Of a stretch of DNA of 64,000 bases, positions 1 to 64,000 are shown one piece after another (position 1 is the first letter of the stretch; each line of letters begins with the position of its first letter). This stretch comes from Pseudohongiella sp. GTDB taxonomy: Bacteria > Pseudomonadota > Gammaproteobacteria > Pseudomonadales > Pseudohongiellaceae. The position numbers and the translations under genes were made by a program. The stretch spans positions 124,001 to 188,000 of the forward strand of contig NZ_DRFV01000010.1 in the NCBI RefSeq assembly GCF_011050365.1. Reading direction: 5' to 3'. Below the pieces are notes generated by a model, which was given only the letters and a program-made list of their open reading frames with translations, did not search any database and had not been told where the DNA came from.

Positions 1-2308
1 CCTCTTCCACAATGCCCACGTTAGGTGCGCGGAATGACTGCGAGAAGGAGCCACGCAGCAACAGGGTATCGGTCGGGCGCCAGCTCAGCGCCACCTTCGG
101 TGTCACTTCACTGCCGATATTACCGCCGTAATCCTCATAACGCAGCGCTATCTGGGTTTCCACATTCTCGATCAGCGGCAATGACAGCTCACCAAACACA
201 GCAGAGATGTTGCGGTCGTTGCTGTAATTGAAAATACACTCCGAACACTCGAAGTTGTTGCTGACATAATGCGTGGTATTGGGTTCACCGTTGGTACCCC
301 ATTCCAGAATGGCATTGGCCAGGCCCGGCTGGTTCATTGCCGGTGCAATGGACTTGTTGTTCTGCATACGGTACTGGGCACCCACTGCAAACTGGGCCAT
401 ACCACCACGCAGTTCCAGTAATTCACCGGACACAACGGCGTCGATGACACCCAGCTTGTTACGCTTGTCGGCACGTTTCACCGTTGGCGCCATCCACGCC
501 ATCAGCTCATCGCTGTTGGCCAGATCCGGGTTGGTCATTTGTGTCAGGAAGGGGTTGTAGAACTCACACCCGTCCTGGCCCTGGTTGTTACTGGTTAAAG
601 CCAGAGACAGACTTTCGCGGGTAGTGAACACAAAACCCGGGAAGAACGTTTGGGTATACCCTTTATAATAGGCCTGATTACTCACGTTCCACATCGTGGG
701 AAGAGCACCACCAAAGGGGCCCGGCTCATCACGGAAGTTGAAATCGCTGATGCCGTTGGGCGTACAGTTAGCACCACCCAGGCCATTTACCGCCAGTTCT
801 GCGCGGTCGCGCTGGAAAGTCTGGTATTCCTGCTCAAAGCTGGTACCACTCCAGGAGTAACCCACGTCATAGTTGAAACGGCGATCGTTAAAGGCATAGA
901 ACTCGCCTTTAACACCGGCCTGCACACCCAGGGTTGCCGACTCGGTGATGTTGGTGTTGCCACCCATCCGCGGTGTGTTGGAATCCTGCACACTGGCATA
1001 AAACGGCACATTCATACCGCCATTGGCCAGCGTATTGGGCGCATTGGGAATACTGGTCGGGCGCGTCAGCCCGGCTTTGCCAGCGTAATACCCCAGCTCT
1101 GCAGTCATGCCGATGCCGTACCCGCCAAAGGCAGGATTACCCGCATGCGAACCAGGCGCAGCCAGGAACACAGTAGGACCACGTGAACCGTGGGCACCTG
1201 AGTCAGAGCGCTCGATTGTGGTATCGGAATACTGGAAGAACGAATAGAACTCGGCATTTTCGTTAAACGTGTGATTAAACGCACCGGCGATGCTGTCACG
1301 CTCCATGCCCACGCTCATGAAATTCCACTCTTCAGTGAATTCACGGCAGGTGCCACTGTTGGCGCCACGATTATCGGTACGGGTACCCGTAAAGAACGGA
1401 CGACCATCGGCAGCGGTCAGGTCATCACACAAGGGATCCGTCAAAACTGTGTTAGCGGTACCACCCTCAGCGATGTTGCGCTGGGTAATGTCGGTATTGA
1501 TATAAGCCTGGTTAATTCGCGAACCAAAGGCCGGGTTGGCCATGGTGGCGCTGATATTGCCGGCAATGCCGCCAACAACACCGGTGTATTGCGCGTTCTC
1601 ATCGTAGAAATTGCCGAACTCGACGGGAACGGGATCACGACGGAAGATTTCCCCTGACAGTACAAAATGGGTGTCGCCGCTGTCGTTGGCCCAGCCGTAG
1701 ATGACGCTGCCGGTTTTGTCCTGGCGGCTGGTGGCATTTTCCAGCGCCTGTACATCACCGTAAACTTCCAGACCTTCAAACTGGGTACGCATGATGACGT
1801 TGACCACGCCTGCCACGGCGTCTGAACCGTACAGTGCAGAACCGCCGTCAGTCAGCACTTCAACGCGCTCAACCATAACCAGCGGAATGGTGTTGATATC
1901 GACGAATTCGCCGCCGCTGCGGGTTACAGTTGCAGCAGATACCTGACGCTTGCCGTTGATCAGCGTCAGTGTGGAGTTCTCACCCAGGTTACGCAGGTTG
2001 ACGTTCGCGGTACCTGACAGTGCCTGGCCTTCGCCTGCACCTTCGTTGGTGAATGAACCGGAATTGATTTCGAGGTTTTTGATCACGTCCCAGATTTGGG
2101 CCGCGCCCTGGGCTTCTATTGACGCTCTGTCAACAGTGGTCACTGGAGATGGGGCGTCCAGAGGGCTGCCACGGATATAAGAACCGGTAACAACTACTTC
2201 TTCGACATCTACTTCAGAGTCCTGGGCAAATACTGGCAGACAGGCTGCACCTGACATCACACTGGTTAACACCAGAGTCTTATTTCGGAAACCAAGCCAT
2301 TTGGACAT
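1..2308 (-). CDS. TonB-dependent outer-membrane receptor (C-terminus beyond window)
   Basis: The minus-strand reading frame is open from an ATG at 2308 to the window edge (about 769 codons seen), so it is partial. It begins MSKWLG, followed by a hydrophobic signal peptide ending near VFAQ. Next come the EEVVVTGSYIRG segment typical of receptor N-termini, and a plug domain with NLRNLGENSTLTLINGKRQ and DGGSALYGSDAVAGVVNV. The visible barrel part ends in GSFSQSFRAPNV, a conserved mid-barrel motif. Such receptors import large or scarce ligands across the outer membrane using TonB/ExbBD energy; the substrate cannot be read here. It is a close paralogue of the complete gene immediately upstream (2731-6201), block for block, including a CSEC pair and GCEFYNPF. 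A purine-rich GGGGGAAG precedes the start. Family call is sure, substrate unknown. Confidence 0.93.
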   Translation of the reverse strand, partial: MSKWLGFRNKTLVLTSVMSGAACLPVFAQDSEVDVEEVVVTGSYIRGSPLDAPSPVTTVDRASIEAQGAAQIWDVIKNLEINSGSFTNEGAGEGQALSGTANVNLRNLGENSTLTLINGKRQVSAATVTRSGGEFVDINTIPLVMVERVEVLTDGGSALYGSDAVAGVVNVIMRTQFEGLEVYGDVQALENATSRQDKTGSVIYGWANDSGDTHFVLSGEIFRRDPVPVEFGNFYDENAQYTGVVGGIAGNISATMANPAFGSRINQAYINTDITQRNIAEGGTANTVLTDPLCDDLTAADGRPFFTGTRTDNRGANSGTCREFTEEWNFMSVGMERDSIAGAFNHTFNENAEFYSFFQYSDTTIERSDSGAHGSRGPTVFLAAPGSHAGNPAFGGYGIGMTAELGYYAGKAGLTRPTSIPNAPNTLANGGMNVPFYASVQDSNTPRMGGNTNITESATLGVQAGVKGEFYAFNDRRFNYDVGYSWSGTSFEQEYQTFQRDRAELAVNGLGGANCTPNGISDFNFRDEPGPFGGALPTMWNVSNQAYYKGYTQTFFPGFVFTTRESLSLALTSNNQGQDGCEFYNPFLTQMTNPDLANSDELMAWMAPTVKRADKRNKLGVIDAVVSGELLELRGGMAQFAVGAQYRMQNNKSIAPAMNQPGLANAILEWGTNGEPNTTHYVSNNFECSECIFNYSNDRNISAVFGELSLPLIENVETQIALRYEDYGGNIGSEVTPKVALSWRPTDTLLLRGSFSQSFRAPNVGIVEE

Positions 2309-2730
2309 GGGTCTTCCCCCGTGATTATTATTTTTGGAAACGTATGCACTGCTTAGATGCTATTTTTTATGTTTTACAACGCAAGCAACTCAATACTACT
2401 CTGGCCTCGCGTCCATACAGGTAGACCAGAACTACAGGGAATCGACACAAACTGTATCCAATTGAAACGGCCAATGCAACGGAAATTGAACCAGTTCACA
2501 CTTTTTATCGGGAACGGGCAACCAAACCGGCACGGCATCGCTGGAGCCAGCATAAATACTGGAAATAATTCACATTTACGAGATTGATAAAAGCCATGCG
2601 CGCCTATGAAATCATGCCGCAAAATTTCGCTTCGTCGCAAAAAGGTGCCGGGTGGTCGCCAGAATGACAAAAGCCCCGGGCCTGAATTCAGGCCCGGGGC
2701 TTATGTGCAGGCAAAACTTGCCGTCAGACA
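2309..2730. other. Intergenic stretch between the two receptor genes
   Basis: About 420 bases without a credible gene. The part next to 2308 is A/T-rich on the minus strand and should hold the promoter and leader of the downstream receptor, but I cannot name a convincing -35/-10 pair. The part next to 2730 holds the terminator of the upstream receptor (2669-2702). A 98-codon open frame on the minus strand here has no recognisable protein features. Confidence 0.6.
2669..2702 (-). terminator. Rho-independent terminator of the second receptor gene
   Basis: A perfect inverted repeat with 16-bp arms (2671-2702, arms AAGCCCCGGGCCTGAA and its complement, no unpaired loop bases required) starts 29 bases after the receptor stop at 2731. 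On the minus strand it runs into TTTT. The exact palindrome also centres on GAATTC. It should separate transcription of the two tandem receptor genes. Confidence 0.8.
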
Positions 2731-5700
2731 CTAGAACTGTAACAGAGCCCGGGCATACAGGCGGCGACCACGACCGTCAAACACCGTGGCATCATAGTTC
2801 AGCGCCCCGGCATAACGGAACGGCAGGGTTGCATTAAACGCATCCAGCGCCCCCACTGTAAAGATGCTGGTACCCAGACGGCTATCAGCCCATTCGTGGG
2901 TGTAGCTGTACTGCAGGTCAATGGAGTTGTAACTATCAACCTTGTCCCGCACCACCGAGCGCACATAATCATTACCGTTTTCAAAGGTATTGCGGTACGC
3001 CAGATCATCGTAAGACCCGATGAACCGGTTGATCAGGGTGATACTGTGGCTCAGGTCATGACTGGACCAGTTCAGGGTCAGATTGCCCTTTTTGTCCGGC
3101 AGCGAACGTACCAGAATGCCATCGCCAGTGGTGCCGGCGGCATCAAACACACCACTTTCCAGCAGCCCCAGCTCCAGACCCGGTACGTCTTTCAGTGTGT
3201 ACTGATTGACATAGGTAAAGTCCATGCTGGCACGGAATCGACCGATATCCATTTCCCAGCCATAACCGAGCTTCAGGTCAAAACCATCGGATATCACTTC
3301 GCCGGCATTGATCGTGGAGCTGACAATGGTCACCAGTGCACCTTCTGTGCTGCCCTGGGTGCGGACCACATTGGGTACCACGTACTCACGCGGATCAACC
3401 ACACAGTCCAGGCGGGAGCCTTCGATGACCTGACCTGCATCATTCTGCGACGCTTGCGGGTCGCTGCCCCATTGCGCTTCCAGCGCATTGGGATCACAGG
3501 CAACGTATGGCTGGGCGGCGTCATTGGCCAGCGACGAGTTCAACACATAGTTGGCCGGGTTTGTCGCTGCAGACGAAAACGCATCGAGTTCGCCGGAGAT
3601 CGATGAAATCGCCGGTTGCGGCATCACCCGGTCCTTGACCTCGAAGCGCCAGAAGTCAGTCGTCACGCTCAGGCCATCCAATACCCCATAGGGAGTCCAG
3701 ATAAACCCGGCACTGAAGGTGTTGGCTGACTCATTGCCAACATCAGGCGCAGGTGCACCCACACTGTAGGTCGTGTTGGGCTCAGCATTGGCATTGTTGA
3801 CAGCGGCCAGGCCGGCACGGACTGCCTGGTTACGCAGTGGATCGCGGAAAGTCACCTGGCCTGCTTCCAGACCTTCTTCTATCACAGCAAGATTGGGAGC
3901 CCGGAACGACTGCGAGAACGATCCGCGGAACAGCAATTCCTCGATGGGGCGCCAGCTGGCAGCAACTTTTGGCGTCAACTCGCCACCGATTGAACCGCCG
4001 TAATCCTCATAGCGCAGTGCAAATTGCGTCTCAACGTTATTCAGCAACGGCAACGAAAATTCAGAGAAAATCGCCCGCACGTTGCGATCGAGGTCATAGT
4101 TGAAGATACACTGCGAACACTCGTAGTTGTTGCTGATGTAGTGGGTCTCGTCGACCTGGCCGCTGGCATCCCAGCCCAGGATGGCATTTGGCAAGCCGGG
4201 GTCATTCAGGTAGGGCGCTATCGACTTGTTGTTTTGCTGGCGATACTGCACACCAAGCGCAAATTGCGACATACCACCGGCCATTTCAAACATTTCACCG
4301 GCAATAACGGCGTCAAACACTGCCAGTTGGTTGCGTTTGTCTGCCCTCAGCACTGTGGGGGTCATCCAGTCCAGCAAGGCCTGGGAGTTCCCCAGATCAG
4401 GGTTGGTCACCGAGGTCAGGAAGGGATTGTAGAATTCACATCCACCCTGCCCCTGGTTGTTACTGGTCAGGGCCAGTGACAGGCTTTCCCGTGTGGTATG
4501 GACAAAGCCGGGGAAGTATTCCTGGGTAAAGGTATCGCCGAGGAAATCCCAGAACGTGGGCAGCGCTGGTGAAACCGCACCGCGCGCACTTCGGAAATCA
4601 AAATCGCTGACACCATTGGGCGTACAGTTGGGACCACCCAGGCCATTCACGGCCAGCTCGGCGCGGTCACGCTGGAAGGTCTGATACTCCAGCTCAAAAC
4701 TGGTGCCGCTCCAGGAGACGCCCACATCGTAGTTAAACCGACGATCATTAAGCGCGTAAAAGTCACCTTTGATGCCAGCCTGAAGACCCATGGTCTCCGT
4801 GGTATTCATGTTGGTGTTGCCACCGCTGCGAGGGAAATTGCCGGTTTGCACGGTGCCGGACATGGGCACATTGGGCCCGCCATTGGCCAGTGCAATCGGT
4901 GCATTTGAAATATCACTCGCGGTAGGGCGACTCAGACCCACTGCCGGGGCAAAATAACCCAGCTCGGCGGTCTGACCAATCCCGTAACCACCCCAGGCCG
5001 GAACACCCGCGTGGGCACCAGGCTGCGCCAGGAAGAAACTTGGGCCGCGAGCGGTGACATAACCCGAATCGGAGCGCTCAATGTCGCTTTGCGACCATTG
5101 CGCAAATGAATAGAATTCGGCTGCCTCATTAAAACTATGGCTGAATGCCGCAGACAGACTGTCCCGCTCCATGCCAACTGTCAGCAGACGCCACTGCGCA
5201 TCGTCTTCGCGACAGCTGCTGCTGGGTTCGCCACGCTGGGCGGTGCGCGTGCCGGTAAACAGTGGAGAACCATCGGCCGAGGTCAACTGGGAACACAGGG
5301 GATCAGTGTAGCGCAGTGAGTTTGTGCCACCTTCAGCTACTGCCTGATCAATTGCAGCCTGATTGATGTAAGCCTGATTCAGACGTGCACCAAACGAGCT
5401 CTGATTGATCAGTGTGCCCAGGCCCCCGACCACACCGGTGAACTCGGAGCGCTCATCATAGAAACGCGCCGCCGTAATCGGCACCGGGTCGCGACGAAAA
5501 ATTTCTCCGGCCAGGACAAGGTTGGTGCTGCCGCTGTCGTTGGCCCAACCCCAGATAACGCTGCCGGTTTTATCAAAACGACTGCCGGCGCTCTCAATGT
5601 TCTGCACATCGCCGTAGACTTCCAGACCCTCAAAGTCGGTGCGCATGATGATATTAACGGCGCCGGCCACAGCGTCAGAGCCATACAAAGCCGAGCCGCC

Positions 5701-6201
5701 ATCAGTCAGCACCTCAACACGATCCACCATGACCAGGGGGATGGTGTTTATGTCAACAAACTCACCGCCAGACGGCGTGGTAGTGGCAGCAGCGACCTGG
5801 CGCTTGCCGTTGATCAACGTCAACGTCGAGTTCTCACCCAGATTGCGCAAATTGATATTGGCGGTACCGGACAGGTTGCCGAGAGCGGCATTGCTGCCAT
5901 CGGCGCCTTCATTGGAAATGGAGCCAGAATTGATTTCCAGGTTTTTAATCACGTCCCAGATTTGTGACGCGCCCTGGGCTTCCATTGATGCTCTGTCAAC
6001 TGACTGCACCGGCGACGGCGCATCCAGCGGGCTACCTCGCAGATAGGAGCCGGTGACCACAACTTCTTCCACTTCTGACTGTGGCGCTGCCTGATCACTG
6101 TTTTGCGCACTCTGCTGCGCGTACAGGGGCAAACAGGCAACGCTTGATATGACGCCTGTCATAACACGCGCTTTAGTAAAACTTCCAAGCCATTTGGACA
6201 T
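2731..6201 (-). CDS. TonB-dependent outer-membrane receptor, complete (1156 aa)
   Basis: The start is set at the ATG at 6201 (MSKWLG), matching the paralogue downstream. The GTG 12 bases further upstream lies inside the ribosome binding site (AGTGAGG, 6 bases from the ATG). A signal peptide ends near LYAQ. The EEVVVTGSYLRG segment, plug motifs (LINGKRQV, DGGSALYGSDAVAG) and a long 22-strand-type barrel follow, ending in the typical terminal aromatic ARALLQF. GSFSQSFRAPNL marks the barrel middle. At about 1150 residues it is longer than siderophore receptors and resembles the large receptors for oligosaccharide or peptide substrates in marine gammaproteobacteria; that size argument is inference. 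A CSQC pair and several other cysteines are shared with the paralogue and suggest disulfides in extracellular loops. Terminator follows at 2669-2702. Confidence 0.95.
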   Translation of the reverse strand: MSKWLGSFTKARVMTGVISSVACLPLYAQQSAQNSDQAAPQSEVEEVVVTGSYLRGSPLDAPSPVQSVDRASMEAQGASQIWDVIKNLEINSGSISNEGADGSNAALGNLSGTANINLRNLGENSTLTLINGKRQVAAATTTPSGGEFVDINTIPLVMVDRVEVLTDGGSALYGSDAVAGAVNIIMRTDFEGLEVYGDVQNIESAGSRFDKTGSVIWGWANDSGSTNLVLAGEIFRRDPVPITAARFYDERSEFTGVVGGLGTLINQSSFGARLNQAYINQAAIDQAVAEGGTNSLRYTDPLCSQLTSADGSPLFTGTRTAQRGEPSSSCREDDAQWRLLTVGMERDSLSAAFSHSFNEAAEFYSFAQWSQSDIERSDSGYVTARGPSFFLAQPGAHAGVPAWGGYGIGQTAELGYFAPAVGLSRPTASDISNAPIALANGGPNVPMSGTVQTGNFPRSGGNTNMNTTETMGLQAGIKGDFYALNDRRFNYDVGVSWSGTSFELEYQTFQRDRAELAVNGLGGPNCTPNGVSDFDFRSARGAVSPALPTFWDFLGDTFTQEYFPGFVHTTRESLSLALTSNNQGQGGCEFYNPFLTSVTNPDLGNSQALLDWMTPTVLRADKRNQLAVFDAVIAGEMFEMAGGMSQFALGVQYRQQNNKSIAPYLNDPGLPNAILGWDASGQVDETHYISNNYECSQCIFNYDLDRNVRAIFSEFSLPLLNNVETQFALRYEDYGGSIGGELTPKVAASWRPIEELLFRGSFSQSFRAPNLAVIEEGLEAGQVTFRDPLRNQAVRAGLAAVNNANAEPNTTYSVGAPAPDVGNESANTFSAGFIWTPYGVLDGLSVTTDFWRFEVKDRVMPQPAISSISGELDAFSSAATNPANYVLNSSLANDAAQPYVACDPNALEAQWGSDPQASQNDAGQVIEGSRLDCVVDPREYVVPNVVRTQGSTEGALVTIVSSTINAGEVISDGFDLKLGYGWEMDIGRFRASMDFTYVNQYTLKDVPGLELGLLESGVFDAAGTTGDGILVRSLPDKKGNLTLNWSSHDLSHSITLINRFIGSYDDLAYRNTFENGNDYVRSVVRDKVDSYNSIDLQYSYTHEWADSRLGTSIFTVGALDAFNATLPFRYAGALNYDATVFDGRGRRLYARALLQF

Positions 6202-6546
6202 GCAAAACCTCACTTAATTTTTCTTATGTAAAATGCCAAAATACGGTTACATGTTGCTTATTTTTCCAACCAGTCATGACTACTTCGTGTGTCCGGCCAG
6301 CAACGGGCAGAATAAGACACACGGGACCTCTATGAAAAGCGGGTAAACCATAGCCAATAGACCATGGCATTGCAAACCAAATAACGCTGCCCAGACTCGC
6401 CTCAACGGTTATTAAAAAAGCATATGCGGCATATCATCCCGGCTAATGGCGACACGCTGCCGCAGCGGCAATACCCATGCCGGTGCTACCAATCTGTTAT
6501 AGTGCGCGCTACACCAAATCAAATGATCACGGGCGTCTCCATCCTC
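6202..6546. other. Divergent intergenic region, receptor gene / DUF945-like gene
   Basis: About 345 bases. It must contain the receptor promoter (minus strand) and the promoter of the DUF945-like gene (plus strand). The plus-strand frame stays open back to 6424 but the upstream codons lack protein character and lie before the extended -10 element at 6495-6503, so they are treated as non-coding. Confidence 0.5.
6495..6503 (+). promoter_or_regulatory. Extended -10 element for the DUF945-like gene
   Basis: TGTTATAGT fits the extended -10 pattern TGnTATAAT with one mismatch in the hexamer. No good -35 lies 17 bases upstream, which extended -10 promoters tolerate. A transcript from about 6510 would exclude the upstream ATG at 6424 and favours the start at 6547. 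Confidence 0.4.
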
Positions 6547-7284
6547 ATGTTGAAAAAGCTGGTCACCTTGACACTGATTCTGGTGCTGGTCCCCGTGCTG
6601 TTGGTCACCACGGTGATACCGGCGCTGATCGGCGTTGTCATCCGCCCTCCGTTGCTGCAGGCACTGGAGCGGGCGCAGGCGCTCAACGTCGAGATAACCA
6701 GCGTCCGCGCGGGCTGGTTCAGCAGTGATATTCATGTCAGCGCGGAAAGCAGCATTTTTTCGCCCGATGGCCTGTCATCGGTAACCCGGCAGGCGATTTT
6801 GCATCTGAACCATGGCCCCATCATGTGGCATCTGTACGACACAATGTTTGCAGTGGCAGATATCCGCCTGCTGCCGGCGTCACCCGGACTCGAACCCGTG
6901 ACGACGGACGCGGACCTGAGCAATTTTTCCGGTGCCGGCCTGCTTCGTCTCGATGGTCAGGGAATGCTGCGCTTTGATGCGATAACCGGCTTCACTGCCT
7001 TTGCCGGTGATCATTGGCTGGAAACCCGCGCCAGCTGGCCCGCCAGCAGTTCATGGCAGGGCTGGCAAGCCGTTTTGCGGGACATGCAGCTGACGTTATC
7101 GATTGACGCCAATGCCACTGCCCTGCGGCAAAGTCCCGCCGCGGAGGCGCTTGCCGTCTACCAGCGGCAAGGCTGGACCCGCATCAGCAACGGCCGCGCG
7201 CGCACGGCAATCCATGTGCAGGACGAACTGCTGGACATCAACGGCATCATGATACCCATGGGTTTGTTTCTAGACAGCCAATAA
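6547..7284 (+). CDS. DUF945/YdgA-like membrane-anchored protein
   Basis: Starting at the ATG at 6547 the protein has 245 residues and opens with MLKKLVTLTLILVLVPVLL, one N-terminal membrane anchor that leaves the rest in the periplasm. The following segment (PALIGVVIRPPLLQAL, SVRAGWFSSDIHV) resembles the start of DUF945/YdgA-family proteins, where a Gly-Trp-Phe-Ser motif follows the anchor. The body is a β-rich stretch without visible catalytic residues. The family usually has about 400-500 residues, so this member is short. Function is unknown. The in-frame ATG at 6523 is an alternative start; neither has a strong ribosome binding site. Confidence 0.7.
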   Translation: MLKKLVTLTLILVLVPVLLVTTVIPALIGVVIRPPLLQALERAQALNVEITSVRAGWFSSDIHVSAESSIFSPDGLSSVTRQAILHLNHGPIMWHLYDTMFAVADIRLLPASPGLEPVTTDADLSNFSGAGLLRLDGQGMLRFDAITGFTAFAGDHWLETRASWPASSSWQGWQAVLRDMQLTLSIDANATALRQSPAAEALAVYQRQGWTRISNGRARTAIHVQDELLDINGIMIPMGLFLDSQ

Positions 7285-7362
7285 ATGCTGTAGAATAGCG
7301 TCCGACTCCCAATTTACACCCAATTTCCAAGCACCGGCCCGCCGCCGGAAGGCCCTCGCCTG

Positions 7363-9579
7363 ATGCCAACACCTGCCCAGCCTTCATCCACAGACACCAA
7401 AGCCCGCTCACGACCGGAGACCGGACCTGACAGCAAACAGGCTATCAAGCCCAAGCACCTGTTCTCCTATCAACCCTATTGGGCGGAATGTTTTGGCACC
7501 GCGCCTTACCTGCCCATGTCCCGCGCAGAAATGGATGACCTGGGCTGGGATAGCTGTGACATCATCATTGTCACTGCCGACGCTTATGTCGATCACCCCA
7601 GCTTTGGCATGGCTGTGATCGGCCGCCTGCTGGAGGCACAGGGGTTTCGGGTTGGCATTATTGCGCAACCGGCATGGGACAGCGCGGAACCATTCAAGGC
7701 GCTGGGTGAGCCGAACCTGTTTTTTGGTGTCACCGGCGGCAATATGGATTCGCTGATCAATCGCTATACGGCGGATCTGCGCATACGCAACGACGATGCC
7801 TATACGCCCAATGCCGAGGCTGGCAAGCGCCCTGACCGTTCCGTGATTGTGTACAGCCAGCGCTGTCGCGAGGCCTATCACAAGACCCCGATTGTCATTG
7901 GTGGCATTGAGGCCAGTCTGCGCCGTATTGCCCAGTATGACTACTGGAGCGATCAGGTGCGCAAATCAGTACTGATCGACGCCAATGCCGACATTCTGCT
8001 GTATGGCAATGCCGAACGCGCGCTGGTTGAGATCGCCCACGGCGTTGCCAACGGCCGCACCATCAAGGAGCTTAGCGATTTGCGCGGCACCGCCGTGCTG
8101 CGACGCGAAGCACCGCCGGGCTGGACCGAAATCGACTCTACCCGCATCGACTGGCCGGGGCGCATTGATGACATCCCCAATCCCTACGATGTGCCGCATG
8201 ATCAGATTACCGAGCCCGATGCTCGCAAGATCAGGGAAGCGACCGAGGCCAAAGAGGCTAAAACAGATGATGATGTGGCACCTGTGCGCATTATCCCGTT
8301 GCCGCTGCAGCGCAAATATGACACAGATCCGGACAAGACCTATATCCGTCTGCCGTCCTACAACAAGGTGAAAAACGATCCGGCGCTGTATGCCCATGCC
8401 TCGCGGGTACTGCACCAGGAAGCCAATCCTTACAACGCCAAGACCCTGGTGCAGAAACACGACACACTGGATATCTGGGTCAATCCGCCGCCCATTCCGC
8501 TGGAAACGGATGAGCTGGACGGCGTCTTTGATCTGTCCTACCAGCGCCGCCCGCACCCGTCCTACGGAGATGCGCGCATTCCGGCCTATGACATGATCAA
8601 GACCTCGGTCAACATCATGCGCGGCTGCTTTGGCGGCTGCACTTTCTGTTCCATCACCGAACACGAAGGTCGTATCATCCAGAGCCGCTCGGAAGAATCG
8701 ATTCTGAAAGAGATAGAGAAGATTCGCGACATGGTACCCGGCTTTACCGGTACCATTTCTGACCTGGGCGGCCCCACCGCCAACATGTATAAACTGAACT
8801 GCAAGTCGCATGACATCCAGAAAAATTGCAAGCGCCTGTCATGCGTGTACCCGACCATCTGTCAGCATCTGGAAACCGACCACAAACCCACCACCCAGCT
8901 CTATCGCAAAGCGCGCGCAATTCCGGGCGTCAAGCGCGTAGCCATTGCGTCGGGTCTGCGTTATGACCTGGCGTTAAAAGATCCGGAGTATGTGGAAGAA
9001 CTGGTGACGCACCACGTTGGCGGCTACCTGAAGATTGCGCCGGAACACAGCGAAGACAAAACGCTGTCCAAAATGATGAAACCGAGCATCAGTTCCTACG
9101 ATCAATTCAAGAACATGTTTGATCACTTCTCGGCCAAGGCGGGCAAGAAGCAATATCTGATTCCCTACTTTATTGCCGCGCATCCGGGCTCGGATAATGA
9201 AGACATGATGAACCTGGGACTATGGCTGAAGAAACACAAATTCAAACCGGATCAGGTGCAGACGTTTTATCCGTCCCCGATGGCGCTGGCCACAGCCATG
9301 TATTATTCGGGCAAGAATCCGCTGAAAAAAGTGACCTACAAAAGTGAAGCGGTAGGCAGTATCAAGAACATCGAGGATCGTCGTGTGCAGAAGGCCTTTC
9401 TGCGTTATCACGATGAGAAGAACTGGCCGATCCTGCGCACTACATTGCGTAAAATGGGCCGCGCCGATCTGATCGGTGATGCGCTTCATCAACTGGTGCC
9501 CGACGACAAACCCGGCCGTGCCTCGCGCCCGTCCAAGGCGCGAAGAAGCGCCCGGCCGAAACGCACCAGAAGCCTCTGA
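7363..9579 (+). CDS. ygiQ: YgiQ family radical SAM protein (UPF0313)
   Basis: 738 residues, the usual length for YgiQ. The N-terminal half is an α/β cobalamin-binding-like domain. The radical SAM core carries CFGGCTFC (C422, C426, C429), the CX3CX2C set that binds the catalytic 4Fe-4S cluster, followed by the family signature [22 protein letters not shown] and [14 protein letters not shown] are further conserved YgiQ blocks. The C-terminus is basic ([10 protein letters not shown]-like), typical of the family. The reaction is not known. The upstream gene ends 78 bases before; tex is convergent. Confidence 0.95.
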
Positions 9580-9649
9580 GGACAAGCTGACAAACACTGA
9601 AAACGACTTCGACGCAGGCAGTGCGAAGCAATACCCACGATGATAGTTT

Positions 9650-11977
9650 TCAGCGTTTGTTTTTCAGGGCCTGCTCGAATAGAGCCGCCATGGTGCCGGT
9701 TTGCCGCTTGTTCTGGGCGGCCGCAGCAAAGTCCTTCTTGCGCTTGTTCGACTCCGCCGACGTCGGTCCGGAACGGGATGATTTGGCGCCGGTTTCTGTC
9801 GGCAAGGGATCATCCAGCCTCATCGTCAACGCGATGCGCTTGCGCTCCTTGTCCACTTCCAGCACCTTGACCTTGACGATCTGACCGGCACTGACCACCT
9901 CGTGCGGATCCTTGACGAACTTGTCCGACAGCGCCGAGATATGCACCAGACCGTCCTGATGCACCCCGATATCGACAAAGGCACCAAAATTGGTGACGTT
10001 AGTTACCGTACCTTCCAGAATCATGGCCGGCACCAGATCTGACAGTGTCTCGACACCCTCTTTCAGGGCAGCCGTTTTGAACTCACCTCGCGGATCACGG
10101 CCGGGTTTTTCCAGCTCGCGCAAAATATCCTCCACAGTCGGCAAGCCATACACATCGGTGACATAGTCCTTTGCTTTCAGTGAACGCAAAAATGTACTGT
10201 CACCGACCAGGGACCTGACTTCACGGCCGTGACGTTGCGCAATTGCCTCCACCAGCGGATACGATTCCGGATGCACGGAGGAGGCATCAAGCGGGTTTTT
10301 GCTTTCGTGCACGCGCAAAAAGCCAGCCGCCTGCTCAAAGGTTTTATCACCAAACCGGGGCACTTTCTTCAGGTCGTCACGGCTGAGGAACTGGCCGTTT
10401 TTGTCGCGGAACTCAAGAATGTTGCCAACCAGTGACTGGGTCAGACCCGACACCCGTTTCAGCAAGGGCGCTGAGGCGGAATTGACATCAACGCCCACCG
10501 CGTTCACGCAGTCTTCCACAACACCGTCGAGGCTGCGCGACAGTTTTACCTGGCTGACATCGTGTTGATACTGCCCGACACCAATGGATTTGGGTTCAAT
10601 CTTCACCAACTCTGCCAGCGGATCCTGCAAACGCCGGGCAATCGACACTGCCCCACGAATGGTAACGTCCAGGTCCGGTAATTCCTGCGAGGCAAACTCG
10701 GAGGCGGAGTACACCGAAGCACCGGCCTCATTAACCAGAATGCGATTAAGCTTGAACTCGGGATGATCCTTGCAGAAATCCGCGACAAACTGGTCGGTTT
10801 CGCGCGAGGCGGTGCCGTTGCCGATGGCAATAAGCTGAACATTGTATTTCTGACACATGGTGCGCAACACTGCTGCCGCTTCGCGTGTCTTGTTCTGCGG
10901 CGCAGTGGGAAATATCGCGCCATGATCGAGCACCCGACCGGTGGCATCCACCACACACATCTTGACGCCGGTACGCAGACCCGGGTCCAGACCAATGGTA
11001 ACCTTTTTGCCGGCCGGAGCGGCCAGCAGCAGATCCTTGATGTTACGTGCAAACACGTTGATGGCATCTTCTTCGGCCTGGTCGCGCAACTGCGTCAGAA
11101 AGTCGGTCTGCAGATGCGTATGAATCTTCACACGCCAGGTCCAACGCACCACTTCCTGCAACCAGGCGTCGCCGGCGCGCCCTTCATCATGCACCTGCCA
11201 GTGCGCGGCGATCATCGCCTCACAACTGTGCTTCACCGGCGGCGCGGCGGGGTCAACCGGAATATCAATCTTTAGATTGAGGATGCCTTCATTGCGGGCA
11301 CGAAACAGAGCCATCACGCGATGTGACGGAATTTTGCTGACCGCTTCGGAGAATTCAAAATAATCGCGATACTTGGCACCTTCCTGCTCTTTGCCGGGAA
11401 TCAACTCCGATGACAGGTGTGACCGCGCCCAGAAAAAATCACGCAACTTGCCCAGCAGTGCCGCGTCCTCGCCAAACTGTTCAATCAGGATATGTTTGGC
11501 CCCATCCAGTGCGGCCTTGCCATCGGCAACGCCTGCGTCAGCGTTAATAAAGGCCTCTGCCTCCTGTTCCGGCGAGCGCGACGGGTCGGCGAACAACATG
11601 TCGGCCAACGGCTGCAGGCCCGCTTCCCGGGCTATCTGGGCGCGGGTACGGCGCTTGGGTTTATAGGGCAGGTACAGATCTTCCAGTGTGGTTTTGGTGT
11701 CCGCGGCGCGAATCTGTCGCTCCAGCTCCGGCGTCAGCTTCTCTTGCTCGCTGATACTCTTGATGATGGCATCGCGGCGGTCATCCAGCTCACGCAGATA
11801 AATCAGCCGTTCCTGCAAGCGGCGCAGCTGAATATCATCCAGGCCACCGGTGACCTCTTTCCGGTAACGCGCAATAAACGGCACGGTGGCGCCGTCATCC
11901 AGCATGGTGACGGTGGCAGCGACCTGCTCCGGGCGGGCTGCGATTTCTTCAGCAATCTTCTCAAACATGATGCTCAT
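9650..11977 (-). CDS. tex: Transcription accessory / RNA-binding protein Tex
   Basis: 775 residues from the ATG at 11977 ([11 protein letters not shown]), which follows the trmJ stop by one base, so the two are translationally coupled. The frame could extend upstream but only by reading the end of trmJ out of frame. Domains in order are: N-terminal helix-turn-helix region with [16 protein letters not shown], a YqgF/RuvC-like domain ([11 protein letters not shown]), helix-hairpin-helix repeats ([16 protein letters not shown]), and an S1 RNA-binding domain at about residues 651-722 ([18 protein letters not shown]). The basic tail follows. Tex is a cytoplasmic nucleic-acid-binding factor conserved across bacteria, linked to RNA polymerase and stress tolerance in other species. 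Confidence 0.95.
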
Positions 11978-11978
11978 A

Positions 11979-12860
11979 CTACTTCGTATCCTTGGGGGTC
12001 TTGTTCCCTGTATTGTCAGCGTCCGGCAAGTCGCCGGCGTTGGCGCGGCGGACATGCTCTTCGACGTAAGTCAGTACGCCACGCAATATGTTTATCTCCA
12101 TGGAATCCGGGCGAATACGCCCGAACAGCCGCCGCATGCGCGGCATCAATAGCCTGGGATTTTCCGGGTCATGGAAATCCATCGCCACCAGGGCTTTTTC
12201 CAGGTGTTCGTAAAACAGCTCCATCTGATGACCATCTGCCTTCGGCACATCCCAGTACTCATCTTCGGATGCCGGGTCATACATGGGCGCATCCGCACCC
12301 AATCGCGTCTCACCGGCATGTTCGAGCATGGCAACTCGCACTTCGTAGCAGACCACCATCACCGCGGCGGCCAGATTCAGTGAACTGTAGTCCTCATTGG
12401 CAGGAATCTGCACATGGTAGTGACACTGTTGCAACTCATCATTGGTGAGGCCGGTGTCTTCGCGACCAAACACCAGCGCGATCTGACCACTGTCTTCCGC
12501 CGTGGCCCGCTGGATCTCCTCCAGTACATGCCGGGCACACTGGCGGGGCGACAGCATGGGCCAGGGCATCCGACGCGAGCGCGCACTGGCACCAATGACC
12601 ATCGAACAGTCTGCGACAGCCTCAACCAGTGTCGGGAATACCTTGGCGCGCTCCAGCACATCGGTGGCGGACACCGCCCGCCACATGGCAACATCACTGG
12701 GGTAATCGCGCGGATCAACCAGACGAAGATTAGGAATTCCCATGTTTTTCAGGGCCCTGGCGGTAGCGCCAATGTTGCCCGGATGAGAGGTGTTGACCAG
12801 TACGACGTGAACCCGGCTCAGATCGGGTGCAATGGACTGCGACGGTTTGCCTTTGGACAA
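11979..12860 (-). CDS. trmJ: tRNA (cytidine/uridine-2'-O-)-methyltransferase TrmJ
   Basis: 293 residues, SPOUT superfamily. It modifies the 2'-O of position 32 in several tRNAs in E. coli. Conserved blocks are [22 protein letters not shown] at the N-terminus (motif 1), [16 protein letters not shown] (motif 2, SAM knot) and [16 protein letters not shown] (motif 3), all intact. The tail has an acidic, proline-containing extension. It is divergent from suhB, the same arrangement as in E. coli, and overlaps nothing but abuts tex by one base, forming a trmJ-tex operon. Confidence 0.96.
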
Positions 12861-13038
12861 TGGACTGCTCCAGCGGTTGGTTTTAGTCAGGGGCGGGATT
12901 ATAACAACTAGTTAAGGACTGACTGCCAGCATTTTGCTATCATTCTCCGTCTTTTGAACCAAGGGAGACTCTGAATCAGAGGCTCCAACGACAATAAACC
13001 GTCCCGATTCAACCCGGGCAACAAGTTAAGCGAAAATC

Positions 13039-13824
13039 ATGCATCCCGTAATCAATATCGCCCTCCGGGCCGCGCGCAGCGCTGCCGAACAAATCATCCA
13101 CGTCAGTGACCGTCTGGATCGTGTCAGCATTATCGAAGACAAAGACGGTGAGCTGATTACCAGCATGGATGTGGACGCTGAGCGTACCATTCTGTATCAC
13201 CTGCGCAAAGCCTATCCCGATTTCAGTGTGGAATCACGCTTGAGCGGGTACACGGCAGGTGCCGACACAGACAACACCTGGTTGATTGATCCGCTGGCCG
13301 GCAATCGCAATTTTCAGCGCGGCTTCGGCTCGTTTTGCATCTCCATTGCCTTGAAAACCAGCAAGGGTATTACTCACGGTGTAGTGCTGAACCCGGCTGC
13401 GAACCAGGAATTCAGCGCCAGTCGCGGCGCCGGTGGACAGCTGAACGACAGCCGCATGCGTACCGGTAAACTGACCTCGCTGGAAAACGCCTTTGTCGGA
13501 CTGGATCCGCAACCCGCTGAAGACACGTTTCTTGCCCAGTTACAGGATCAGTTGCTGGCCCTGCCCTGCCATATTCGTATGAGTGGTTGCGCACCGCTGG
13601 ACATGGTCTATGTGGCTGCCGGACGTCTTGACGCGGGCTGGTGCCGCCCGCAACATCAGACATCACTGGCCGCTGCGCAATTGATTCTGCTGGAATCAGG
13701 CGCGCTGCTGAGTGACCCTCAGGGTAACCCGCAAACACAGGGCAGCAAAGAACTGTTGTTTGCCAATCCCAAGTGCTTCAAACATCTGTTGCAAATCAGA
13801 CAGTCACTGAAGGCGCAGTCGTAA
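13039..13824 (+). CDS. suhB: SuhB / inositol monophosphatase homologue with degraded active site
   Basis: 261 residues, aligning over full length with E. coli SuhB (start MHPVINIALRAARSA; YVAAGRLDAGW; end FANPKCFK). Gene order (divergent from trmJ) also matches suhB. The metal-binding motifs are altered. The canonical DPLDGTTN reads DPLAGNRN (D84 kept, second Asp is Ala87). The WDFAAGE motif reads TSLAAAQ (Asp replaced by Ser209, Trp by Thr208). The glutamate pair reads E65-S66. With two of the usual metal ligands missing, phosphatase activity is unlikely. In E. coli SuhB also works in rRNA antitermination with NusA, independent of catalysis, so a structural role may have been retained; that is inference. 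No frameshift is seen and the reading frame is otherwise healthy. Confidence 0.9.
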   Translation: MHPVINIALRAARSAAEQIIHVSDRLDRVSIIEDKDGELITSMDVDAERTILYHLRKAYPDFSVESRLSGYTAGADTDNTWLIDPLAGNRNFQRGFGSFCISIALKTSKGITHGVVLNPAANQEFSASRGAGGQLNDSRMRTGKLTSLENAFVGLDPQPAEDTFLAQLQDQLLALPCHIRMSGCAPLDMVYVAAGRLDAGWCRPQHQTSLAAAQLILLESGALLSDPQGNPQTQGSKELLFANPKCFKHLLQIRQSLKAQS

Positions 13825-13875
13825 GCAGCGAAGTCACTACAACATTAATCCGACAGTAAACCGCGATGGCCTGAT

Positions 13876-15255
13876 ATGGCAGAAAAAAGGGCAAACAAGC
13901 GTTACCAACTGACCGACGGTCCCATCGCGTCGACATTGATCAGCATGACCATCCCGATGATCCTGGGCATGCTGATGATGTTCAGTTTCAACCTGGTTGA
14001 TACCTTTTTCATCAGCATGTTGGGCACGGAAGCCCTGTCTGCGATCAGTTTTACCTTTCCTGTTACCTTCACCATCATGAGCCTGGCCATTGGCCTCAGC
14101 ATCGGCACCTCGGCCGTGGTTGCCAAATACATCGGCCGCGGCGAAACCGAGAAGGCCAAAGAAGCATCCACTGTCACCAACTACGTCGCCATGGCCCTGG
14201 CCGGCGTACTGGCCCTGATCGGCTATCTGTTGATGGATCAGATCTTTTTACTCCTGGGTGCCTCGGCAAGCATGCTGCCTGCCATCCGTGACTACATGGA
14301 TATCTGGCTACCCACCAGTATCCTGCTGGTGGCGTTGATCTGCGCCAACTCAGTGCTGCGCGCCAACGGCGATACCCGCACGCCCAGCATCGTTATGGCC
14401 AGCGCCGGACTGATCAACGCCGTGCTGGATCCTCTGCTCATCTTTGGCTGGGGCCCGATACCGGCCATGGGCATTCAGGGCGCCGCACTGGCGACGCTGT
14501 TCTCCTGGGTAGGCGCCTGCATTTTCCTGTTCTACTTCCTGGCTATCCGCCACGAACTGATTCACAAGGGCCTGCCGTCAATGCAGGTTTTCAGAACCTC
14601 GGCGCGCGAGATGTTGCGTATCGGTATCCCGGCATCGGGCGCCAATATGATGACACCGATTGCAGCTGGCGTGATGACGGCCATTATTGCCGGTTATGGT
14701 GACACCGCGGTGGCGGCCTTTGGTGTTGGGTCCCGGCTGGAATCCATGGCATGCATGGTGATCCTGGCTCTGTCCAGCACCCTGCCCCCCTTTGTCAGCC
14801 AGAATCTCGGGGCCGGCAAACTCGAGCGCATCGAGGAAGCCTGCCGGTTGTCACTGCGTTTTGTGCTGGGCTGGCAACTGATGGTCTATCTGCTGATGGC
14901 GGCCGGCGCCTCACTCATTGCCTGGGTGTTTACCCGTGACGAAGAAGTCGCCGGTATTATCCGCCTTTACATCTGGATCATGCCGCTGAGCTACGGCATG
15001 CAGGGCGTCATTATCTTGTGCAACTCGGCCCTGAATGCGATTCATCGCCCGATGGTGGCGCTGTATCTGAGCATGGCGCGCTTCTTTGTATTCTACGTTC
15101 CCCTGGCCTGGATTGGCAGCATGCTGTTTGGCCTGCCCGGATTTTTTGGCGGCGCCGTTGTTGGCAATATATTGATGGCAGCCCTGTCTTGGCTGACCTT
15201 TCGCCGGGTCATGGACAGAGAGCGCGCCCAGCTCGATGTTGTCGGCGCAGTCTGA
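13876..15255 (+). CDS. MATE family multidrug/Na+(H+) antiporter
   Basis: 459 residues with twelve predicted membrane segments in two similar halves. It begins with a short basic tail and GPIASTLISMTIPMILGML, the usual MATE opening. Blocks such as NLVDTFFISMLGTEALSAISF, RANGDTRTPSI and GVGSRLESMACMVILALS are typical of the NorM/DinF superfamily. It exports cationic drugs, polyamines or metabolites using an ion gradient; the substrate cannot be told. It stands 51 bases after suhB on the same strand and could be cotranscribed. Confidence 0.93.
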   Translation: MAEKRANKRYQLTDGPIASTLISMTIPMILGMLMMFSFNLVDTFFISMLGTEALSAISFTFPVTFTIMSLAIGLSIGTSAVVAKYIGRGETEKAKEASTVTNYVAMALAGVLALIGYLLMDQIFLLLGASASMLPAIRDYMDIWLPTSILLVALICANSVLRANGDTRTPSIVMASAGLINAVLDPLLIFGWGPIPAMGIQGAALATLFSWVGACIFLFYFLAIRHELIHKGLPSMQVFRTSAREMLRIGIPASGANMMTPIAAGVMTAIIAGYGDTAVAAFGVGSRLESMACMVILALSSTLPPFVSQNLGAGKLERIEEACRLSLRFVLGWQLMVYLLMAAGASLIAWVFTRDEEVAGIIRLYIWIMPLSYGMQGVIILCNSALNAIHRPMVALYLSMARFFVFYVPLAWIGSMLFGLPGFFGGAVVGNILMAALSWLTFRRVMDRERAQLDVVGAV

Positions 15256-15402
15256 CCCTGCCTGCCGCAAAACTCTGGCCAGCCCGATGCAGTTGATTTA
15301 TCCTTCGGAACAGCCGCGCAGAAACCGGCGGCCACACCCGTTTTCTGCCCGCCCGGGATGTCGAGTCCTGATCGGGCGCCCAATGACAACAGGCAGACAT
15401 TG

Positions 15403-15957
15403 ATGGATGCTTTAACCGCTCTGCACAGTCGGGTCTCAGTGTCCCGACTGAAAGAACCGGCTCCCGACCAGGAGGCTGTCGACAACATGTTCAGGGCCGC
15501 GATGCGTGCACCGGACCATGGCCTGTTGCGCCCCTGGCGCTTTCTGATCCTGCGCGGGGCAGCGCTTGAACGTCTGGGAGAACTGTTTGTGCAGGCAACG
15601 CTGCTGGATGAGCCCGGTCTGGCCCCGGCGAAGCTGGACAAATTGCGCGGCAAACCGTTACGCGCACCGATGATCATTGTCGGTATCTGCAGCCCCAGGG
15701 ATCACCCCAAAGTACCGGTATTTGAACAACAGCTGGCCGCTGGTGCCGCCATTGATAACCTGCTGATCGCCGCTCATGCGCAAGACATCGGCGCTATCTG
15801 GCGTACCGGCCCCATGGCGACACATGACACAGTAACCAGCGGCCTGGGGCTGAGCGCAGAGGAGAGTATCCTCGGGTTCATTTACCTGGGTACCCCGGAT
15901 GGCCCGCGCCGGCCGCTTAAACAGGAAGACTTCACGCCCTACATCCAGGATTGGTAA
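15403..15957 (+). CDS. YdjA-like nitroreductase family protein
   Basis: 184 residues from the ATG at 15403 (MDALTALHSRVSVSRL), which coincides with the start of E. coli YdjA; an in-frame ATG at 15358 would add 15 residues of no family character. It is a flavin (FMN) oxidoreductase of the minimal nitroreductase type: RRSxSR-like N-terminus (here RVSVSR), RAAMRAPDHGLLRPWRF, AAGAAIDNLLIAAHAQDIGAIWRTG and a GFIYLGTP end block. The substrate is unknown. Its TAA is followed directly by the ATG of the acyltransferase gene, so the two are an operon. Confidence 0.88.
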   Translation: MDALTALHSRVSVSRLKEPAPDQEAVDNMFRAAMRAPDHGLLRPWRFLILRGAALERLGELFVQATLLDEPGLAPAKLDKLRGKPLRAPMIIVGICSPRDHPKVPVFEQQLAAGAAIDNLLIAAHAQDIGAIWRTGPMATHDTVTSGLGLSAEESILGFIYLGTPDGPRRPLKQEDFTPYIQDW

Positions 15958-16569
15958 ATGCCCGATTCAACACCCAAAAAAATAACAATAATGCGCACCA
16001 CTGTTTTTAACACCCCTCTGCTGACTCCCCTGTTGCGGGGTATTTCAGGCGGCATTCTGGCGCTGCTGGGATGGCAGGCGATCGGCAAACCGATCCAGGA
16101 TCAACGCTTTGTCCTGATCGGCGCGCCACACACCAGCAATTGGGATTTCCCCTTGATGCTGATGGTCGTCCTGAAACTGCAACTGAAGCTGCACTGGATG
16201 GGCAAACACAGTCTGTTCATGTTCCCGTTTGGCGGTCTGATGCGCTGGCTTGGCGGCATACCCATTGACCGGCGCAGCCACCATGGCATCGTTGACCAGG
16301 TTGCCGCTCAGTATCAGGAGAACCCGCAACTGGTAGTGCTCGTGCCTCCGGAAGGCACCCGAAAAAAGGTGCAGGAATGGAAAACCGGCTTTTATCACAT
16401 CGCCAACAAGGCCGGCATCCCGATTCTGATGGGGTATCTGGATGTGAGCAGAAAAGAGGCGGGACTGGCAGATTTTTTTTACCCGACGGGCGATGCCGAC
16501 GCGGACATCGTCAACATCCGCGCCTTCTATGCGACCAAAAAAGGTATCAGGCCTGAGAACGCAGACTGA
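15958..16569 (+). CDS. Lysophospholipid acyltransferase family protein (PlsC-like)
   Basis: 203 residues. HTSNWD at about residues 60-65 is the HX4D catalytic motif in the variant form found in short PlsC-like proteins. GGIPIDRRS gives the acceptor-binding motif and PPEGTRKK the third motif. One hydrophobic N-terminal segment (LLRGISGGILALLGW) suggests membrane association. It probably transfers an acyl chain to a glycerolipid or related acceptor. The start directly follows the nitroreductase stop. The last 23 bases overlap the 3' end of the convergent TetR gene. Confidence 0.85.
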   Translation: MPDSTPKKITIMRTTVFNTPLLTPLLRGISGGILALLGWQAIGKPIQDQRFVLIGAPHTSNWDFPLMLMVVLKLQLKLHWMGKHSLFMFPFGGLMRWLGGIPIDRRSHHGIVDQVAAQYQENPQLVVLVPPEGTRKKVQEWKTGFYHIANKAGIPILMGYLDVSRKEAGLADFFYPTGDADADIVNIRAFYATKKGIRPENAD

Positions 16570-17326
16570 GCGGATCGCTGACCTGCGACTGGTAGTTCAG
16601 GCTGGTCAGTACATGCTGAAAAACGAAGGCGGCGTAGTCTGTGATACCGACTTTCAGATGCTGGAATTTCCAACGCTTCAGATACCACTGCTGGAGCATG
16701 GCGGTTGTACTTGACGCCAGCAATGCCGTATCACCGTCATAACGAAACACACCTGACTTGATTCCTTGCTGGCATATCTCTTCCAGTCGCTGGTCGAACT
16801 TCAATTCCATTTCGATCGCCGCTTCACGCTGCGCCTTGTCCAGACCTTTGGCCTCGATAAAACAGAAATAGTACCAGGGGTGCATGATGTGATTCATGTA
16901 AAGATCTGCACTGATGACGGCCTTCAGGCGTTGATAGGGATCCAGTTGATATTGCTCAAGGTCGGACATCACATCATCAATGGTTTGCCGGACCACAGCC
17001 TCAATGGCTGATGCCAGGTCACTTTTGCTGCCGATATAGGCATACAGGCCGCCCATACTGATTTGGGTTTCCCGGCTGAGATCACGCAAACTCATGGAGT
17101 GGAAGCCCTGGCTGTTCGCCAGACGGAAGGTACAGGTAAATATCTTCTGCAAGTTGCGTAACGCGGTTTTGCCGTTTTTGATTTGCATGCGCTCATGGTG
17201 CACAGCAAAGACCCGCTCCCATAACGGTTCGCCTTCAAGGATCCAGGTACGACGGAACGCTTCAATGCTTGTATCCTGCGGCCATGTATTTGTTATTTGT
17301 TCCACGACGTTGTTGTCCACCCTCAA
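16547..17326 (-). CDS. TetR family transcriptional regulator with N-terminal extension
   Basis: 259 residues. The DNA-binding helix-turn-helix lies at about residues 55-105 (FRLANSQGFHSMSLRDLSRETQISMGGLYAYIGSKSDL), so some 50 residues (WPQDTSIEAFRRTWILEGEPLWERVF) come before it, more than usual for TetR. The C-terminal helical ligand/dimer domain includes HPWYYFCFIEAKGLDK. Target and ligand are unknown; the neighbouring acyltransferase and nitroreductase or its own promoter are possible. The coding end overlaps the acyltransferase gene tail to tail by 23 bases. Confidence 0.87.
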   Translation of the reverse strand: MRVDNNVVEQITNTWPQDTSIEAFRRTWILEGEPLWERVFAVHHERMQIKNGKTALRNLQKIFTCTFRLANSQGFHSMSLRDLSRETQISMGGLYAYIGSKSDLASAIEAVVRQTIDDVMSDLEQYQLDPYQRLKAVISADLYMNHIMHPWYYFCFIEAKGLDKAQREAAIEMELKFDQRLEEICQQGIKSGVFRYDGDTALLASSTTAMLQQWYLKRWKFQHLKVGITDYAAFVFQHVLTSLNYQSQVSDPLSLRSQA

Positions 17327-17465
17327 AATCTCCCTGTAACAACCTTTAGCCCGCTACATTGGGCTTCAGCCAATAAAATCAGACCCTGGCGGCGCCGTAA
17401 AGTCTTAATCCACAAAGCAGTTTACAGCAACACCCGGCGCTTAGACAGCGCCCTACCCAGGGCCC

Positions 17466-18173
17466 TTACAGCAACGCTGTCGCGACCGCATAGAGCCCGG
17501 ATATTGCACACAGTGTCAGTGAGCCGTAGCGAATAGCCCGGGCGGGCAGGCGATGCATGGTCCGGCGTGCGACCCAGTAGCCCAGGACTGTTGCCGGCAA
17601 CAGTGGCAGTGAGAGCCAGACATGGATCATGCCAAAATGCCCGATGGGTGCAAGGATAACCAATGAAATCAAACAACTAACCACGAAGAATGCGGCCAGA
17701 TTGGCCCGGATAAGCGCCAGGTCCTGATGCTGCCATAACAGGGCCATTGGTGGCCCTCCTATGGACGTGCTGGTGCCCATGAAGCCGGACAGAAAACCCG
17801 CGGTCATCATCCTGCCCGGCGTCGGATGCCAGCGCAACGAGGACAGGCTCACGACTACCGCGAACAGTACGGACAGACCAATCCATAACGCCAACATGTC
17901 CTTGTCGATCAACAACAACAGACCCGCCCCGGCCAGTGATCCGGGCACCCGCCCAATGATCGCGGCCTTCAGTCCCTGCAATGACACACCATCGCGAAAC
18001 GCCCAGGCGTTGATCAGGGACAGTACCAGGGCGCAGACTGTGACCGGTGCCGGAACAAAATCAGGGTTGATGAAAAACAGCACGGGCGCGGCAATGACAG
18101 CCAGACCAAAACCAACGGCGGTCTGCACAAATGCCCCGACAAACACCAAACTCATTGCTATGACTAAATCCAT
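17466..18173 (-). CDS. TauE/SafE family membrane permease
   Basis: 235 residues, about eight membrane segments in two halves. The opening FVGAFVQTAVGFGLAVIAAPVL and the second-half GFLSGFMGTSTSIGGPPMALL are the paired TauE/SafE motifs. Members export sulfite, sulfoacetate or other organic anions; the substrate here cannot be told. It is single and divergent from the radical SAM gene. Confidence 0.88.
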   Translation of the reverse strand: MDLVIAMSLVFVGAFVQTAVGFGLAVIAAPVLFFINPDFVPAPVTVCALVLSLINAWAFRDGVSLQGLKAAIIGRVPGSLAGAGLLLLIDKDMLALWIGLSVLFAVVVSLSSLRWHPTPGRMMTAGFLSGFMGTSTSIGGPPMALLWQHQDLALIRANLAAFFVVSCLISLVILAPIGHFGMIHVWLSLPLLPATVLGYWVARRTMHRLPARAIRYGSLTLCAISGLYAVATALL

Positions 18174-18238
18174 GCAAGCGGTCCGCAGTGAGAAAACCCG
18201 GTATTTTACGCCAAGCGGGCGCCAAGGTCGCGTCCAGT

Positions 18239-18247
18239 TGTTATACT
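18239..18247 (+). promoter_or_regulatory. Extended -10 element of the radical SAM gene
   Basis: TGTTATACT fits TGnTATAAT with one mismatch. Its 3' end is 7 bases before the ATG at 18255, so transcription would begin at or within a base or two of the start codon, implying a leaderless mRNA. No Shine-Dalgarno sequence is visible between it and the ATG. Confidence 0.5.
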
Positions 18248-18254
18248 GCGCCCT

Positions 18255-19145
18255 ATGTATCCACTATCCTATATCGAACCGGTCTTTCGCCCACCCAGTG
18301 AGTGGAAGTCCCTGATCCTGCAGGTCACCAATGGCTGTTCGTGGAACAATTGCACGTTCTGCGATATGTACACCGCCGAGCAGAAGCGCTTCCAGCCGGC
18401 TCCGTTGGCTCAGATCGAAGCACAGTTAAAGAGCATTATCGAGGCCGGCTATCCGGTGTACCGTGTGTTTCTGGCCGACGGTGATGCCATGACGCTGTCT
18501 GTGCGCCGATTGCACGGGATCATGGATCTGCTGAACCGCTGGTTGCCGCACAAGCCACGGGTCAGTGCCTACTGCCTGCCCCGCAACCTGAAAAACAAAT
18601 CCGTAGCAGACCTGCGTGCGTTGCGCGAAAAAGGTCTGAGCCTGATGTATGTCGGCTGCGAAACCGGCGACAACGAATTACTGAGATTGATCGAGAAAGG
18701 TGAGAACTTTGACAGCTCTCTGTCGGCACTGGAAAAAATGAAAGCCGCCGGCATCAAAAGTTCAGTGATGGTGCTCAATGGCCTGGGTGGCCCCGAGCTT
18801 AGTGAACGGCATGCCATCGAAAGCGCGCGCCTGATGAACGCGGCACAGCCCGAGTATCTGTCGACGCTGGTGGTGGATTTCCCGCACGGCAGCGAGCGCT
18901 TTGCCAAAAACTTCAACGGACGCTGGCGTCAACTCAACCAGTCAGAACTGTTTCGTGAAATGGAGGTGTTCCTCGAGCATCTGGAGCTGGACACTACAAT
19001 TTTTCGCAGCGATCATGCGTCAAATTATCTGGTCCTGAAAGGCGTCCTGGGCAAAGACAAAGCACAGATGCTGGATACGGTTCGTACTGCGATCCACCAA
19101 CCCGGTCGCATTGCGCTGAGGGAGGAATGGCAACGCGGGCTGTAA
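18255..19145 (+). CDS. Radical SAM protein with CX4CX2C cluster motif
   Basis: 296 residues beginning YPLSYIEPVFRPPSEW, a conserved opening in this group, which supports the ATG at 18255. The cluster motif is NGCSWNNCTFC (C28, C33, C36), with four rather than three residues between the first two cysteines. SAM-binding strands follow (VFLADGDAM, LMYVGCETGDNELLRLIEKG). C-terminal of the core there is no extra cysteine cluster. The reaction is unknown. There is no visible ribosome binding site, and an extended -10 lies immediately upstream. Confidence 0.88.
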   Translation: MYPLSYIEPVFRPPSEWKSLILQVTNGCSWNNCTFCDMYTAEQKRFQPAPLAQIEAQLKSIIEAGYPVYRVFLADGDAMTLSVRRLHGIMDLLNRWLPHKPRVSAYCLPRNLKNKSVADLRALREKGLSLMYVGCETGDNELLRLIEKGENFDSSLSALEKMKAAGIKSSVMVLNGLGGPELSERHAIESARLMNAAQPEYLSTLVVDFPHGSERFAKNFNGRWRQLNQSELFREMEVFLEHLELDTTIFRSDHASNYLVLKGVLGKDKAQMLDTVRTAIHQPGRIALREEWQRGL

Positions 19146-19182
19146 TACCAGCGCTGCCATCCATCCTGTCATTAACAAATCC

Positions 19183-20289
19183 TCAGTACAGAATCACACT
19201 GCGGATGGATTTACCCTCGTGCATCAGATCAAACGCGTCGTTGATTTTTTCCAACGGCATGGTGTGGGTAATCAGATCATCAATGTTGAGCTTACCCTCC
19301 ATATACCAGTCGACAATCGTCGGCACATCGGTTCGACCTCGGGCACCGCCAAAGGCACTGCCACGCCACACGCGACCGGTCACCAGTTGGAACGGCCGTG
19401 TCGAAATCTCCTGCCCGGCGCCGGCCACGCCGATAATGATCGATTCACCCCACCCTTTGTGACAGGCCTCCAGTGCCTGACGCATGGTATTCACATTGCC
19501 GATACATTCAAAGGTGTAGTCCGCACCACCTTTGGTGGTTTCAACAATGGCTTCCACAACATCATGAACTTCTTTCGGATTAATAAAGTCGGTCATGCCG
19601 AATTTACGGGCTAACTCAACCTTGGCCGGATTGATATCCACACCAACGATCTGGCGCGCGCCGACCATGCGTGCCGCCTGTATCACATTCAGGCCAATGC
19701 CTCCCAGACCGAATACCACCACACGCGAACCGGGCTCCACTTTGGCATCGAATACGACTGCGCCCACACCTGTAGTGACACCACAGCCGATATAACAAAC
19801 CTTGTCGACCGGCGCATCATTGCGAATCTTCGCCACTGCGATTTCAGGCAGCACTGTGTAATTGGAGAAGGTGGAGCAACCCATGTAGTGCATCAGGGGT
19901 TTGCCATCCAGAGAGAAACGGCTGCTGCCATCGGGCATGACGCCTTTGCCCTGAGTGCTGCGGATAGCCTGACAAAGGTTGGTTTTCGGATGCAGACAAT
20001 AATCGCACTCACGACATTCCGGCGTGTACAACGGAATCACGGTATCACCAACCGACACCGACTTGACCCCGGCACCCACTTCTACCACTACCCCTGCGCC
20101 CTCGTGACCCAGAATGGTCGGGAATACACCCTCGGGGTCATCGCCTGACAGCGTAAATGCATCGGTATGACACACCCCGGTCGCCTTCAATTCTATCAAT
20201 ACTTCGCCCGCCTTCGGGCCTTCCAGATCGACTTCCAGTACTTCCAGCGGTTTACCGGCACCAAATGCTACCGCGGCTCGTGTTTTCAT
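19183..20289 (-). CDS. frmA: S-(hydroxymethyl)glutathione dehydrogenase / class III alcohol dehydrogenase
   Basis: 368 residues, the expected length. It oxidises the formaldehyde-glutathione adduct to S-formylglutathione with NAD. Catalytic zinc ligands are in [13 protein letters not shown] and LGHEGAGVV; the structural zinc is held by [17 protein letters not shown] (four Cys). The NAD fold has [13 protein letters not shown]. It is the second gene of an operon with fghA, 25 bases downstream of it. Confidence 0.97.
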
Positions 20290-20314
20290 CTATTCAATCC
20301 TCTGTCGCTGTGTC

Positions 20315-21145
20315 TTACGCGAATAAAAATTTCGCGTGGAACCGTAAATGTTCTGCAATAAATGTCGCAATGAAATAATAGCTGTGGTCGTACCCTTCCT
20401 GATAACGGATACGGGCATCGGCCTGGTCACGGGTGACCGCCGACAGGTTGTCGGTCAACAACTGTTCGGCGAGAAAATCATCAGCCGTACCCTGATCTAC
20501 CAGCAATGGCAATGGCAGGCCCCGCTCCCTGATCAGTTCAACGCTATCGTATTGCGCCCATTCACTGCGGTCGTCACCCAGATACTGTGTCAGCGCTTTT
20601 TGTCCCCAGGCGCAGGCCATGGGGTTCACGATGGGGGCGAACGCTGACACCGAGGTGTACTGCGTCGGGTTTTTCACTGCTATCGACAACGCCCCATGCC
20701 CGCCCATCGAATGTCCGCTGATCGCTTTCCGGTCACTGACAGGAAAATGTGCGGTCACAAACTGTGGCAATTCCTGCGTGATGTAATCATACATGCGGTA
20801 ATGCGCTTTCCACGGTGCCTGCGTGGCATTGACATAAAAACCTGCTCCATGCCCCATGTCGTAACTGTCGTCATCCGGCACCGCAGCACCGCGCGGACTG
20901 GTGTCGGGAATCACCAGCGCCATACCCAGCTCGGCAGCAACGCGCTGCGCACCGGCCTTGGTAGTGAAGTTTTCATCAGTGCAGGTCAGGCCCGATAACC
21001 AGTACAGCACCGGCACCTTTTTTGTTGCCGCCATACCATGCGGCAGATACAGGGAGAAACGCATAATACACTGCAGCGTCTCTGAAGGATGTTCAATGCG
21101 GATCTGTTCTCCGTCGAACAGACGTTGATTGCTGATGACTTTCAT
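20315..21145 (-). CDS. fghA: S-formylglutathione hydrolase
   Basis: 276 residues, α/β-hydrolase of the esterase D family. It hydrolyses S-formylglutathione to formate and glutathione, the second step of formaldehyde detoxification. Motifs: [12 protein letters not shown] near the oxyanion hole, the nucleophile elbow GHSMGG, an Asp in DQGTADDFL and the final His in GYDHSYYF. It lies first in the fghA-frmA operon and is divergent from the thioredoxin-fusion gene. Confidence 0.96.
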
Positions 21146-21324
21146 AAGATGTCCTGCTGATGTTGTACGTCAGACCGTGACGATAAACCACGGCGCTGCA
21201 AAAAACCAATGCAATTGGCTCCACCTTGTTCCCCGGCAGCGCCACGCTGGCTTGAGTGCTATAATCCTGTCCCTGTATCGCCCGCGATATTGCTGCGGGC
21301 GGCGATTTCCCGGAGGTATTGCGT

Positions 21325-22125
21325 TTGTTTGAGGTTGCCGGCCCTTTGGCCTTGTCAGTTGAACGCCTGCTGGTGCTTGCCGGTGTTGCCATCGCATTGC
21401 TGGTCGGTTGGCTTGTCAGCCGTCGTCACGGTCATCACCCGGCACCAACGCTTGGCATCATGCTGGTGCTGGGCTTCGTCAGTGCGCGCCTGGTGTTTGT
21501 GTTGATATACCTTGACGACTATCTGGTCGAGCCGCTCAGCGTGTTTGATATAGGTGATGGCGGTATGCATTTCATGGCCGGCATAACAGCGGCGGCCGCC
21601 TTTGCTCTCTATCGTGGCTGGCAGCAGCCTGACTTGCGCCGGCCACTGACATTGGCTGTGTTAAGCGGCGGCACCGCCTGGGCCATAGGCACGCTGAGCA
21701 TCACGCAACAGCAGGAACCGCTTCCTGCGTTGCCACCGGTGGCGCTGACTACGCTGGCCGGTGACAGTCTCAACTTGCAGGCGCTGAATGACCGGCCGCT
21801 GGTGGTGAACCTTTGGGCCACCTGGTGCGTGCCCTGTCGGCGCGAAATGCCGGTACTGGCCGCAGCCCAGCAGCGCCACACCGAGGTCAGGTTCGTGTTC
21901 ATCAACCAGGCCGAGTCTGCCGGACAGATTACCGACTACCTGGCCGATGAGGACCTGGAACTGGACAATGTTCTGCTCGACGCCAGCGCGGTATCTGGCA
22001 GACTGCTGAACACGCGCGGCCTGCCCAGCACCTACTTTTTTGATGCCAATGGCAACATGATTGATTTTCACGTCGGCGAGCTGTCCGGGCCAGGGCTCAG
22101 CCAGCAATTACGCAGACTGCGCTAG
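21325..22125 (+). CDS. Lgt-like membrane domain fused to a TlpA/thioredoxin domain
   Basis: 266 residues from a TTG at 21325, chosen because GGAGG at 21312-21316 is then 8 bases upstream; the earlier in-frame TTG at 21319 would be only 2 bases from it. Residues 1-100 hold about four membrane segments resembling part of the prolipoprotein diacylglyceryl transferase fold (SARLVFVLIYLDDYLV, DIGDGGMHFMAG). Residues about 135-266 are a periplasmic thioredoxin domain with WATWCVPC (C168, C171) and a cis-proline in GLPSTYFFD. A role as membrane-tethered disulfide reductase, for example toward cytochrome c or outer-membrane partners, is inference. Confidence 0.85.
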   Translation: MFEVAGPLALSVERLLVLAGVAIALLVGWLVSRRHGHHPAPTLGIMLVLGFVSARLVFVLIYLDDYLVEPLSVFDIGDGGMHFMAGITAAAAFALYRGWQQPDLRRPLTLAVLSGGTAWAIGTLSITQQQEPLPALPPVALTTLAGDSLNLQALNDRPLVVNLWATWCVPCRREMPVLAAAQQRHTEVRFVFINQAESAGQITDYLADEDLELDNVLLDASAVSGRLLNTRGLPSTYFFDANGNMIDFHVGELSGPGLSQQLRRLR

Positions 22126-22149
22126 GGCGCCGGCCAGCGTCTGATGAAT

Positions 22150-22178
22150 CTGGCAATAACCTTCTGCCATGATAGAAT
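22150..22178 (+). promoter_or_regulatory. Sigma-70-type promoter of the HD-domain gene
   Basis: CTGGCA (22150-22155), a 17-base spacer and TAGAAT (22173-22178), preceded by TGA as in extended -10 promoters. The start codon at 22226 lies about 47 bases downstream, behind an AGGAGC ribosome binding site. Confidence 0.5.
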
Positions 22179-22225
22179 TCGGTAACCCAGGTAAACGAAA
22201 CGTCTGAATCAGGAGCAAGACCCGC

Positions 22226-22810
22226 ATGAACGAGCACAAGCAGGCCAGCTTTACCAGTTTTCAGCAAAGCACACAGGAAGACTGGCAGATCATCGGCTCT
22301 GCCTTCAAATCGTTTGCCGGCGACCTGCCGGCGCGTGTCATCAGGCACCTGCAACTACTCGAGGGTGACTGCGGTGGTTTCCCGGTGGATCGCCTGGAGC
22401 ACTGCCTGCAAACCGCTACGCGTGCCTGGGAGGCTGGTGAGGACGAGGAATACGTGGTGGTGGCTCTGCTGCATGATATCGGCGACACCCTGGGCACCTA
22501 TGACCATGGCGAAATCGCCGCCGCCATTCTGAAACCTTTTGTATCCGAGGCGAATCACTGGTTACTTCGCCACCATCAGATATTTCAGGGTTATGACTAT
22601 TTCCATCACCTGGGCGGTGACCGGCATATGCGCGATCAGTACAAGGACTCCCCGCACTACGAATACACCCGGCATTTTTGCGAAATTTACGACGGCAAGG
22701 CCTTCGATCCGGCCTTTGAGTCCAAACCACTGGCGTTTTTTGTGCCCATGGTGGAGCGGGTCATGGCCCGGCCCCGCAAGACCATCTTTAACGGCATCAA
22801 AGACGCCTGA
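22226..22810 (+). CDS. HD-domain protein, PhnZ/MIOX-like diiron set
   Basis: 194 residues, COG4341-type HD protein. Candidate metal ligands in order are H59 (RLEHC), H83-D84 (LLHDIGD), H94 (YDHGE), H116/H117 (RHHQIF) and an Asp near 156-161. That H...HD...H...H...D pattern is the one used by the mixed-valence diiron oxygenases PhnZ and myo-inositol oxygenase rather than by ordinary HD phosphohydrolases. RDQYKDSPHYEYTRHFCE and KPLAFFVPMVERV are further family blocks. An oxygenase on an organophosphonate or polyol is possible, but no phosphonate gene is nearby. An AGGAGC ribosome binding site precedes the ATG. Confidence 0.8.
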   Translation: MNEHKQASFTSFQQSTQEDWQIIGSAFKSFAGDLPARVIRHLQLLEGDCGGFPVDRLEHCLQTATRAWEAGEDEEYVVVALLHDIGDTLGTYDHGEIAAAILKPFVSEANHWLLRHHQIFQGYDYFHHLGGDRHMRDQYKDSPHYEYTRHFCEIYDGKAFDPAFESKPLAFFVPMVERVMARPRKTIFNGIKDA

Positions 22811-22830
22811 AGGTCACCAGGCCTTGCCTG

Positions 22831-23034
22831 CTAGCGACGTCCGAAGGTGTAAAACGCACCCACGACCAGTGCAATGGCACCACCAATCAGTAACCACATG
22901 GTTTCATCAGTGAAACGCCCGGTCATCGCTTCAGTCAGTTGATCACCGACCGATTGCGTCGATTGCCAGCCGAAGTACAACAATATTGCGCCGACTACCA
23001 GCAGAATCAATCCTAACAGCTGTTTGCTTGGCAT
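22831..23034 (-). CDS. Small two-segment membrane protein (DUF3185-like)
   Basis: 67 residues with two membrane segments (LLGLILLVVGAILLYFGW and MWLLIGGAIALVVGAFYTF) joined by a polar loop with SVGDQLTEAMTGRFTD. This layout and loop match the DUF3185 family of small inner-membrane proteins. GGGAG lies 7 bases before the ATG. Function unknown. It is convergent with the HD gene. Confidence 0.82.
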   Translation of the reverse strand: MPSKQLLGLILLVVGAILLYFGWQSTQSVGDQLTEAMTGRFTDETMWLLIGGAIALVVGAFYTFGRR

Positions 23035-23337
23035 AATCCGACTCCCTTCCAGTTTTAGATTTAGTTTTGTTTTGTTTGTTGCTCGGTTACTTTGGCACCG
23101 TTTGCGATACTAGCATACTCGCTGCTAGCATTATGACGGAAGGTATTTTTGCCCACTCCTGGCACAATGCTGATGCCACTTGACTATCAGCACTGAGTGG
23201 TAGTTAATGGAGAATGGGTAGCGTAGTATGCGAAAGTGCAGTGTACACCGAAGCTTCGCCCGGATGACCGAGCCTGCGCCAGCCCCAGCTCTTATTCAAG
23301 ATGCTGATCATGTTCAACCCAAAAAAGGATGTCCCCC
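23035..23337. other. Intergenic region upstream of the PA2779-like gene
   Basis: About 300 bases between divergent genes. It holds the leader of the small membrane protein (T-rich on the plus strand, 23053-23080) and that of the PA2779-like gene. CTAGCAT occurs twice, at 23110 and 23125, as a short direct repeat. I see no coding region or structured RNA. Confidence 0.4.
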
Positions 23338-23718
23338 ATGATAAATACTTTTAAAAAGCCGGTAGTGGTTACGATGATGGCCGCGTTTCTTGTCGGCGGC
23401 ATTGCTGCACCTGCATCTGCCGACATGGTAAACAACAAGCAATTGTCGATGCAGTCAGAGCTGCAAATGCAGCGGGACAGCGTGATAAACCTGATGGCAC
23501 GTGACGATGTTCAGAGCACCATGATGGCCTATGGCATCAGCGCCAGTGACATCGAAAACCGTATCAATAACCTGACCGAAGCTGAGCTGCTGCAGATTCA
23601 GGGACAACTGGACCAGCTGCCGGCAGGCGAAGGTGCTCTGGGCGCGGTACTGACTATTCTGTTGATTTTCATCCTGCTTGATCTTGCCGGCGTGACCGAC
23701 ATTTTCCCGGGAGTCTGA
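23338..23718 (+). CDS. PA2779 family small exported protein
   Basis: 126 residues from the ATG at 23338, which has AAAAAAGG 9 bases upstream; the ATG at 23329 directly abuts that site and is less likely. A signal peptide (VVVTMMAAFLVGGIAAPASA) is followed by a polar helical stretch with many Met/Gln (QLSMQSELQMQRDSVINLMARDD) and a C-terminal hydrophobic helix (LGAVLTILLIFILLDLAGV). It resembles Pseudomonas PA2779, always beside a PA2778-type cysteine peptidase gene, as here (19 bases downstream). Function unknown; the pairing suggests it is a partner or substrate of that protein. Confidence 0.85.
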   Translation: MINTFKKPVVVTMMAAFLVGGIAAPASADMVNNKQLSMQSELQMQRDSVINLMARDDVQSTMMAYGISASDIENRINNLTEAELLQIQGQLDQLPAGEGALGAVLTILLIFILLDLAGVTDIFPGV

Positions 23719-23737
23719 GTATTCGGGCACGAACTGC

Positions 23738-24694
23738 ATGAAACAGCTGTTATTAAGTCTGTTTACCCTGATCGTGCTGGCATCCTGTGTGTCACCGCCG
23801 CAGTCTGCGGCGCTGCTCAACGAGACGCCGGTACAATTCAGTGATGCTGTTCTTGTGCCCGATGTTCCCTTTTTTCCGCAGGAAGATTACCAGTGCGGCC
23901 CGGCTGCACTGGCCACTGTGTTAGGCGCAAGCCAATTGCAGGTAAGCCCGGAAGAACTGGTGCCACTGGTCTATGTACCGGAGCGTCGGGGCTCCTTCCA
24001 GGTCGAAATGGTGGCAGCCGCCCGCAGTTACGGGCGTCTCGCCTACCAGTTGCCACCCACGCTACAGGCAATGTTCAGCGAGGTCAGTCGCGGCTACCCG
24101 GTACTGGTTATGCAAAACCTGGGACTGGACTGGTATCCGCAATGGCATTTTGCCGTCGTCAAGGGCTTTGATCTGCAACAAGGCCACATCATTCTGAATT
24201 CCGCTATCACCGAAAACTACCGTGTGCCGCTGGCGACATTCGAACGCACCTGGGCACGTGCCGGACACTGGTCGGTGCTGGTCGTTGAACCCGGTGTCAT
24301 GCCGATAAGCGCGACACCTGAACGCTACTTCAATGCCGTTGTCGCACTGGAGGGCAACAACCCTGCCGAGCTGACCCGCCAGGCATATCAAGCTGGCCTC
24401 ACGCGATGGCCTGAGGATAACAATCTGCTGATGGGTTATGGCAATCTGCTGTATGCCCAGGACAACATTGGCGGCGCAGCAGAGCACTATCAAAAAACCA
24501 TTGACGCTCACCCCGACTACGCTCCCGCCTACAACAACCTGGCACAGATACGCTTACAACAAAGCAGGCTGATACAGGCGTTAACGCTGGCCGAAAAAGC
24601 CGTTGAGCTGGGCGGCGACTTCAGTGACAATTATGCCCGAACCCGGCAGCAAATACAGTCAGCGATGGATTCGCAAAGCCACTCATCTCCCTGA
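23738..24694 (+). CDS. PA2778 family C39-like cysteine peptidase lipoprotein with TPR
   Basis: 318 residues. A lipoprotein signal ends in LASC (C17). The peptidase C39-like domain spans about residues 30-190 with Q48, C53 in QCGPAALATVL, H137 in WHFAVV, and an acidic or amide residue following in KGFD/ILNSA, so the catalytic set appears complete. The C-terminal third has tetratricopeptide repeats (LLMGYGNLLYAQ, YAPAYNNLAQIRLQQ). It is likely anchored in the outer membrane facing the periplasm. It forms a two-gene unit with the PA2779-like gene and lies 24 bases before the double UvrA gene. Confidence 0.87.
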   Translation: MKQLLLSLFTLIVLASCVSPPQSAALLNETPVQFSDAVLVPDVPFFPQEDYQCGPAALATVLGASQLQVSPEELVPLVYVPERRGSFQVEMVAAARSYGRLAYQLPPTLQAMFSEVSRGYPVLVMQNLGLDWYPQWHFAVVKGFDLQQGHIILNSAITENYRVPLATFERTWARAGHWSVLVVEPGVMPISATPERYFNAVVALEGNNPAELTRQAYQAGLTRWPEDNNLLMGYGNLLYAQDNIGGAAEHYQKTIDAHPDYAPAYNNLAQIRLQQSRLIQALTLAEKAVELGGDFSDNYARTRQQIQSAMDSQSHSSP

Positions 24695-24718
24695 ACACGT
24701 GCCTGATTTGACATTCCT

Positions 24719-27700
24719 ATGACACAGAAAAAAAACTCCGCTGTAATCGAATCCATCATTGTTCGTGGCGCCCGCCAGAACAACCTGAAAAACCTGACGC
24801 TTGAGCTACCGGTTAATCAGCTCATCGTCATTACCGGTGTCAGTGGCTCGGGTAAATCAACACTCGCCTTTGATACCATTTACGCTGAAGGTCAACGCCG
24901 TTACGTGGAAACTTTTTCTGCCTACGCACGGCAGTTTCTCGATCGCATGGACAAACCGGCAGTCGACAGCATAGAAGGTATCCCGCCGGCCATAGCCATC
25001 GACCAGACCAACCCGGTGAGAACCTCGCGCTCTACCGTGGGCACGATGACCGAGCTGAATGATTACCTGAAACTGGTTTATGCCCGCCTGTCACACCTGC
25101 ACTGTCCGGATTGTCAGCGCGAGGTCAAACGCGACACCACGCAAAGTATTGTCGATGCACTCTATGAAACTGTGGCGCCCGAGACACGACTGCATATCTG
25201 CCTGCCGGTCACGGTGCCACACAACTTCAGCGACGAAGAAGTTTTACAATGGCTGACGCAACAGGGCTACACTCGTATCCAGAGCAAAACAGGCAACCAG
25301 GTCCATGCCATACAGGATCGTCTGCGCCTGACGCAGGAAAACCGCGACCGACTGGCCGAAGCCATCGAAACCGCACTGCACCATGGCAGCGGCCATGCTG
25401 TCATCTACGCCGCACCGGCGTCCGATTCAGAGCAGGTGTTGCGCTACTCCAGCCGCCTGCACTGCGCGCACTGTGACCGCGAATTCAATGACCCGACGCC
25501 CAGTCTGTTCTCCTTTAACTCGCCTATCGGCGCCTGCGAAAGCTGCAAGGGTTTCGGTCGGATTATTGGTGTTGATTTTGACCTGGTGATTCCCGATCAA
25601 AGCAAGTCACTGCGCCAAGGGGCGATAAAACCCTGGCAGAGCCCCAGTTATCATGAATGTCAGCTCGACATGGAAATAGCTGCCAGGAAAAGTAACATAC
25701 CACTGGATATTCCCTGGCGGGATCTCAGCAAAAAACAGCAACAATGGGTGCTGGAAGGTGAAGGCGATTGGGACGACGGTGTCTGGTATGGTGTGCGCCG
25801 GTTCTTCAACTGGCTGGAAGGCCGTGCTTACAAAATGCATATCCGCGTACTGCTGTCACGTTACCGTGCTTACACCGAATGCAGCGCCTGCCACGGCGCG
25901 CGCCTCAAACCGGAAGCACTGTGGTGGAAGCTGGCACAAACCTCGACCCGCGACAGGAAACGATCCGGGCAACAGTATGCCATCCATGAGCTGATGCAAT
26001 TGCCACTGTCGCACTGTGCCGATTTTTTTGCCCGGCTGGAATTGCCGTCGAACCTGGACGCAGCCACCGACCTGCTGATGGGCGAAATTCGTTCCCGCCT
26101 GGGTTATCTGCTGGATGTCGGACTGGGTTACCTGACCCTGGACCGGCAATCGAGAACCCTGAGTGGCGGCGAGGTGCAGCGCATCAACCTGACCACTGCG
26201 CTGGGCACATCACTGGTCAACACCCTGTTTGTGCTGGATGAGCCCAGTATCGGCCTGCATACCCGCGACATGCAGCGTATGGTCAATATCCTGCATCGCC
26301 TGCGCGACGCCGGCAATTCCCTGATTGTTGTCGAGCACGACCCGCAAGTGATGCTGGCAGCGGACCTGATCATCGACATTGGCCCGGGACCCGGAAAAAA
26401 CGGCGGTGAGGTCCGTTTCATGGGTACGCCGGCACAGTTGCTGCGTGATAAAAACTCATTGACCGGGCAGTACCTTCGCGGCGAGCGCAGTGTGCAGGAT
26501 TTGATCACAGTCAACGCCGATGACGTCAGCTCAAAGCCGCGACAGATTACCATCAAGGGCGCCAGTGAACACAATTTACAGGCAATCGATATCAGTATTC
26601 CGCTCGGTGGACTGTGCTGCCTGACCGGCGTCAGCGGATCGGGCAAATCCACGCTGATGCGCGACGTACTGTACCGCGGTTTGTGCCGCGAATATGGCAT
26701 TACCACTGAAGCGCCCGGCCAGCATCAGAGCATCCGTGGCCACGAACACCTGGAAACAGTCGTCCTGGTGGACCAGAGCCCACTGGGTAAAACCACCCGC
26801 TCGATTCCGGCCACCTATGTCGGCGCCTTTGATGTCATCCGCAAGCGTTTCGTCAACCAGCCTCTGGCCAAAGAACGCGCATACACACCGGGTATCTTCA
26901 GTTTCAATTCCGGCAATGGGCGTTGCCCGGTTTGTGCCGGCAATGGTTTTGAACATGTGGAAATGCAGTTTCTCAGCGACATCTACCTGCGCTGCAGTGA
27001 ATGCAACGGGCGTCGCTATCGGCGCGAGATACTGGACATAACGCTGCTTGACCCGCGCGATGACAGTCGCGCGCTGTCCATCGCGGATATTCTCGAACTC
27101 ACCGTCAGTGAAGCGCTGGAATTTTTCGCCGACGATGGCGACGTTGTCAGCTGCCTGCAACCACTGGTCGATGTCGGGCTACACTACCTGCAACTGGGAC
27201 AGGCCGTGCCGACCCTCAGCGGTGGCGAATCGCAACGCCTGAAGCTTGCAGGTCATCTGGCTGAGGTTTCGCGCCAGCGTGCCAGACGCAAACGGGCACA
27301 ACAGAAAGGCATCCTGTTCCTGTTCGACGAACCCACCACCGGGCTGCATTTTCATGACATCAGTGTGCTGTTGGCAGCGTTTCACAAACTCATCGATGCC
27401 GGCCACTCGCTGCTCGTCATCGAACACAACCTAGACATTATCCGTAATGCTGACTGGGTCATTGATATTGGCCCTGAAGGCGGTGACGGCGGCGGTCAAC
27501 TGGTCGCCGAAGGTCGCCCCGACGACTTTCTCGCCGACAAGCCCGGGCATACCGCGGCTGCGCTGGTGCAGTACGAGCAGGAGCAAAACGCCAACCGCCG
27601 GCAGTCCGGTAAAAACGTACTAAAATCTGCTCCCCGGAGAACCCGGTCGGTCAAAACTGTGCGCGCCATTCAGATACATCATGCGCGTGAACACAACCTG

Positions 27701-30265
27701 AAGAATGTCGATGTCAGCATCCCCTGGAACCAGTTCACGGTGGTGACCGGTGTCAGCGGCAGCGGCAAAAGCACATTGGCTTTTGATATTGTGTTTGCCG
27801 AGGGTCAGCGCCGCTACCTGGAATCACTGAATGCCTATGCCAGACAATTTGTGCAGCCGGCCACCCGTCCCGATGTCGATGCTATCCATGGCATTCCTCC
27901 CACGGTGGCGATTGAACAGCGCACCAGTCGCGGTGGCCGCAAAAGCACGGTCGCCACGCTCACTGAAATCTACCATTTTCTGCGCCTGATTTTTGTCAAA
28001 CTGGGCACCCAGTATTGCCCGCGCTGCGAAGTCGCCATTGAGCCGCAGAGCCGGGAAATGATTCTGGCGCGATTGATGAAAGACTGGAAAGGCGTCAATA
28101 TCAATGTGCTGGCGCCTGCCGTGGTGGCGCGCAAAGGCATCTACAAGGAGCTGGCGGCGTGGGCAGTCAGCAAAGGTTTTACCGAGCTGCGGGTGGATGG
28201 TAATTATCTGCCTGCCAACAACTGGCCGGTACTGGACCGCTATAAAGAACACAATATTGAAGTCCTGATTGGCAGTTGCCAGGTCGCCGCACAGCAGGAA
28301 AAGGCCCTCACCACATTGGTCGACAGAGCGCTGGCCGTGGGCAATGGTCTGCTGATGGTTACGGCAAGCACATCCGGGAAAAAGCCACGCCAGGACAGCC
28401 TGTTCTCGACACGACGGGCCTGCCCTTCCTGTGGCGACAGTTTTGATGATCTGGATCCGCGACTGTTCTCCTTCAACTCGCGTCACGGTTGGTGCAAAAG
28501 CTGTTTTGGCACTGGCGAAGTGATTGCACAATTTGATGAAGAACAAACCGGCGAAGAAACCACATGGCTTGAGAGCGCACAGGAACATGCGGGCAAAACC
28601 TGTCAGAAATGCAAAGGTAGCCGCCTGAACCCGACGGCACTGGCAGTGCGCTTCCAGCAATGGAATATCGCCGACCTGACGGCACTGTCAGTGGACAAGG
28701 CAGACAAGACGCTGGCGCAGATCAAACTTGATAAAAAACAGGAATCCATCGCCCGTGATATTGTTGTCGAGCTGAACAGTCGCCTGAAGTTTCTGCAGAA
28801 AGTGGGCCTGGGATATCTCAGCCTGAACCGGGCCGCACCGACGCTGAGTGGTGGCGAGGCGCAGCGTATTCGCCTGGCCTCGCAACTGGGATCCAATCTG
28901 CAGGGCGTGTGTTATATCCTGGATGAACCGACCATTGGTTTGCATGCACGCGACAATCAGTTATTGATCCAGACCCTGCGTGAGCTGCAACAACACGGCA
29001 ACACTGTGGTCGTAGTGGAGCATGATGACGCTACCATGGCCGAGGCGGACTATCTGATAGATGTGGGACCCGGCGCCGGCATCCTGGGCGGCGAGATCGT
29101 GGCTGCCGGTACGTTTTCCCAGCTCAAGAAAAACAAACGTTCACTGACCGGCCGCTTTCTGGCCAACCCGCTGCGTCATCCCGTAACAGCGTTGCGTGAT
29201 CAGCAGGCGCGGGACGCGCTTGAACCGCAGGCACTGGAGATCTCCGGGGCACGCCTTAACAACCTGAAGAATCTGTCCTTGAGTATTCCCCTGCGACGGC
29301 TGGTGACGGTCAGTGGCGTCAGCGGCAGTGGCAAAAGCACACTGATCCGCTCGGTACTGTATGACAATCTGCGCCAGGTACTGGTACAGAAAGGCAAAAA
29401 ACGTAAAGCCATCAAGTGGCACGGCTGCGATGACATCACCGGCTGGCAGGACATCGACTCCATTCTGCAGGTGGACCAGACCCCAATCGGTAAAACCCCG
29501 CGCTCGTGCCCGGCCAGTTATATCGGCATCTGGGATATCATTCGCAAACTGTTCGCCGACACCGTTGATGCCCGCTTGCGTGGTTATCTGCCCGGGCGCT
29601 TCTCCTTTAACGTGTCCGGCGGACGCTGCGAAACCTGCGCCGGCAATGGCATGCAGAAAATTGAAATGAATTTTTTGCCCGACGTCAGGGTGGATTGCGA
29701 GGACTGCGGTGGCTGGCGCTTCAACGCCGAAACCCTGTCCGTCGAATACAAGGGCAAACATATTGGCGAAGTGCTGGCCATGAACATTGATCAGGCCGTC
29801 GAATTCTTTGAACCAGTACCGTCGGTGTATCACCCGCTGCGTCTGTTACAGGATGTGGGGCTGGGCTACCTGACCCTGGGCCAACAAAGCCCGACCCTGA
29901 GCGGCGGCGAAGCTCAGCGCATCAAGCTGGTAGCGGAGCTGGCCAAGGCCAAACCGCACCTGAGTCTGCGCGGCAGTAAACCGCCGCATAAACTTTATGT
30001 ACTGGACGAACCCACCGTCGGCCTGCACATGGCTGATGTCGAGAAATTACTGCGTGTGCTGCACCGGCTGGTCGACACCGGCAACACGGTGATTGTCATC
30101 GAGCACAATCTGGATGTCATTGCCGAGGCCGACTGGGTCATTGATGTGGGCCCCGAAGGCGGCGATGCCGGCGGCAAACTGGTGGTTCAGGGGCCGCCGG
30201 CCAAAGTCGCCAAAAGCAAAAAATCCCACACCGCCAGGTTCCTCGCGCCTTTGTTGACTACATGA
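24719..30265 (+). CDS. Double UvrA-like ABC ATPase (two UvrA units in one chain)
   Basis: 1848 residues, about twice the roughly 940 of normal UvrA. Each half is a full UvrA: residues 1-930 and about 975-1848, joined by a basic linker (KNVLKSAPRRTRSVKT). The four ATPase domains each show a Walker A GVSGSGKST (near residues 40, 636, 1011, 1533) and a signature LSGGE followed by xQR. Zinc-binding CXXC pairs characteristic of UvrA are present in both halves (CPDC, CAHC, CPVC...CSEC; CPRC, CPSC, CETC...CEDC). DNA-binding and dimer loops such as IEGIPPAIAIDQ and IHGIPPTVAIEQ are paired. UvrA normally dimerises to detect lesions; this chain could act as an intramolecular dimer. No frameshift or stop separates the halves. 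It follows the peptidase gene by 24 bases. Confidence 0.93.
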   Translation: MTQKKNSAVIESIIVRGARQNNLKNLTLELPVNQLIVITGVSGSGKSTLAFDTIYAEGQRRYVETFSAYARQFLDRMDKPAVDSIEGIPPAIAIDQTNPVRTSRSTVGTMTELNDYLKLVYARLSHLHCPDCQREVKRDTTQSIVDALYETVAPETRLHICLPVTVPHNFSDEEVLQWLTQQGYTRIQSKTGNQVHAIQDRLRLTQENRDRLAEAIETALHHGSGHAVIYAAPASDSEQVLRYSSRLHCAHCDREFNDPTPSLFSFNSPIGACESCKGFGRIIGVDFDLVIPDQSKSLRQGAIKPWQSPSYHECQLDMEIAARKSNIPLDIPWRDLSKKQQQWVLEGEGDWDDGVWYGVRRFFNWLEGRAYKMHIRVLLSRYRAYTECSACHGARLKPEALWWKLAQTSTRDRKRSGQQYAIHELMQLPLSHCADFFARLELPSNLDAATDLLMGEIRSRLGYLLDVGLGYLTLDRQSRTLSGGEVQRINLTTALGTSLVNTLFVLDEPSIGLHTRDMQRMVNILHRLRDAGNSLIVVEHDPQVMLAADLIIDIGPGPGKNGGEVRFMGTPAQLLRDKNSLTGQYLRGERSVQDLITVNADDVSSKPRQITIKGASEHNLQAIDISIPLGGLCCLTGVSGSGKSTLMRDVLYRGLCREYGITTEAPGQHQSIRGHEHLETVVLVDQSPLGKTTRSIPATYVGAFDVIRKRFVNQPLAKERAYTPGIFSFNSGNGRCPVCAGNGFEHVEMQFLSDIYLRCSECNGRRYRREILDITLLDPRDDSRALSIADILELTVSEALEFFADDGDVVSCLQPLVDVGLHYLQLGQAVPTLSGGESQRLKLAGHLAEVSRQRARRKRAQQKGILFLFDEPTTGLHFHDISVLLAAFHKLIDAGHSLLVIEHNLDIIRNADWVIDIGPEGGDGGGQLVAEGRPDDFLADKPGHTAAALVQYEQEQNANRRQSGKNVLKSAPRRTRSVKTVRAIQIHHAREHNLKNVDVSIPWNQFTVVTGVSGSGKSTLAFDIVFAEGQRRYLESLNAYARQFVQPATRPDVDAIHGIPPTVAIEQRTSRGGRKSTVATLTEIYHFLRLIFVKLGTQYCPRCEVAIEPQSREMILARLMKDWKGVNINVLAPAVVARKGIYKELAAWAVSKGFTELRVDGNYLPANNWPVLDRYKEHNIEVLIGSCQVAAQQEKALTTLVDRALAVGNGLLMVTASTSGKKPRQDSLFSTRRACPSCGDSFDDLDPRLFSFNSRHGWCKSCFGTGEVIAQFDEEQTGEETTWLESAQEHAGKTCQKCKGSRLNPTALAVRFQQWNIADLTALSVDKADKTLAQIKLDKKQESIARDIVVELNSRLKFLQKVGLGYLSLNRAAPTLSGGEAQRIRLASQLGSNLQGVCYILDEPTIGLHARDNQLLIQTLRELQQHGNTVVVVEHDDATMAEADYLIDVGPGAGILGGEIVAAGTFSQLKKNKRSLTGRFLANPLRHPVTALRDQQARDALEPQALEISGARLNNLKNLSLSIPLRRLVTVSGVSGSGKSTLIRSVLYDNLRQVLVQKGKKRKAIKWHGCDDITGWQDIDSILQVDQTPIGKTPRSCPASYIGIWDIIRKLFADTVDARLRGYLPGRFSFNVSGGRCETCAGNGMQKIEMNFLPDVRVDCEDCGGWRFNAETLSVEYKGKHIGEVLAMNIDQAVEFFEPVPSVYHPLRLLQDVGLGYLTLGQQSPTLSGGEAQRIKLVAELAKAKPHLSLRGSKPPHKLYVLDEPTVGLHMADVEKLLRVLHRLVDTGNTVIVIEHNLDVIAEADWVIDVGPEGGDAGGKLVVQGPPAKVAKSKKSHTARFLAPLLTT

Positions 30266-30419
30266 TCTTGTCCCGGTCTGCGACTGGTGATACTGGCTCT
30301 ACGGAGAGCCAATATCCTTAGCGCCAGGCCGGATTTCGAGCGCGACGCCCGAACTGGAACGGAACCGACGACAGAAAAAGCAGTCAAACGAGCATAATTG
30401 CCAACAACAAAGCCCACCC

Positions 30420-31196
30420 ATGGCCTCCTCCCAGCTGCCCGACACAACTCCGGAAAAACGCATCGAACCCGGTATCCTGACCGACCTGAGGCTTGATGAC
30501 GACTCCCGGGCCCCTGCAGAACCGGCGGCACACCGTATGCTCTCAGTAACGCTGTTGATCAGCGTGTTTGCCCACGTAATCATTCTTGCGCTGGCGGCTT
30601 ATGCCGCCAAACGTGACACCCTAAGACCAGAGGCGATTGTTGCACAGCCCAGTATTCAGATACGCTTTCGGCAAAACCCGCAGCCCCCGGCGCCCCGAGC
30701 AGAACAGCAGACCACGACAGAACCGGTTATGCCTTCCGGTGAGTCCGCGGCGCCGGTTGAAGAAACCGCTGCAGCACAGGCGATCCTTCCCGCCGAGACC
30801 ATCACCGCCGAACCCGACGCCGCGCCCGCCGAAAGCATTGCAGAAATACCGGCGCCGACACCACCGCGCATACAGGCCCCCTCCTTGACGGACCTGCGCA
30901 CCGCCGCCCGCAATCGCGCCGAGCAGGACCGTCGAAGCCGTTCCACCCACCCGGACTGCCTGACCCGTGAGCGCCGCAATGCATACCTGGACTGTGGCGA
31001 CGAACAGGCATATGACTATACCAGTGCCGGCCAGAATGACACCGTGGCATTTTTTACGCCTACGCTGCCTGCCGAACCCGACAATGGCGTCGAAGAGATT
31101 ACCGCCACCGGTGCCCGCGTCAAAGCCGCCATCGACATGTTCGACAACCAGCTCGGCACCACGCAGACCAAAAAGCGCATCATGAACTTCCCCTGA
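30420..31196 (+). CDS. TonB-like orphan: N-terminal anchor with SxxxH, proline-rich stalk
   Basis: 258 residues. One membrane segment at about 41-61 (MLSVTLLISVFAHVIILALAAY) contains S48-VFA-H52, the SxxxH motif by which TonB contacts ExbB/ExbD. A Pro/Ala/Glu-rich periplasmic stalk (about 80-155) follows. The canonical TonB C-terminal domain (YP motif, about 80 residues) is absent; instead there is a basic region, two cysteines C180 and C192 (PDCLTRERRNAYLDCG) and a final polar helix. The name TonB-like therefore rests on the anchor only. A CDS running antisense across it is Gly/Arg-rich low-complexity and was rejected. It sits 94 bases before dacB. Confidence 0.75.
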   Translation: MASSQLPDTTPEKRIEPGILTDLRLDDDSRAPAEPAAHRMLSVTLLISVFAHVIILALAAYAAKRDTLRPEAIVAQPSIQIRFRQNPQPPAPRAEQQTTTEPVMPSGESAAPVEETAAAQAILPAETITAEPDAAPAESIAEIPAPTPPRIQAPSLTDLRTAARNRAEQDRRSRSTHPDCLTRERRNAYLDCGDEQAYDYTSAGQNDTVAFFTPTLPAEPDNGVEEITATGARVKAAIDMFDNQLGTTQTKKRIMNFP

Positions 31197-31290
31197 ACCA
31201 GAGCAATACCCGCCACGGGAAATGCTTGACACCAGGTCTGCTGACAGTAAAAGTGAACCACTTGAAAACCATTTATCAGTAGTTTGAGCC

Positions 31291-32784
31291 ATGACCCTGA
31301 CGAAACATTCGAAGCACCGTCCGACCCGACACACGAACCAGTTCAGCGCAATCCTGATATGGTTCATGCTAGCGCCCTGTCTTGCGTTCGCACAAACCAT
31401 CGGCGAGATTCCGCCCGAAGTCAGGGTCGTCACCAACGGCCACAACTTCCCGGCAGATGCCTATACCCTCCTGGTACAGGAAGTGGGCAACCCGACGCCC
31501 CTGCTGGCGGTCAATACCGGCCTGCCGATGAACCCTGCATCCACCATCAAAACCCTGACCACACTGGCCGGGCTGGAGGTGCTTGGACCGGATTACCGCT
31601 GGCAAACCGAAATTTATGCACTGGGGCCCGTGGTCAGTGGCACACTGCAGGGCGACCTGCTTATCCGCGGTGGCGCCGACCCGTTTCTGGTGGAAGAACA
31701 CGTGCGCAGTATGTTGAAAATTCTGCAGCGCCGCGGCGTGCAACGGATCACCGGCGATCTGATACTGGACAATAGTCTTTTTGACGCGTCAGTGCGCGCC
31801 GGCAGGCCCGTGGACAATCAGTCAGGGCGCGCCTACAACGTTCTGCCGGAAGCCCTGCTGTTCAATTTCCAGGTCGTCAATTTCCACTTTTACCCCCATA
31901 CCAACGGCCGCGACGTCATCATTCACAGCGACCCGGCACTGCCAAATCTGACCATCAACAATCGATTGCAACTGAGCGATACCGCCTGTACCGGTTTCCA
32001 GCGTGGCATCAGTTTCAGTGAGGATAAAACCACCAACACGGTCACCTTTAGCGGCCAGCATCCTGCAAGCTGTGGTGAGTACAGCATGACTCGGGCAGTG
32101 CTGGATGCTGCGCAATACAATTACGGGCTGTTTCAGTCCCTGTGGCAAGAGCTGGGCGGCGAGTTTGAGGGACAACTACGCGAACAATCTCTCAGCGCCA
32201 TAACAAACAGCACGATGATTAACACTGAAACCACATCGCCTCTGGTTACCTGGCAGTCGCCGCCCCTGGCGGACATTATCAAATCCATCAACAAATACAG
32301 CAACAACATGATGACGCGCCAACTGCTGCTGACACTGGGTATGCAAAACAGCAACGAGCCTGCCAGCATAGACTCAGGTATTGCGGCGGTGCGTGCCTAT
32401 CTTACCCGGGTCGGTATTGATGATGGCGAACTGGAGATGGCAAACGGCTCGGGGCTGAGCCGCGACACCCGCCTGACGGCCGACCTGTTGGGCAACGTTC
32501 TGCAGCGGGGCTTTCAGATACCCACCATGCCTGAGTTCGTCGCCTCGCTGCCGCTGGCCGGGCTGGACGGCACCATGCAGGACAGACTGACTACCGGCGA
32601 CGGTGCCGGCAGCAGCCATATCAAAACCGGTTCGCTGAATGGCGTGGCCGGGATTGCAGGTTATGTTCACGCCCGGTCAGGCAGGCATTACATTGTCGTG
32701 GCACTGGTTAATCACGCACAGGCACACACCGGTCCCGGACAGGAACTCGGTGATGCCTTGTTGAGATGGGTGTGGCGACAATGA
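31291..32784 (+). CDS. dacB: D-alanyl-D-alanine carboxypeptidase/endopeptidase (PBP4 type, S13)
   Basis: 497 residues. A signal peptide ends near LAFAQ. The penicillin-binding motifs are S84-T-I-K87 (ASTIK), SNN in KYSNNM and KTG in HIKTGSLNG, all intact, with the S13 family insert between the first two (large extra domain, residues about 120-320). It trims peptidoglycan stem peptides or cuts cross-links in the periplasm. It is convergent with pstB. The gap before it (31197-31290) has a TTGACA at 31226 with a poor -10, a possible promoter. Confidence 0.95.
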   Translation: MTLTKHSKHRPTRHTNQFSAILIWFMLAPCLAFAQTIGEIPPEVRVVTNGHNFPADAYTLLVQEVGNPTPLLAVNTGLPMNPASTIKTLTTLAGLEVLGPDYRWQTEIYALGPVVSGTLQGDLLIRGGADPFLVEEHVRSMLKILQRRGVQRITGDLILDNSLFDASVRAGRPVDNQSGRAYNVLPEALLFNFQVVNFHFYPHTNGRDVIIHSDPALPNLTINNRLQLSDTACTGFQRGISFSEDKTTNTVTFSGQHPASCGEYSMTRAVLDAAQYNYGLFQSLWQELGGEFEGQLREQSLSAITNSTMINTETTSPLVTWQSPPLADIIKSINKYSNNMMTRQLLLTLGMQNSNEPASIDSGIAAVRAYLTRVGIDDGELEMANGSGLSRDTRLTADLLGNVLQRGFQIPTMPEFVASLPLAGLDGTMQDRLTTGDGAGSSHIKTGSLNGVAGIAGYVHARSGRHYIVVALVNHAQAHTGPGQELGDALLRWVWRQ

Positions 32785-32819
32785 CAGGCCAGCAGCGCTA
32801 ACCATGGAACGCTGGCGAT

Positions 32820-33692
32820 CTAGCCGTAGCGACCGGTGATGTAGTCTTCAGTCTGTTTTTTGGATGGATTGGTGAACAATGTATCGGTATCACCATACTC
32901 CACCATATTACCCATATACATAAAAGCCGTGTAATCCGATACACGGGCGGCCTGCTGCATATTATGGGTAACGATGATAATGGTGTAGTCACGCTTCAGC
33001 TCGTTGATCAGCTCTTCAATTTTCAGGGTAGAAATTGGATCAAGCGCCGAGGCCGGCTCGTCCAGCAGAATAACTTCCGGCTCAATGGCAATGGCACGAG
33101 CAATCACCAGACGTTGCTGCTGACCACCTGACATGCCAAAGGCATTGTCCTGTAAACGATCCTTGACCTCGTCCCAGAGTGCTGCCGCACGCAGAGACTT
33201 TTCTACCACTTCATCCAGAATACGTCGCGAGCTGATTCCCTGCAGCCGCAAACCGTAAGCCACATTTTCGTAAATACTTTTGGGGAAAGGGTTCGGTTTC
33301 TGAAACACCATGCCCACACTGCGGCGAAGCTCTGCGACATCAACGTCACGGTCATAAATGTTTTTACCGTCCATGATGATTTCGCCATCAATCCGGCAAA
33401 TATCCACCAGGTCGTTCATGCGATTGAAGCAGCGCAACAATGTTGACTTGCCACAACCGGAAGGACCAATAAATGCAGTCACGCGCTTTTCCGGCACGAT
33501 CAGATTAATGCCCATGAGAGCCTGGTCTTTGCCGTAATACAGATTGAGGTCATTCACCTCGATCTTGGATTTCTCGTCGGCCAGGGAGAGTGCTTCACGC
33601 TCTGACACTTTGCGTGCACCGGCAGCTGAAATGGCGGGTCGCTCGCGGACATCGGCGGGTGCGGAACTATTATTGGCAGTCTGAGTTGTCAT
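32820..33692 (-). CDS. pstB: Phosphate ABC transporter ATP-binding protein PstB
   Basis: 290 residues from the ATG at 33692, chosen because GGAAGAG lies 9 bases upstream; the further ATG at 33725 is inside pstA and reads through that site. It has an unusual N-terminal tail of about 45 residues before the ABC domain. Walker [11 protein letters not shown]-loop VFQKPNPFP, signature MSGGQQQR, Walker [14 protein letters not shown] and H-loop IVTHNMQQ are all present. It powers the PstA/PstC permease. Last gene of the operon; no phoU follows (dacB is convergent). Confidence 0.96.
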
Positions 33693-33717
33693 CGTGCGTT
33701 GCTCTTCCTTTAATGAT

Positions 33718-35385
33718 TTAATCACCGGCGCTGCGATAGCGTTCGCGCAAATGGTTACGGATGCTGATGGCTGTCAGGTTCAGAATCACAATCAACATGA
33801 CCAGTACCAGCGCGGTAGCGTAAACCAGCGGGCGCGCAGCTTCAACGTTGGGGCTCTGGAAGCCGACGTCGTAAATGTGAAAGCCCAGGTGCATGATTTT
33901 TCTTTCCAGGTGAATGTAGGGGAACGTACCGTCGACAGGCAGCGTCGGCGCCAGCTTGACCACACCTACCAGCATCAGCGGCGCAACTTCACCGGCAGCG
34001 CGGGCGATCGCCAGAATCAGTCCGGTCATCATCGCCGGTGTGGCCAGGGGCACAATCACCTTCCACAAGGTTTCAGATTTGGTCGCGCCCAGTGCCAGGC
34101 TGCCCTGCCGGATGGTACTGGGAATACGTGCCAGGCCCTCTTCCGTGGACACTATCACAATGGGCAGCGTTAACAGCGCCAGTGTCAGCGATGCCCAGAA
34201 CAGACCGGGCGTGCCGAATGTCGGCGCGGGCAGAGATGCCTCGTAGAATAGCTCGTCAATATTGCCACCGAGAAAGTAAACAAAAAAGCCCAGACCAAAC
34301 ACACCGTAAACAATGGACGGCACACCGGCCAGATTGTAGACCGAGATTCGGATAATACGGGTCATGGTGCCTTGCCTGGCGTACTCACGCAGGTAAATCG
34401 CCGCCAGAATACCAAACGGCGTCACCATGATGGACATGACCAGCACCATGGTCACCGTACCAAAAATAGCCGGGAAAATACCGCCTTCGGTATTGGCTTC
34501 CCGCGGCTCATCGGTAAGAAATTCCCACAGGCGCTCGACATACTGCACCAGCTTGCCGAACACCGACATGGCATTGGGCGCGGTAACGCGGACGATGGTA
34601 GCCAGTGTGATATCAACTTCGTTGCCAGCAGCGGTTTGCATACGCAGCGTGTCGCGCTGCGTGCTCTGATAAATGGCGTCAAGCTCTTCACGCAGCACCG
34701 CGTAATCCGCATCGAACCGCGCGGCTGCAGCTGCTATACGTGCGCGCTCCTGGGCCTCAACCTCGGGCGGCGGCGGATTCAGCTCGAGACTACGCTCATC
34801 CAGACGCAATTGTTCGATGCCGGTATTGATGCGCCCGATCTCACCGCGCTCCAGCCGTCGTATTTCCCTGAACAGGGCCAGACTGCGATCCACCGATTCC
34901 TGCAGTTGCGGCCAGAAATTGGCGTCATCCGGCGTGCTGATCACATTACCTTCGCGCAGCAATGCCACGGGTTGACCGTAGAAGTTGCCCCACTCACGGC
35001 GCTCAATAACAAACACATCGTCAGGATACTGCCAGGGCGCCATGCCCAGCTCCAGGAACCAGACAAAATCACGCCCGGTCTGATCGCGATTACCCAGTTT
35101 AAACAGGTGACGGGTGACCAGCTCGACATCATCCGGCACGCTTTCGCCAGAGTCCCGCGCCACGGCAGCAGAGATGACCTCACTGCGCACCAGTTCGCCC
35201 ATGATCGTAATCTGCTCGCCGTCGGCCTGATTAATATCAACAACCGCGACATCTGCAGGCCAGAAATGGCCGAATCCCCTGACCGCAATCAGACCGATCA
35301 GACCGATCACCATGATCATGCACATGGCGACTGCGCCGCCATTCAGCCAGATCCAGGGAGTGCCACTTTTAAACCATTGTCTCAT
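33718..35385 (-). CDS. pstA: Phosphate ABC transporter permease PstA (with large inserted domain)
   Basis: 555 residues, nearly twice the roughly 290 of E. coli PstA. One membrane segment (about 15-35) is followed by about 220 residues of hydrophilic sequence including a coiled-coil-like part ([34 protein letters not shown]-like). The permease core starts near residue 290 with five more segments. The ABC-coupling motif is [24 protein letters not shown]. The start codon ATG at 35385 is 59 bases after the pstC stop. Confidence 0.94.
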
Positions 35386-35444
35386 GCCATTTTCTCTCTA
35401 CATTCGGGAGCTGCAGGCTTCGCCCGCAGCTGTGGCCAGGCGTG

Positions 35445-37739
35445 TTACAGATTGCTGTAACGTAAACGCAGGCGTTGTCTGATGATTTCGGCGATGGTGT
35501 TAACGACAAAGGTCAGCGCCAGCAACACCAGCGCGGCCAGGAACAGCACCCGGAAATGGGAAGAGCCCACCGCCGTTTCAGGCAATTCCACGGCAATGTT
35601 GGCTGACAGTGTGCGCATGCCTTCAAAAATATTGAAATTGACAACAGGGCTGTTGCCGGTCGCCATCAACACGATCATGGTTTCACCCACGGCGCGACCG
35701 AAACCCATCATCACGGCAGAAAATATACCCGGGCTGGCGGTTGGCAGCACCACGCCCATGACCGTCTGCCAGCGCGTTGCGCCCAATGCCAGTGAACCCT
35801 GGGTCAGGTGTCGGGGTACGGTGAACACCGCATCTTCAGCGATCGAAAAGATGGTCGGGATAACCGCGAAACCCATGGCGATACCGACAATCAGGGCATT
35901 TCGCTGGTCATAGGTAATACCGATATCGGTGAACCATTGGCGCATGCTGCCATCAAAGAACCAGATTTCCACCCAGGGGCTGAGCTGAATACACACAGTG
36001 CCAAACACCAGGATAAGCGGCACCATCAACGCGGCCTCCCAACCATCGGGCACACGGTTACGGAACTGGGCCGGCAGCTGTCCCCACAGATAGGCGAACA
36101 GTAACATCATCACCGGCATCAGGATAAAGAAACTGAAAATCGCCGGCAGATGGCTTTCGACAAACGGCGCCAGCCACAAACCGGCGAGAAAACCGAGAAT
36201 GACAGTCGGCAGGGCTTCCATGATTTCAATGCTGGGTTTGACCACGCCACGCAGCTTGGGTGTCATAAAGTAGGCCGTGTAGATTGCGCCGGCGATTGCC
36301 AGCGGCATGGCAAACAGCATGGCGTAAAACGCTGCTTTCAGAGTACCAATGGTCAACGGCATCAGACTGAACTTTGACTCGAACTCGTCTGAGCCCGACG
36401 ATGACTGCCAGATGTACTCGGGGTCGGCCCGGCCTTCGTACCAGACTTTGTTCCACAGCGCATCCCATGACAGCTGAGGGTGTTCATTCCACATATCGGC
36501 GCTGACTACGTCTCCCTGCGCATCAAGCCATAACAGGCCGGTATTGATTTGGGAAATGGCGACCTGCTGCAGGGGGTCGTCGGAGACGGTGTCGAGAAAC
36601 AGGGTCCGCGCCGAGGTGGCATAATGCACACCCAGTTGCCCGGCGGCATCGACCGCGACAAAACCTTTGCGGGTGTACTCTGGCGCTATCGAGGTAATGG
36701 CAGCGCCGTGAGAGTTGAACTGACGCACTTCTTCCAGGCTGTATTGATTTTGCTCGTCCCGGACCAGAAACCACTGACTCAGCTCACCCTGTTCAGTACC
36801 AAATACGATGGAAACCGCACCCACCAGAAATTCGGCTGCCGTCACCCGGCTGCCACCACCCACATCAACCGACTGCACCAGCCTGGCCTGCGCCGGAGTG
36901 GAGATGTCGTAGTAGTGCACCATGCCGCTGTCATCCAGCACAAACAGGTTGCTAAGTGACTTGTCGATCAACAGTTTCTGCGCGCGCCCCGGAATCGCCG
37001 GCAAGGTATTCACGGTGCGACTGACCTGTGTCGCGCCGGTCAGCAGATTGGTACGCGTGGTCATATTGGCGAGCAGCAAACGCCCGTCTTCGGTGACGGC
37101 GGCGACAGCCATGCCAGCGCCGCGCTGCATGTTTTCTACCGCGATGACGCGCAAGGCGCTCCCCTGTTCGTCGATAACAAGGGGCTCTTCACCCAACGGA
37201 TATTCCATCCGGGGCAGAATTTGCCTGACATTGTCGGGAAAGGTTATCTGATAGGCATGCCGCGTAACCACGGCCTCGCCATTGCTGAAGCCAAACGCTG
37301 ACGTGTTGGAAATAGCTTCTGCCGCGCCAAAACTGGTGACATCGGCGCTGCCGGTAACCGGCATGGTGAAACGCCGCAATTCTACACCGGTATTGGCGTC
37401 AAAAAACACCGCCTGACCGCGGTTTGTGTATTGAATACCCAGCTCTTCGTATCGATCCAGTAACAGGCGATAGGTCTGTGCATCGGGATCGGGAAGGGTG
37501 TAACTGTCCTGTGGCGTCACCGTTGCGCCGCGCAGAATGGGGGCAACTTCGTAAAACAGATAAATAAAGATGGTGGCCAGCGCCAGCACCACACCATAAC
37601 CTGCCGCCGTAATGCCCCAGCGGGACATTTTGTCGCGCCGCATACGCTTTTTGCGCAGGGCCTGGCGCCTCTTGTGGTCAGGCAACAGACTTTTACTGCT
37701 CTTGCCCGGGGCCGGTAAATCTGGGGTGGTGTCGGTCAT
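35445..37739 (-). CDS. pstC: Phosphate ABC transporter permease PstC (with large inserted domain)
   Basis: 764 residues against about 320 in E. coli. A basic cytoplasmic tail (DHKRRQALRKKRMRRDKMSRW) and one membrane segment (about 45-65) precede a hydrophilic domain of some 390 residues with repeated β-rich blocks (for example DDSGMVHYYDIS and AAGQLGVHYAT), plausibly a β-propeller-like sensor on the periplasmic side. The permease core fills residues about 470-755; coupling motif [24 protein letters not shown]. Proteins of this long type are typical of marine gammaproteobacteria. The upstream 220 bases contain a weak Pho box. Confidence 0.94.
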   Translation of the reverse strand: MTDTTPDLPAPGKSSKSLLPDHKRRQALRKKRMRRDKMSRWGITAAGYGVVLALATIFIYLFYEVAPILRGATVTPQDSYTLPDPDAQTYRLLLDRYEELGIQYTNRGQAVFFDANTGVELRRFTMPVTGSADVTSFGAAEAISNTSAFGFSNGEAVVTRHAYQITFPDNVRQILPRMEYPLGEEPLVIDEQGSALRVIAVENMQRGAGMAVAAVTEDGRLLLANMTTRTNLLTGATQVSRTVNTLPAIPGRAQKLLIDKSLSNLFVLDDSGMVHYYDISTPAQARLVQSVDVGGGSRVTAAEFLVGAVSIVFGTEQGELSQWFLVRDEQNQYSLEEVRQFNSHGAAITSIAPEYTRKGFVAVDAAGQLGVHYATSARTLFLDTVSDDPLQQVAISQINTGLLWLDAQGDVVSADMWNEHPQLSWDALWNKVWYEGRADPEYIWQSSSGSDEFESKFSLMPLTIGTLKAAFYAMLFAMPLAIAGAIYTAYFMTPKLRGVVKPSIEIMEALPTVILGFLAGLWLAPFVESHLPAIFSFFILMPVMMLLFAYLWGQLPAQFRNRVPDGWEAALMVPLILVFGTVCIQLSPWVEIWFFDGSMRQWFTDIGITYDQRNALIVGIAMGFAVIPTIFSIAEDAVFTVPRHLTQGSLALGATRWQTVMGVVLPTASPGIFSAVMMGFGRAVGETMIVLMATGNSPVVNFNIFEGMRTLSANIAVELPETAVGSSHFRVLFLAALVLLALTFVVNTIAEIIRQRLRLRYSNL

Positions 37740-37839
37740 CGGTAAGCTCTGTCCTGGCTTTTGTTGTGGGCTGAGTTCAGGAACCCGGGTCTGATTCCAA
37801 TGTCAGCGATCAATGTCGAGCCGAATCATATCAACTTTA

Positions 37840-37858
37840 AATGACGGTTTTGTGACAA
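37840..37858 (-). promoter_or_regulatory. Putative Pho box upstream of pstC
   Basis: Minus strand TTGTCACAAAACCGTCATT, two TGTCA-type half-sites 11 bases apart; 14 of 19 positions match the E. coli PhoB consensus. It lies about 100 bases before the pstC start and suggests pstCAB has its own phosphate-responsive promoter besides that of pstS. Confidence 0.45.
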
Positions 37859-37959
37859 TACTGTCTTATTCCCGAAAAAAGTCGACATCCATGTCATTCT
37901 ATCTTCCCAGGGGAGAGTCTGCAGACTAGATCATCTGCATGACATGATGATGACAACTG

Positions 37960-38937
37960 TCATTCAATCCCCAGCTCACCCATAATTCGTGCACCCAGTA
38001 CCGCTGGCAGGGTCACGAAACCATCCCGGTTGACCACTTCCTGGCCTTGTTTGCTGTACATCATCTTGACAAATTCACGCACCATCGGGTCAAGCGGACG
38101 GTTGGGGTGCTTGTTGATGTAAACAAACAGGTAACGCGACAGTGGATAATCACCGCTGGCCGCATTTTCGGCCGTGGCTTCAAACACTTCACTACCTTCG
38201 GTTGCCGCCAACGGGACCACACGCACACCGGATGTGCGGTAGCCTATACCCGAGTAGCCGATACCATTGATGGATTCAGTGACGCCCTGCACCACAGAGG
38301 ATGAACCGGGCTGCTCGTTGATGCTGGATTTGAAGTCACCGCCACACATGGCGTTGTCCTTGAAAAAACCGTAGGTGCCGGACACCGCGTTACGGCTGTA
38401 AAGCGCAAAATCACGGTTCTGCCAGTCGCCGGTCAAACCCAGCTGGCCCCAACGCGTGACATCCTGGGGGAAACCGCAGCGACGGGTCGCTGAAAAAATC
38501 GCGTCAACCTGGGGCAGGCTCAGGCTTTCGATGGGATTGTCGCGGTTCACATACACCGCCAGCATATCCACAGCCACCGGCAGCTCGGTCGGCGGGTAGC
38601 CAAAACGCTCTTCGAATTCACGGATCTCGGACTGACGCATACCACGGCTCATGGGCGCCAGCACTGCCGTGCCTTCGGTCAATGCGGGCGGTGCGGTGGA
38701 TGAGCCCGCGCCCTGAATCTGAACATTGACGTTCGGGTAGAATTTGTTGAACTCTTCCGCCCACAACGTCATCAGGTTGTTGAGTGTGTCAGAGCCAATA
38801 CTGGACAGGTTGCCGGAAATACCGGATACACGATTGTAGTCGGGCAAATTCGGGTCTACGTCGGCCGCTACATGGGCTGACAGTGCGAGGGAACCAGCTA
38901 CCGCGATGGCAGCAAAAGCGTGTTTACATTTCAACAT
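37960..38937 (-). CDS. pstS: Phosphate-binding periplasmic protein PstS
   Basis: 325 residues from the ATG at 38937, set by AGGAG 8 bases upstream; the further ATG at 38973 lacks this. A signal peptide (MLKCKHAFAAIAVAGSLALSAHVAA) is followed by the mature solute-binding protein. ISGNLSSIGSDTLNNL is the usual first phosphate-binding block, and RNAVSGTYGFFKD and GIGYSGIGYRTSGV are the later ones. It belongs to the PstS family typical of Pseudomonas and marine bacteria. It is the first gene of the Pst block and is preceded by a clear Pho box. Confidence 0.96.
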   Translation of the reverse strand: MLKCKHAFAAIAVAGSLALSAHVAADVDPNLPDYNRVSGISGNLSSIGSDTLNNLMTLWAEEFNKFYPNVNVQIQGAGSSTAPPALTEGTAVLAPMSRGMRQSEIREFEERFGYPPTELPVAVDMLAVYVNRDNPIESLSLPQVDAIFSATRRCGFPQDVTRWGQLGLTGDWQNRDFALYSRNAVSGTYGFFKDNAMCGGDFKSSINEQPGSSSVVQGVTESINGIGYSGIGYRTSGVRVVPLAATEGSEVFEATAENAASGDYPLSRYLFVYINKHPNRPLDPMVREFVKMMYSKQGQEVVNRDGFVTLPAVLGARIMGELGIE

Positions 38938-39002
38938 CGTTCGATCTCCTTCAGGGCAATGAAAGTGAATCATTGATTCTGAGCGCCACTGTAATGCTTA
39001 TG

Positions 39003-39021
39003 TGTGACAACTATATGACAA
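39003..39021 (-). promoter_or_regulatory. Pho box upstream of pstS
   Basis: Minus strand TTGTCATATAGTTGTCACA, two half-sites TGTCATA and TGTCACA spaced 11 bases apart; 16 of 19 positions match the E. coli PhoB consensus. It replaces the -35, and 9 bases later comes TACAGT, a suitable -10. The site begins 35 bases after the end of the Na/Pi gene reading and gives pstS its own promoter. Confidence 0.8.
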
Positions 39022-39036
39022 AGCTGTAATACAGCG

Positions 39037-40716
39037 TCAGTCAGAACCGATGGCTGTCTCTGCCCCCTGGTCGCTGCTGCCCGCCGGCCGATCGGGCACG
39101 GATTTGCCCGCCAGCGGAACCCCGCGTCCCAGTTCGGCCAGACGGATGGCGATGCGGGTAGCACGTTCTGCAACACGCAGCATCATGCGCAAACTATCAA
39201 TCGCCGGGTTAAGGCGCTGAACCGGAATCCGCCCCCCGACACTGGCGTCCAGCAAGTCGGTTTTCAGGTCTCGCCAGGTCACACGCAAGGCCTGATAGGC
39301 TTGATTTACCTCATCCGCGCTGAAATCGTGCCGATCCGGGTTGCAGAATGCCAGATGCTTCAGCACGGCGGCCCGATACAACAAAATACGCTCGCTTTCA
39401 TCAGTCTGCAGCAGATACTCAACATCGGAATCGGTTTCAGCGCAGGCCTGCGCATGTGCGACAGCCTCATCAATATAGTTTGCGATGCGCAAAATCATAG
39501 GCAATTGCTGTGCTACATCGCTGCCCAGACGATCCTTCTCCAGGTCGGTAACCGATTTTTCCACGTAGCGCACCAGCTGGCGCAGGCCATCATGCTCTGC
39601 CTTCAGCCTGGCGTCCGGCGAACCTTCGTTGTTCAGCGCTGCGACTGCGTGGTCGCGGGCAAGTTCAGCCATGCGCTTGAGTTCAAGAAAAAAAGCATCC
39701 ATGGCCAGCGCCGGCGATACCATGACATTGCTGTCCAGATATTGCGGTCGCCCCAGCTTTTCCGACAAACCGACAAACCGACGCTCCAGCCAGGCACTGA
39801 CCCGTTTCATGAAAGGGATCAGCAGCAACACGCCGAGCACATTAAAGCTGGTGTGGAACAGGGCCAGGCTTAAAGCAGGATATTGCTGCATGTCGGCATT
39901 GATTGATGCCAGCCAGATCACGCCGGGCAACAGCGCAATCCCCAGGACCGCATTGAAGCCATTAATAATAACGTGACCGGCCGCCACCCGCCGCGCATTG
40001 GAAGTGGCACCAATAACAGCAAGTGCGGATGTTGATGTGGTGCCAACGGTGGCGCCGATCGCCGCCGCTGCAGCGGCCGGAAAACTGATCACACCACCTG
40101 TCAGTGCCGTCAGGGTTATGGCAATGGCGGCACTGGATGATTGCGTTAGCAGTGTCATCACAAAACCAACGCCGACGAATATGATTGCGCCGGCGAAACC
40201 CTCCGGCGCCAGACTGGCCAAATCCATATTCTGCGCAAAGCCTTCAAACGCCCCGCGCAGGAAATCGATACCAATAAAAAACAGACCAAACCCTGCGATG
40301 GCTTCGCCCAGTGCTCCCAGACGCCGGGAAGGCCCGACCAGTCGCATTGTCATGCCCGCCCCCACCATGGGCAGGGCAAACGCAGTGATGCTGAAATTAA
40401 AGCCCACTATCGCCACCAGCCAGCCTGTCATGGTAGTGCCAATCGTCGCGCCCAGCACCACACCCAGCGCCTGATGAATGCCCAGCAAGCCAGCGTTGAC
40501 AAAGCCGATGGTGGCCACCGTAACCGCGCTGGAAGACTGCACCAGACTGGTCAGAAAAGCCCCCGACACAATGCCGCGCCAGACCGTAGCTGTCGAGCGT
40601 CCGAGAATATCGCGTAGCGACCCGCCTGCAGCCAGCTTAAGGCCATCGGTTATCATTGATACGGACAACAGGAACAGACCGAGTCCACCGGCCAGCGTAC
40701 CCAGTGCAATCAACAT
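39037..40716 (-). CDS. Na+/phosphate cotransporter family protein with PhoU-like C-terminus
   Basis: 559 residues. The N-terminal 310 residues hold two repeated Na/Pi-cotransporter units with the QSSSA motifs (SLVQSSSAVTVATIGFVNAG and LLTQSSSAAIAITL). The C-terminal 230 residues are helical and PhoU-like (MAELARDHAVAALN, LRQLVRYVEKSV). Sodium-driven phosphate transport, import or export, is the family role. It lies directly upstream of pstS on the same strand, so the locus pairs a low-affinity and a high-affinity phosphate system, and its PhoU-like tail is the only PhoU-type domain in the block. Confidence 0.92.
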   Translation of the reverse strand: MLIALGTLAGGLGLFLLSVSMITDGLKLAAGGSLRDILGRSTATVWRGIVSGAFLTSLVQSSSAVTVATIGFVNAGLLGIHQALGVVLGATIGTTMTGWLVAIVGFNFSITAFALPMVGAGMTMRLVGPSRRLGALGEAIAGFGLFFIGIDFLRGAFEGFAQNMDLASLAPEGFAGAIIFVGVGFVMTLLTQSSSAAIAITLTALTGGVISFPAAAAAAIGATVGTTSTSALAVIGATSNARRVAAGHVIINGFNAVLGIALLPGVIWLASINADMQQYPALSLALFHTSFNVLGVLLLIPFMKRVSAWLERRFVGLSEKLGRPQYLDSNVMVSPALAMDAFFLELKRMAELARDHAVAALNNEGSPDARLKAEHDGLRQLVRYVEKSVTDLEKDRLGSDVAQQLPMILRIANYIDEAVAHAQACAETDSDVEYLLQTDESERILLYRAAVLKHLAFCNPDRHDFSADEVNQAYQALRVTWRDLKTDLLDASVGGRIPVQRLNPAIDSLRMMLRVAERATRIAIRLAELGRGVPLAGKSVPDRPAGSSDQGAETAIGSD

Positions 40717-40785
40717 TTATTTTCCCCTGGTGGCCGCGCCGTAGCTTTTACAGCACCATCAACGTGACATGAAACGGCACGGGTG

Positions 40786-41655
40786 TTACTTGAACACAAC
40801 TGTTTTATTGCCATTGACGATAATGCGGTGCTCGCAATGCCATTTCAGGGCACGCGCAAACGCGGCACACTCCGCATCACGACCAATCTGCATCAGTTCA
40901 TCGATATCAAAATTATGATCAATACGTTCAACTGCCTGTTCAATAATCGGCCCCTCATCCAGATCCGTAGTGACATAGTGCGCCGTTGCACCGATGATTT
41001 TGACGCCACGCATATAGGCCTGCCGGTAAGGGTTGGCGCCCTTGAAGCCGGGCAGGAAGGAGTGGTGAATATTAATCGCACGGCCCGCCATGACTTCACA
41101 CATGCGAGGTGACAAAATCTGCATGTAACGCGCCAGCGCCAGCACATCCACCTGTTTGCTGGTGACGATATCCAGCATGGCTGCTTCCTGTGCTGTTTTG
41201 GTCTCCGGTGTCAGTGGCAGATAGAAATAATCCAGCCCATACCATTCGGTGATACCCCGCATGTCCTCATGATTGGACACCACGCCGACCACATCCGCCG
41301 GCAACGCGCCGCTGCTCCAGCGGTGTAAAATATCATTCAGGCAATGCCCGTGTCGCGATACCGCCAGCAGCAGCTTTGGCCGTATGGCCAAATCGAAAAA
41401 GCTCCACTGCATATCAAACTGGCCGGCAACGGCGCCGAAATCTTCGTCGAGTTTCTCCGTGGCTGGCAAGTGTGCCTCCACCTCTTCGAATTCAACCCGC
41501 ATAAAGAACCGGTCAATGACCGGATCGCGGTGCTGTGCCGCCTCACTGATAGTCGCCCCGCGCTGATACAGGAAGTCGCTGACGGCGCGAACAATGCCGT
41601 TAGCCTCGGGACAGGACACTGTCAGTACATATTTGCTTCTATTCTCGCTTGTCAT
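40786..41655 (-). CDS. purU: Formyltetrahydrofolate deformylase
   Basis: 289 residues. An N-terminal ACT domain (YVLTVSCPEANGIVRAVSDFLYQRGATI) is followed by a formyltransferase-like catalytic domain with NIHHSFLPGFKGANPYRQAY and LDEGPIIEQ, carrying the Asn/His/Asp set. It hydrolyses 10-formyl-THF to THF and formate, balancing one-carbon pools together with folD about 2.3 kb away. It is divergent from the secreted protein gene. Confidence 0.95.
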   Translation of the reverse strand: MTSENRSKYVLTVSCPEANGIVRAVSDFLYQRGATISEAAQHRDPVIDRFFMRVEFEEVEAHLPATEKLDEDFGAVAGQFDMQWSFFDLAIRPKLLLAVSRHGHCLNDILHRWSSGALPADVVGVVSNHEDMRGITEWYGLDYFYLPLTPETKTAQEAAMLDIVTSKQVDVLALARYMQILSPRMCEVMAGRAINIHHSFLPGFKGANPYRQAYMRGVKIIGATAHYVTTDLDEGPIIEQAVERIDHNFDIDELMQIGRDAECAAFARALKWHCEHRIIVNGNKTVVFK

Positions 41656-41833
41656 AAATCTGTTTTCACCCAGGGTGTATGAGACACCGGTTTGCCGGAC
41701 GCGAATAATAGCATTTTTCCGCGTCCGGTTAACCCTGCCCCCTGATCGGGGGGTGCCCGTAACAGGAGGTATAGCCTAATCTTCAGCTCTGCAATGAACC
41801 TCAACGATTCACGATGGCAATGGAGCAAGAGTG

Positions 41834-42874
41834 ATGGCAATTTTAAACAACAAGCTGCGGCGGGTACTGGCACCCTGCCTGGCAACCGCCCTGATGCTGG
41901 GCAGCAGCGCCGTGCTGGCACAGTCAACATCAATTCCGGCATCCCTGGAAGGAACCTATTCGTTGACTTTTGGGTCGGCTCAAACCGGCGCGCCACTGGC
42001 CAATGGCACCACAGTCGACATGGTGATTGCAGCCGGCGGCACCGTCTGTATCGCTGATCTGGTTCTCAGTAACCCGACCGTGTCGGGGGCAGAAGCAACC
42101 TGGGGCATCCCGGCACTGGGTGTCAAGCTGGCAGTCTCCAACGTGACCACAGGCACGTTTAATGAAGCCAATGTGTTATCCACATCAGGTAATTTACTGG
42201 GCCAGTTCACCGGCTCCAAGACCAGCAATTCCACCAGCTGTGCACTGCTGGGTGGTACACCGCCGGACATGAGCCAGGTCAGTAACCTGATAGCCAAAGC
42301 CGAGGAGCTGTACGCCGATCTGTTCCCGAGTACCGCAACGAACACGGCCTTCAGTGTCCTGGATGGGTATGTTTACCGTTTCTACGACAGCACCGGCATC
42401 TATATCGGCATCAAGAACAACACCGTGTACGTGCAGGGCGGCGCATTCGGCGACGGAGCGCCGGTCACCATCGGTACGGTTGCCAATACTCTGGCTGAGC
42501 TGACCGGCCAGCCAGTTGATCCCGTTGACGAGCCCGTAGTCGAAGTCCCGGACGGCGACTACACGCTGACCATCGCCGGCACGGTTTCTACCAGCGGCGT
42601 CAGCACACCGTTCACCTTCGAAATTGACAGCATACCGGCACCCGGCAACACCGAAATCGACAGTCTGGAAGATGACGTCAGGAAGGCACTGGACGATGCT
42701 GAAGGGGTTGATGCCAGTACGTTCAGCAGTTTCCAGATCAGCGAAGTCAGCGTCACTGATGACAGGGTTTTCTACCGCGCCCGGTTCTCTGCGACCACCA
42801 CCACACAAACCGTGATCGGACCAATCACGACCAACGTGGCCTACAACCTGACGTTTGAATACCGGAAGAAGTAA
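41834..42874 (+). CDS. Exported protein of unknown function with YRFYxxTGIYIG repeat-type motif
   Basis: 346 residues from the ATG at 41834 (GGAG 8 bases upstream; a GTG one codon earlier is possible). A clear signal peptide ends at VLAQ. The body is β-rich with two cysteines in the first half. It contains ELYADLFPS...GYVYRFYDSTGIYIGIKNN.TVYVQGG (about residues 155-200), a motif recurring in secreted proteins of marine gammaproteobacteria. A PVDPVDEPVV linker separates this from a C-terminal domain. It lacks any catalytic motif I recognise. It ends at a textbook terminator. Confidence 0.8.
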   Translation: MAILNNKLRRVLAPCLATALMLGSSAVLAQSTSIPASLEGTYSLTFGSAQTGAPLANGTTVDMVIAAGGTVCIADLVLSNPTVSGAEATWGIPALGVKLAVSNVTTGTFNEANVLSTSGNLLGQFTGSKTSNSTSCALLGGTPPDMSQVSNLIAKAEELYADLFPSTATNTAFSVLDGYVYRFYDSTGIYIGIKNNTVYVQGGAFGDGAPVTIGTVANTLAELTGQPVDPVDEPVVEVPDGDYTLTIAGTVSTSGVSTPFTFEIDSIPAPGNTEIDSLEDDVRKALDDAEGVDASTFSSFQISEVSVTDDRVFYRARFSATTTTQTVIGPITTNVAYNLTFEYRKK

Positions 42875-42908
42875 ACCCGCCCGGATTCCGCGTCTGGACA
42901 TTCGTGAC

Positions 42909-42944
42909 AGAGGTTGTTGCCGGTCGGCAACAACCTCTTTTTTT
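42909..42944 (+). terminator. Strong Rho-independent terminator
   Basis: A perfect 13-bp stem (AGAGGTTGTTGCC and its complement), a 4-base loop GGTC and a run of seven T at the 3' end. It ends transcription of the exported protein gene and sits upstream of the ATG at 42973 of the next gene, whose open frame would otherwise run back through it. Confidence 0.95.
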
Positions 42945-42972
42945 ATCTGCCAGCGCGCGTTATGCTGTCGCC

Positions 42973-43380
42973 ATGACAAAACTCACACGCCGCCTCCTGT
43001 TTCTCGCCGCCTGCACCTGCGCCTCATTGCTGGTCAGTGTTAACACACTGGCTCAGGATCTGAGCGGACAATGGCAGGGCACACTGGTAGCCGCACAGTA
43101 CAACCCGATTGACGTGGTGTTTAATTTTCAAAAAGCAGATAGCGACACGCCTCATACCGGCACTCTCGACATCCCCAGTCAGTTTCGCAGCGGGCTGCCC
43201 ATCGACAGCATCAGTATCCGCGACCAACAGATCACCATCAGACTCAGCAGCATTCAGGTGGAATACTACGGCAGCCTGGTACTGGCAGAAAACGGCGAAG
43301 TGATTGCCATTGAAGGCGACTGGAACCAGTCCGGCGAATATGTTCCATTGCGCCTGACCGCCGGTACGCAGTCGCCGTAG
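42973..43380 (+). CDS. Small exported protein of unknown function
   Basis: 135 residues from the ATG at 42973; the frame is open upstream but that part is the terminator hairpin. A signal peptide (MTKLTRRLLFLAACTCASLLVSVNTLAQ) is followed by a β-rich domain of about 105 residues (LSGQWQGTLVAAQYN, IRLSSIQVEYYGSLVLAENGEVIAIEGDW) that looks like a small lipocalin- or BON-unrelated barrel. No catalytic motif is recognised. It lies 53 bases before gloA on the same strand. Confidence 0.75.
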   Translation: MTKLTRRLLFLAACTCASLLVSVNTLAQDLSGQWQGTLVAAQYNPIDVVFNFQKADSDTPHTGTLDIPSQFRSGLPIDSISIRDQQITIRLSSIQVEYYGSLVLAENGEVIAIEGDWNQSGEYVPLRLTAGTQSP

Positions 43381-43433
43381 CAGGACCGCCACCTCCGGTC
43401 ACAGACCAGACTCACCAGCCTCGGGAGACCCTT

Positions 43434-43853
43434 ATGAAATACCTGCACACCATGGTGCGTGTCAGCGACCTTGATGCATCGCTGGATTTTTATTGCAATA
43501 AACTGGGGCTCAGACAACTGAGCCGTCGTGACAACGACAAAGGGCGTTTCACGCTGGTTTTTCTGGCCGCGGAAGGCGACGAAACAGCACAGATCGAGCT
43601 GACCCATAACTGGGATCCGGAAACCTATGGTGAAGGCCGCAACTTTGGTCACATCGCGTACCGCGTCGACAATATTTATGATCTGTGCGCCGAACTGCAA
43701 AAAAAAGGTGTGACCATCAACCGCCCTCCCCGGGACGGTCGCATGGCGTTTATCCGCTCGCCGGACAACATCTCCATTGAGCTGCTGCAGGCGGGTGATC
43801 CCCTGCCGGCGCAGGAACCCTGGCTGAGCATGCCCAACACCGGCAAATGGTAG
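43434..43853 (+). CDS. gloA: Lactoylglutathione lyase (glyoxalase I)
   Basis: 139 residues, Ni-type length. Metal ligands H5 (YLHTMVRV), E55 (IELTHNW), H73 (FGHIAYRV) and E116 (SIELLQ) are all present. It isomerises the hemithioacetal of methylglyoxal and glutathione. It follows a GGGAG ribosome binding site and precedes folD. Confidence 0.97.
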   Translation: MKYLHTMVRVSDLDASLDFYCNKLGLRQLSRRDNDKGRFTLVFLAAEGDETAQIELTHNWDPETYGEGRNFGHIAYRVDNIYDLCAELQKKGVTINRPPRDGRMAFIRSPDNISIELLQAGDPLPAQEPWLSMPNTGKW

Positions 43854-43913
43854 CTTGAGCCACCGCCAGCGCTCGTTTATGATTGCCTCCTTTATGCAAC
43901 AGGGGCTTTCAGC

Positions 43914-44795
43914 ATGCAATTACTCGACGGCAAACAGACAGCGGAAACGATCAAGGCGCAGATCGCTGAACAGGTTGATCAACTCCGCGCCCAGGGGGGC
44001 AAAATCCCTCATTTGGCGGCTGTCCTGGTGGGGAGTGATGGCGCCAGCGAAACCTATGTCAACAACAAGGTGCTGGCCTGCGAGCGCGTAGGGTTCAAAA
44101 GCACGCTGGTGCGGCTGGACAGCGATGTCAGCGAAGACGTCCTGCTCGCCGAAATCGACAAGCTTAACAATAATGCTGATATTGATGGCTTTATCGTTCA
44201 GCTACCGCTGCCGCCACATATTAACGAAACCCGCGTTACCCTGGCCATTGATCCGGCCAAGGATGTTGATGGCTTTTGTCCGGAAAACGTTGGCCGCCTG
44301 TGCCTGGGCCTGCCGACCTTCATTTCAGCAACGCCAAACGGCATCATGGAGCTGCTGCGCCATCACAGCATTGAGACCGAAGGCAAACACTGCGTCGTGA
44401 TCGGCCGCAGCAACATCGTAGGGACGCCGATGTCGCTGTTGATGTCACGCAACACCAATCCGGGCAACAGCACCGTGACCCTGGTGCACAGCCGCACCAA
44501 AGATATGGCAGCGATCTGTCGCACCGCCGACATTCTGATTGTCGCTATCGGTAAAGCTGAATTTGTCGGCGCCGACATGGTCAAGGACGGTGCCGTGGTG
44601 ATTGATGTCGGCATTACCCGATTGCCCGACACCAGCAAAAAATCCGGCTATCGGCTGGCCGGCGATGTCGACTTTGCTGCCGTTAAAGACAAATGCAGCT
44701 GGATAACACCGGTACCCGGCGGCGTTGGCCCGATGACGATCGTATCTTTGCTGCAGAATACGCTGAAGGCGCAGAGTCTGCGTGAGCACTTTTGA
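43914..44795 (+). CDS. folD: Bifunctional methylene-THF dehydrogenase / methenyl-THF cyclohydrolase
   Basis: 293 residues. Active-site Y48 and K52 (YVNNK), the [16 protein letters not shown] block, the NADP-binding [14 protein letters not shown] and the final [11 protein letters not shown] are intact. It interconverts 5,10-methylene- and 10-formyl-THF in the cytoplasm. The start is preceded by a weak AGGGG. It lies 60 bases after gloA. Confidence 0.97.
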
Positions 44796-44856
44796 CTGAC
44801 AATTGGCACTATGCAAACCCATTGCTCCCCGACTACACCTGAACAGGAACTACCGC

Positions 44857-46056
44857 ATGTTTGACAGCCTGAGCCCCCTGCCTGCTGACCCCATACTGGG
44901 CCTGTCGGCGGCACACCGCAGTGACAGCAATCCACGCAAGATTGATCTGGGCGTGGGAGTCTATAAAGATGAGCAGGGCCATACTCCGGTCATGCGGGCA
45001 GTGAAAACAGCCGAAGCCCGGTTATTGCAAAACCAGGTCACGAAAACCTATGTCTCACCGGCCGGGTCAGCGACCTTCAACTCGCTGATTGCCGATCTGG
45101 TGCTGGGCGACAGCCTGAACAAAATGCTGGGCGATCGCCGCGTCACATTTCAGACCCCCGGTGGCTGCGGCGGCCTGCGACTGGCAGCTGAGTTTATCCA
45201 GAAGGTCAAACCCGGCAGCAAAATCCTGGTCAGCGATCCCACCTGGGCCAATCATGTTCCGTTGTTGGGTGAGGCCGGTCTGCAGATCGAGACTTACCCC
45301 TACTACGACTACAATAACCACGGTATTCGCTTTGATGACATGATGACTCGCATCAGCAAAGCCGGGGTCGGCGATCTGGTGCTGTTGCACGGATGTTGCC
45401 ACAACCCCTGTGGCGCCGATCTGAACCAGGATCAATGGCAGGCGGTGGCCGCACTGGCACAGAAAAACGGCTTCACGCCGTTCATCGATCTGGCTTACCA
45501 GGGGCTGGGCGATGGCCTGGCGGACGACAGTTATGGCGTACGCCTGCTGGCGGAAACCTTGCCGGAGCTGATTGTGGTGAGTTCATGTTCGAAGAATTTT
45601 GGCCTGTATCGCGAGCGCACCGGTGCGCTAACAGTCATTGCAGACAATGCCAACGCTGTGCAGGCAGCCGCCAGCCAGATTGCCTCAACTGCACGCGGCA
45701 TGTATTCGATGCCACCGGATCACGGTGCCAGTGTGGTTGCCGAGATTCTTGCCGACAGTGAACTGAACAGTGACTGGGAGCAGGAGTTGACTGAAGTTCG
45801 CGAGCGCATAAACAGCCTGCGCTCGGCGCTGGTTACTGAGCTCAACAAACAGGGTATTGATCGCGACTTTGGGTTTATTGAACAGGAAAAAGGCATGTTT
45901 TCCTTTCTCGGGCTGAGCGTTGACCAGGTACAGACCTTGATCAACGATTACAGTATCTATCTGGTGAATTCGAGTCGTATCAATATTGCCGGTATTAACA
46001 GCAGTAATATTGGCTACCTGGCGCAGAGTATTGCGGCAGTGCTTAAGTCCAGCTAG
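44857..46056 (+). CDS. Aromatic / aspartate aminotransferase (class I PLP)
   Basis: 399 residues from the ATG at 44857 (MFDSLSPLPADPILGL), which has AGGA 8 bases upstream; the frame extends 18 codons further without homology. Conserved blocks: LGVGVYKDEQGHTPVM, SCSKNFGLYRER with the PLP-binding lysine, MFSFLGLS and SSRINIAGI near the end with the substrate-binding arginine. It transaminates aspartate or aromatic amino acids; TyrB and AspC cannot be separated by eye. The palindrome at 46080-46140 follows. Confidence 0.94.
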   Translation: MFDSLSPLPADPILGLSAAHRSDSNPRKIDLGVGVYKDEQGHTPVMRAVKTAEARLLQNQVTKTYVSPAGSATFNSLIADLVLGDSLNKMLGDRRVTFQTPGGCGGLRLAAEFIQKVKPGSKILVSDPTWANHVPLLGEAGLQIETYPYYDYNNHGIRFDDMMTRISKAGVGDLVLLHGCCHNPCGADLNQDQWQAVAALAQKNGFTPFIDLAYQGLGDGLADDSYGVRLLAETLPELIVVSSCSKNFGLYRERTGALTVIADNANAVQAAASQIASTARGMYSMPPDHGASVVAEILADSELNSDWEQELTEVRERINSLRSALVTELNKQGIDRDFGFIEQEKGMFSFLGLSVDQVQTLINDYSIYLVNSSRINIAGINSSNIGYLAQSIAAVLKSS

Positions 46057-46079
46057 CCAGCCCTTGCAATGACAAGGGA

Positions 46080-46140
46080 GCCTTAAACCTCAGGGGGGGG
46101 TACCGGAGCCGGCTCCGGTACCCCCCCTGAGGTTTAAGGC
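46080..46140. repeat. Long intergenic palindrome, copy 1 of 3
   Basis: 61 bases, nearly perfect inverted repeat between the convergent aminotransferase and usp genes. Arms begin GCCTTAAACCTCAGG and meet at GGAGCC|GGCTCC; the only flaw is one extra G in the left G-run (8 versus 7). It has the central sequence GGTACCGGAGCC/GGCTCCGGTACC. It shares plan and core with the elements at 52688 and 57171. It could be a bidirectional terminator but has no T-tract. Confidence 0.8.
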
Positions 46141-46204
46141 ATTTGGCTGGATGCCCCGAAGGGCGGGGCCTGGCGCAGAGTCACCTGGACTTGTTCAGAG
46201 GTTC

Positions 46205-46642
46205 CTAGACCCTGATGGTCAGCACGTCGCAATGGATGCCGTGCAATACGGCATTGGCAGTGGAACCGAGGACGGCACGGACCGGGTTGTGGCCATGACT
46301 GCCGATAACCAGCAGATCGGAGCCCAGTTCTTCGCACAGCTTCTTGATTTCGGTTGCCGGTTTGCCACGCTGGAAATGCACCTGTTGCGCCGGCACCGAT
46401 GGCGACACGGCCGCCAATTTTGCGCGCATTTTGCTGGCAACCTGCTCCTGATGCTCTTTCTGGACTTTCTCAAAGTCTGCCATGTTCAACTCAAATGAAT
46501 AACTACCCAGCAACGGCTCGAACACCATCACTACATCCAGTTGCGCATTGCTGTCACCGGCAATCGCCAGCGCTTTGGTGATGATCTTGTCTGACTCATC
46601 AGAACCATCTACCGCAACCAGAACTTTCTTGTAATCCGTCAT
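46205..46642 (-). CDS. Universal stress protein (UspA domain)
   Basis: 145 residues. The fold starts KVLVAVDGSDESDKI and ends with the ATP-binding loop GSHGHNPVRAVLGSTANAVLHG (G2xG9xGS), so it is of the ATP-binding class. Role in stress tolerance by analogy only. GGAGAG precedes the ATG by 8 bases. A palindrome lies in its promoter region (46665-46680). Confidence 0.93.
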   Translation of the reverse strand: MTDYKKVLVAVDGSDESDKIITKALAIAGDSNAQLDVVMVFEPLLGSYSFELNMADFEKVQKEHQEQVASKMRAKLAAVSPSVPAQQVHFQRGKPATEIKKLCEELGSDLLVIGSHGHNPVRAVLGSTANAVLHGIHCDVLTIRV

Positions 46643-46932
46643 AAGCTGACTCTCCGTTTATTTCGTTAAACTCATTTAACTGACAATTGTTTTAGCTGTT
46701 TTTGTTGTTGTGAACCTGCTTGCATCATAGTTAATTAGTCACACACGGGCAATGGCTGCCGTCAGACAACGACCGGAGCCGGCAAATCAAAACAGGTGCA
46801 GTTGATGCAGATCAACAAGCAACCCGCAGCAATGCCGGATCATAGCCATAACAAGAGGGAAAAATCCCCGGCACCACGCTTGCAATAGCTCATAAACCTA
46901 CTGTCGTCAATCTCTACTACGGGAGCAACACA
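46643..46932. other. Divergent intergenic region, usp / small membrane protein gene
   Basis: 290 bases. It contains the GTTAAA-TGAG-TTTAAC palindrome (46665-46680, seen on the minus strand) in front of usp and a GGGAG ribosome binding site at 46921 of the 33-residue gene. I see no clear promoter hexamers and no structured RNA. Confidence 0.4.
46665..46680 (-). promoter_or_regulatory. Perfect 16-base palindrome upstream of the usp gene
   Basis: GTTAAA-N4-TTTAAC, 23 bases upstream of the start codon, directly downstream of a TTGTCA hexamer at 46681-46686 (minus strand). Placed where an operator would overlap the promoter. The -10 candidate in this frame is poor, so the regulatory reading is tentative. 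Confidence 0.3.
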
Positions 46933-47034
46933 ATGGAAGATCGTCTGGTAGCACGCAACATCAGCGTTACTGTTGGCACTATCGCACTGGTAGCCATCGG
47001 CCTGGTTATTATCTCCATGACTATTGGTGGATAA
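46933..47034 (+). CDS. 33-residue single-pass membrane protein
   Basis: ATG at 46933 with GGGAG 7 bases upstream, a near ideal ribosome binding site, and a TAA at 47032-47034. The product starts MEDRLVARNISVTVGTIALV and has one hydrophobic segment of about 20 residues (ISVTVGTIALVAIGLVIISM) after a charged head (EDRLVARN), so it is a predicted inner-membrane miniprotein with its N-terminus likely in the cytoplasm. No family is recognised. It is convergent with the DAHP synthase gene, ending 22 bases from its stop. Confidence 0.7.
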   Translation: MEDRLVARNISVTVGTIALVAIGLVIISMTIGG

Positions 47035-47055
47035 GCGCCGGATCACGACGCATTA

Positions 47056-48135
47056 TCAGCCACGTTTTCTGGCGGGCAGCACCGGGCGCAATCGTGTCGC
47101 CATCTCACGCAAAGCCGCCTCGGTCGCCGGCCAGTCAATGCAGGCATCGGTTATTGACACGCCGTACCGGATCTCCTCAAGGTCATCCGGTATCGGCTGA
47201 TTGCCTGCGTTGATATTACTTTCCAGCATTACCCCGATGATAGACTGGTTGCCGGCTTCAATCTGCGCAGTCACATCCTGCAGAACGTTCAGTTGTTTTT
47301 CATACTGTTTACGCGAATTGCCGTGGCTGCAATCAATCATGATGTTTTCCGCGATTGCTGCCTTGCGCAGTTCCTGCTCACACCCGGCGACAAAAGCAGC
47401 CTCATAATTCGGTTCTTTGCCACCGCGCAGAATGACATGGCAATGCGGGTTACCCGAGGTACGGAATGCAGCAACCTTGCCGTCTTCGGTCACACTGATG
47501 AAGGTGTTGATCGCAGAGGCTGCGCGAATGGCATTGACCGCCACTGACAGGCCGCCATCTACATTGTTCTTGAAACCCACGGCTGACGAGATACCACTGG
47601 CCAGTTTGCGGTGCGTCGGTGACTCCGTGGTGCGGGCACCGACCGCTGTCCAGCTTACCAGGTCCTGCAGGTATTGCGGAGAAATCAGATCCAGTGCTTC
47701 AACGGCAATCGGCAGGCCGAGTTCATTGATGTCCAGCATCAACTGCCGGCCAATTCGCAAACCGTGCTCTATGCGGTGACTGCCGTCCAGGTGCGGATCA
47801 TAGATCAGCCCTTCCCAGCCCACCGTGGTGCGCGGCTTTTCGAAATACACGCGCATGACTATCAACAGGGTCTCTTTCAACTCCTCCGCCAGCGCCTGCA
47901 GCTTGCGCGCATAGTCCATCGCCAGTGTCGTATCGTGAATCGAACAGGGCCCGACGACAACGATCAGCCGGTTGTCCTTGCCGTCGAGAATGCCCTTGAC
48001 GCTGCGATGACCACCCAGCACCGTCTCCAACGCCTTGCCGGCCAGAGGCATCTCCTGCTTCAGCTGAGCCGGCTGAGGCAGCTCCTCAGCCGAGATAATA
48101 TGAAAATTGTCCACTTCGTCTTTTGTCTTTGGCAT
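47056..48135 (-). CDS. aroG: 3-deoxy-7-phosphoheptulonate synthase (class I, AroG/F/H type)
   Basis: 359 residues. It condenses PEP and erythrose-4-phosphate, first step of aromatic amino acid synthesis. Blocks: VVVGPCSIHDTTLAMDYA, VYFEKPRTTVGWEGLIYDPHLDGS, VGARTTESPTHRKLASG, IMIDCSHGNS, and YGVSITDACI. Which of the E. coli isozymes it resembles in feedback inhibition cannot be told by eye, so the symbol is a family label. It is divergent from efpL. Confidence 0.93.
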   Translation of the reverse strand: MPKTKDEVDNFHIISAEELPQPAQLKQEMPLAGKALETVLGGHRSVKGILDGKDNRLIVVVGPCSIHDTTLAMDYARKLQALAEELKETLLIVMRVYFEKPRTTVGWEGLIYDPHLDGSHRIEHGLRIGRQLMLDINELGLPIAVEALDLISPQYLQDLVSWTAVGARTTESPTHRKLASGISSAVGFKNNVDGGLSVAVNAIRAASAINTFISVTEDGKVAAFRTSGNPHCHVILRGGKEPNYEAAFVAGCEQELRKAAIAENIMIDCSHGNSRKQYEKQLNVLQDVTAQIEAGNQSIIGVMLESNINAGNQPIPDDLEEIRYGVSITDACIDWPATEAALREMATRLRPVLPARKRG

Positions 48136-48293
48136 CGTCTGTTACTCACCTGGCTGTCAAATTCTGTGCCCTGTTATACCTGTTATACGCCGACAGTTAA
48201 AGCGATCCGAATATTTACAGTCTGCTACGGATACAGTACATTTCGATCCCGGCGCGCACAGAGCATGCGTCTGATTCCGAGGATTATAGCGTC

Positions 48294-48857
48294 ATGAAAG
48301 CAAACGAACTGAAGCGTGGCATGATTGTGGATATCGAGGGTGTTCCTCACCTGATTCGCCAGCTGGAAGGCAAAAGCCCCTCCTCGCGCGGCGGCGTGAC
48401 CATGTACAAAGTGCGTTATATCAATCTGCAAACCCAACAGAAGCTTGATGAAGCCTACAAAGGCGACGACGTGGTGAAAATCGCTGACTGTATGCGCATG
48501 AACGTGCAGTTCTCCTACCGCGAAGACGACACGCTGTACTTCATGAGCACCGACGACTACAGTCAGTATGGCATCAATGCAGAACAGGTCGAAGATGACA
48601 TTCCCTACATAACCGATCAGCTCGACGGCATCACTGCCCTGATCATGGACGATAATCTGCTGGGAATAGAATTGCCACAAACAGTGGTCATGGAGATTGT
48701 CAGCACGCCGTCCAGTGGCGGCAGTGCATCGGCAACAGCCCGCCCGAAACCGGCGACACTGGACACGGGCCTGGAAATCCAGGTACCCGAATATCTCACC
48801 ACCGGTGAAAAAATAAAGGTCAACACGGTAACCGGCAAGTTTGTATCCCGCGCCTGA
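48294..48857 (+). CDS. efpL: Elongation factor P-like protein EfpL (YeiP)
   Basis: 187 residues. Three EF-P domains: MKANELKRGMIVDIEG at the N-terminus, an OB-fold middle and a final OB-fold ending LSTGLEIQVPEYLTTGEKI (here LDTGLEIQV). The loop near residue 30 (KSPSSRGGVTMYKVR) matches YeiP rather than canonical EF-P, so EfpL is preferred. It helps ribosomes through proline stretches and other pauses. ASATARPKPATL in the last domain is shared with E. coli YeiP. Confidence 0.92.
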   Translation: MKANELKRGMIVDIEGVPHLIRQLEGKSPSSRGGVTMYKVRYINLQTQQKLDEAYKGDDVVKIADCMRMNVQFSYREDDTLYFMSTDDYSQYGINAEQVEDDIPYITDQLDGITALIMDDNLLGIELPQTVVMEIVSTPSSGGSASATARPKPATLDTGLEIQVPEYLTTGEKIKVNTVTGKFVSRA

Positions 48858-48901
48858 GCGCATTAATGGCCTTCCAGCCAATCATATTGTGGAGATTCAG
48901 C

Positions 48902-49678
48902 ATGATCAAACACTTCAGCGGCAAGACCGGAACAGCATTTCTGGCGAGCCTGGCCATGTCCCTGGTCGTGACAGCACCCTCAGCATGGGCGCAGGCTGCC
49001 GACTTTGACAGCACACGCAACAAGCTCGAAATGGCCATGCAGGGTGCAACCCGTACGCCGGCCGAAACGGCCCGTGACGAGATAGAACGCCAACCGGTGG
49101 CAACCCTTGAGTTTTTCGGCTTTCGCGAGGACATGCGGGTACTGGAACTGGTACCGGGTGCCGGCTGGTACACCAAAATTCTGGCGCCGACACTGCGTGG
49201 CAGCGGCAAACTTTATGTTGCCATTGGCACCGACACGGTTGCCGAGCGTGTTCTCAATCAGCCCGGTTTTGATGAAGTTGAGGTCCTGAATCTGCCTGAA
49301 GGCATGACACTGCGCGAGCTGGAACCTTTCAACTTTGAGGTCGAAGACCTGGATATGGTGCTGACCTTCCGCAATCTGCATAACATGAACGCAGAAAGCC
49401 GGATGCACCTCAATGACGCTATCTTTGATAGCCTGCGCCCGGGTGGTTTGTACGGTGTTATCGACCATACACGACGTCACCTGGAACCGGGCAACCGTGA
49501 AAACGGCCGGCGCCTGGACCCGGTACTGGTCATCAAGGAGACTCAGGCAGCCGGATTTGAGCTGGTGGATTTCAGCGACCTGCACGCCAGTGTGGCCGAT
49601 GACCTGACCCTGGAAGTCGGCAATGAAATGGTCACCGGACGCACGGACCGATTTACCCTGCTGTTCCGCAAACCCTGA
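48902..49678 (+). CDS. Exported methyltransferase-like protein (COG4798 type)
   Basis: 258 residues from the ATG at 48902 (GGAG 7 bases upstream; the frame runs back further without support). A clear signal peptide (SLAMSLVVTAPSAWAQ) precedes a class I SAM-methyltransferase-like domain with motif I VLELVPGAGWYTKIL, and LDMVLTFRNLHNMN and LRPGGLYGVIDHTRR. An exported methyltransferase fold is unusual because SAM is cytoplasmic. It may bind another ligand or have lost catalysis. No partner gene is obvious. Confidence 0.83.
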   Translation: MIKHFSGKTGTAFLASLAMSLVVTAPSAWAQAADFDSTRNKLEMAMQGATRTPAETARDEIERQPVATLEFFGFREDMRVLELVPGAGWYTKILAPTLRGSGKLYVAIGTDTVAERVLNQPGFDEVEVLNLPEGMTLRELEPFNFEVEDLDMVLTFRNLHNMNAESRMHLNDAIFDSLRPGGLYGVIDHTRRHLEPGNRENGRRLDPVLVIKETQAAGFELVDFSDLHASVADDLTLEVGNEMVTGRTDRFTLLFRKP

Positions 49679-49704
49679 GCAGCAACCAGGCCTGTCGATG
49701 CCAA

Positions 49705-51291
49705 TCAGGCCTGCCGACGAAAGTCGGCGGGCCTCATGCCGGACACCAGCAACGCCAGCATATACAAAGCCATACCGCCGAAACACAATACAGCCATTTG
49801 CCACACGCGCTGCCAGATATCCCATTGCAACCACAGGCGCCAGTCACCTGCGACCAGCACCAGAAACACACACATCACGGCATTGGCACACAGCAGCCTG
49901 ACCAGAAACACTGTCCAGCCAGGCTGGAAATCAAACACGCCTTCGCGCCGCAGCCCCATAAACAATAGGCCCGCATTCAGGTAAGCCGACAATGAGGTGG
50001 CCAGCGCGAGGCCGGTATGAGCCATATCAAGCACAAACACCAACAGGATATTCATCACCATATTGGCCACCATGGCAATGATGCCAATGCGTACCGGTGT
50101 TCGTGTGTCCTGCCGCGAATAAAAACCGGGGGCAAAAATCTTGATACTCATGAACGCCAGCAGGCCCAGGGAATAAGCCTGCAGACTGTAGGTCACCATC
50201 ATCACATCGTTGGCAGTGAAATTGTCATTCTGAAACAGGGTAATAATCATGGGCTGCGCCAGCAGCACCAGAGCCAGGCTGGCCGGCACGGCAATCAGCA
50301 GAATCAGGCGCAACGCCCAGTCCAGCAGGGCGGAAAATTCCTCTTTGGAGCGTTCGGCGTGACGCCGCGACAGACTGGGCAGCACGACGGTTGCCACGGC
50401 CACGGCGAAAATACCCAGCGGCAGGTCCATCAACCGCTCTGAGAAATACAGCCAGGACACACTGCCGGCAACCAGCAGAGAGGCAATGAATGTATCGAGC
50501 AACAGATTTATCTGGCTGACCGAGACTCCGAACAGTGCCGGAATCATTAATTTGATTATCCGACGCACCCCTTCATGATTTTTCACCAGCCGCGGCCGGG
50601 GCAGCAACTGCAAACGCACCAGAAACGGCAACTGAAACAGCAACTGAGCGATGCCGGCGATCAGCACGCCCCAGGCCAGAGCGATTTCGGGCTGGGCAAA
50701 ATAGGGACTGAGCAACAAGGCAGAAGCGATCAGTGACAGGTTCAACAGCGCCGGTGTTAATGCCGGGATCGCAAAACGATCATAGCTGTTGAGGATGGAC
50801 CCGGCGAATGCGGTCAGCGAGATCAACAATAAATACGGAAAGGTAATGCGCAACATGTCAACAAACAGCGCAAACTTGGCCGGATCCGCGGTGAAACCAT
50901 AGGCGATGGGAATCGAGATCCAGGGGGCCGCCAGCACCACCACGGCAGTGATAAGCAACAGCACCGCGCCCAGGTAGCCTGCTACTGCGTTGACCAGTTC
51001 CTGCACCAGCGCCAGACTGCGCGTGCTGCGATACTCCGACAATACCGGCACAAAGGCCTGGTTAAAAGCGCCTTCGGCAAACAGTCGGCGCAGAAAATTG
51101 GGAATTTTGAAAGCAAGGAAGAACGCATCGGCGCCGTCACCCGGACCGAACACCCGCGCCAGCACCACATCTCTGACCAGGCCCAGAATACGCGAGACAA
51201 AGGTCATGCTGCCGGTCACGGCGCTGGAGCGCAGGAGTCCGCGGCGCCTGGGTGTTTCGGGTCCCTGATTATCTGTCGATTGGCTAGTCAA
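49705..51291 (-). CDS. murJ: Lipid II flippase MurJ
   Basis: 528 residues, fourteen membrane segments. Blocks RVFGPGDGADAFFLAFKIPNFLRRLFAEGAFNQAFVPVL, the usual MurJ opening, and FYSRQDTRTPVRIGIIAM are intact, with the conserved arginines. It moves lipid II to the periplasmic face for peptidoglycan synthesis. The usual neighbour ribF is not beside it here; the Nramp-like gene is divergent. Confidence 0.96.
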   Translation of the reverse strand: MTSQSTDNQGPETPRRRGLLRSSAVTGSMTFVSRILGLVRDVVLARVFGPGDGADAFFLAFKIPNFLRRLFAEGAFNQAFVPVLSEYRSTRSLALVQELVNAVAGYLGAVLLLITAVVVLAAPWISIPIAYGFTADPAKFALFVDMLRITFPYLLLISLTAFAGSILNSYDRFAIPALTPALLNLSLIASALLLSPYFAQPEIALAWGVLIAGIAQLLFQLPFLVRLQLLPRPRLVKNHEGVRRIIKLMIPALFGVSVSQINLLLDTFIASLLVAGSVSWLYFSERLMDLPLGIFAVAVATVVLPSLSRRHAERSKEEFSALLDWALRLILLIAVPASLALVLLAQPMIITLFQNDNFTANDVMMVTYSLQAYSLGLLAFMSIKIFAPGFYSRQDTRTPVRIGIIAMVANMVMNILLVFVLDMAHTGLALATSLSAYLNAGLLFMGLRREGVFDFQPGWTVFLVRLLCANAVMCVFLVLVAGDWRLWLQWDIWQRVWQMAVLCFGGMALYMLALLVSGMRPADFRRQA

Positions 51292-51413
51292 AAGTCGCTC
51301 TCGAATCCGGGGTCTGTACCGGTGGCGTGCATTCCATTATGCTGCGCAGGGCGTATTATCGCACCATCGCGGAAAAATACGATATCAGAAGACACGTTAA
51401 GAAAAAAAATACT

Positions 51414-52643
51414 ATGGAAAAATCAAGACTTATAGAACGCTGGCGGGCCACCGGGCCCGGCCTGGTAATGGCCGCTGCCGCCGTTGGCGCCTCCCATCTG
51501 GTCGCTTCCACGCAAGCAGGTGCCTTATTCGGCTGGCAGCTGCTGTGGCTGATTGTACTGGTCAATGTCCTGAAGTATCCGTTTTTCCGTTTCGGCGTGC
51601 AGTACACCCTTTGGCACAACAAAAGCCTGGTTGAGGGGTATCAGGGCAAAGGCCGCGGCTGGCTGATTGCGTTTACCGCACTGAACCTGATTGCTGCTGT
51701 CGTCAATACCGCCGGCGTCCTGCTGCTCACCGCGAGCCTGCTGCAGTATTTCATTCCCGGCAATTTGTCACTGACCTTGCTCTGCCTGCTACTGCTGGCC
51801 GTGTGCCTGCTGATTCTGCTGGCCGGGCATTATCGTGTGCTGGACGGCCTGTCACGGGCACTGATGCTGGTATTGACCATTTGCACACTGATTGCAGTCG
51901 CCATCGCCTGGCAAAACGGGCCGATGGCGCCGGCTGATTACGTCAGCCCTTCTCCCTGGCAGCTGTCGGCACTGGCCTTTATTGTCGCCACCATGGGCTG
52001 GATGCCAGTGCCTATCGAATTATCGGCCATCAACTCCATGTGGCTTCGCTCCAAACAAAAGCTGACCCGGGTGTCGTTGTCCGATGGATTGTTTGATTTC
52101 AATCTGGGCTATGCGGTCGCCGTCATCCTGGCCGTGGTTTTTGTGGCCCTGGGCGCCTTGCTGCAACATGGCACCGAACAGGAGATTGCCATGGCCGGCG
52201 CGGCGTTCGCGCAGCAACTCGTCGCCATGTACGCCACCACTATTGGCGACTGGGCACGGCTGTTCATCGCCTTTATCGCGTTCATGTGCATGTTTGGCAC
52301 CACACTGGCCGTCCTGGACGGATATGCCCGGACACTGGACGAATCGTTTCACCTGCTGCGCAACAGGGACGGGGAGCGTCGCAGCTGGACGCTGACGGCG
52401 TGGATTGTCGCTCAGGCAGCTGCGGGCATGGCCATCATTCTGTTCTTCCAGAGCGCGCTGAGCCCCATGCTGACCTTTGCCATGACGCTGGCGTTTCTGA
52501 CCACACCATTTTTCGCCTGGCTCAACTTCAGCCTGGTGCGGGGCAAAGGCATCTCCGCGGGAATGAATATACTGGCGTGGATCGGGATGGTTTACCTGAC
52601 GGCGTTCAGCCTGGGTTTCCTGGTGTGGTATTTGATGAACTGA
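51414..52643 (+). CDS. Nramp-related transporter lacking the DPGN metal motif
   Basis: 409 residues from the ATG at 51414 (MEKSRLIERW); the frame extends 29 codons upstream without family character. About eleven membrane segments. The first segment reads GPGLVMAAAAVGASHLVASTQAGALFGW. Where Nramp metal transporters have DPGN, this has GASH. In segment six the MPH of MntH reads MPV. The metal-binding Asp and Asn are therefore absent and Mn/Fe transport is doubtful. This variant is, as far as I can tell, a recurring group in gammaproteobacteria with unknown substrate. Confidence 0.85.
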   Translation: MEKSRLIERWRATGPGLVMAAAAVGASHLVASTQAGALFGWQLLWLIVLVNVLKYPFFRFGVQYTLWHNKSLVEGYQGKGRGWLIAFTALNLIAAVVNTAGVLLLTASLLQYFIPGNLSLTLLCLLLLAVCLLILLAGHYRVLDGLSRALMLVLTICTLIAVAIAWQNGPMAPADYVSPSPWQLSALAFIVATMGWMPVPIELSAINSMWLRSKQKLTRVSLSDGLFDFNLGYAVAVILAVVFVALGALLQHGTEQEIAMAGAAFAQQLVAMYATTIGDWARLFIAFIAFMCMFGTTLAVLDGYARTLDESFHLLRNRDGERRSWTLTAWIVAQAAAGMAIILFFQSALSPMLTFAMTLAFLTTPFFAWLNFSLVRGKGISAGMNILAWIGMVYLTAFSLGFLVWYLMN

Positions 52644-52687
52644 CCTGCCGGGCAGGAGAAACAGCCAGCCCGGTCACTGTCAGTGCA

Positions 52688-52745
52688 GCCTCTACCTTAA
52701 GGGGGTACCCGGAGCCGGGTCCGGGTACCCCCTTAAGGTAGAGGC
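52688..52745. repeat. Long intergenic palindrome, copy 2 of 3
   Basis: 58 bases, arms of 29 with one mismatch beside the centre. It starts GCCTCTACCTTAAGGGGG and the centre is GTACCCGGAGCC|GGGTCCGGGTAC. It lies between the convergent Nramp-like and dps genes. Its plan (polypurine G-run, GTACC, GGAGCCGG core) matches copy 1. Confidence 0.85.
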
Positions 52746-52793
52746 ATCAGCGTGATCACTTCGACGGGCTGGCTGCCCCCCTTGGCTGTGCAA

Positions 52794-53264
52794 TTACTTG
52801 TTTATAGCACGGAGCATCCAGGCGGTTTTCTCGTGGATACGCATGCGATCGGAAGCCATGGCAGCAGTTGATTCGTCATCCGACTCGTTAGCCACCTTCA
52901 GCACATCACGGCAGGTTTTAACTACCTGCTCATGACCATGCGTCAGCAGATCAACCATCTTCCTGGCATCCGGTACACCGTCTACTTCTGCAATAGAGCT
53001 CAGTTTGGCGAACTCTTTGTACGTACCTGGCGCCGGCACATCCAGCGTGCGAATACGTTCGGCTATATCGTCCACCGCCACAGCCAGCTCGGTGTAATGC
53101 TCTTCGAACATCAGGTGCAACTCGCGAAACCTGGGGCCTTCAACATTCCAGTGAAAATTGTGCGTCTGCAGATACAGCGTGTAGGAATCGGCCAGCAGTC
53201 GTTTCAGCCCTTCCGCGACTTCGGTACGATCTGCTTTTTTGATACCAATATCGATCTTGCTCAT
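52794..53264 (-). CDS. dps: DNA-binding ferritin-like protein Dps
   Basis: 156 residues. The intersubunit ferroxidase ligands are in [26 protein letters not shown] and DDIAERI (His, His, Asp, Glu all present). It stores iron and protects DNA under oxidative stress. AGGAG lies 8 bases before the ATG. Confidence 0.95.
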
Positions 53265-53422
53265 GGTTCAATACTCCTTTGGTTTCACCACAATGTGGCG
53301 TAGAGCTTAACACACGTAGCAGTCTGCCACAGGAAACCGGGACAGGATTGAGGTAACAGCCATGCGGCGGCGGCTTGTGCGGATCACGGCTTTCGGAACA
53401 GCATAACTTGTGTCATAGTAGC

Positions 53423-53451
53423 TTGACATGGGGCGCGAATATCGGCATAGT
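53423..53451 (+). promoter_or_regulatory. Sigma-70 promoter of rpsT
   Basis: TTGACA (53423-53428), a 17-base spacer and CATAGT (53446-53451, 4 of 6). It gives a leader of about 45 bases before the UUG start at 53502. Confidence 0.6.
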
Positions 53452-53501
53452 ACCGCGTCTTGAATTTTGCCACACGTTGACAGTATCGTAAGGAGCATCA
53501 G

Positions 53502-53768
53502 TTGGCCAACACCGTACAAGCCCGTAAGCGCGCACGTCAGAATGAAGTCGCTCGCCGCCACAACGCCAGTTTCCGTTCCATGGTTCGCACCTACATCAAA
53601 AAAGTAGTGACTGCGGTTCAGGAAGGCAACTATGACAACGCCACCGCCGCTTACAACCGCGCGGTACCGGTCATCGACCGTATGGCTGACAAGGGCATTA
53701 TTCACAAGAATAAAGCTGCCCGTCACAAGAGCCGCCTGAACGCTGCCATTCTGGCGCTGAAAGCGTAA
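53502..53768 (+). CDS. rpsT: 30S ribosomal protein S20
   Basis: 88 residues, [20 protein letters not shown] at the N-terminus, the standard S20. The start codon is TTG at 53502, behind AAGGAG with 6 bases spacing. No ATG or GTG is available nearby that would give a full product. E. coli rpsT also starts with UUG, which is linked to its autoregulation. A bidirectional terminator follows. Confidence 0.97.
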
Positions 53769-53844
53769 GATGATACAATGGACAGGCTGCTGATTGCGCC
53801 CTGTCCTTCTCGCGAATGCCGCTAATTAAGGTTTTCGCATGCAT

Positions 53845-53873
53845 AAAAAAGCCGGTTAAGACCGGCTTTTTTT
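53845..53873. terminator. Bidirectional Rho-independent terminator between rpsT and proB
   Basis: Six A, stem GCCGGT, loop TAAG, stem ACCGGC, seven T. The flanking A and T tracts let it serve rpsT (plus) and proB (minus). Confidence 0.93.
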
Positions 53874-53918
53874 GTGTCTGATGGTTTCTGCCCGGGACTC
53901 ATCCGATGCCCCGGCAGG

Positions 53919-56282
<2,364 letters not shown>

Positions 56283-56347
56283 ACTGATCACATTACCGCA
56301 TTGACAACCCTGCTCGCAGGAGCCGGGCTTGCCGGGTCAGCAGACCC

Positions 56348-56605
56348 TCAGGCCTCTACGATGCTGACGAACTTGCGGTTATTCGGACCTTTGACTTCAA
56401 ACAGTACACGGCCGTGTGCTTTGGCAAACAGCGTGTGGTCTTTACCAATACCGACATTGGTGCCGGGGTGGAAACGTGTACCACGCTGACGAACAATGAT
56501 GTTACCCGCCAGAACCTGCTCGCCGCCGAATCGTTTTACACCCAGTCGTTTGGATATCGAATCGCGACCGTTACTGGTACTACCGCCTGCTTTTTTATGT
56601 GCCAT
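56348..56605 (-). CDS. rpmA: 50S ribosomal protein L27
   Basis: 85 residues, [21 protein letters not shown] opening and [15 protein letters not shown] block; the N-terminal tail reaches the peptidyl transferase centre. No N-terminal cleavage extension. Follows rplU by 19 bases. Confidence 0.98.
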
Positions 56606-56624
56606 GATCTACTCCCGGACTGAA

Positions 56625-56936
56625 TTAGCCCTTGATACCTGTGATGCGAACTTCCGTAAACCACTGACGGTGGCCCTGACGCTTACGGTAGTGCTTACGA
56701 CGGTTGAATTTGATGATTGTCACTTTCGGCGCACGGCCCTGTGCAATCACTTCAGCGGTCACGGTGCTGCCGTCAACGTAAGGCGCGCCAATCTTGACGG
56801 ACTCGCCCTCACCTACCATCAGCACTTTGTCAAAATTGATACTCTCGCCAGTCGGAACTTCAATCTTTTCCAACTTCAAGGTTTCGCCTTCAACAACCCG
56901 GTGCTGCTTGCCACCACTCTCAATAACCGCGTACAT
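56625..56936 (-). CDS. rplU: 50S ribosomal protein L21
   Basis: 103 residues, [24 protein letters not shown] and [14 protein letters not shown]-type basic end. First gene of rplU-rpmA-obgE-proB, divergent from ispB, the common gammaproteobacterial order. Confidence 0.98.
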
Positions 56937-57170
56937 ATGAAACTCCAGTATTTGGGAACCTGGCCTGCCTCCCTGACAACTGAACGGGACCGCAAACCTG
57001 TAGCACCCCGGCCATGGCCGTTGCGCTCTAATCTATAAGGGCGGGCATTTTACGAGAAGCGGGGCCTACTGGCAAGCATTTCTCACTGATTTATGCATAG
57101 ATTTGCAGAGCCTCAGCCATTTTGAGGACAAGTTACCAACAGCGATGTTTACTGTCAGCGACCAAAGCTC

Positions 57171-57231
57171 GCCCGCGTAAGGGCAGGGGGTGCTGGGAAC
57201 CGGCTCCCACACACCCTGCCCTTATGCGGGC
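57171..57231. repeat. Long intergenic palindrome, copy 3 of 3 (imperfect)
   Basis: 61 bases; arms start GCCCGCGTAAGGGCAGGG and end with its complement, with a few mismatches and one bulged base. Centre GGGAACC|GGCTCCC matches the GGRRCCGGSTCC core of copies 1 and 2. Unlike those it lies between divergent genes, upstream of both. Confidence 0.75.
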
Positions 57232-57313
57232 TGACGGAGTGCCAGCGGCAAAATATTCCGGTGCCCCTGTCCTCAAGATGGCGGCATGCCGGCACCCTGC
57301 ATGTCAGTGCGGC

Positions 57314-57342
57314 TTGACAGCTTCGCGCTTCGCCCCTAGCAT
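57314..57342 (+). promoter_or_regulatory. Sigma-70 promoter of ispB
   Basis: TTGACA (57314-57319), 17-base spacer, TAGCAT (57337-57342). Transcript would start near 57350, leaving a short leader before the ATG at 57388. Confidence 0.65.
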
Positions 57343-57387
57343 GACCGCGCATTCCCAAGTCCAGCGTATCCGAACGACGGTATACCC

Positions 57388-58353
57388 ATGCATAATACAA
57401 TCCGCGCCGCCGTTGCGACCGATTTTGAGGCCGTCAACGAATTTATTGTCGAACAATTGCACTCCAATGTCGACCTGGTCGAGAACATCGGCCATTACAT
57501 CATCAATGCTGGTGGCAAACGCATGCGCCCGATGCTGGTGCTGCTCAGTGCCCGCAGCTGCGACGCTACCGGCAATGATGCCGTCAAGCTGGCCGCAGTG
57601 ATCGAGTTCATTCACACCGCAACCCTGTTGCACGACGATGTGGTGGACATGTCCGCCATGCGCCGCGGACGCCCGACCGCCAATGAGCAGTGGAACAACC
57701 CCTCCAGTGTATTGGTAGGCGACTTTATTTATTCGCGTGCATTTCAGGTGCTGGTCAAGATCGGCAATATTGACGTCATGCAGGTCATCGCCGATACCAC
57801 CAACGTCATCGCAGAAGGTGAAGTGCTGCAACTGTTGAACAAGCACCGTACCGACATCTCTGAAGCCGACTATATGCGAGTCATCCGCGACAAGACTGCG
57901 GTACTGTTCGAAGCCGCCGCCTATTGCGGCGCCATCATCGCGGGTGCGCCGACCGAAACGCAACAGGCCCTGAAAGCCGCCGGCATGCATCTGGGGCTGG
58001 CTTTTCAGCTCGTGGATGATGTGCTGGACTACGACGGTGATGCCGGCGAAATGGGCAAGAATATCGGTGATGATCTGGCTGAAGGCAAGCCGACCCTGCC
58101 CCTGATTCACGCCCTGCAACAAAGCAGCGGTGCCGACCACGAACTGTTGCGACAAAGCATCATCAATGGCGGCCCGGAAAACCTGGACCAGGTCATCAGC
58201 ATCATTCGCAGTACCGGAGCACTGGATTACACGCGCCGGAAAGCCCGCGAACAGGCTGATCTGGCCACCGCGCATGTCAGCTCCCTGCCGCCATCTGACT
58301 TCCGCACAGCCTTGCTACAGATGTGCGAAATGGCTGTCGCACGGGTTAGCTGA
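57388..58353 (+). CDS. ispB: Octaprenyl diphosphate synthase
   Basis: 321 residues. Both aspartate-rich motifs are present: DDVVDMSAMRRGRPTAN (first) and DDVLDYDGD (second), plus GGKRMRPMLVLLSA. It makes the side chain of ubiquinone. The chain-length residues cannot be read by eye. The usual position beside rplU supports ispB. Confidence 0.95.
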   Translation: MHNTIRAAVATDFEAVNEFIVEQLHSNVDLVENIGHYIINAGGKRMRPMLVLLSARSCDATGNDAVKLAAVIEFIHTATLLHDDVVDMSAMRRGRPTANEQWNNPSSVLVGDFIYSRAFQVLVKIGNIDVMQVIADTTNVIAEGEVLQLLNKHRTDISEADYMRVIRDKTAVLFEAAAYCGAIIAGAPTETQQALKAAGMHLGLAFQLVDDVLDYDGDAGEMGKNIGDDLAEGKPTLPLIHALQQSSGADHELLRQSIINGGPENLDQVISIIRSTGALDYTRRKAREQADLATAHVSSLPPSDFRTALLQMCEMAVARVS

Positions 58354-58402
58354 TCGTGATATAACTCGGTGCATCATTCTAGCGGAGGAGAGGCACCGAA
58401 CA

Positions 58403-60271
58403 ATGAGCAAACCCGTACTCGACACACTGCCAGACATCGAGGCCTTTGAACAAACTCCGCTGCCAGAGCAATTCCCTGCACAAACCGCGTTTGAACTGAT
58501 CGAGCAAAGTGCTGACCGCTACGGTGATGATCCGGCGCTGGATTTCCTGCTCAGCGGGCGTCGCGACGAGATACCACAGACCCTGAGCTTCAAGGGCCTG
58601 GCCAGAATGATCCGGCAAACCGCCAACCTGCTGAACACCCTGGGACTACAAGGCAATGAAGCTGTTTCGCTGCTGTTACCAACGCTGCCGCAATCGCATC
58701 CGCTTATTCTGGGCAGTCAGCTTGCCGGCATCGCCAACCCGATTAATCCCTTGCTTGAACCCGGCCACATGTCCGAAATCATTCAGGCCGCAGACGCCCG
58801 CATTGTTGCCTGCCTGGCCCCTTCGGATCACGTGCCGCTGTGGGACAAACTGCTGCATATCCTGCCGTCGCTGCCTGACGTGCATACCATTCTGGTAGTA
58901 CACCAGGCGGGACTGACAGATCCGTGCCGTATGCCGGAAATCCCCGGTCGCGACATCAAGCTGGTTGACTACAATGTAGCCGTCGCCGATCAGGACAGTG
59001 ACACGCTGACGCATCCAAGGCAGTTGACAGCTGATACCATTGCCGCCTGTTTCCACACCGGTGGTACTACCGGCAAACCCAAACTGGCGCAGTTGACGCA
59101 TGGCAATATGGCTTACCTGGGCCAGTTATCGCAGGTTCTCAACTCCCACCTCGGCCGACAGACCGTGCTTTGCGGGTTACCCCTGTTTCATATCTTTGGC
59201 GTCATCATTCTGGGCATTGGTGCATTCGCTGCCGGCAATCGTATAGTGCTGATGACACCCGCCGGTTTTCGCAATCCGGAAGTCATCAAAAACCTTTGGC
59301 ACCACGTCGCACGCTTTCGGGCCAACAGCTTTGCCGCAGTACCCACCGTACTGACAGCACTGGCCCAGGTACCGGTGGGTGACGAAGACATCAGCAGCCT
59401 GCAACGCATCAATTCAGGCGCGGCACCGTTGTCGCCCGCATTCGAAAAGCGTTTCGAAGAAAAGTACCAGCTCGCCGTGACCAATGGTTATGGCATGACC
59501 GAAACGACTTCATTGATTACCCGCCCGCCCGAACAACAGCCTTCCGGCAGCGTGGGCCTGCGCCTGCCTTACTCGCGGGTCAGAATTGTCCAGCTCAGCG
59601 GCACCACGGTCAGCAAAGAGTGCAGCACTGGCGAAAGCGGTGTGGTACTGGTCAAAGGTCCGCAAGTGTTTGCCGGCTACAAAGCCGAGTCGGACAATGC
59701 GCAGGCCTGGATAGAACAGGAGTGGTTCAATACCGGCGACCTGGGTTTTATGGACGAACAGGGCTTTCTGTATCTGACCGGGCGGGCAAAAGACCTGATT
59801 ATCCGCAGCGGCCACAACATTGACCCCGAGCTGATTGAGGAGCCACTGAACCGGCATGCGGACGTCATCAGTGCAACGGCGGTTGGCATGCCGGACCCGT
59901 ACGCCGGTGAGCTGCCGATGGCGTTTGTCGTTGTCAGGCCCGGCAGCACCGTTACTCCGCAGGCTCTGTTGAGCTACTGCGAAAGTAATGTGTCCGAGCG
60001 CGCGGCAGTGCCAAAACGCATTGAAATCATTGATGCCATGCCAATGACAGCCGTCGGCAAAATATTCCGGCCCGCGCTACGGCAACAGATCAGTGCATCG
60101 GTTCTTCAGGAACACCTGGAGCGGGAACATATCAATGCCATCGTGGAGACACGCTTTGACAGCAAGAAGGGCATGACAGCAACCGTAGTGCTGCAGGATT
60201 CAGCGCGACAGCAGGAAACGGAAACCTTGCTGAGTCCCTACAACATCGTCTCAACAGTGACAGTCGGCTGA
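58403..60271 (+). CDS. Acyl-CoA synthetase (AMP-binding enzyme)
   Basis: 622 residues from the ATG at 58403 (MSKPVLDTLPDIEAF), with GGAGGAGAGG some 9 bases upstream; the open frame reaches back into ispB out of frame. Adenylation motifs: HTGGTTGKPKLAQLTH (A3), NGYGMTETTSL (A5), GEVSGVVL-like GESGVVLVKGPQVFAGY, NTGDLGFMDEQG (A7), TGRAKDLIIRSGHNI (A8) and a final lysine in AVGKIFRP. It activates a carboxylic acid as CoA thioester; the substrate is not clear. A tail of about 80 residues follows the usual end. It ends 3 bases before the convergent TPR lipoprotein gene. Confidence 0.93.
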   Translation: MSKPVLDTLPDIEAFEQTPLPEQFPAQTAFELIEQSADRYGDDPALDFLLSGRRDEIPQTLSFKGLARMIRQTANLLNTLGLQGNEAVSLLLPTLPQSHPLILGSQLAGIANPINPLLEPGHMSEIIQAADARIVACLAPSDHVPLWDKLLHILPSLPDVHTILVVHQAGLTDPCRMPEIPGRDIKLVDYNVAVADQDSDTLTHPRQLTADTIAACFHTGGTTGKPKLAQLTHGNMAYLGQLSQVLNSHLGRQTVLCGLPLFHIFGVIILGIGAFAAGNRIVLMTPAGFRNPEVIKNLWHHVARFRANSFAAVPTVLTALAQVPVGDEDISSLQRINSGAAPLSPAFEKRFEEKYQLAVTNGYGMTETTSLITRPPEQQPSGSVGLRLPYSRVRIVQLSGTTVSKECSTGESGVVLVKGPQVFAGYKAESDNAQAWIEQEWFNTGDLGFMDEQGFLYLTGRAKDLIIRSGHNIDPELIEEPLNRHADVISATAVGMPDPYAGELPMAFVVVRPGSTVTPQALLSYCESNVSERAAVPKRIEIIDAMPMTAVGKIFRPALRQQISASVLQEHLEREHINAIVETRFDSKKGMTATVVLQDSARQQETETLLSPYNIVSTVTVG

Positions 60272-60274
60272 CCA

Positions 60275-61483
60275 TCACTCAATAAAACGGACACTGAAGC
60301 CGGCGCTGCTCGCGCGCAGGACGGAGCGAGTCTCCACCCTCCTGACGCGCGACTGACTGGCGCGATAGGTCTGATCACCCAGCTCGCGCAGGGCTACTGC
60401 CAGGTCAGCGGCTTCCTGAAACTGCTCGTCCTGTCCCAACTCACGGTAGGTCAATCCCAGGGCGAGATAAAAATCCGGCTCCAAACGGTTGCGCTGGATT
60501 GCCCGCTGGTAATGCTCCTGTGCTGTCTCGTAGTCCTGCTCGTTGTAGGCAATATTGCCCAGCATATAGTGGTAATAGGGATTGCGATTATTGTAGCGCT
60601 GCACGGCACGACGATAGCGGGCAGCTTCCGCCTCATTGCCTCGTATTGAGTAGAACCTGGCCAGATTGTTGACCGCCGTCGGGTAGTTTTTATCCAGCCA
60701 TGCCGCTTTCATATAGCTGTATTCCGCAAGCTCGTCGTCTCCTGCGGAATTCCAGGCACTGCCCATATTGTTCCAGGCAATGGCGAGCTCAGGATCAGCG
60801 GTCAACGCGTATTGAAACCAGTCCAGGGCCTGTTCCAGACGCTCATTGACCAGATGATCAACGGCAATATTGTTGAAGTAGAGCGCCAGTGCCTGCTGGT
60901 CGGTGATCACCTTTGCGCTTTGCTGTTGTAGTTGCACATCAGGCGTGAAGTCGACGATATACTGATTGCTGCCACCCAGACTGCCCAGCGCGTTAATATG
61001 CTCGCTCAGCACCAGCATTTCGCCACGCCGGTCCCACTGCGGCCGCACCTGAGCTGTCTGGTATTGAGCCTGCAGCCCCTGATGCCGGGCCATGGCTATA
61101 TAAAGATTAACCAGTGACAGACAATTGGCACGACCCTGGGCGAACGTCTCGGCTGCGGTCAGGTTGGCAGCAGCATCATACTGGATATTAAGGAATTCGG
61201 GCGAGAACAACACCTCCTGCAGGCGAACCACCAGGTCCCATCCGCTCAGGTCGGCATCAATGTGCACGTCCATGTAATCCGCCATCGCCTGATCGACAAC
61301 CAGCAGATCAATGGGCGGCACGGTGCCGGTGTCACCCAGCATACGCTGCTCCAGCCCGGCGTCGGGCTCAAACCCGGGATTGAGGCTGAGCAATTGGCAT
61401 GCGGCCAGCGACATCACAATGGCCACCGCCGACATGCTGCGAATCAGAGCTCGCATCAAGCTGTTTCGAACCAACGTTTGCAC
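60275..61483 (-). CDS. Transglutaminase-like/TPR lipoprotein
   Basis: 402 residues. A lipoprotein signal with the lipobox LAAC near residue 29 is followed by a transglutaminase-like region (about 100-190) with NCLSLVNLYIAMARHQGL, where the Cys could be the nucleophile, and by four to five tetratricopeptide repeats (LAIAWNNMGSAWNSAGDDELAEYSYMKAAWL, YYHYMLGNIAYNEQDYETAQEHYQRAI). Probably outer-membrane anchored. A substrate or partner is not known. An in-frame ATG at 61456 is an alternative start. Confidence 0.82.
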   Translation of the reverse strand: MQTLVRNSLMRALIRSMSAVAIVMSLAACQLLSLNPGFEPDAGLEQRMLGDTGTVPPIDLLVVDQAMADYMDVHIDADLSGWDLVVRLQEVLFSPEFLNIQYDAAANLTAAETFAQGRANCLSLVNLYIAMARHQGLQAQYQTAQVRPQWDRRGEMLVLSEHINALGSLGGSNQYIVDFTPDVQLQQQSAKVITDQQALALYFNNIAVDHLVNERLEQALDWFQYALTADPELAIAWNNMGSAWNSAGDDELAEYSYMKAAWLDKNYPTAVNNLARFYSIRGNEAEAARYRRAVQRYNNRNPYYHYMLGNIAYNEQDYETAQEHYQRAIQRNRLEPDFYLALGLTYRELGQDEQFQEAADLAVALRELGDQTYRASQSRVRRVETRSVLRASSAGFSVRFIE

Positions 61484-61568
61484 TGACCTGCCCTACCCCC
61501 GCACTATTCTGTCTTATGGGTAACCAGACCGTAATCGGCGGCGGAATATTCCAGCCATGTGGCAGGAA

Positions 61569-61597
61569 GCCAGACGGATAAATGTCATCCGCCTGGC
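61569..61597 (-). terminator. Hairpin after the ETF-QO gene
   Basis: GCCAGaCGGAT, 7-base loop, ATCCGcCTGGC, one mismatch, starting 12 bases past the ETF-QO stop at 61609. There is no T-tract, so termination is possible but not certain. Confidence 0.4.
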
Positions 61598-61608
61598 ATC
61601 AGGCCGCC

Positions 61609-63273
61609 TTACATATTGGGGTAGTTCGGGCCGCCACTGCCTTCCGGTACGACCCATTCGATGTTCTGCGCCGGATCCTTGATATCACAGGTTTTGCAAT
61701 GCACACAGTTTTGCGCATTGATCTGGAATCGCTTGCCGCCGTCTCCATCATCCAGCACCTCATAGACACCGGCCGGACAGTAACGCTGCGCAGGCTCATC
61801 GTAAACCGGCAGGTTGTGCTGTATCGGGATATCGGGGTCAACCAACTGCAAGTGGCAAGGCTGATCCTCTGCGTGATTGGTATTGGACAGAAACACCGAT
61901 GACAGCTTGTCGAAGGTGATTTTGCCATCAGGTTTCGGATAATCGATCTTCGGACAGTCAGCAGCCGGTTTCAGTTGCGCGTAGTCATGCGACTTGTCGT
62001 GGAAGGTCAACGGGAAGCGACCGGCAAAAATATTGTGCTCGATAAAGCTCAGACTGCTGCCAATCCAGAAGCCAAACTTGTGGAAACCGGCACTGAAGTT
62101 ACGGGTTTTGTGCAATTCATCATACAACGCAGACGACTTCACACGGTCACCGTATTCAATCAGATCGGTACCCGGTTTTACGGCTTCCTGCTGCAATGAC
62201 TCAAACAGCGACTCCGCCGCCAGCATGCCCGAACGCATCGCAGTATGGCTACCTTTAATCTTGGCAGCGTTCAGGGTGCCGGCATCACAACCGATCATCA
62301 GTCCACCCGGAAAACTCATTTTGGGCAGTGAATTCAAACCGCCTTTATTCAGCGCCCGCGCGCCGTAGCTCAGGCGTTTGCCACCTTCAATATACTGACG
62401 GATAACCGGATGCTGTTTGAATTTCTGGAATTCATCAAACGGGCTGATATGCGGATTTTTGTACCCAAGGTCAACAATCAGCCCCAGGTAAACCTGGTTG
62501 TTCTCGGCATGATACAGAAAGCCGCCACTGGAGCCGGCATAACTTGCACCGATCATTGGATAGCCAGCGGTATGCACTACCAGGCCTTCCTTATGCAATT
62601 CAGGCGGAATCTCCCAGACTTCTTTCAGGCCGATGCCGTAGTGTTGCGGATCACTGTCTTTGTCCAGCTCAAAGCGGGAAATCAGCTCCTTGCCCAGGTG
62701 ACCACGGCAACCTTCTGCCAGGATGGTGTATTTGGCGTGAAACTCAAAACCGGGTTCGTAGGCGTCTTTTTTCTCGCCTTTGGCGTCCACACCCATATCA
62801 CCTGTCGCCACACCCTTCACGGTGCCATCTTCGTGGTACAGAATTTCAGCGGCGGCAAAACCGGGGAAAACTTCCGCGCCCAGCTCCATTGCCTGCTCAG
62901 CCAGCCAGCGGCACAGATTGCCCAAGGAAATAATATAATTGCCATGGTTGCGCATGGGCTTGGGCACCAGCATGTCGGGGAAGCGCACGGATTTTTCATC
63001 GCCGGGCAGATAATAAACATCATCACCCGTTACCGCCGTGTGTAAGGGTGCACCCTTTTCTTTCCAGTCGGGAAACAGTTCGTTCAGTGCTGACGGCTCA
63101 AACACAGCACCGGACAGGATGTGCGCTCCCACTTCCGAACCTTTCTCAAGCACGCAGACGGAAATCTCTTTTTCTGCCTCCTGCGCCAGCTGTAATAGAC
63201 GGCAGGCAGTCGCCAGGCCTGCTGGTCCGGCCCCAACGATTACGACATCGACTTCCATTGACTCGCGTTGCAT
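61609..63273 (-). CDS. Electron transfer flavoprotein-ubiquinone oxidoreductase
   Basis: 554 residues. The FAD fold starts VDVVIVGAGPAGLATACRL. The middle has the ubiquinone-binding region and GGLMIGCDAGTLNAAKIKG. The C-terminal 4Fe-4S ligands are YCPAGVYE and CVHCKTCDIKDPAQNIEW. It passes electrons from electron-transfer flavoprotein (fatty acid and amino acid oxidation) to ubiquinone at the inner membrane. The N-terminus may start at Met1 or Met6 (63258). The etfAB genes are not in the window. Confidence 0.97.
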   Translation of the reverse strand: MQRESMEVDVVIVGAGPAGLATACRLLQLAQEAEKEISVCVLEKGSEVGAHILSGAVFEPSALNELFPDWKEKGAPLHTAVTGDDVYYLPGDEKSVRFPDMLVPKPMRNHGNYIISLGNLCRWLAEQAMELGAEVFPGFAAAEILYHEDGTVKGVATGDMGVDAKGEKKDAYEPGFEFHAKYTILAEGCRGHLGKELISRFELDKDSDPQHYGIGLKEVWEIPPELHKEGLVVHTAGYPMIGASYAGSSGGFLYHAENNQVYLGLIVDLGYKNPHISPFDEFQKFKQHPVIRQYIEGGKRLSYGARALNKGGLNSLPKMSFPGGLMIGCDAGTLNAAKIKGSHTAMRSGMLAAESLFESLQQEAVKPGTDLIEYGDRVKSSALYDELHKTRNFSAGFHKFGFWIGSSLSFIEHNIFAGRFPLTFHDKSHDYAQLKPAADCPKIDYPKPDGKITFDKLSSVFLSNTNHAEDQPCHLQLVDPDIPIQHNLPVYDEPAQRYCPAGVYEVLDDGDGGKRFQINAQNCVHCKTCDIKDPAQNIEWVVPEGSGGPNYPNM

Positions 63274-63380
63274 AGTCTGGTTTCCCCCTCACGTGCGTTT
63301 GCGAAATGCTAGTTTGACAACAAACCTCCACCGACGGACATCAGCAGTGGTGTGCCCGCCGCGCGGGCTCCGTATTATCC

Positions 63381-64000
63381 TCAATTCGACTCTGAATCGC
63401 AAAGGCAGGCTGACAGCGCCGAACCCAGATCAGGATATTTGAACTCAAAGCCCAGTGCTTGCAGGCGCGCAGGTTTGACATTCTGTCCATGCAGCAGCAA
63501 GCGATCACCCATTTCCCCGAACATGAGCTGCACCATTGGCGCCGGCAGAGGCAGCACGGCAGGTCTCCTCACCGCGGCCGCCAGCTCACGGGTAAACCCG
63601 CGATTATTCACCGCATTGGGCGCCGTGACATTAAACACGCCGGACTCGGTTTCGCTGGTCAACAGGAACCGCATGGCGCTGATGACATCAGCGCGGTGCA
63701 CCCAGGACATCATCTGCTCGCCATCACCGATACGTCCGCCCAGGCCCAGCTTGAACATCGGTACCAGGCGACCGAGCATACCGCCGCCGGACCCGAGCAC
63801 AATACCCAGGCGCAGAATACAGACACGGATGCCCAGAGACTCTGCTTTGCGGGCCTCCTCCTCCCAGCGCTTACACAGTTCGTGACTGAATTCATCATGC
63901 ACCGGTGCCGTTTCGGTCAACGCCTCGGTGCCGTGCGCACCGTAAAACCCTACCGCCGAGGCACTGATCAGCACAGCGGGAGGTTGTTGCAAGCGCTGGC
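63381..64000 (-). CDS. TIGR01777 family epimerase (SDR, YfcH-like), N-terminus beyond window
   Basis: The minus-strand frame is open to the window edge, so the N-terminal NAD-binding part is missing (about 206 residues seen). Blocks: VLISASAVGFYG (strand with active-site Tyr nearby), LRLGIVLGSGGGMLGRLVPMFKLGLGGRIGDGEQMMSWVHRADV and the DUF1731 C-terminal part GLELKYPDL-like (GFEFKYPDLGSAL). The reaction is unknown; the family is related to nucleotide-sugar epimerases and to SulA-related proteins. Confidence 0.88.
   Translation of the reverse strand, partial: QRLQQPPAVLISASAVGFYGAHGTEALTETAPVHDEFSHELCKRWEEEARKAESLGIRVCILRLGIVLGSGGGMLGRLVPMFKLGLGGRIGDGEQMMSWVHRADVISAMRFLLTSETESGVFNVTAPNAVNNRGFTRELAAAVRRPAVLPLPAPMVQLMFGEMGDRLLLHGQNVKPARLQALGFEFKYPDLGSALSACLCDSESN

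Follow-up and report, generated by a model that had tools for sequence, protein, structure and literature searches.

A small, clade-specific family of nested intergenic palindromes in Pseudohongiella

Three palindromes of about 60 bases lie between genes at 46080-46140, 52688-52745 and 57171-57231 (here c1, c2 and c3) of the window, i.e. the 64,000-nt stretch analysed here, which belongs to the 3.63-Mb genome (G000) of a Pseudohongiella sp. They raise the question of what keeps the arms of such elements complementary to each other, and of what the elements do between the genes. The original prediction had described three palindromes with arms of this kind and taken them for a structured family in which pairing is kept as the sequence changes; the palindromes are present with these arms, and the orthologous copies in related genomes bear out the family, with 8 of the 26 pairs of c2 changed in mirrored fashion.

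Beyond that first description, each of the three proved to be the inner part of a bigger imperfect palindrome, with a nested plan of an outer stem, unpaired linkers or an internal loop, and an inner stem of roughly 22-31 bp with a G-run, the family apex being close to AGCCGGGT. All elements are given without strand. The full c1 element with its outer arms (46048-46151) lies between a convergent pair, an aminotransferase gene (+, ending at 46056) and a universal stress protein gene (-, 46205-46642); its inner palindrome at 46080-46140, with the apex GGAGCCGGCTCC at 46105-46116, has arms of 31 and 30 nt and a single surplus G in the 5' G-run. The c2 element (52662-52774) consists of the outer arms CAGCCAGCCC and GGGCTGGCT, an internal loop and the inner palindrome at 52688-52745, whose 29-nt arms are 97% complementary with no spacer between them and form 26 pairs closed by a 6-nt loop (apex GGAGCCGGGTCC at 52711-52722). 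Its neighbours, an Nramp-like gene (+, named mntH here) and a ferritin-like gene (-, named dps here), are again convergent. The c3 element (57116-57282), with the outer arms GCCATTTTGAGGACA and TGTCCTCAAGATGGC and an inner palindrome at 57171-57231 which is bulged near its apex (GGAACCGGCTCC at 57196-57207), lies between the divergent genes rplU (-) and ispB (+), an orientation which adds to the first description. It is placed upstream of two promoter-like sites, one of ispB at 57314-57342 on the + strand (TTGACA-17-TAGCAT) and one of rplU at 57047-57075 on the - strand (TTGCCA-17-TAAAAT), the hexamers of which are also found in the aligned spacers.

The three window palindromes are real and beyond chance. 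Folding z-scores were -9.8 for c1, -10.5 for c2 and -8.4 for c3, with none of 200 shuffles as good in each case, and the motif GGRNCCGGNYCC occurs three times in the window against 0.26 expected, a number reached in 1 of 100 shuffles. In a gap-free hairpin scan, for which a 964-kb Markov sequence served as the control and gave a single match, of score 15, c2 scored 26 and c1 17. The score of c3 was 14, not above this control maximum, because of its bulges; that c3 exceeds chance is therefore concluded from the folding test and from shuffles of its own spacer, of which 0 of 40 reached it, and not from the gap-free scan.

To find further copies, a covariance model (R1) was built from c1-c3 only. 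Two more loci of G000 were detected with it, namely L032 between tolC and hemH, which is strong, and the weak L035, so that the genome does not hold only the three. It also gave copies in the genomes G003, G007 and G012; among 56 relatives, the same four genomes were obtained. The second model (R2) was built from an alignment of 11 copies, 10 of them distinct (A6; four of G000, five of G003 and one each of G007 and G012), from which L035 and a G012 copy upstream of an apparent rpsB (L232; the names rpsB and tsf of the genes beside it are assumed by us from their first residues) were left out. In G000, R2 found the same five loci, including the weak one (C11:47571, apex GGCCCGGCCC, 33.1 bits with R1 and 36.6 bits with R2). 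In G003 it found five (aspC-usp, aroF-efp, mntH-dps, rplU-ispB and tolC-hemH), in G007 one (mntH-dps) and in G012 two (tolC-hemH and L232). Together this makes 13 copies, spread over 7 loci and 4 of the 15 Pseudohongiella genomes, counting the weak L035 and leaving aside the weaker R2 matches (E of 4.4e-4 and above, including three from G007 and one from G000). It has to be considered that 11 of these 13 copies are the training set of R2 and are matched by construction, including the c1 and c3 copies of G003, which were first spotted by eye at the syntenic place and then entered into A6. Matches on contig C14 of G003, which repeats contig C6, were counted once only; both contigs carry the same ispB region in opposite orientation, possibly as an assembly duplicate.

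From those inspected, the R2 matches in the remaining 11 of the 15 genomes are weak or belong to another palindrome family, as do both matches in G008 (34.8 and 23.9 bits), which are GGGGACGGAG palindromes. An order-wide search, shallower in that no more than 15 candidates were scored in each genome, gave matches at E <= 0.001 in 5 of 390 genomes, G000 and G007 being two of the five. The other three gave the loci L239, L240 and L241, of which two were inspected: L239 is repeated and resembles coding sequence, and L240 looks like an ordinary hairpin. Nothing convincing was seen outside the genus in this search. No match to the c2 region was obtained in the phages and plasmids searched, and no viral contig matched one stringent pattern in a single scan. 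Rfam 15 gave no match at gathering score in the window, and six loci gave only six matches far below gathering, five of them to microRNA models. A limited literature search yielded no published description of this palindrome family.

Within the four genomes the copies are distributed unevenly. At the place of c1, G003 carries a partly decayed copy and G007 a spacer of 32 nt; G007 lacks c1, c3 and the tolC-hemH copy, and G012 lacks c3, comparisons with G012 leaving out the places of c1, c2 and the aroF-efp copy. The aroF-efp copy of G003 is absent from G000 and G007, a comparison of three genomes only, since the stretches from more distant genomes yielded no efp. Sister genomes thus differ by presence and absence, with empty sites in relatives that may stem from gain or from deletion in each case, and the palindromes form a small clade-specific family that comes and goes between them. 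They are also clustered upstream of ispB, where 11.1 kb hold three of the five loci of G000 and about 11 kb hold four of the five of G003. The chance of the three-of-five clustering in G000 was calculated as 0.00035, a value which flatters it because the window was flagged for holding three; the clustering near ispB is left unexplained by the account favoured below.

The cleaner test of pairing is provided by the mntH-dps element, which is 113 nt long in G000, G007 and G003, aligns without gaps and is fixed in place by the flanking genes, whereas some A6 copies were found with a structure model, which favours paired ones. In the inner stem of c2, 15 of 26 pairs are invariant among the three genomes, 8 have changed on both sides and are still paired, and 3 have one unpaired cell; 75 of the 78 cells are paired, and on each measure 0 of 500 shuffles were as high. 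There is no one-sided change to a wobble pair on the + strand, and two of the three unpaired cells are A-C, i.e. G-T on the other strand. Transversions account for 3 of 4 double changes between G000 and G007, 5 of 7 between G000 and G003 and 2 of 6 between G007 and G003. Over all 11 copies of A6, 82.2% of 230 cells are paired, 16 of 23 pairs vary on both sides, and the covariation score is 0.582, as compared to 0.199 after shuffling and at most 0.325 with the partners slid.

The outer stem of the tolC-hemH copy is perfect in all three genomes, with 19 bp in G000 and 24 bp in G003 and G012, although the arms of G000 and G003 differ by seven substitutions per arm, five of them adjacent, and an indel; its inner stem shows one double change and two one-sided changes to G-T between the same two genomes. 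Compensatory changes in relatives, as expected from the original prediction, are therefore present, and the persistence of pairing through sequence change in orthologous copies suggests that the elements are kept as hairpins.

How fast the surrounding sequence has changed can be judged from fourfold-degenerate sites, at which G007 diverges from G000 by 0.465 (961 sites), G003 by 0.448 (991 sites) and G012 by 0.377 (199 sites). Between G000 and G007, 21 of the 26 c2 pairs and all 29 bases of the 3' linker are identical, as compared to 11 of 16 bases of the 5' linker; against G003 the 3' linker agrees at 24 of 29 bases. Much of c2 is thus better kept than neutral sites and roughly on par with the adjoining coding sequence, which points to constraint or to later exchange between lineages. 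At the same time, a fourfold divergence of 0.38-0.47 means that slow compensation under selection has had time to act.

Copies are found between convergent genes (c1, c2 and tolC-hemH) and between divergent ones (c3 at rplU/ispB and the aroF-efp copy of G003). By eye and in a small sample, 7 of 8 copies at convergent sites are well paired, as against 1 or 2 of 4 at divergent sites, with exceptions both ways, as the c1 copy of G003 is convergent yet decayed and the aroF-efp copy divergent yet well paired. In the spacers of G000 (about 1.1 Mb, with classes that rest on crude gene calls), a stem score of 12 or more was reached by 12 of the 81 convergent ones, as compared to 1 of the 95 divergent and 13 of the 254 tandem ones (convergent against divergent, p = 0.0007; 9 of 78 against 1 of 95 and p = 0.006 without the three family copies). 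Part of this enrichment comes from ordinary terminators, since, of the 21 stems that scored at least 8 in convergent spacers, 8 have a T-run and 10 lack one.

A strong hairpin is retained at two convergent loci across most of the genus, and it is made from unrelated sequences. Between mntH and dps, a hairpin unmatched by shuffles (0/40) is present in 12 of 13 genomes; by eye, the hairpin in 9 of the 10 genomes without the element has a 5' arm that shares bases with the end of the mntH frame and a 3' arm that mirrors it. Between tolC and hemH the hairpin is unmatched by shuffles in 12 of 15 genomes, among the others being G013, with a T-tailed stem (1/40 shuffles), and G007 (2/40). At least three unrelated kinds were distinguished there by eye: 3 genomes have the family element, 7 have GGGGACGGAG-like palindromes and 2 have a CATGGCG stem. 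Elsewhere, a significant hairpin was seen at the convergent aspC-usp locus in 3 of 11 genomes, at rplU-ispB in 1 of 15 and at aroF-efp in 1 of 3. The loci mntH-dps, aspC-usp, rplU-ispB and aroF-efp were picked because some genome holds the element there. The mirrored last codons of mntH can be seen in the spacers of G008 (L124), G010 (L127), G009 (L120), G014 (L121) and G013 (L128), where the codons differ among the five genomes and the hairpin has no T-run.

Starting from what was seen directly, i.e. the family and its nested anatomy, the mirrored changes, the presence/absence pattern and the hairpin retention at the two convergent loci, we favour, with a probability of a little over two in five, the reading that these are mobile-type palindromes which, at convergent genes, may have taken on the role of two-way transcription-end hairpins. 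Mobility, transcription-end role and the way in which the arms stay matched are what we infer here. The nested palindromes would have entered one Pseudohongiella subclade as short mobile-type intergenic elements. At convergent pairs, RNA arriving from either side would form the same highly stable stem, so that the transcript would be stopped or trimmed there and its 3' end protected, while the copies between divergent promoters would be insertions without such a role, some of them decaying. What keeps the arms matched would be selection for the hairpin, to which template-switch copying of one arm onto the other may contribute; mirrored changes are predicted by both. The transversions and the mirrored substitutions in adjacent positions speak for some contribution of template switching, as treated for RNA hairpins in passages of PMC8794818, and the G-T and A-C cells speak for compensation in single steps of the kind that parts of PMC5381666 describe for Bacillus cereus terminators.

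A transcription end without a T-tract, one of the functions initially proposed, fits c1 and c2 and does not fit the copies between divergent promoters. Under a T-run rule no intrinsic-terminator site was reported at c1, c3 or the tolC-hemH copy, and the match at c2 is a weak stem inside mntH. As c1 and c2 have no T-runs, a transcription-end role there would be of a T-less type; the tolC-hemH copy, with 6-7 T in 8 beside its copies in a looser count, may be an ordinary terminator. The bidirectional terminators of B. cereus, as far as passages of PMC5381666 portray them, likewise lie between convergent genes, form hairpins of high stability and show compensatory changes. G-U is the commonest intermediate in those passages, whereas c2 has no G-U on the + strand, even though its A-C cells and the tolC-hemH G-T pairs are possibly such intermediates. 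Unlike intrinsic bidirectional terminators in general, c1 and c2 lack a T-run, the stems are longer, the apex is common across loci and some copies sit between divergent promoters. Against the favoured account stand these divergent-promoter copies, unfit for a terminator, the low count of 3 of 11 at aspC-usp and the uneven conservation of c2.

It is possible, if rather unlikely, that the palindromes are selfish miniature hairpins without a host function, mobilised by an enzyme which recognises the apex on single-stranded DNA and needs palindromic arms. The clade-restricted and patchy distribution, the conservation of apex and G-run across loci beside a variable stem base, and the copies in divergent promoter regions would all agree with this. 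In addition, c3 of G000 and the aroF-efp copy of G003, at different loci, agree at 10 of 20 outer-arm bases, which is weak evidence of copying, as other cross-locus pairs reach 9 of 20. However, at most five copies per genome were found, c2 is better conserved than fourfold sites, which suggests that its place is under constraint, and no linked gene or mobilising enzyme was found for the family. At the c3 locus, whose flanks are highly diverged, neither a target duplication nor an insertion edge, the MITE-like features looked for, was seen by eye. Of the suggestion of a mobile hairpin there thus remains the fit to the presence/absence pattern.

Several known systems were compared. The elements resemble REPs and REPINs in being short, intergenic, hairpin-forming palindromes of patchy occurrence between strains, but their topology is reversed, with apex and G-run conserved and the stem base variable, and REPs or REPINs usually have many copies and a RAYT, which is not linked here. 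The inner stems of about 22-31 bp are also longer than the 5-13 bp given for GTAG/CGTC REPs in an excerpt of PMC3733652. The link to a RAYT-type transposase that had been suggested was dropped: all 15 genomes of the genus carry a Y1 transposase (PF01797, Y1_Tnp) irrespective of the elements, which occur in 4, and the palindromes adjoining these genes are a different family. In 13 Y1_Tnp neighbourhoods, GGGG(A/T)CGG-type palindromes or motifs were seen in 7 and none in 6. The REPIN-like members of the genus are palindromes of the type GGGGACGGAGG...CCTCCGTCCCC, not the nested family.

A retron was ruled out because RVT_1 was found neither in G007 nor in G012, both of which carry copies; the RVT_1 matches of G000 (C2, C9) and G003 (C1) are at least 29 kb away from any copy found. 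The attC sites of integrons also keep their structure while their sequence varies, and they carry R boxes (RYYYAAC / GTTRRRY) at their ends. Integron integrases over the curated cut-off occur near contig ends in G000 (C12:189071-190018, L244) and G003 (C11:1361-2308, L245). R boxes were found in only 1 of 7 copies, tolC-hemH of G000, and not in its G003 ortholog, so that attC was ruled out as well, although by the same strict rule no attC was seen beside three integrases either, which leaves no local reference site. Near integrases R2 gave three weak matches, all in G009.

We are likewise doubtful of a joint reading in which the family is recognised by its apex and its arms are rewritten by template switching, while convergent gene ends would act as 'hairpin slots', filled in turn by unrelated palindromes (the family, RAYT-linked ones, fold-backs of coding ends) that serve as T-less two-way stops; the hairpin would then outlive its own sequence.

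Still less credence is given by us to a mainly mutational origin, in which quasi-palindromes are corrected by template switching during replication and the matching of arms needs no selection on the hairpin. Most c2 stem changes are mirrored, transversions included, as are the seven substitutions, five of them adjacent, of the tolC-hemH outer stem; mirrored differences of the outer bases are also seen by eye between G004 and G011 in their unrelated tolC-hemH palindromes. Multibase compensatory changes that preserve pairing have been published for RNA hairpins, according to passages of PMC8794818; those concern RNA genes, whereas here intergenic palindromes of a repeat family are concerned and the mechanism is putative. 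Possible one-step intermediates speak against this origin, as two of three unpaired c2 cells are A-C and two one-sided G-T changes stand against one double change in the tolC-hemH inner stem, and the fourfold divergence leaves time for slow compensation under selection. Template switching would also leave unexplained the conservation of c2 beyond fourfold sites, the concentration of strong stems at convergent ends and the decay of some copies.

A protein-binding or chromosome-organisation site, such as a dimeric operator or a nucleoid or replication site acting as duplex DNA or cruciform, is improbable, since a duplex operator would conserve sequence and not pairing with changing sequence, and the window has neither a sign change in GC skew nor a match to a dif consensus, although the core is near-palindromic as a duplex, c3 lies between and upstream of two promoter-like sites and three loci are clustered within 11 kb.

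If the favoured reading is true, mobile-type palindromes would have come to serve as transcription-end signals that work without a T-run, and the orthologous mirrored copies at known divergence, together with loci with and without the element, would provide a natural system in which to test the persistence of perfect hairpins in bacterial chromosomes.

Other palindromes were encountered in the course of the analysis. In the window, 2667-2706 is a palindrome of other sequence with 20-bp arms (ACAAAAGCCCCGGGCCTGAA and its near-complement). On contig C10 of G000, a long palindrome between convergent genes (L014:18959-19006; AAAAGCAAGAGGGGGCAGGTTGCC and its complement) starts with AAAAGCAA as does the tolC-hemH copy; its apex is different and it was not counted as family. 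The REPIN-like GGGGACGGAGG family occupies 30 places in G000, e.g. L017:128-186 and L140:6297-6347. Arrays of it, spaced roughly 0.5-2 kb, surround Y1 genes of about 240 aa in G003 (L180), G007 (L181), G001 (L184) and G014 (L187), those of G001 carrying a GGGGTCGGAG variant, and no such arrays were seen in the inspected neighbourhoods of Y1 genes of about 335 aa. In the tolC-hemH spacer of G014 (L173), one palindrome of the GGGGACGGAGG family is nested in the apex of another, with a stem score of 38.
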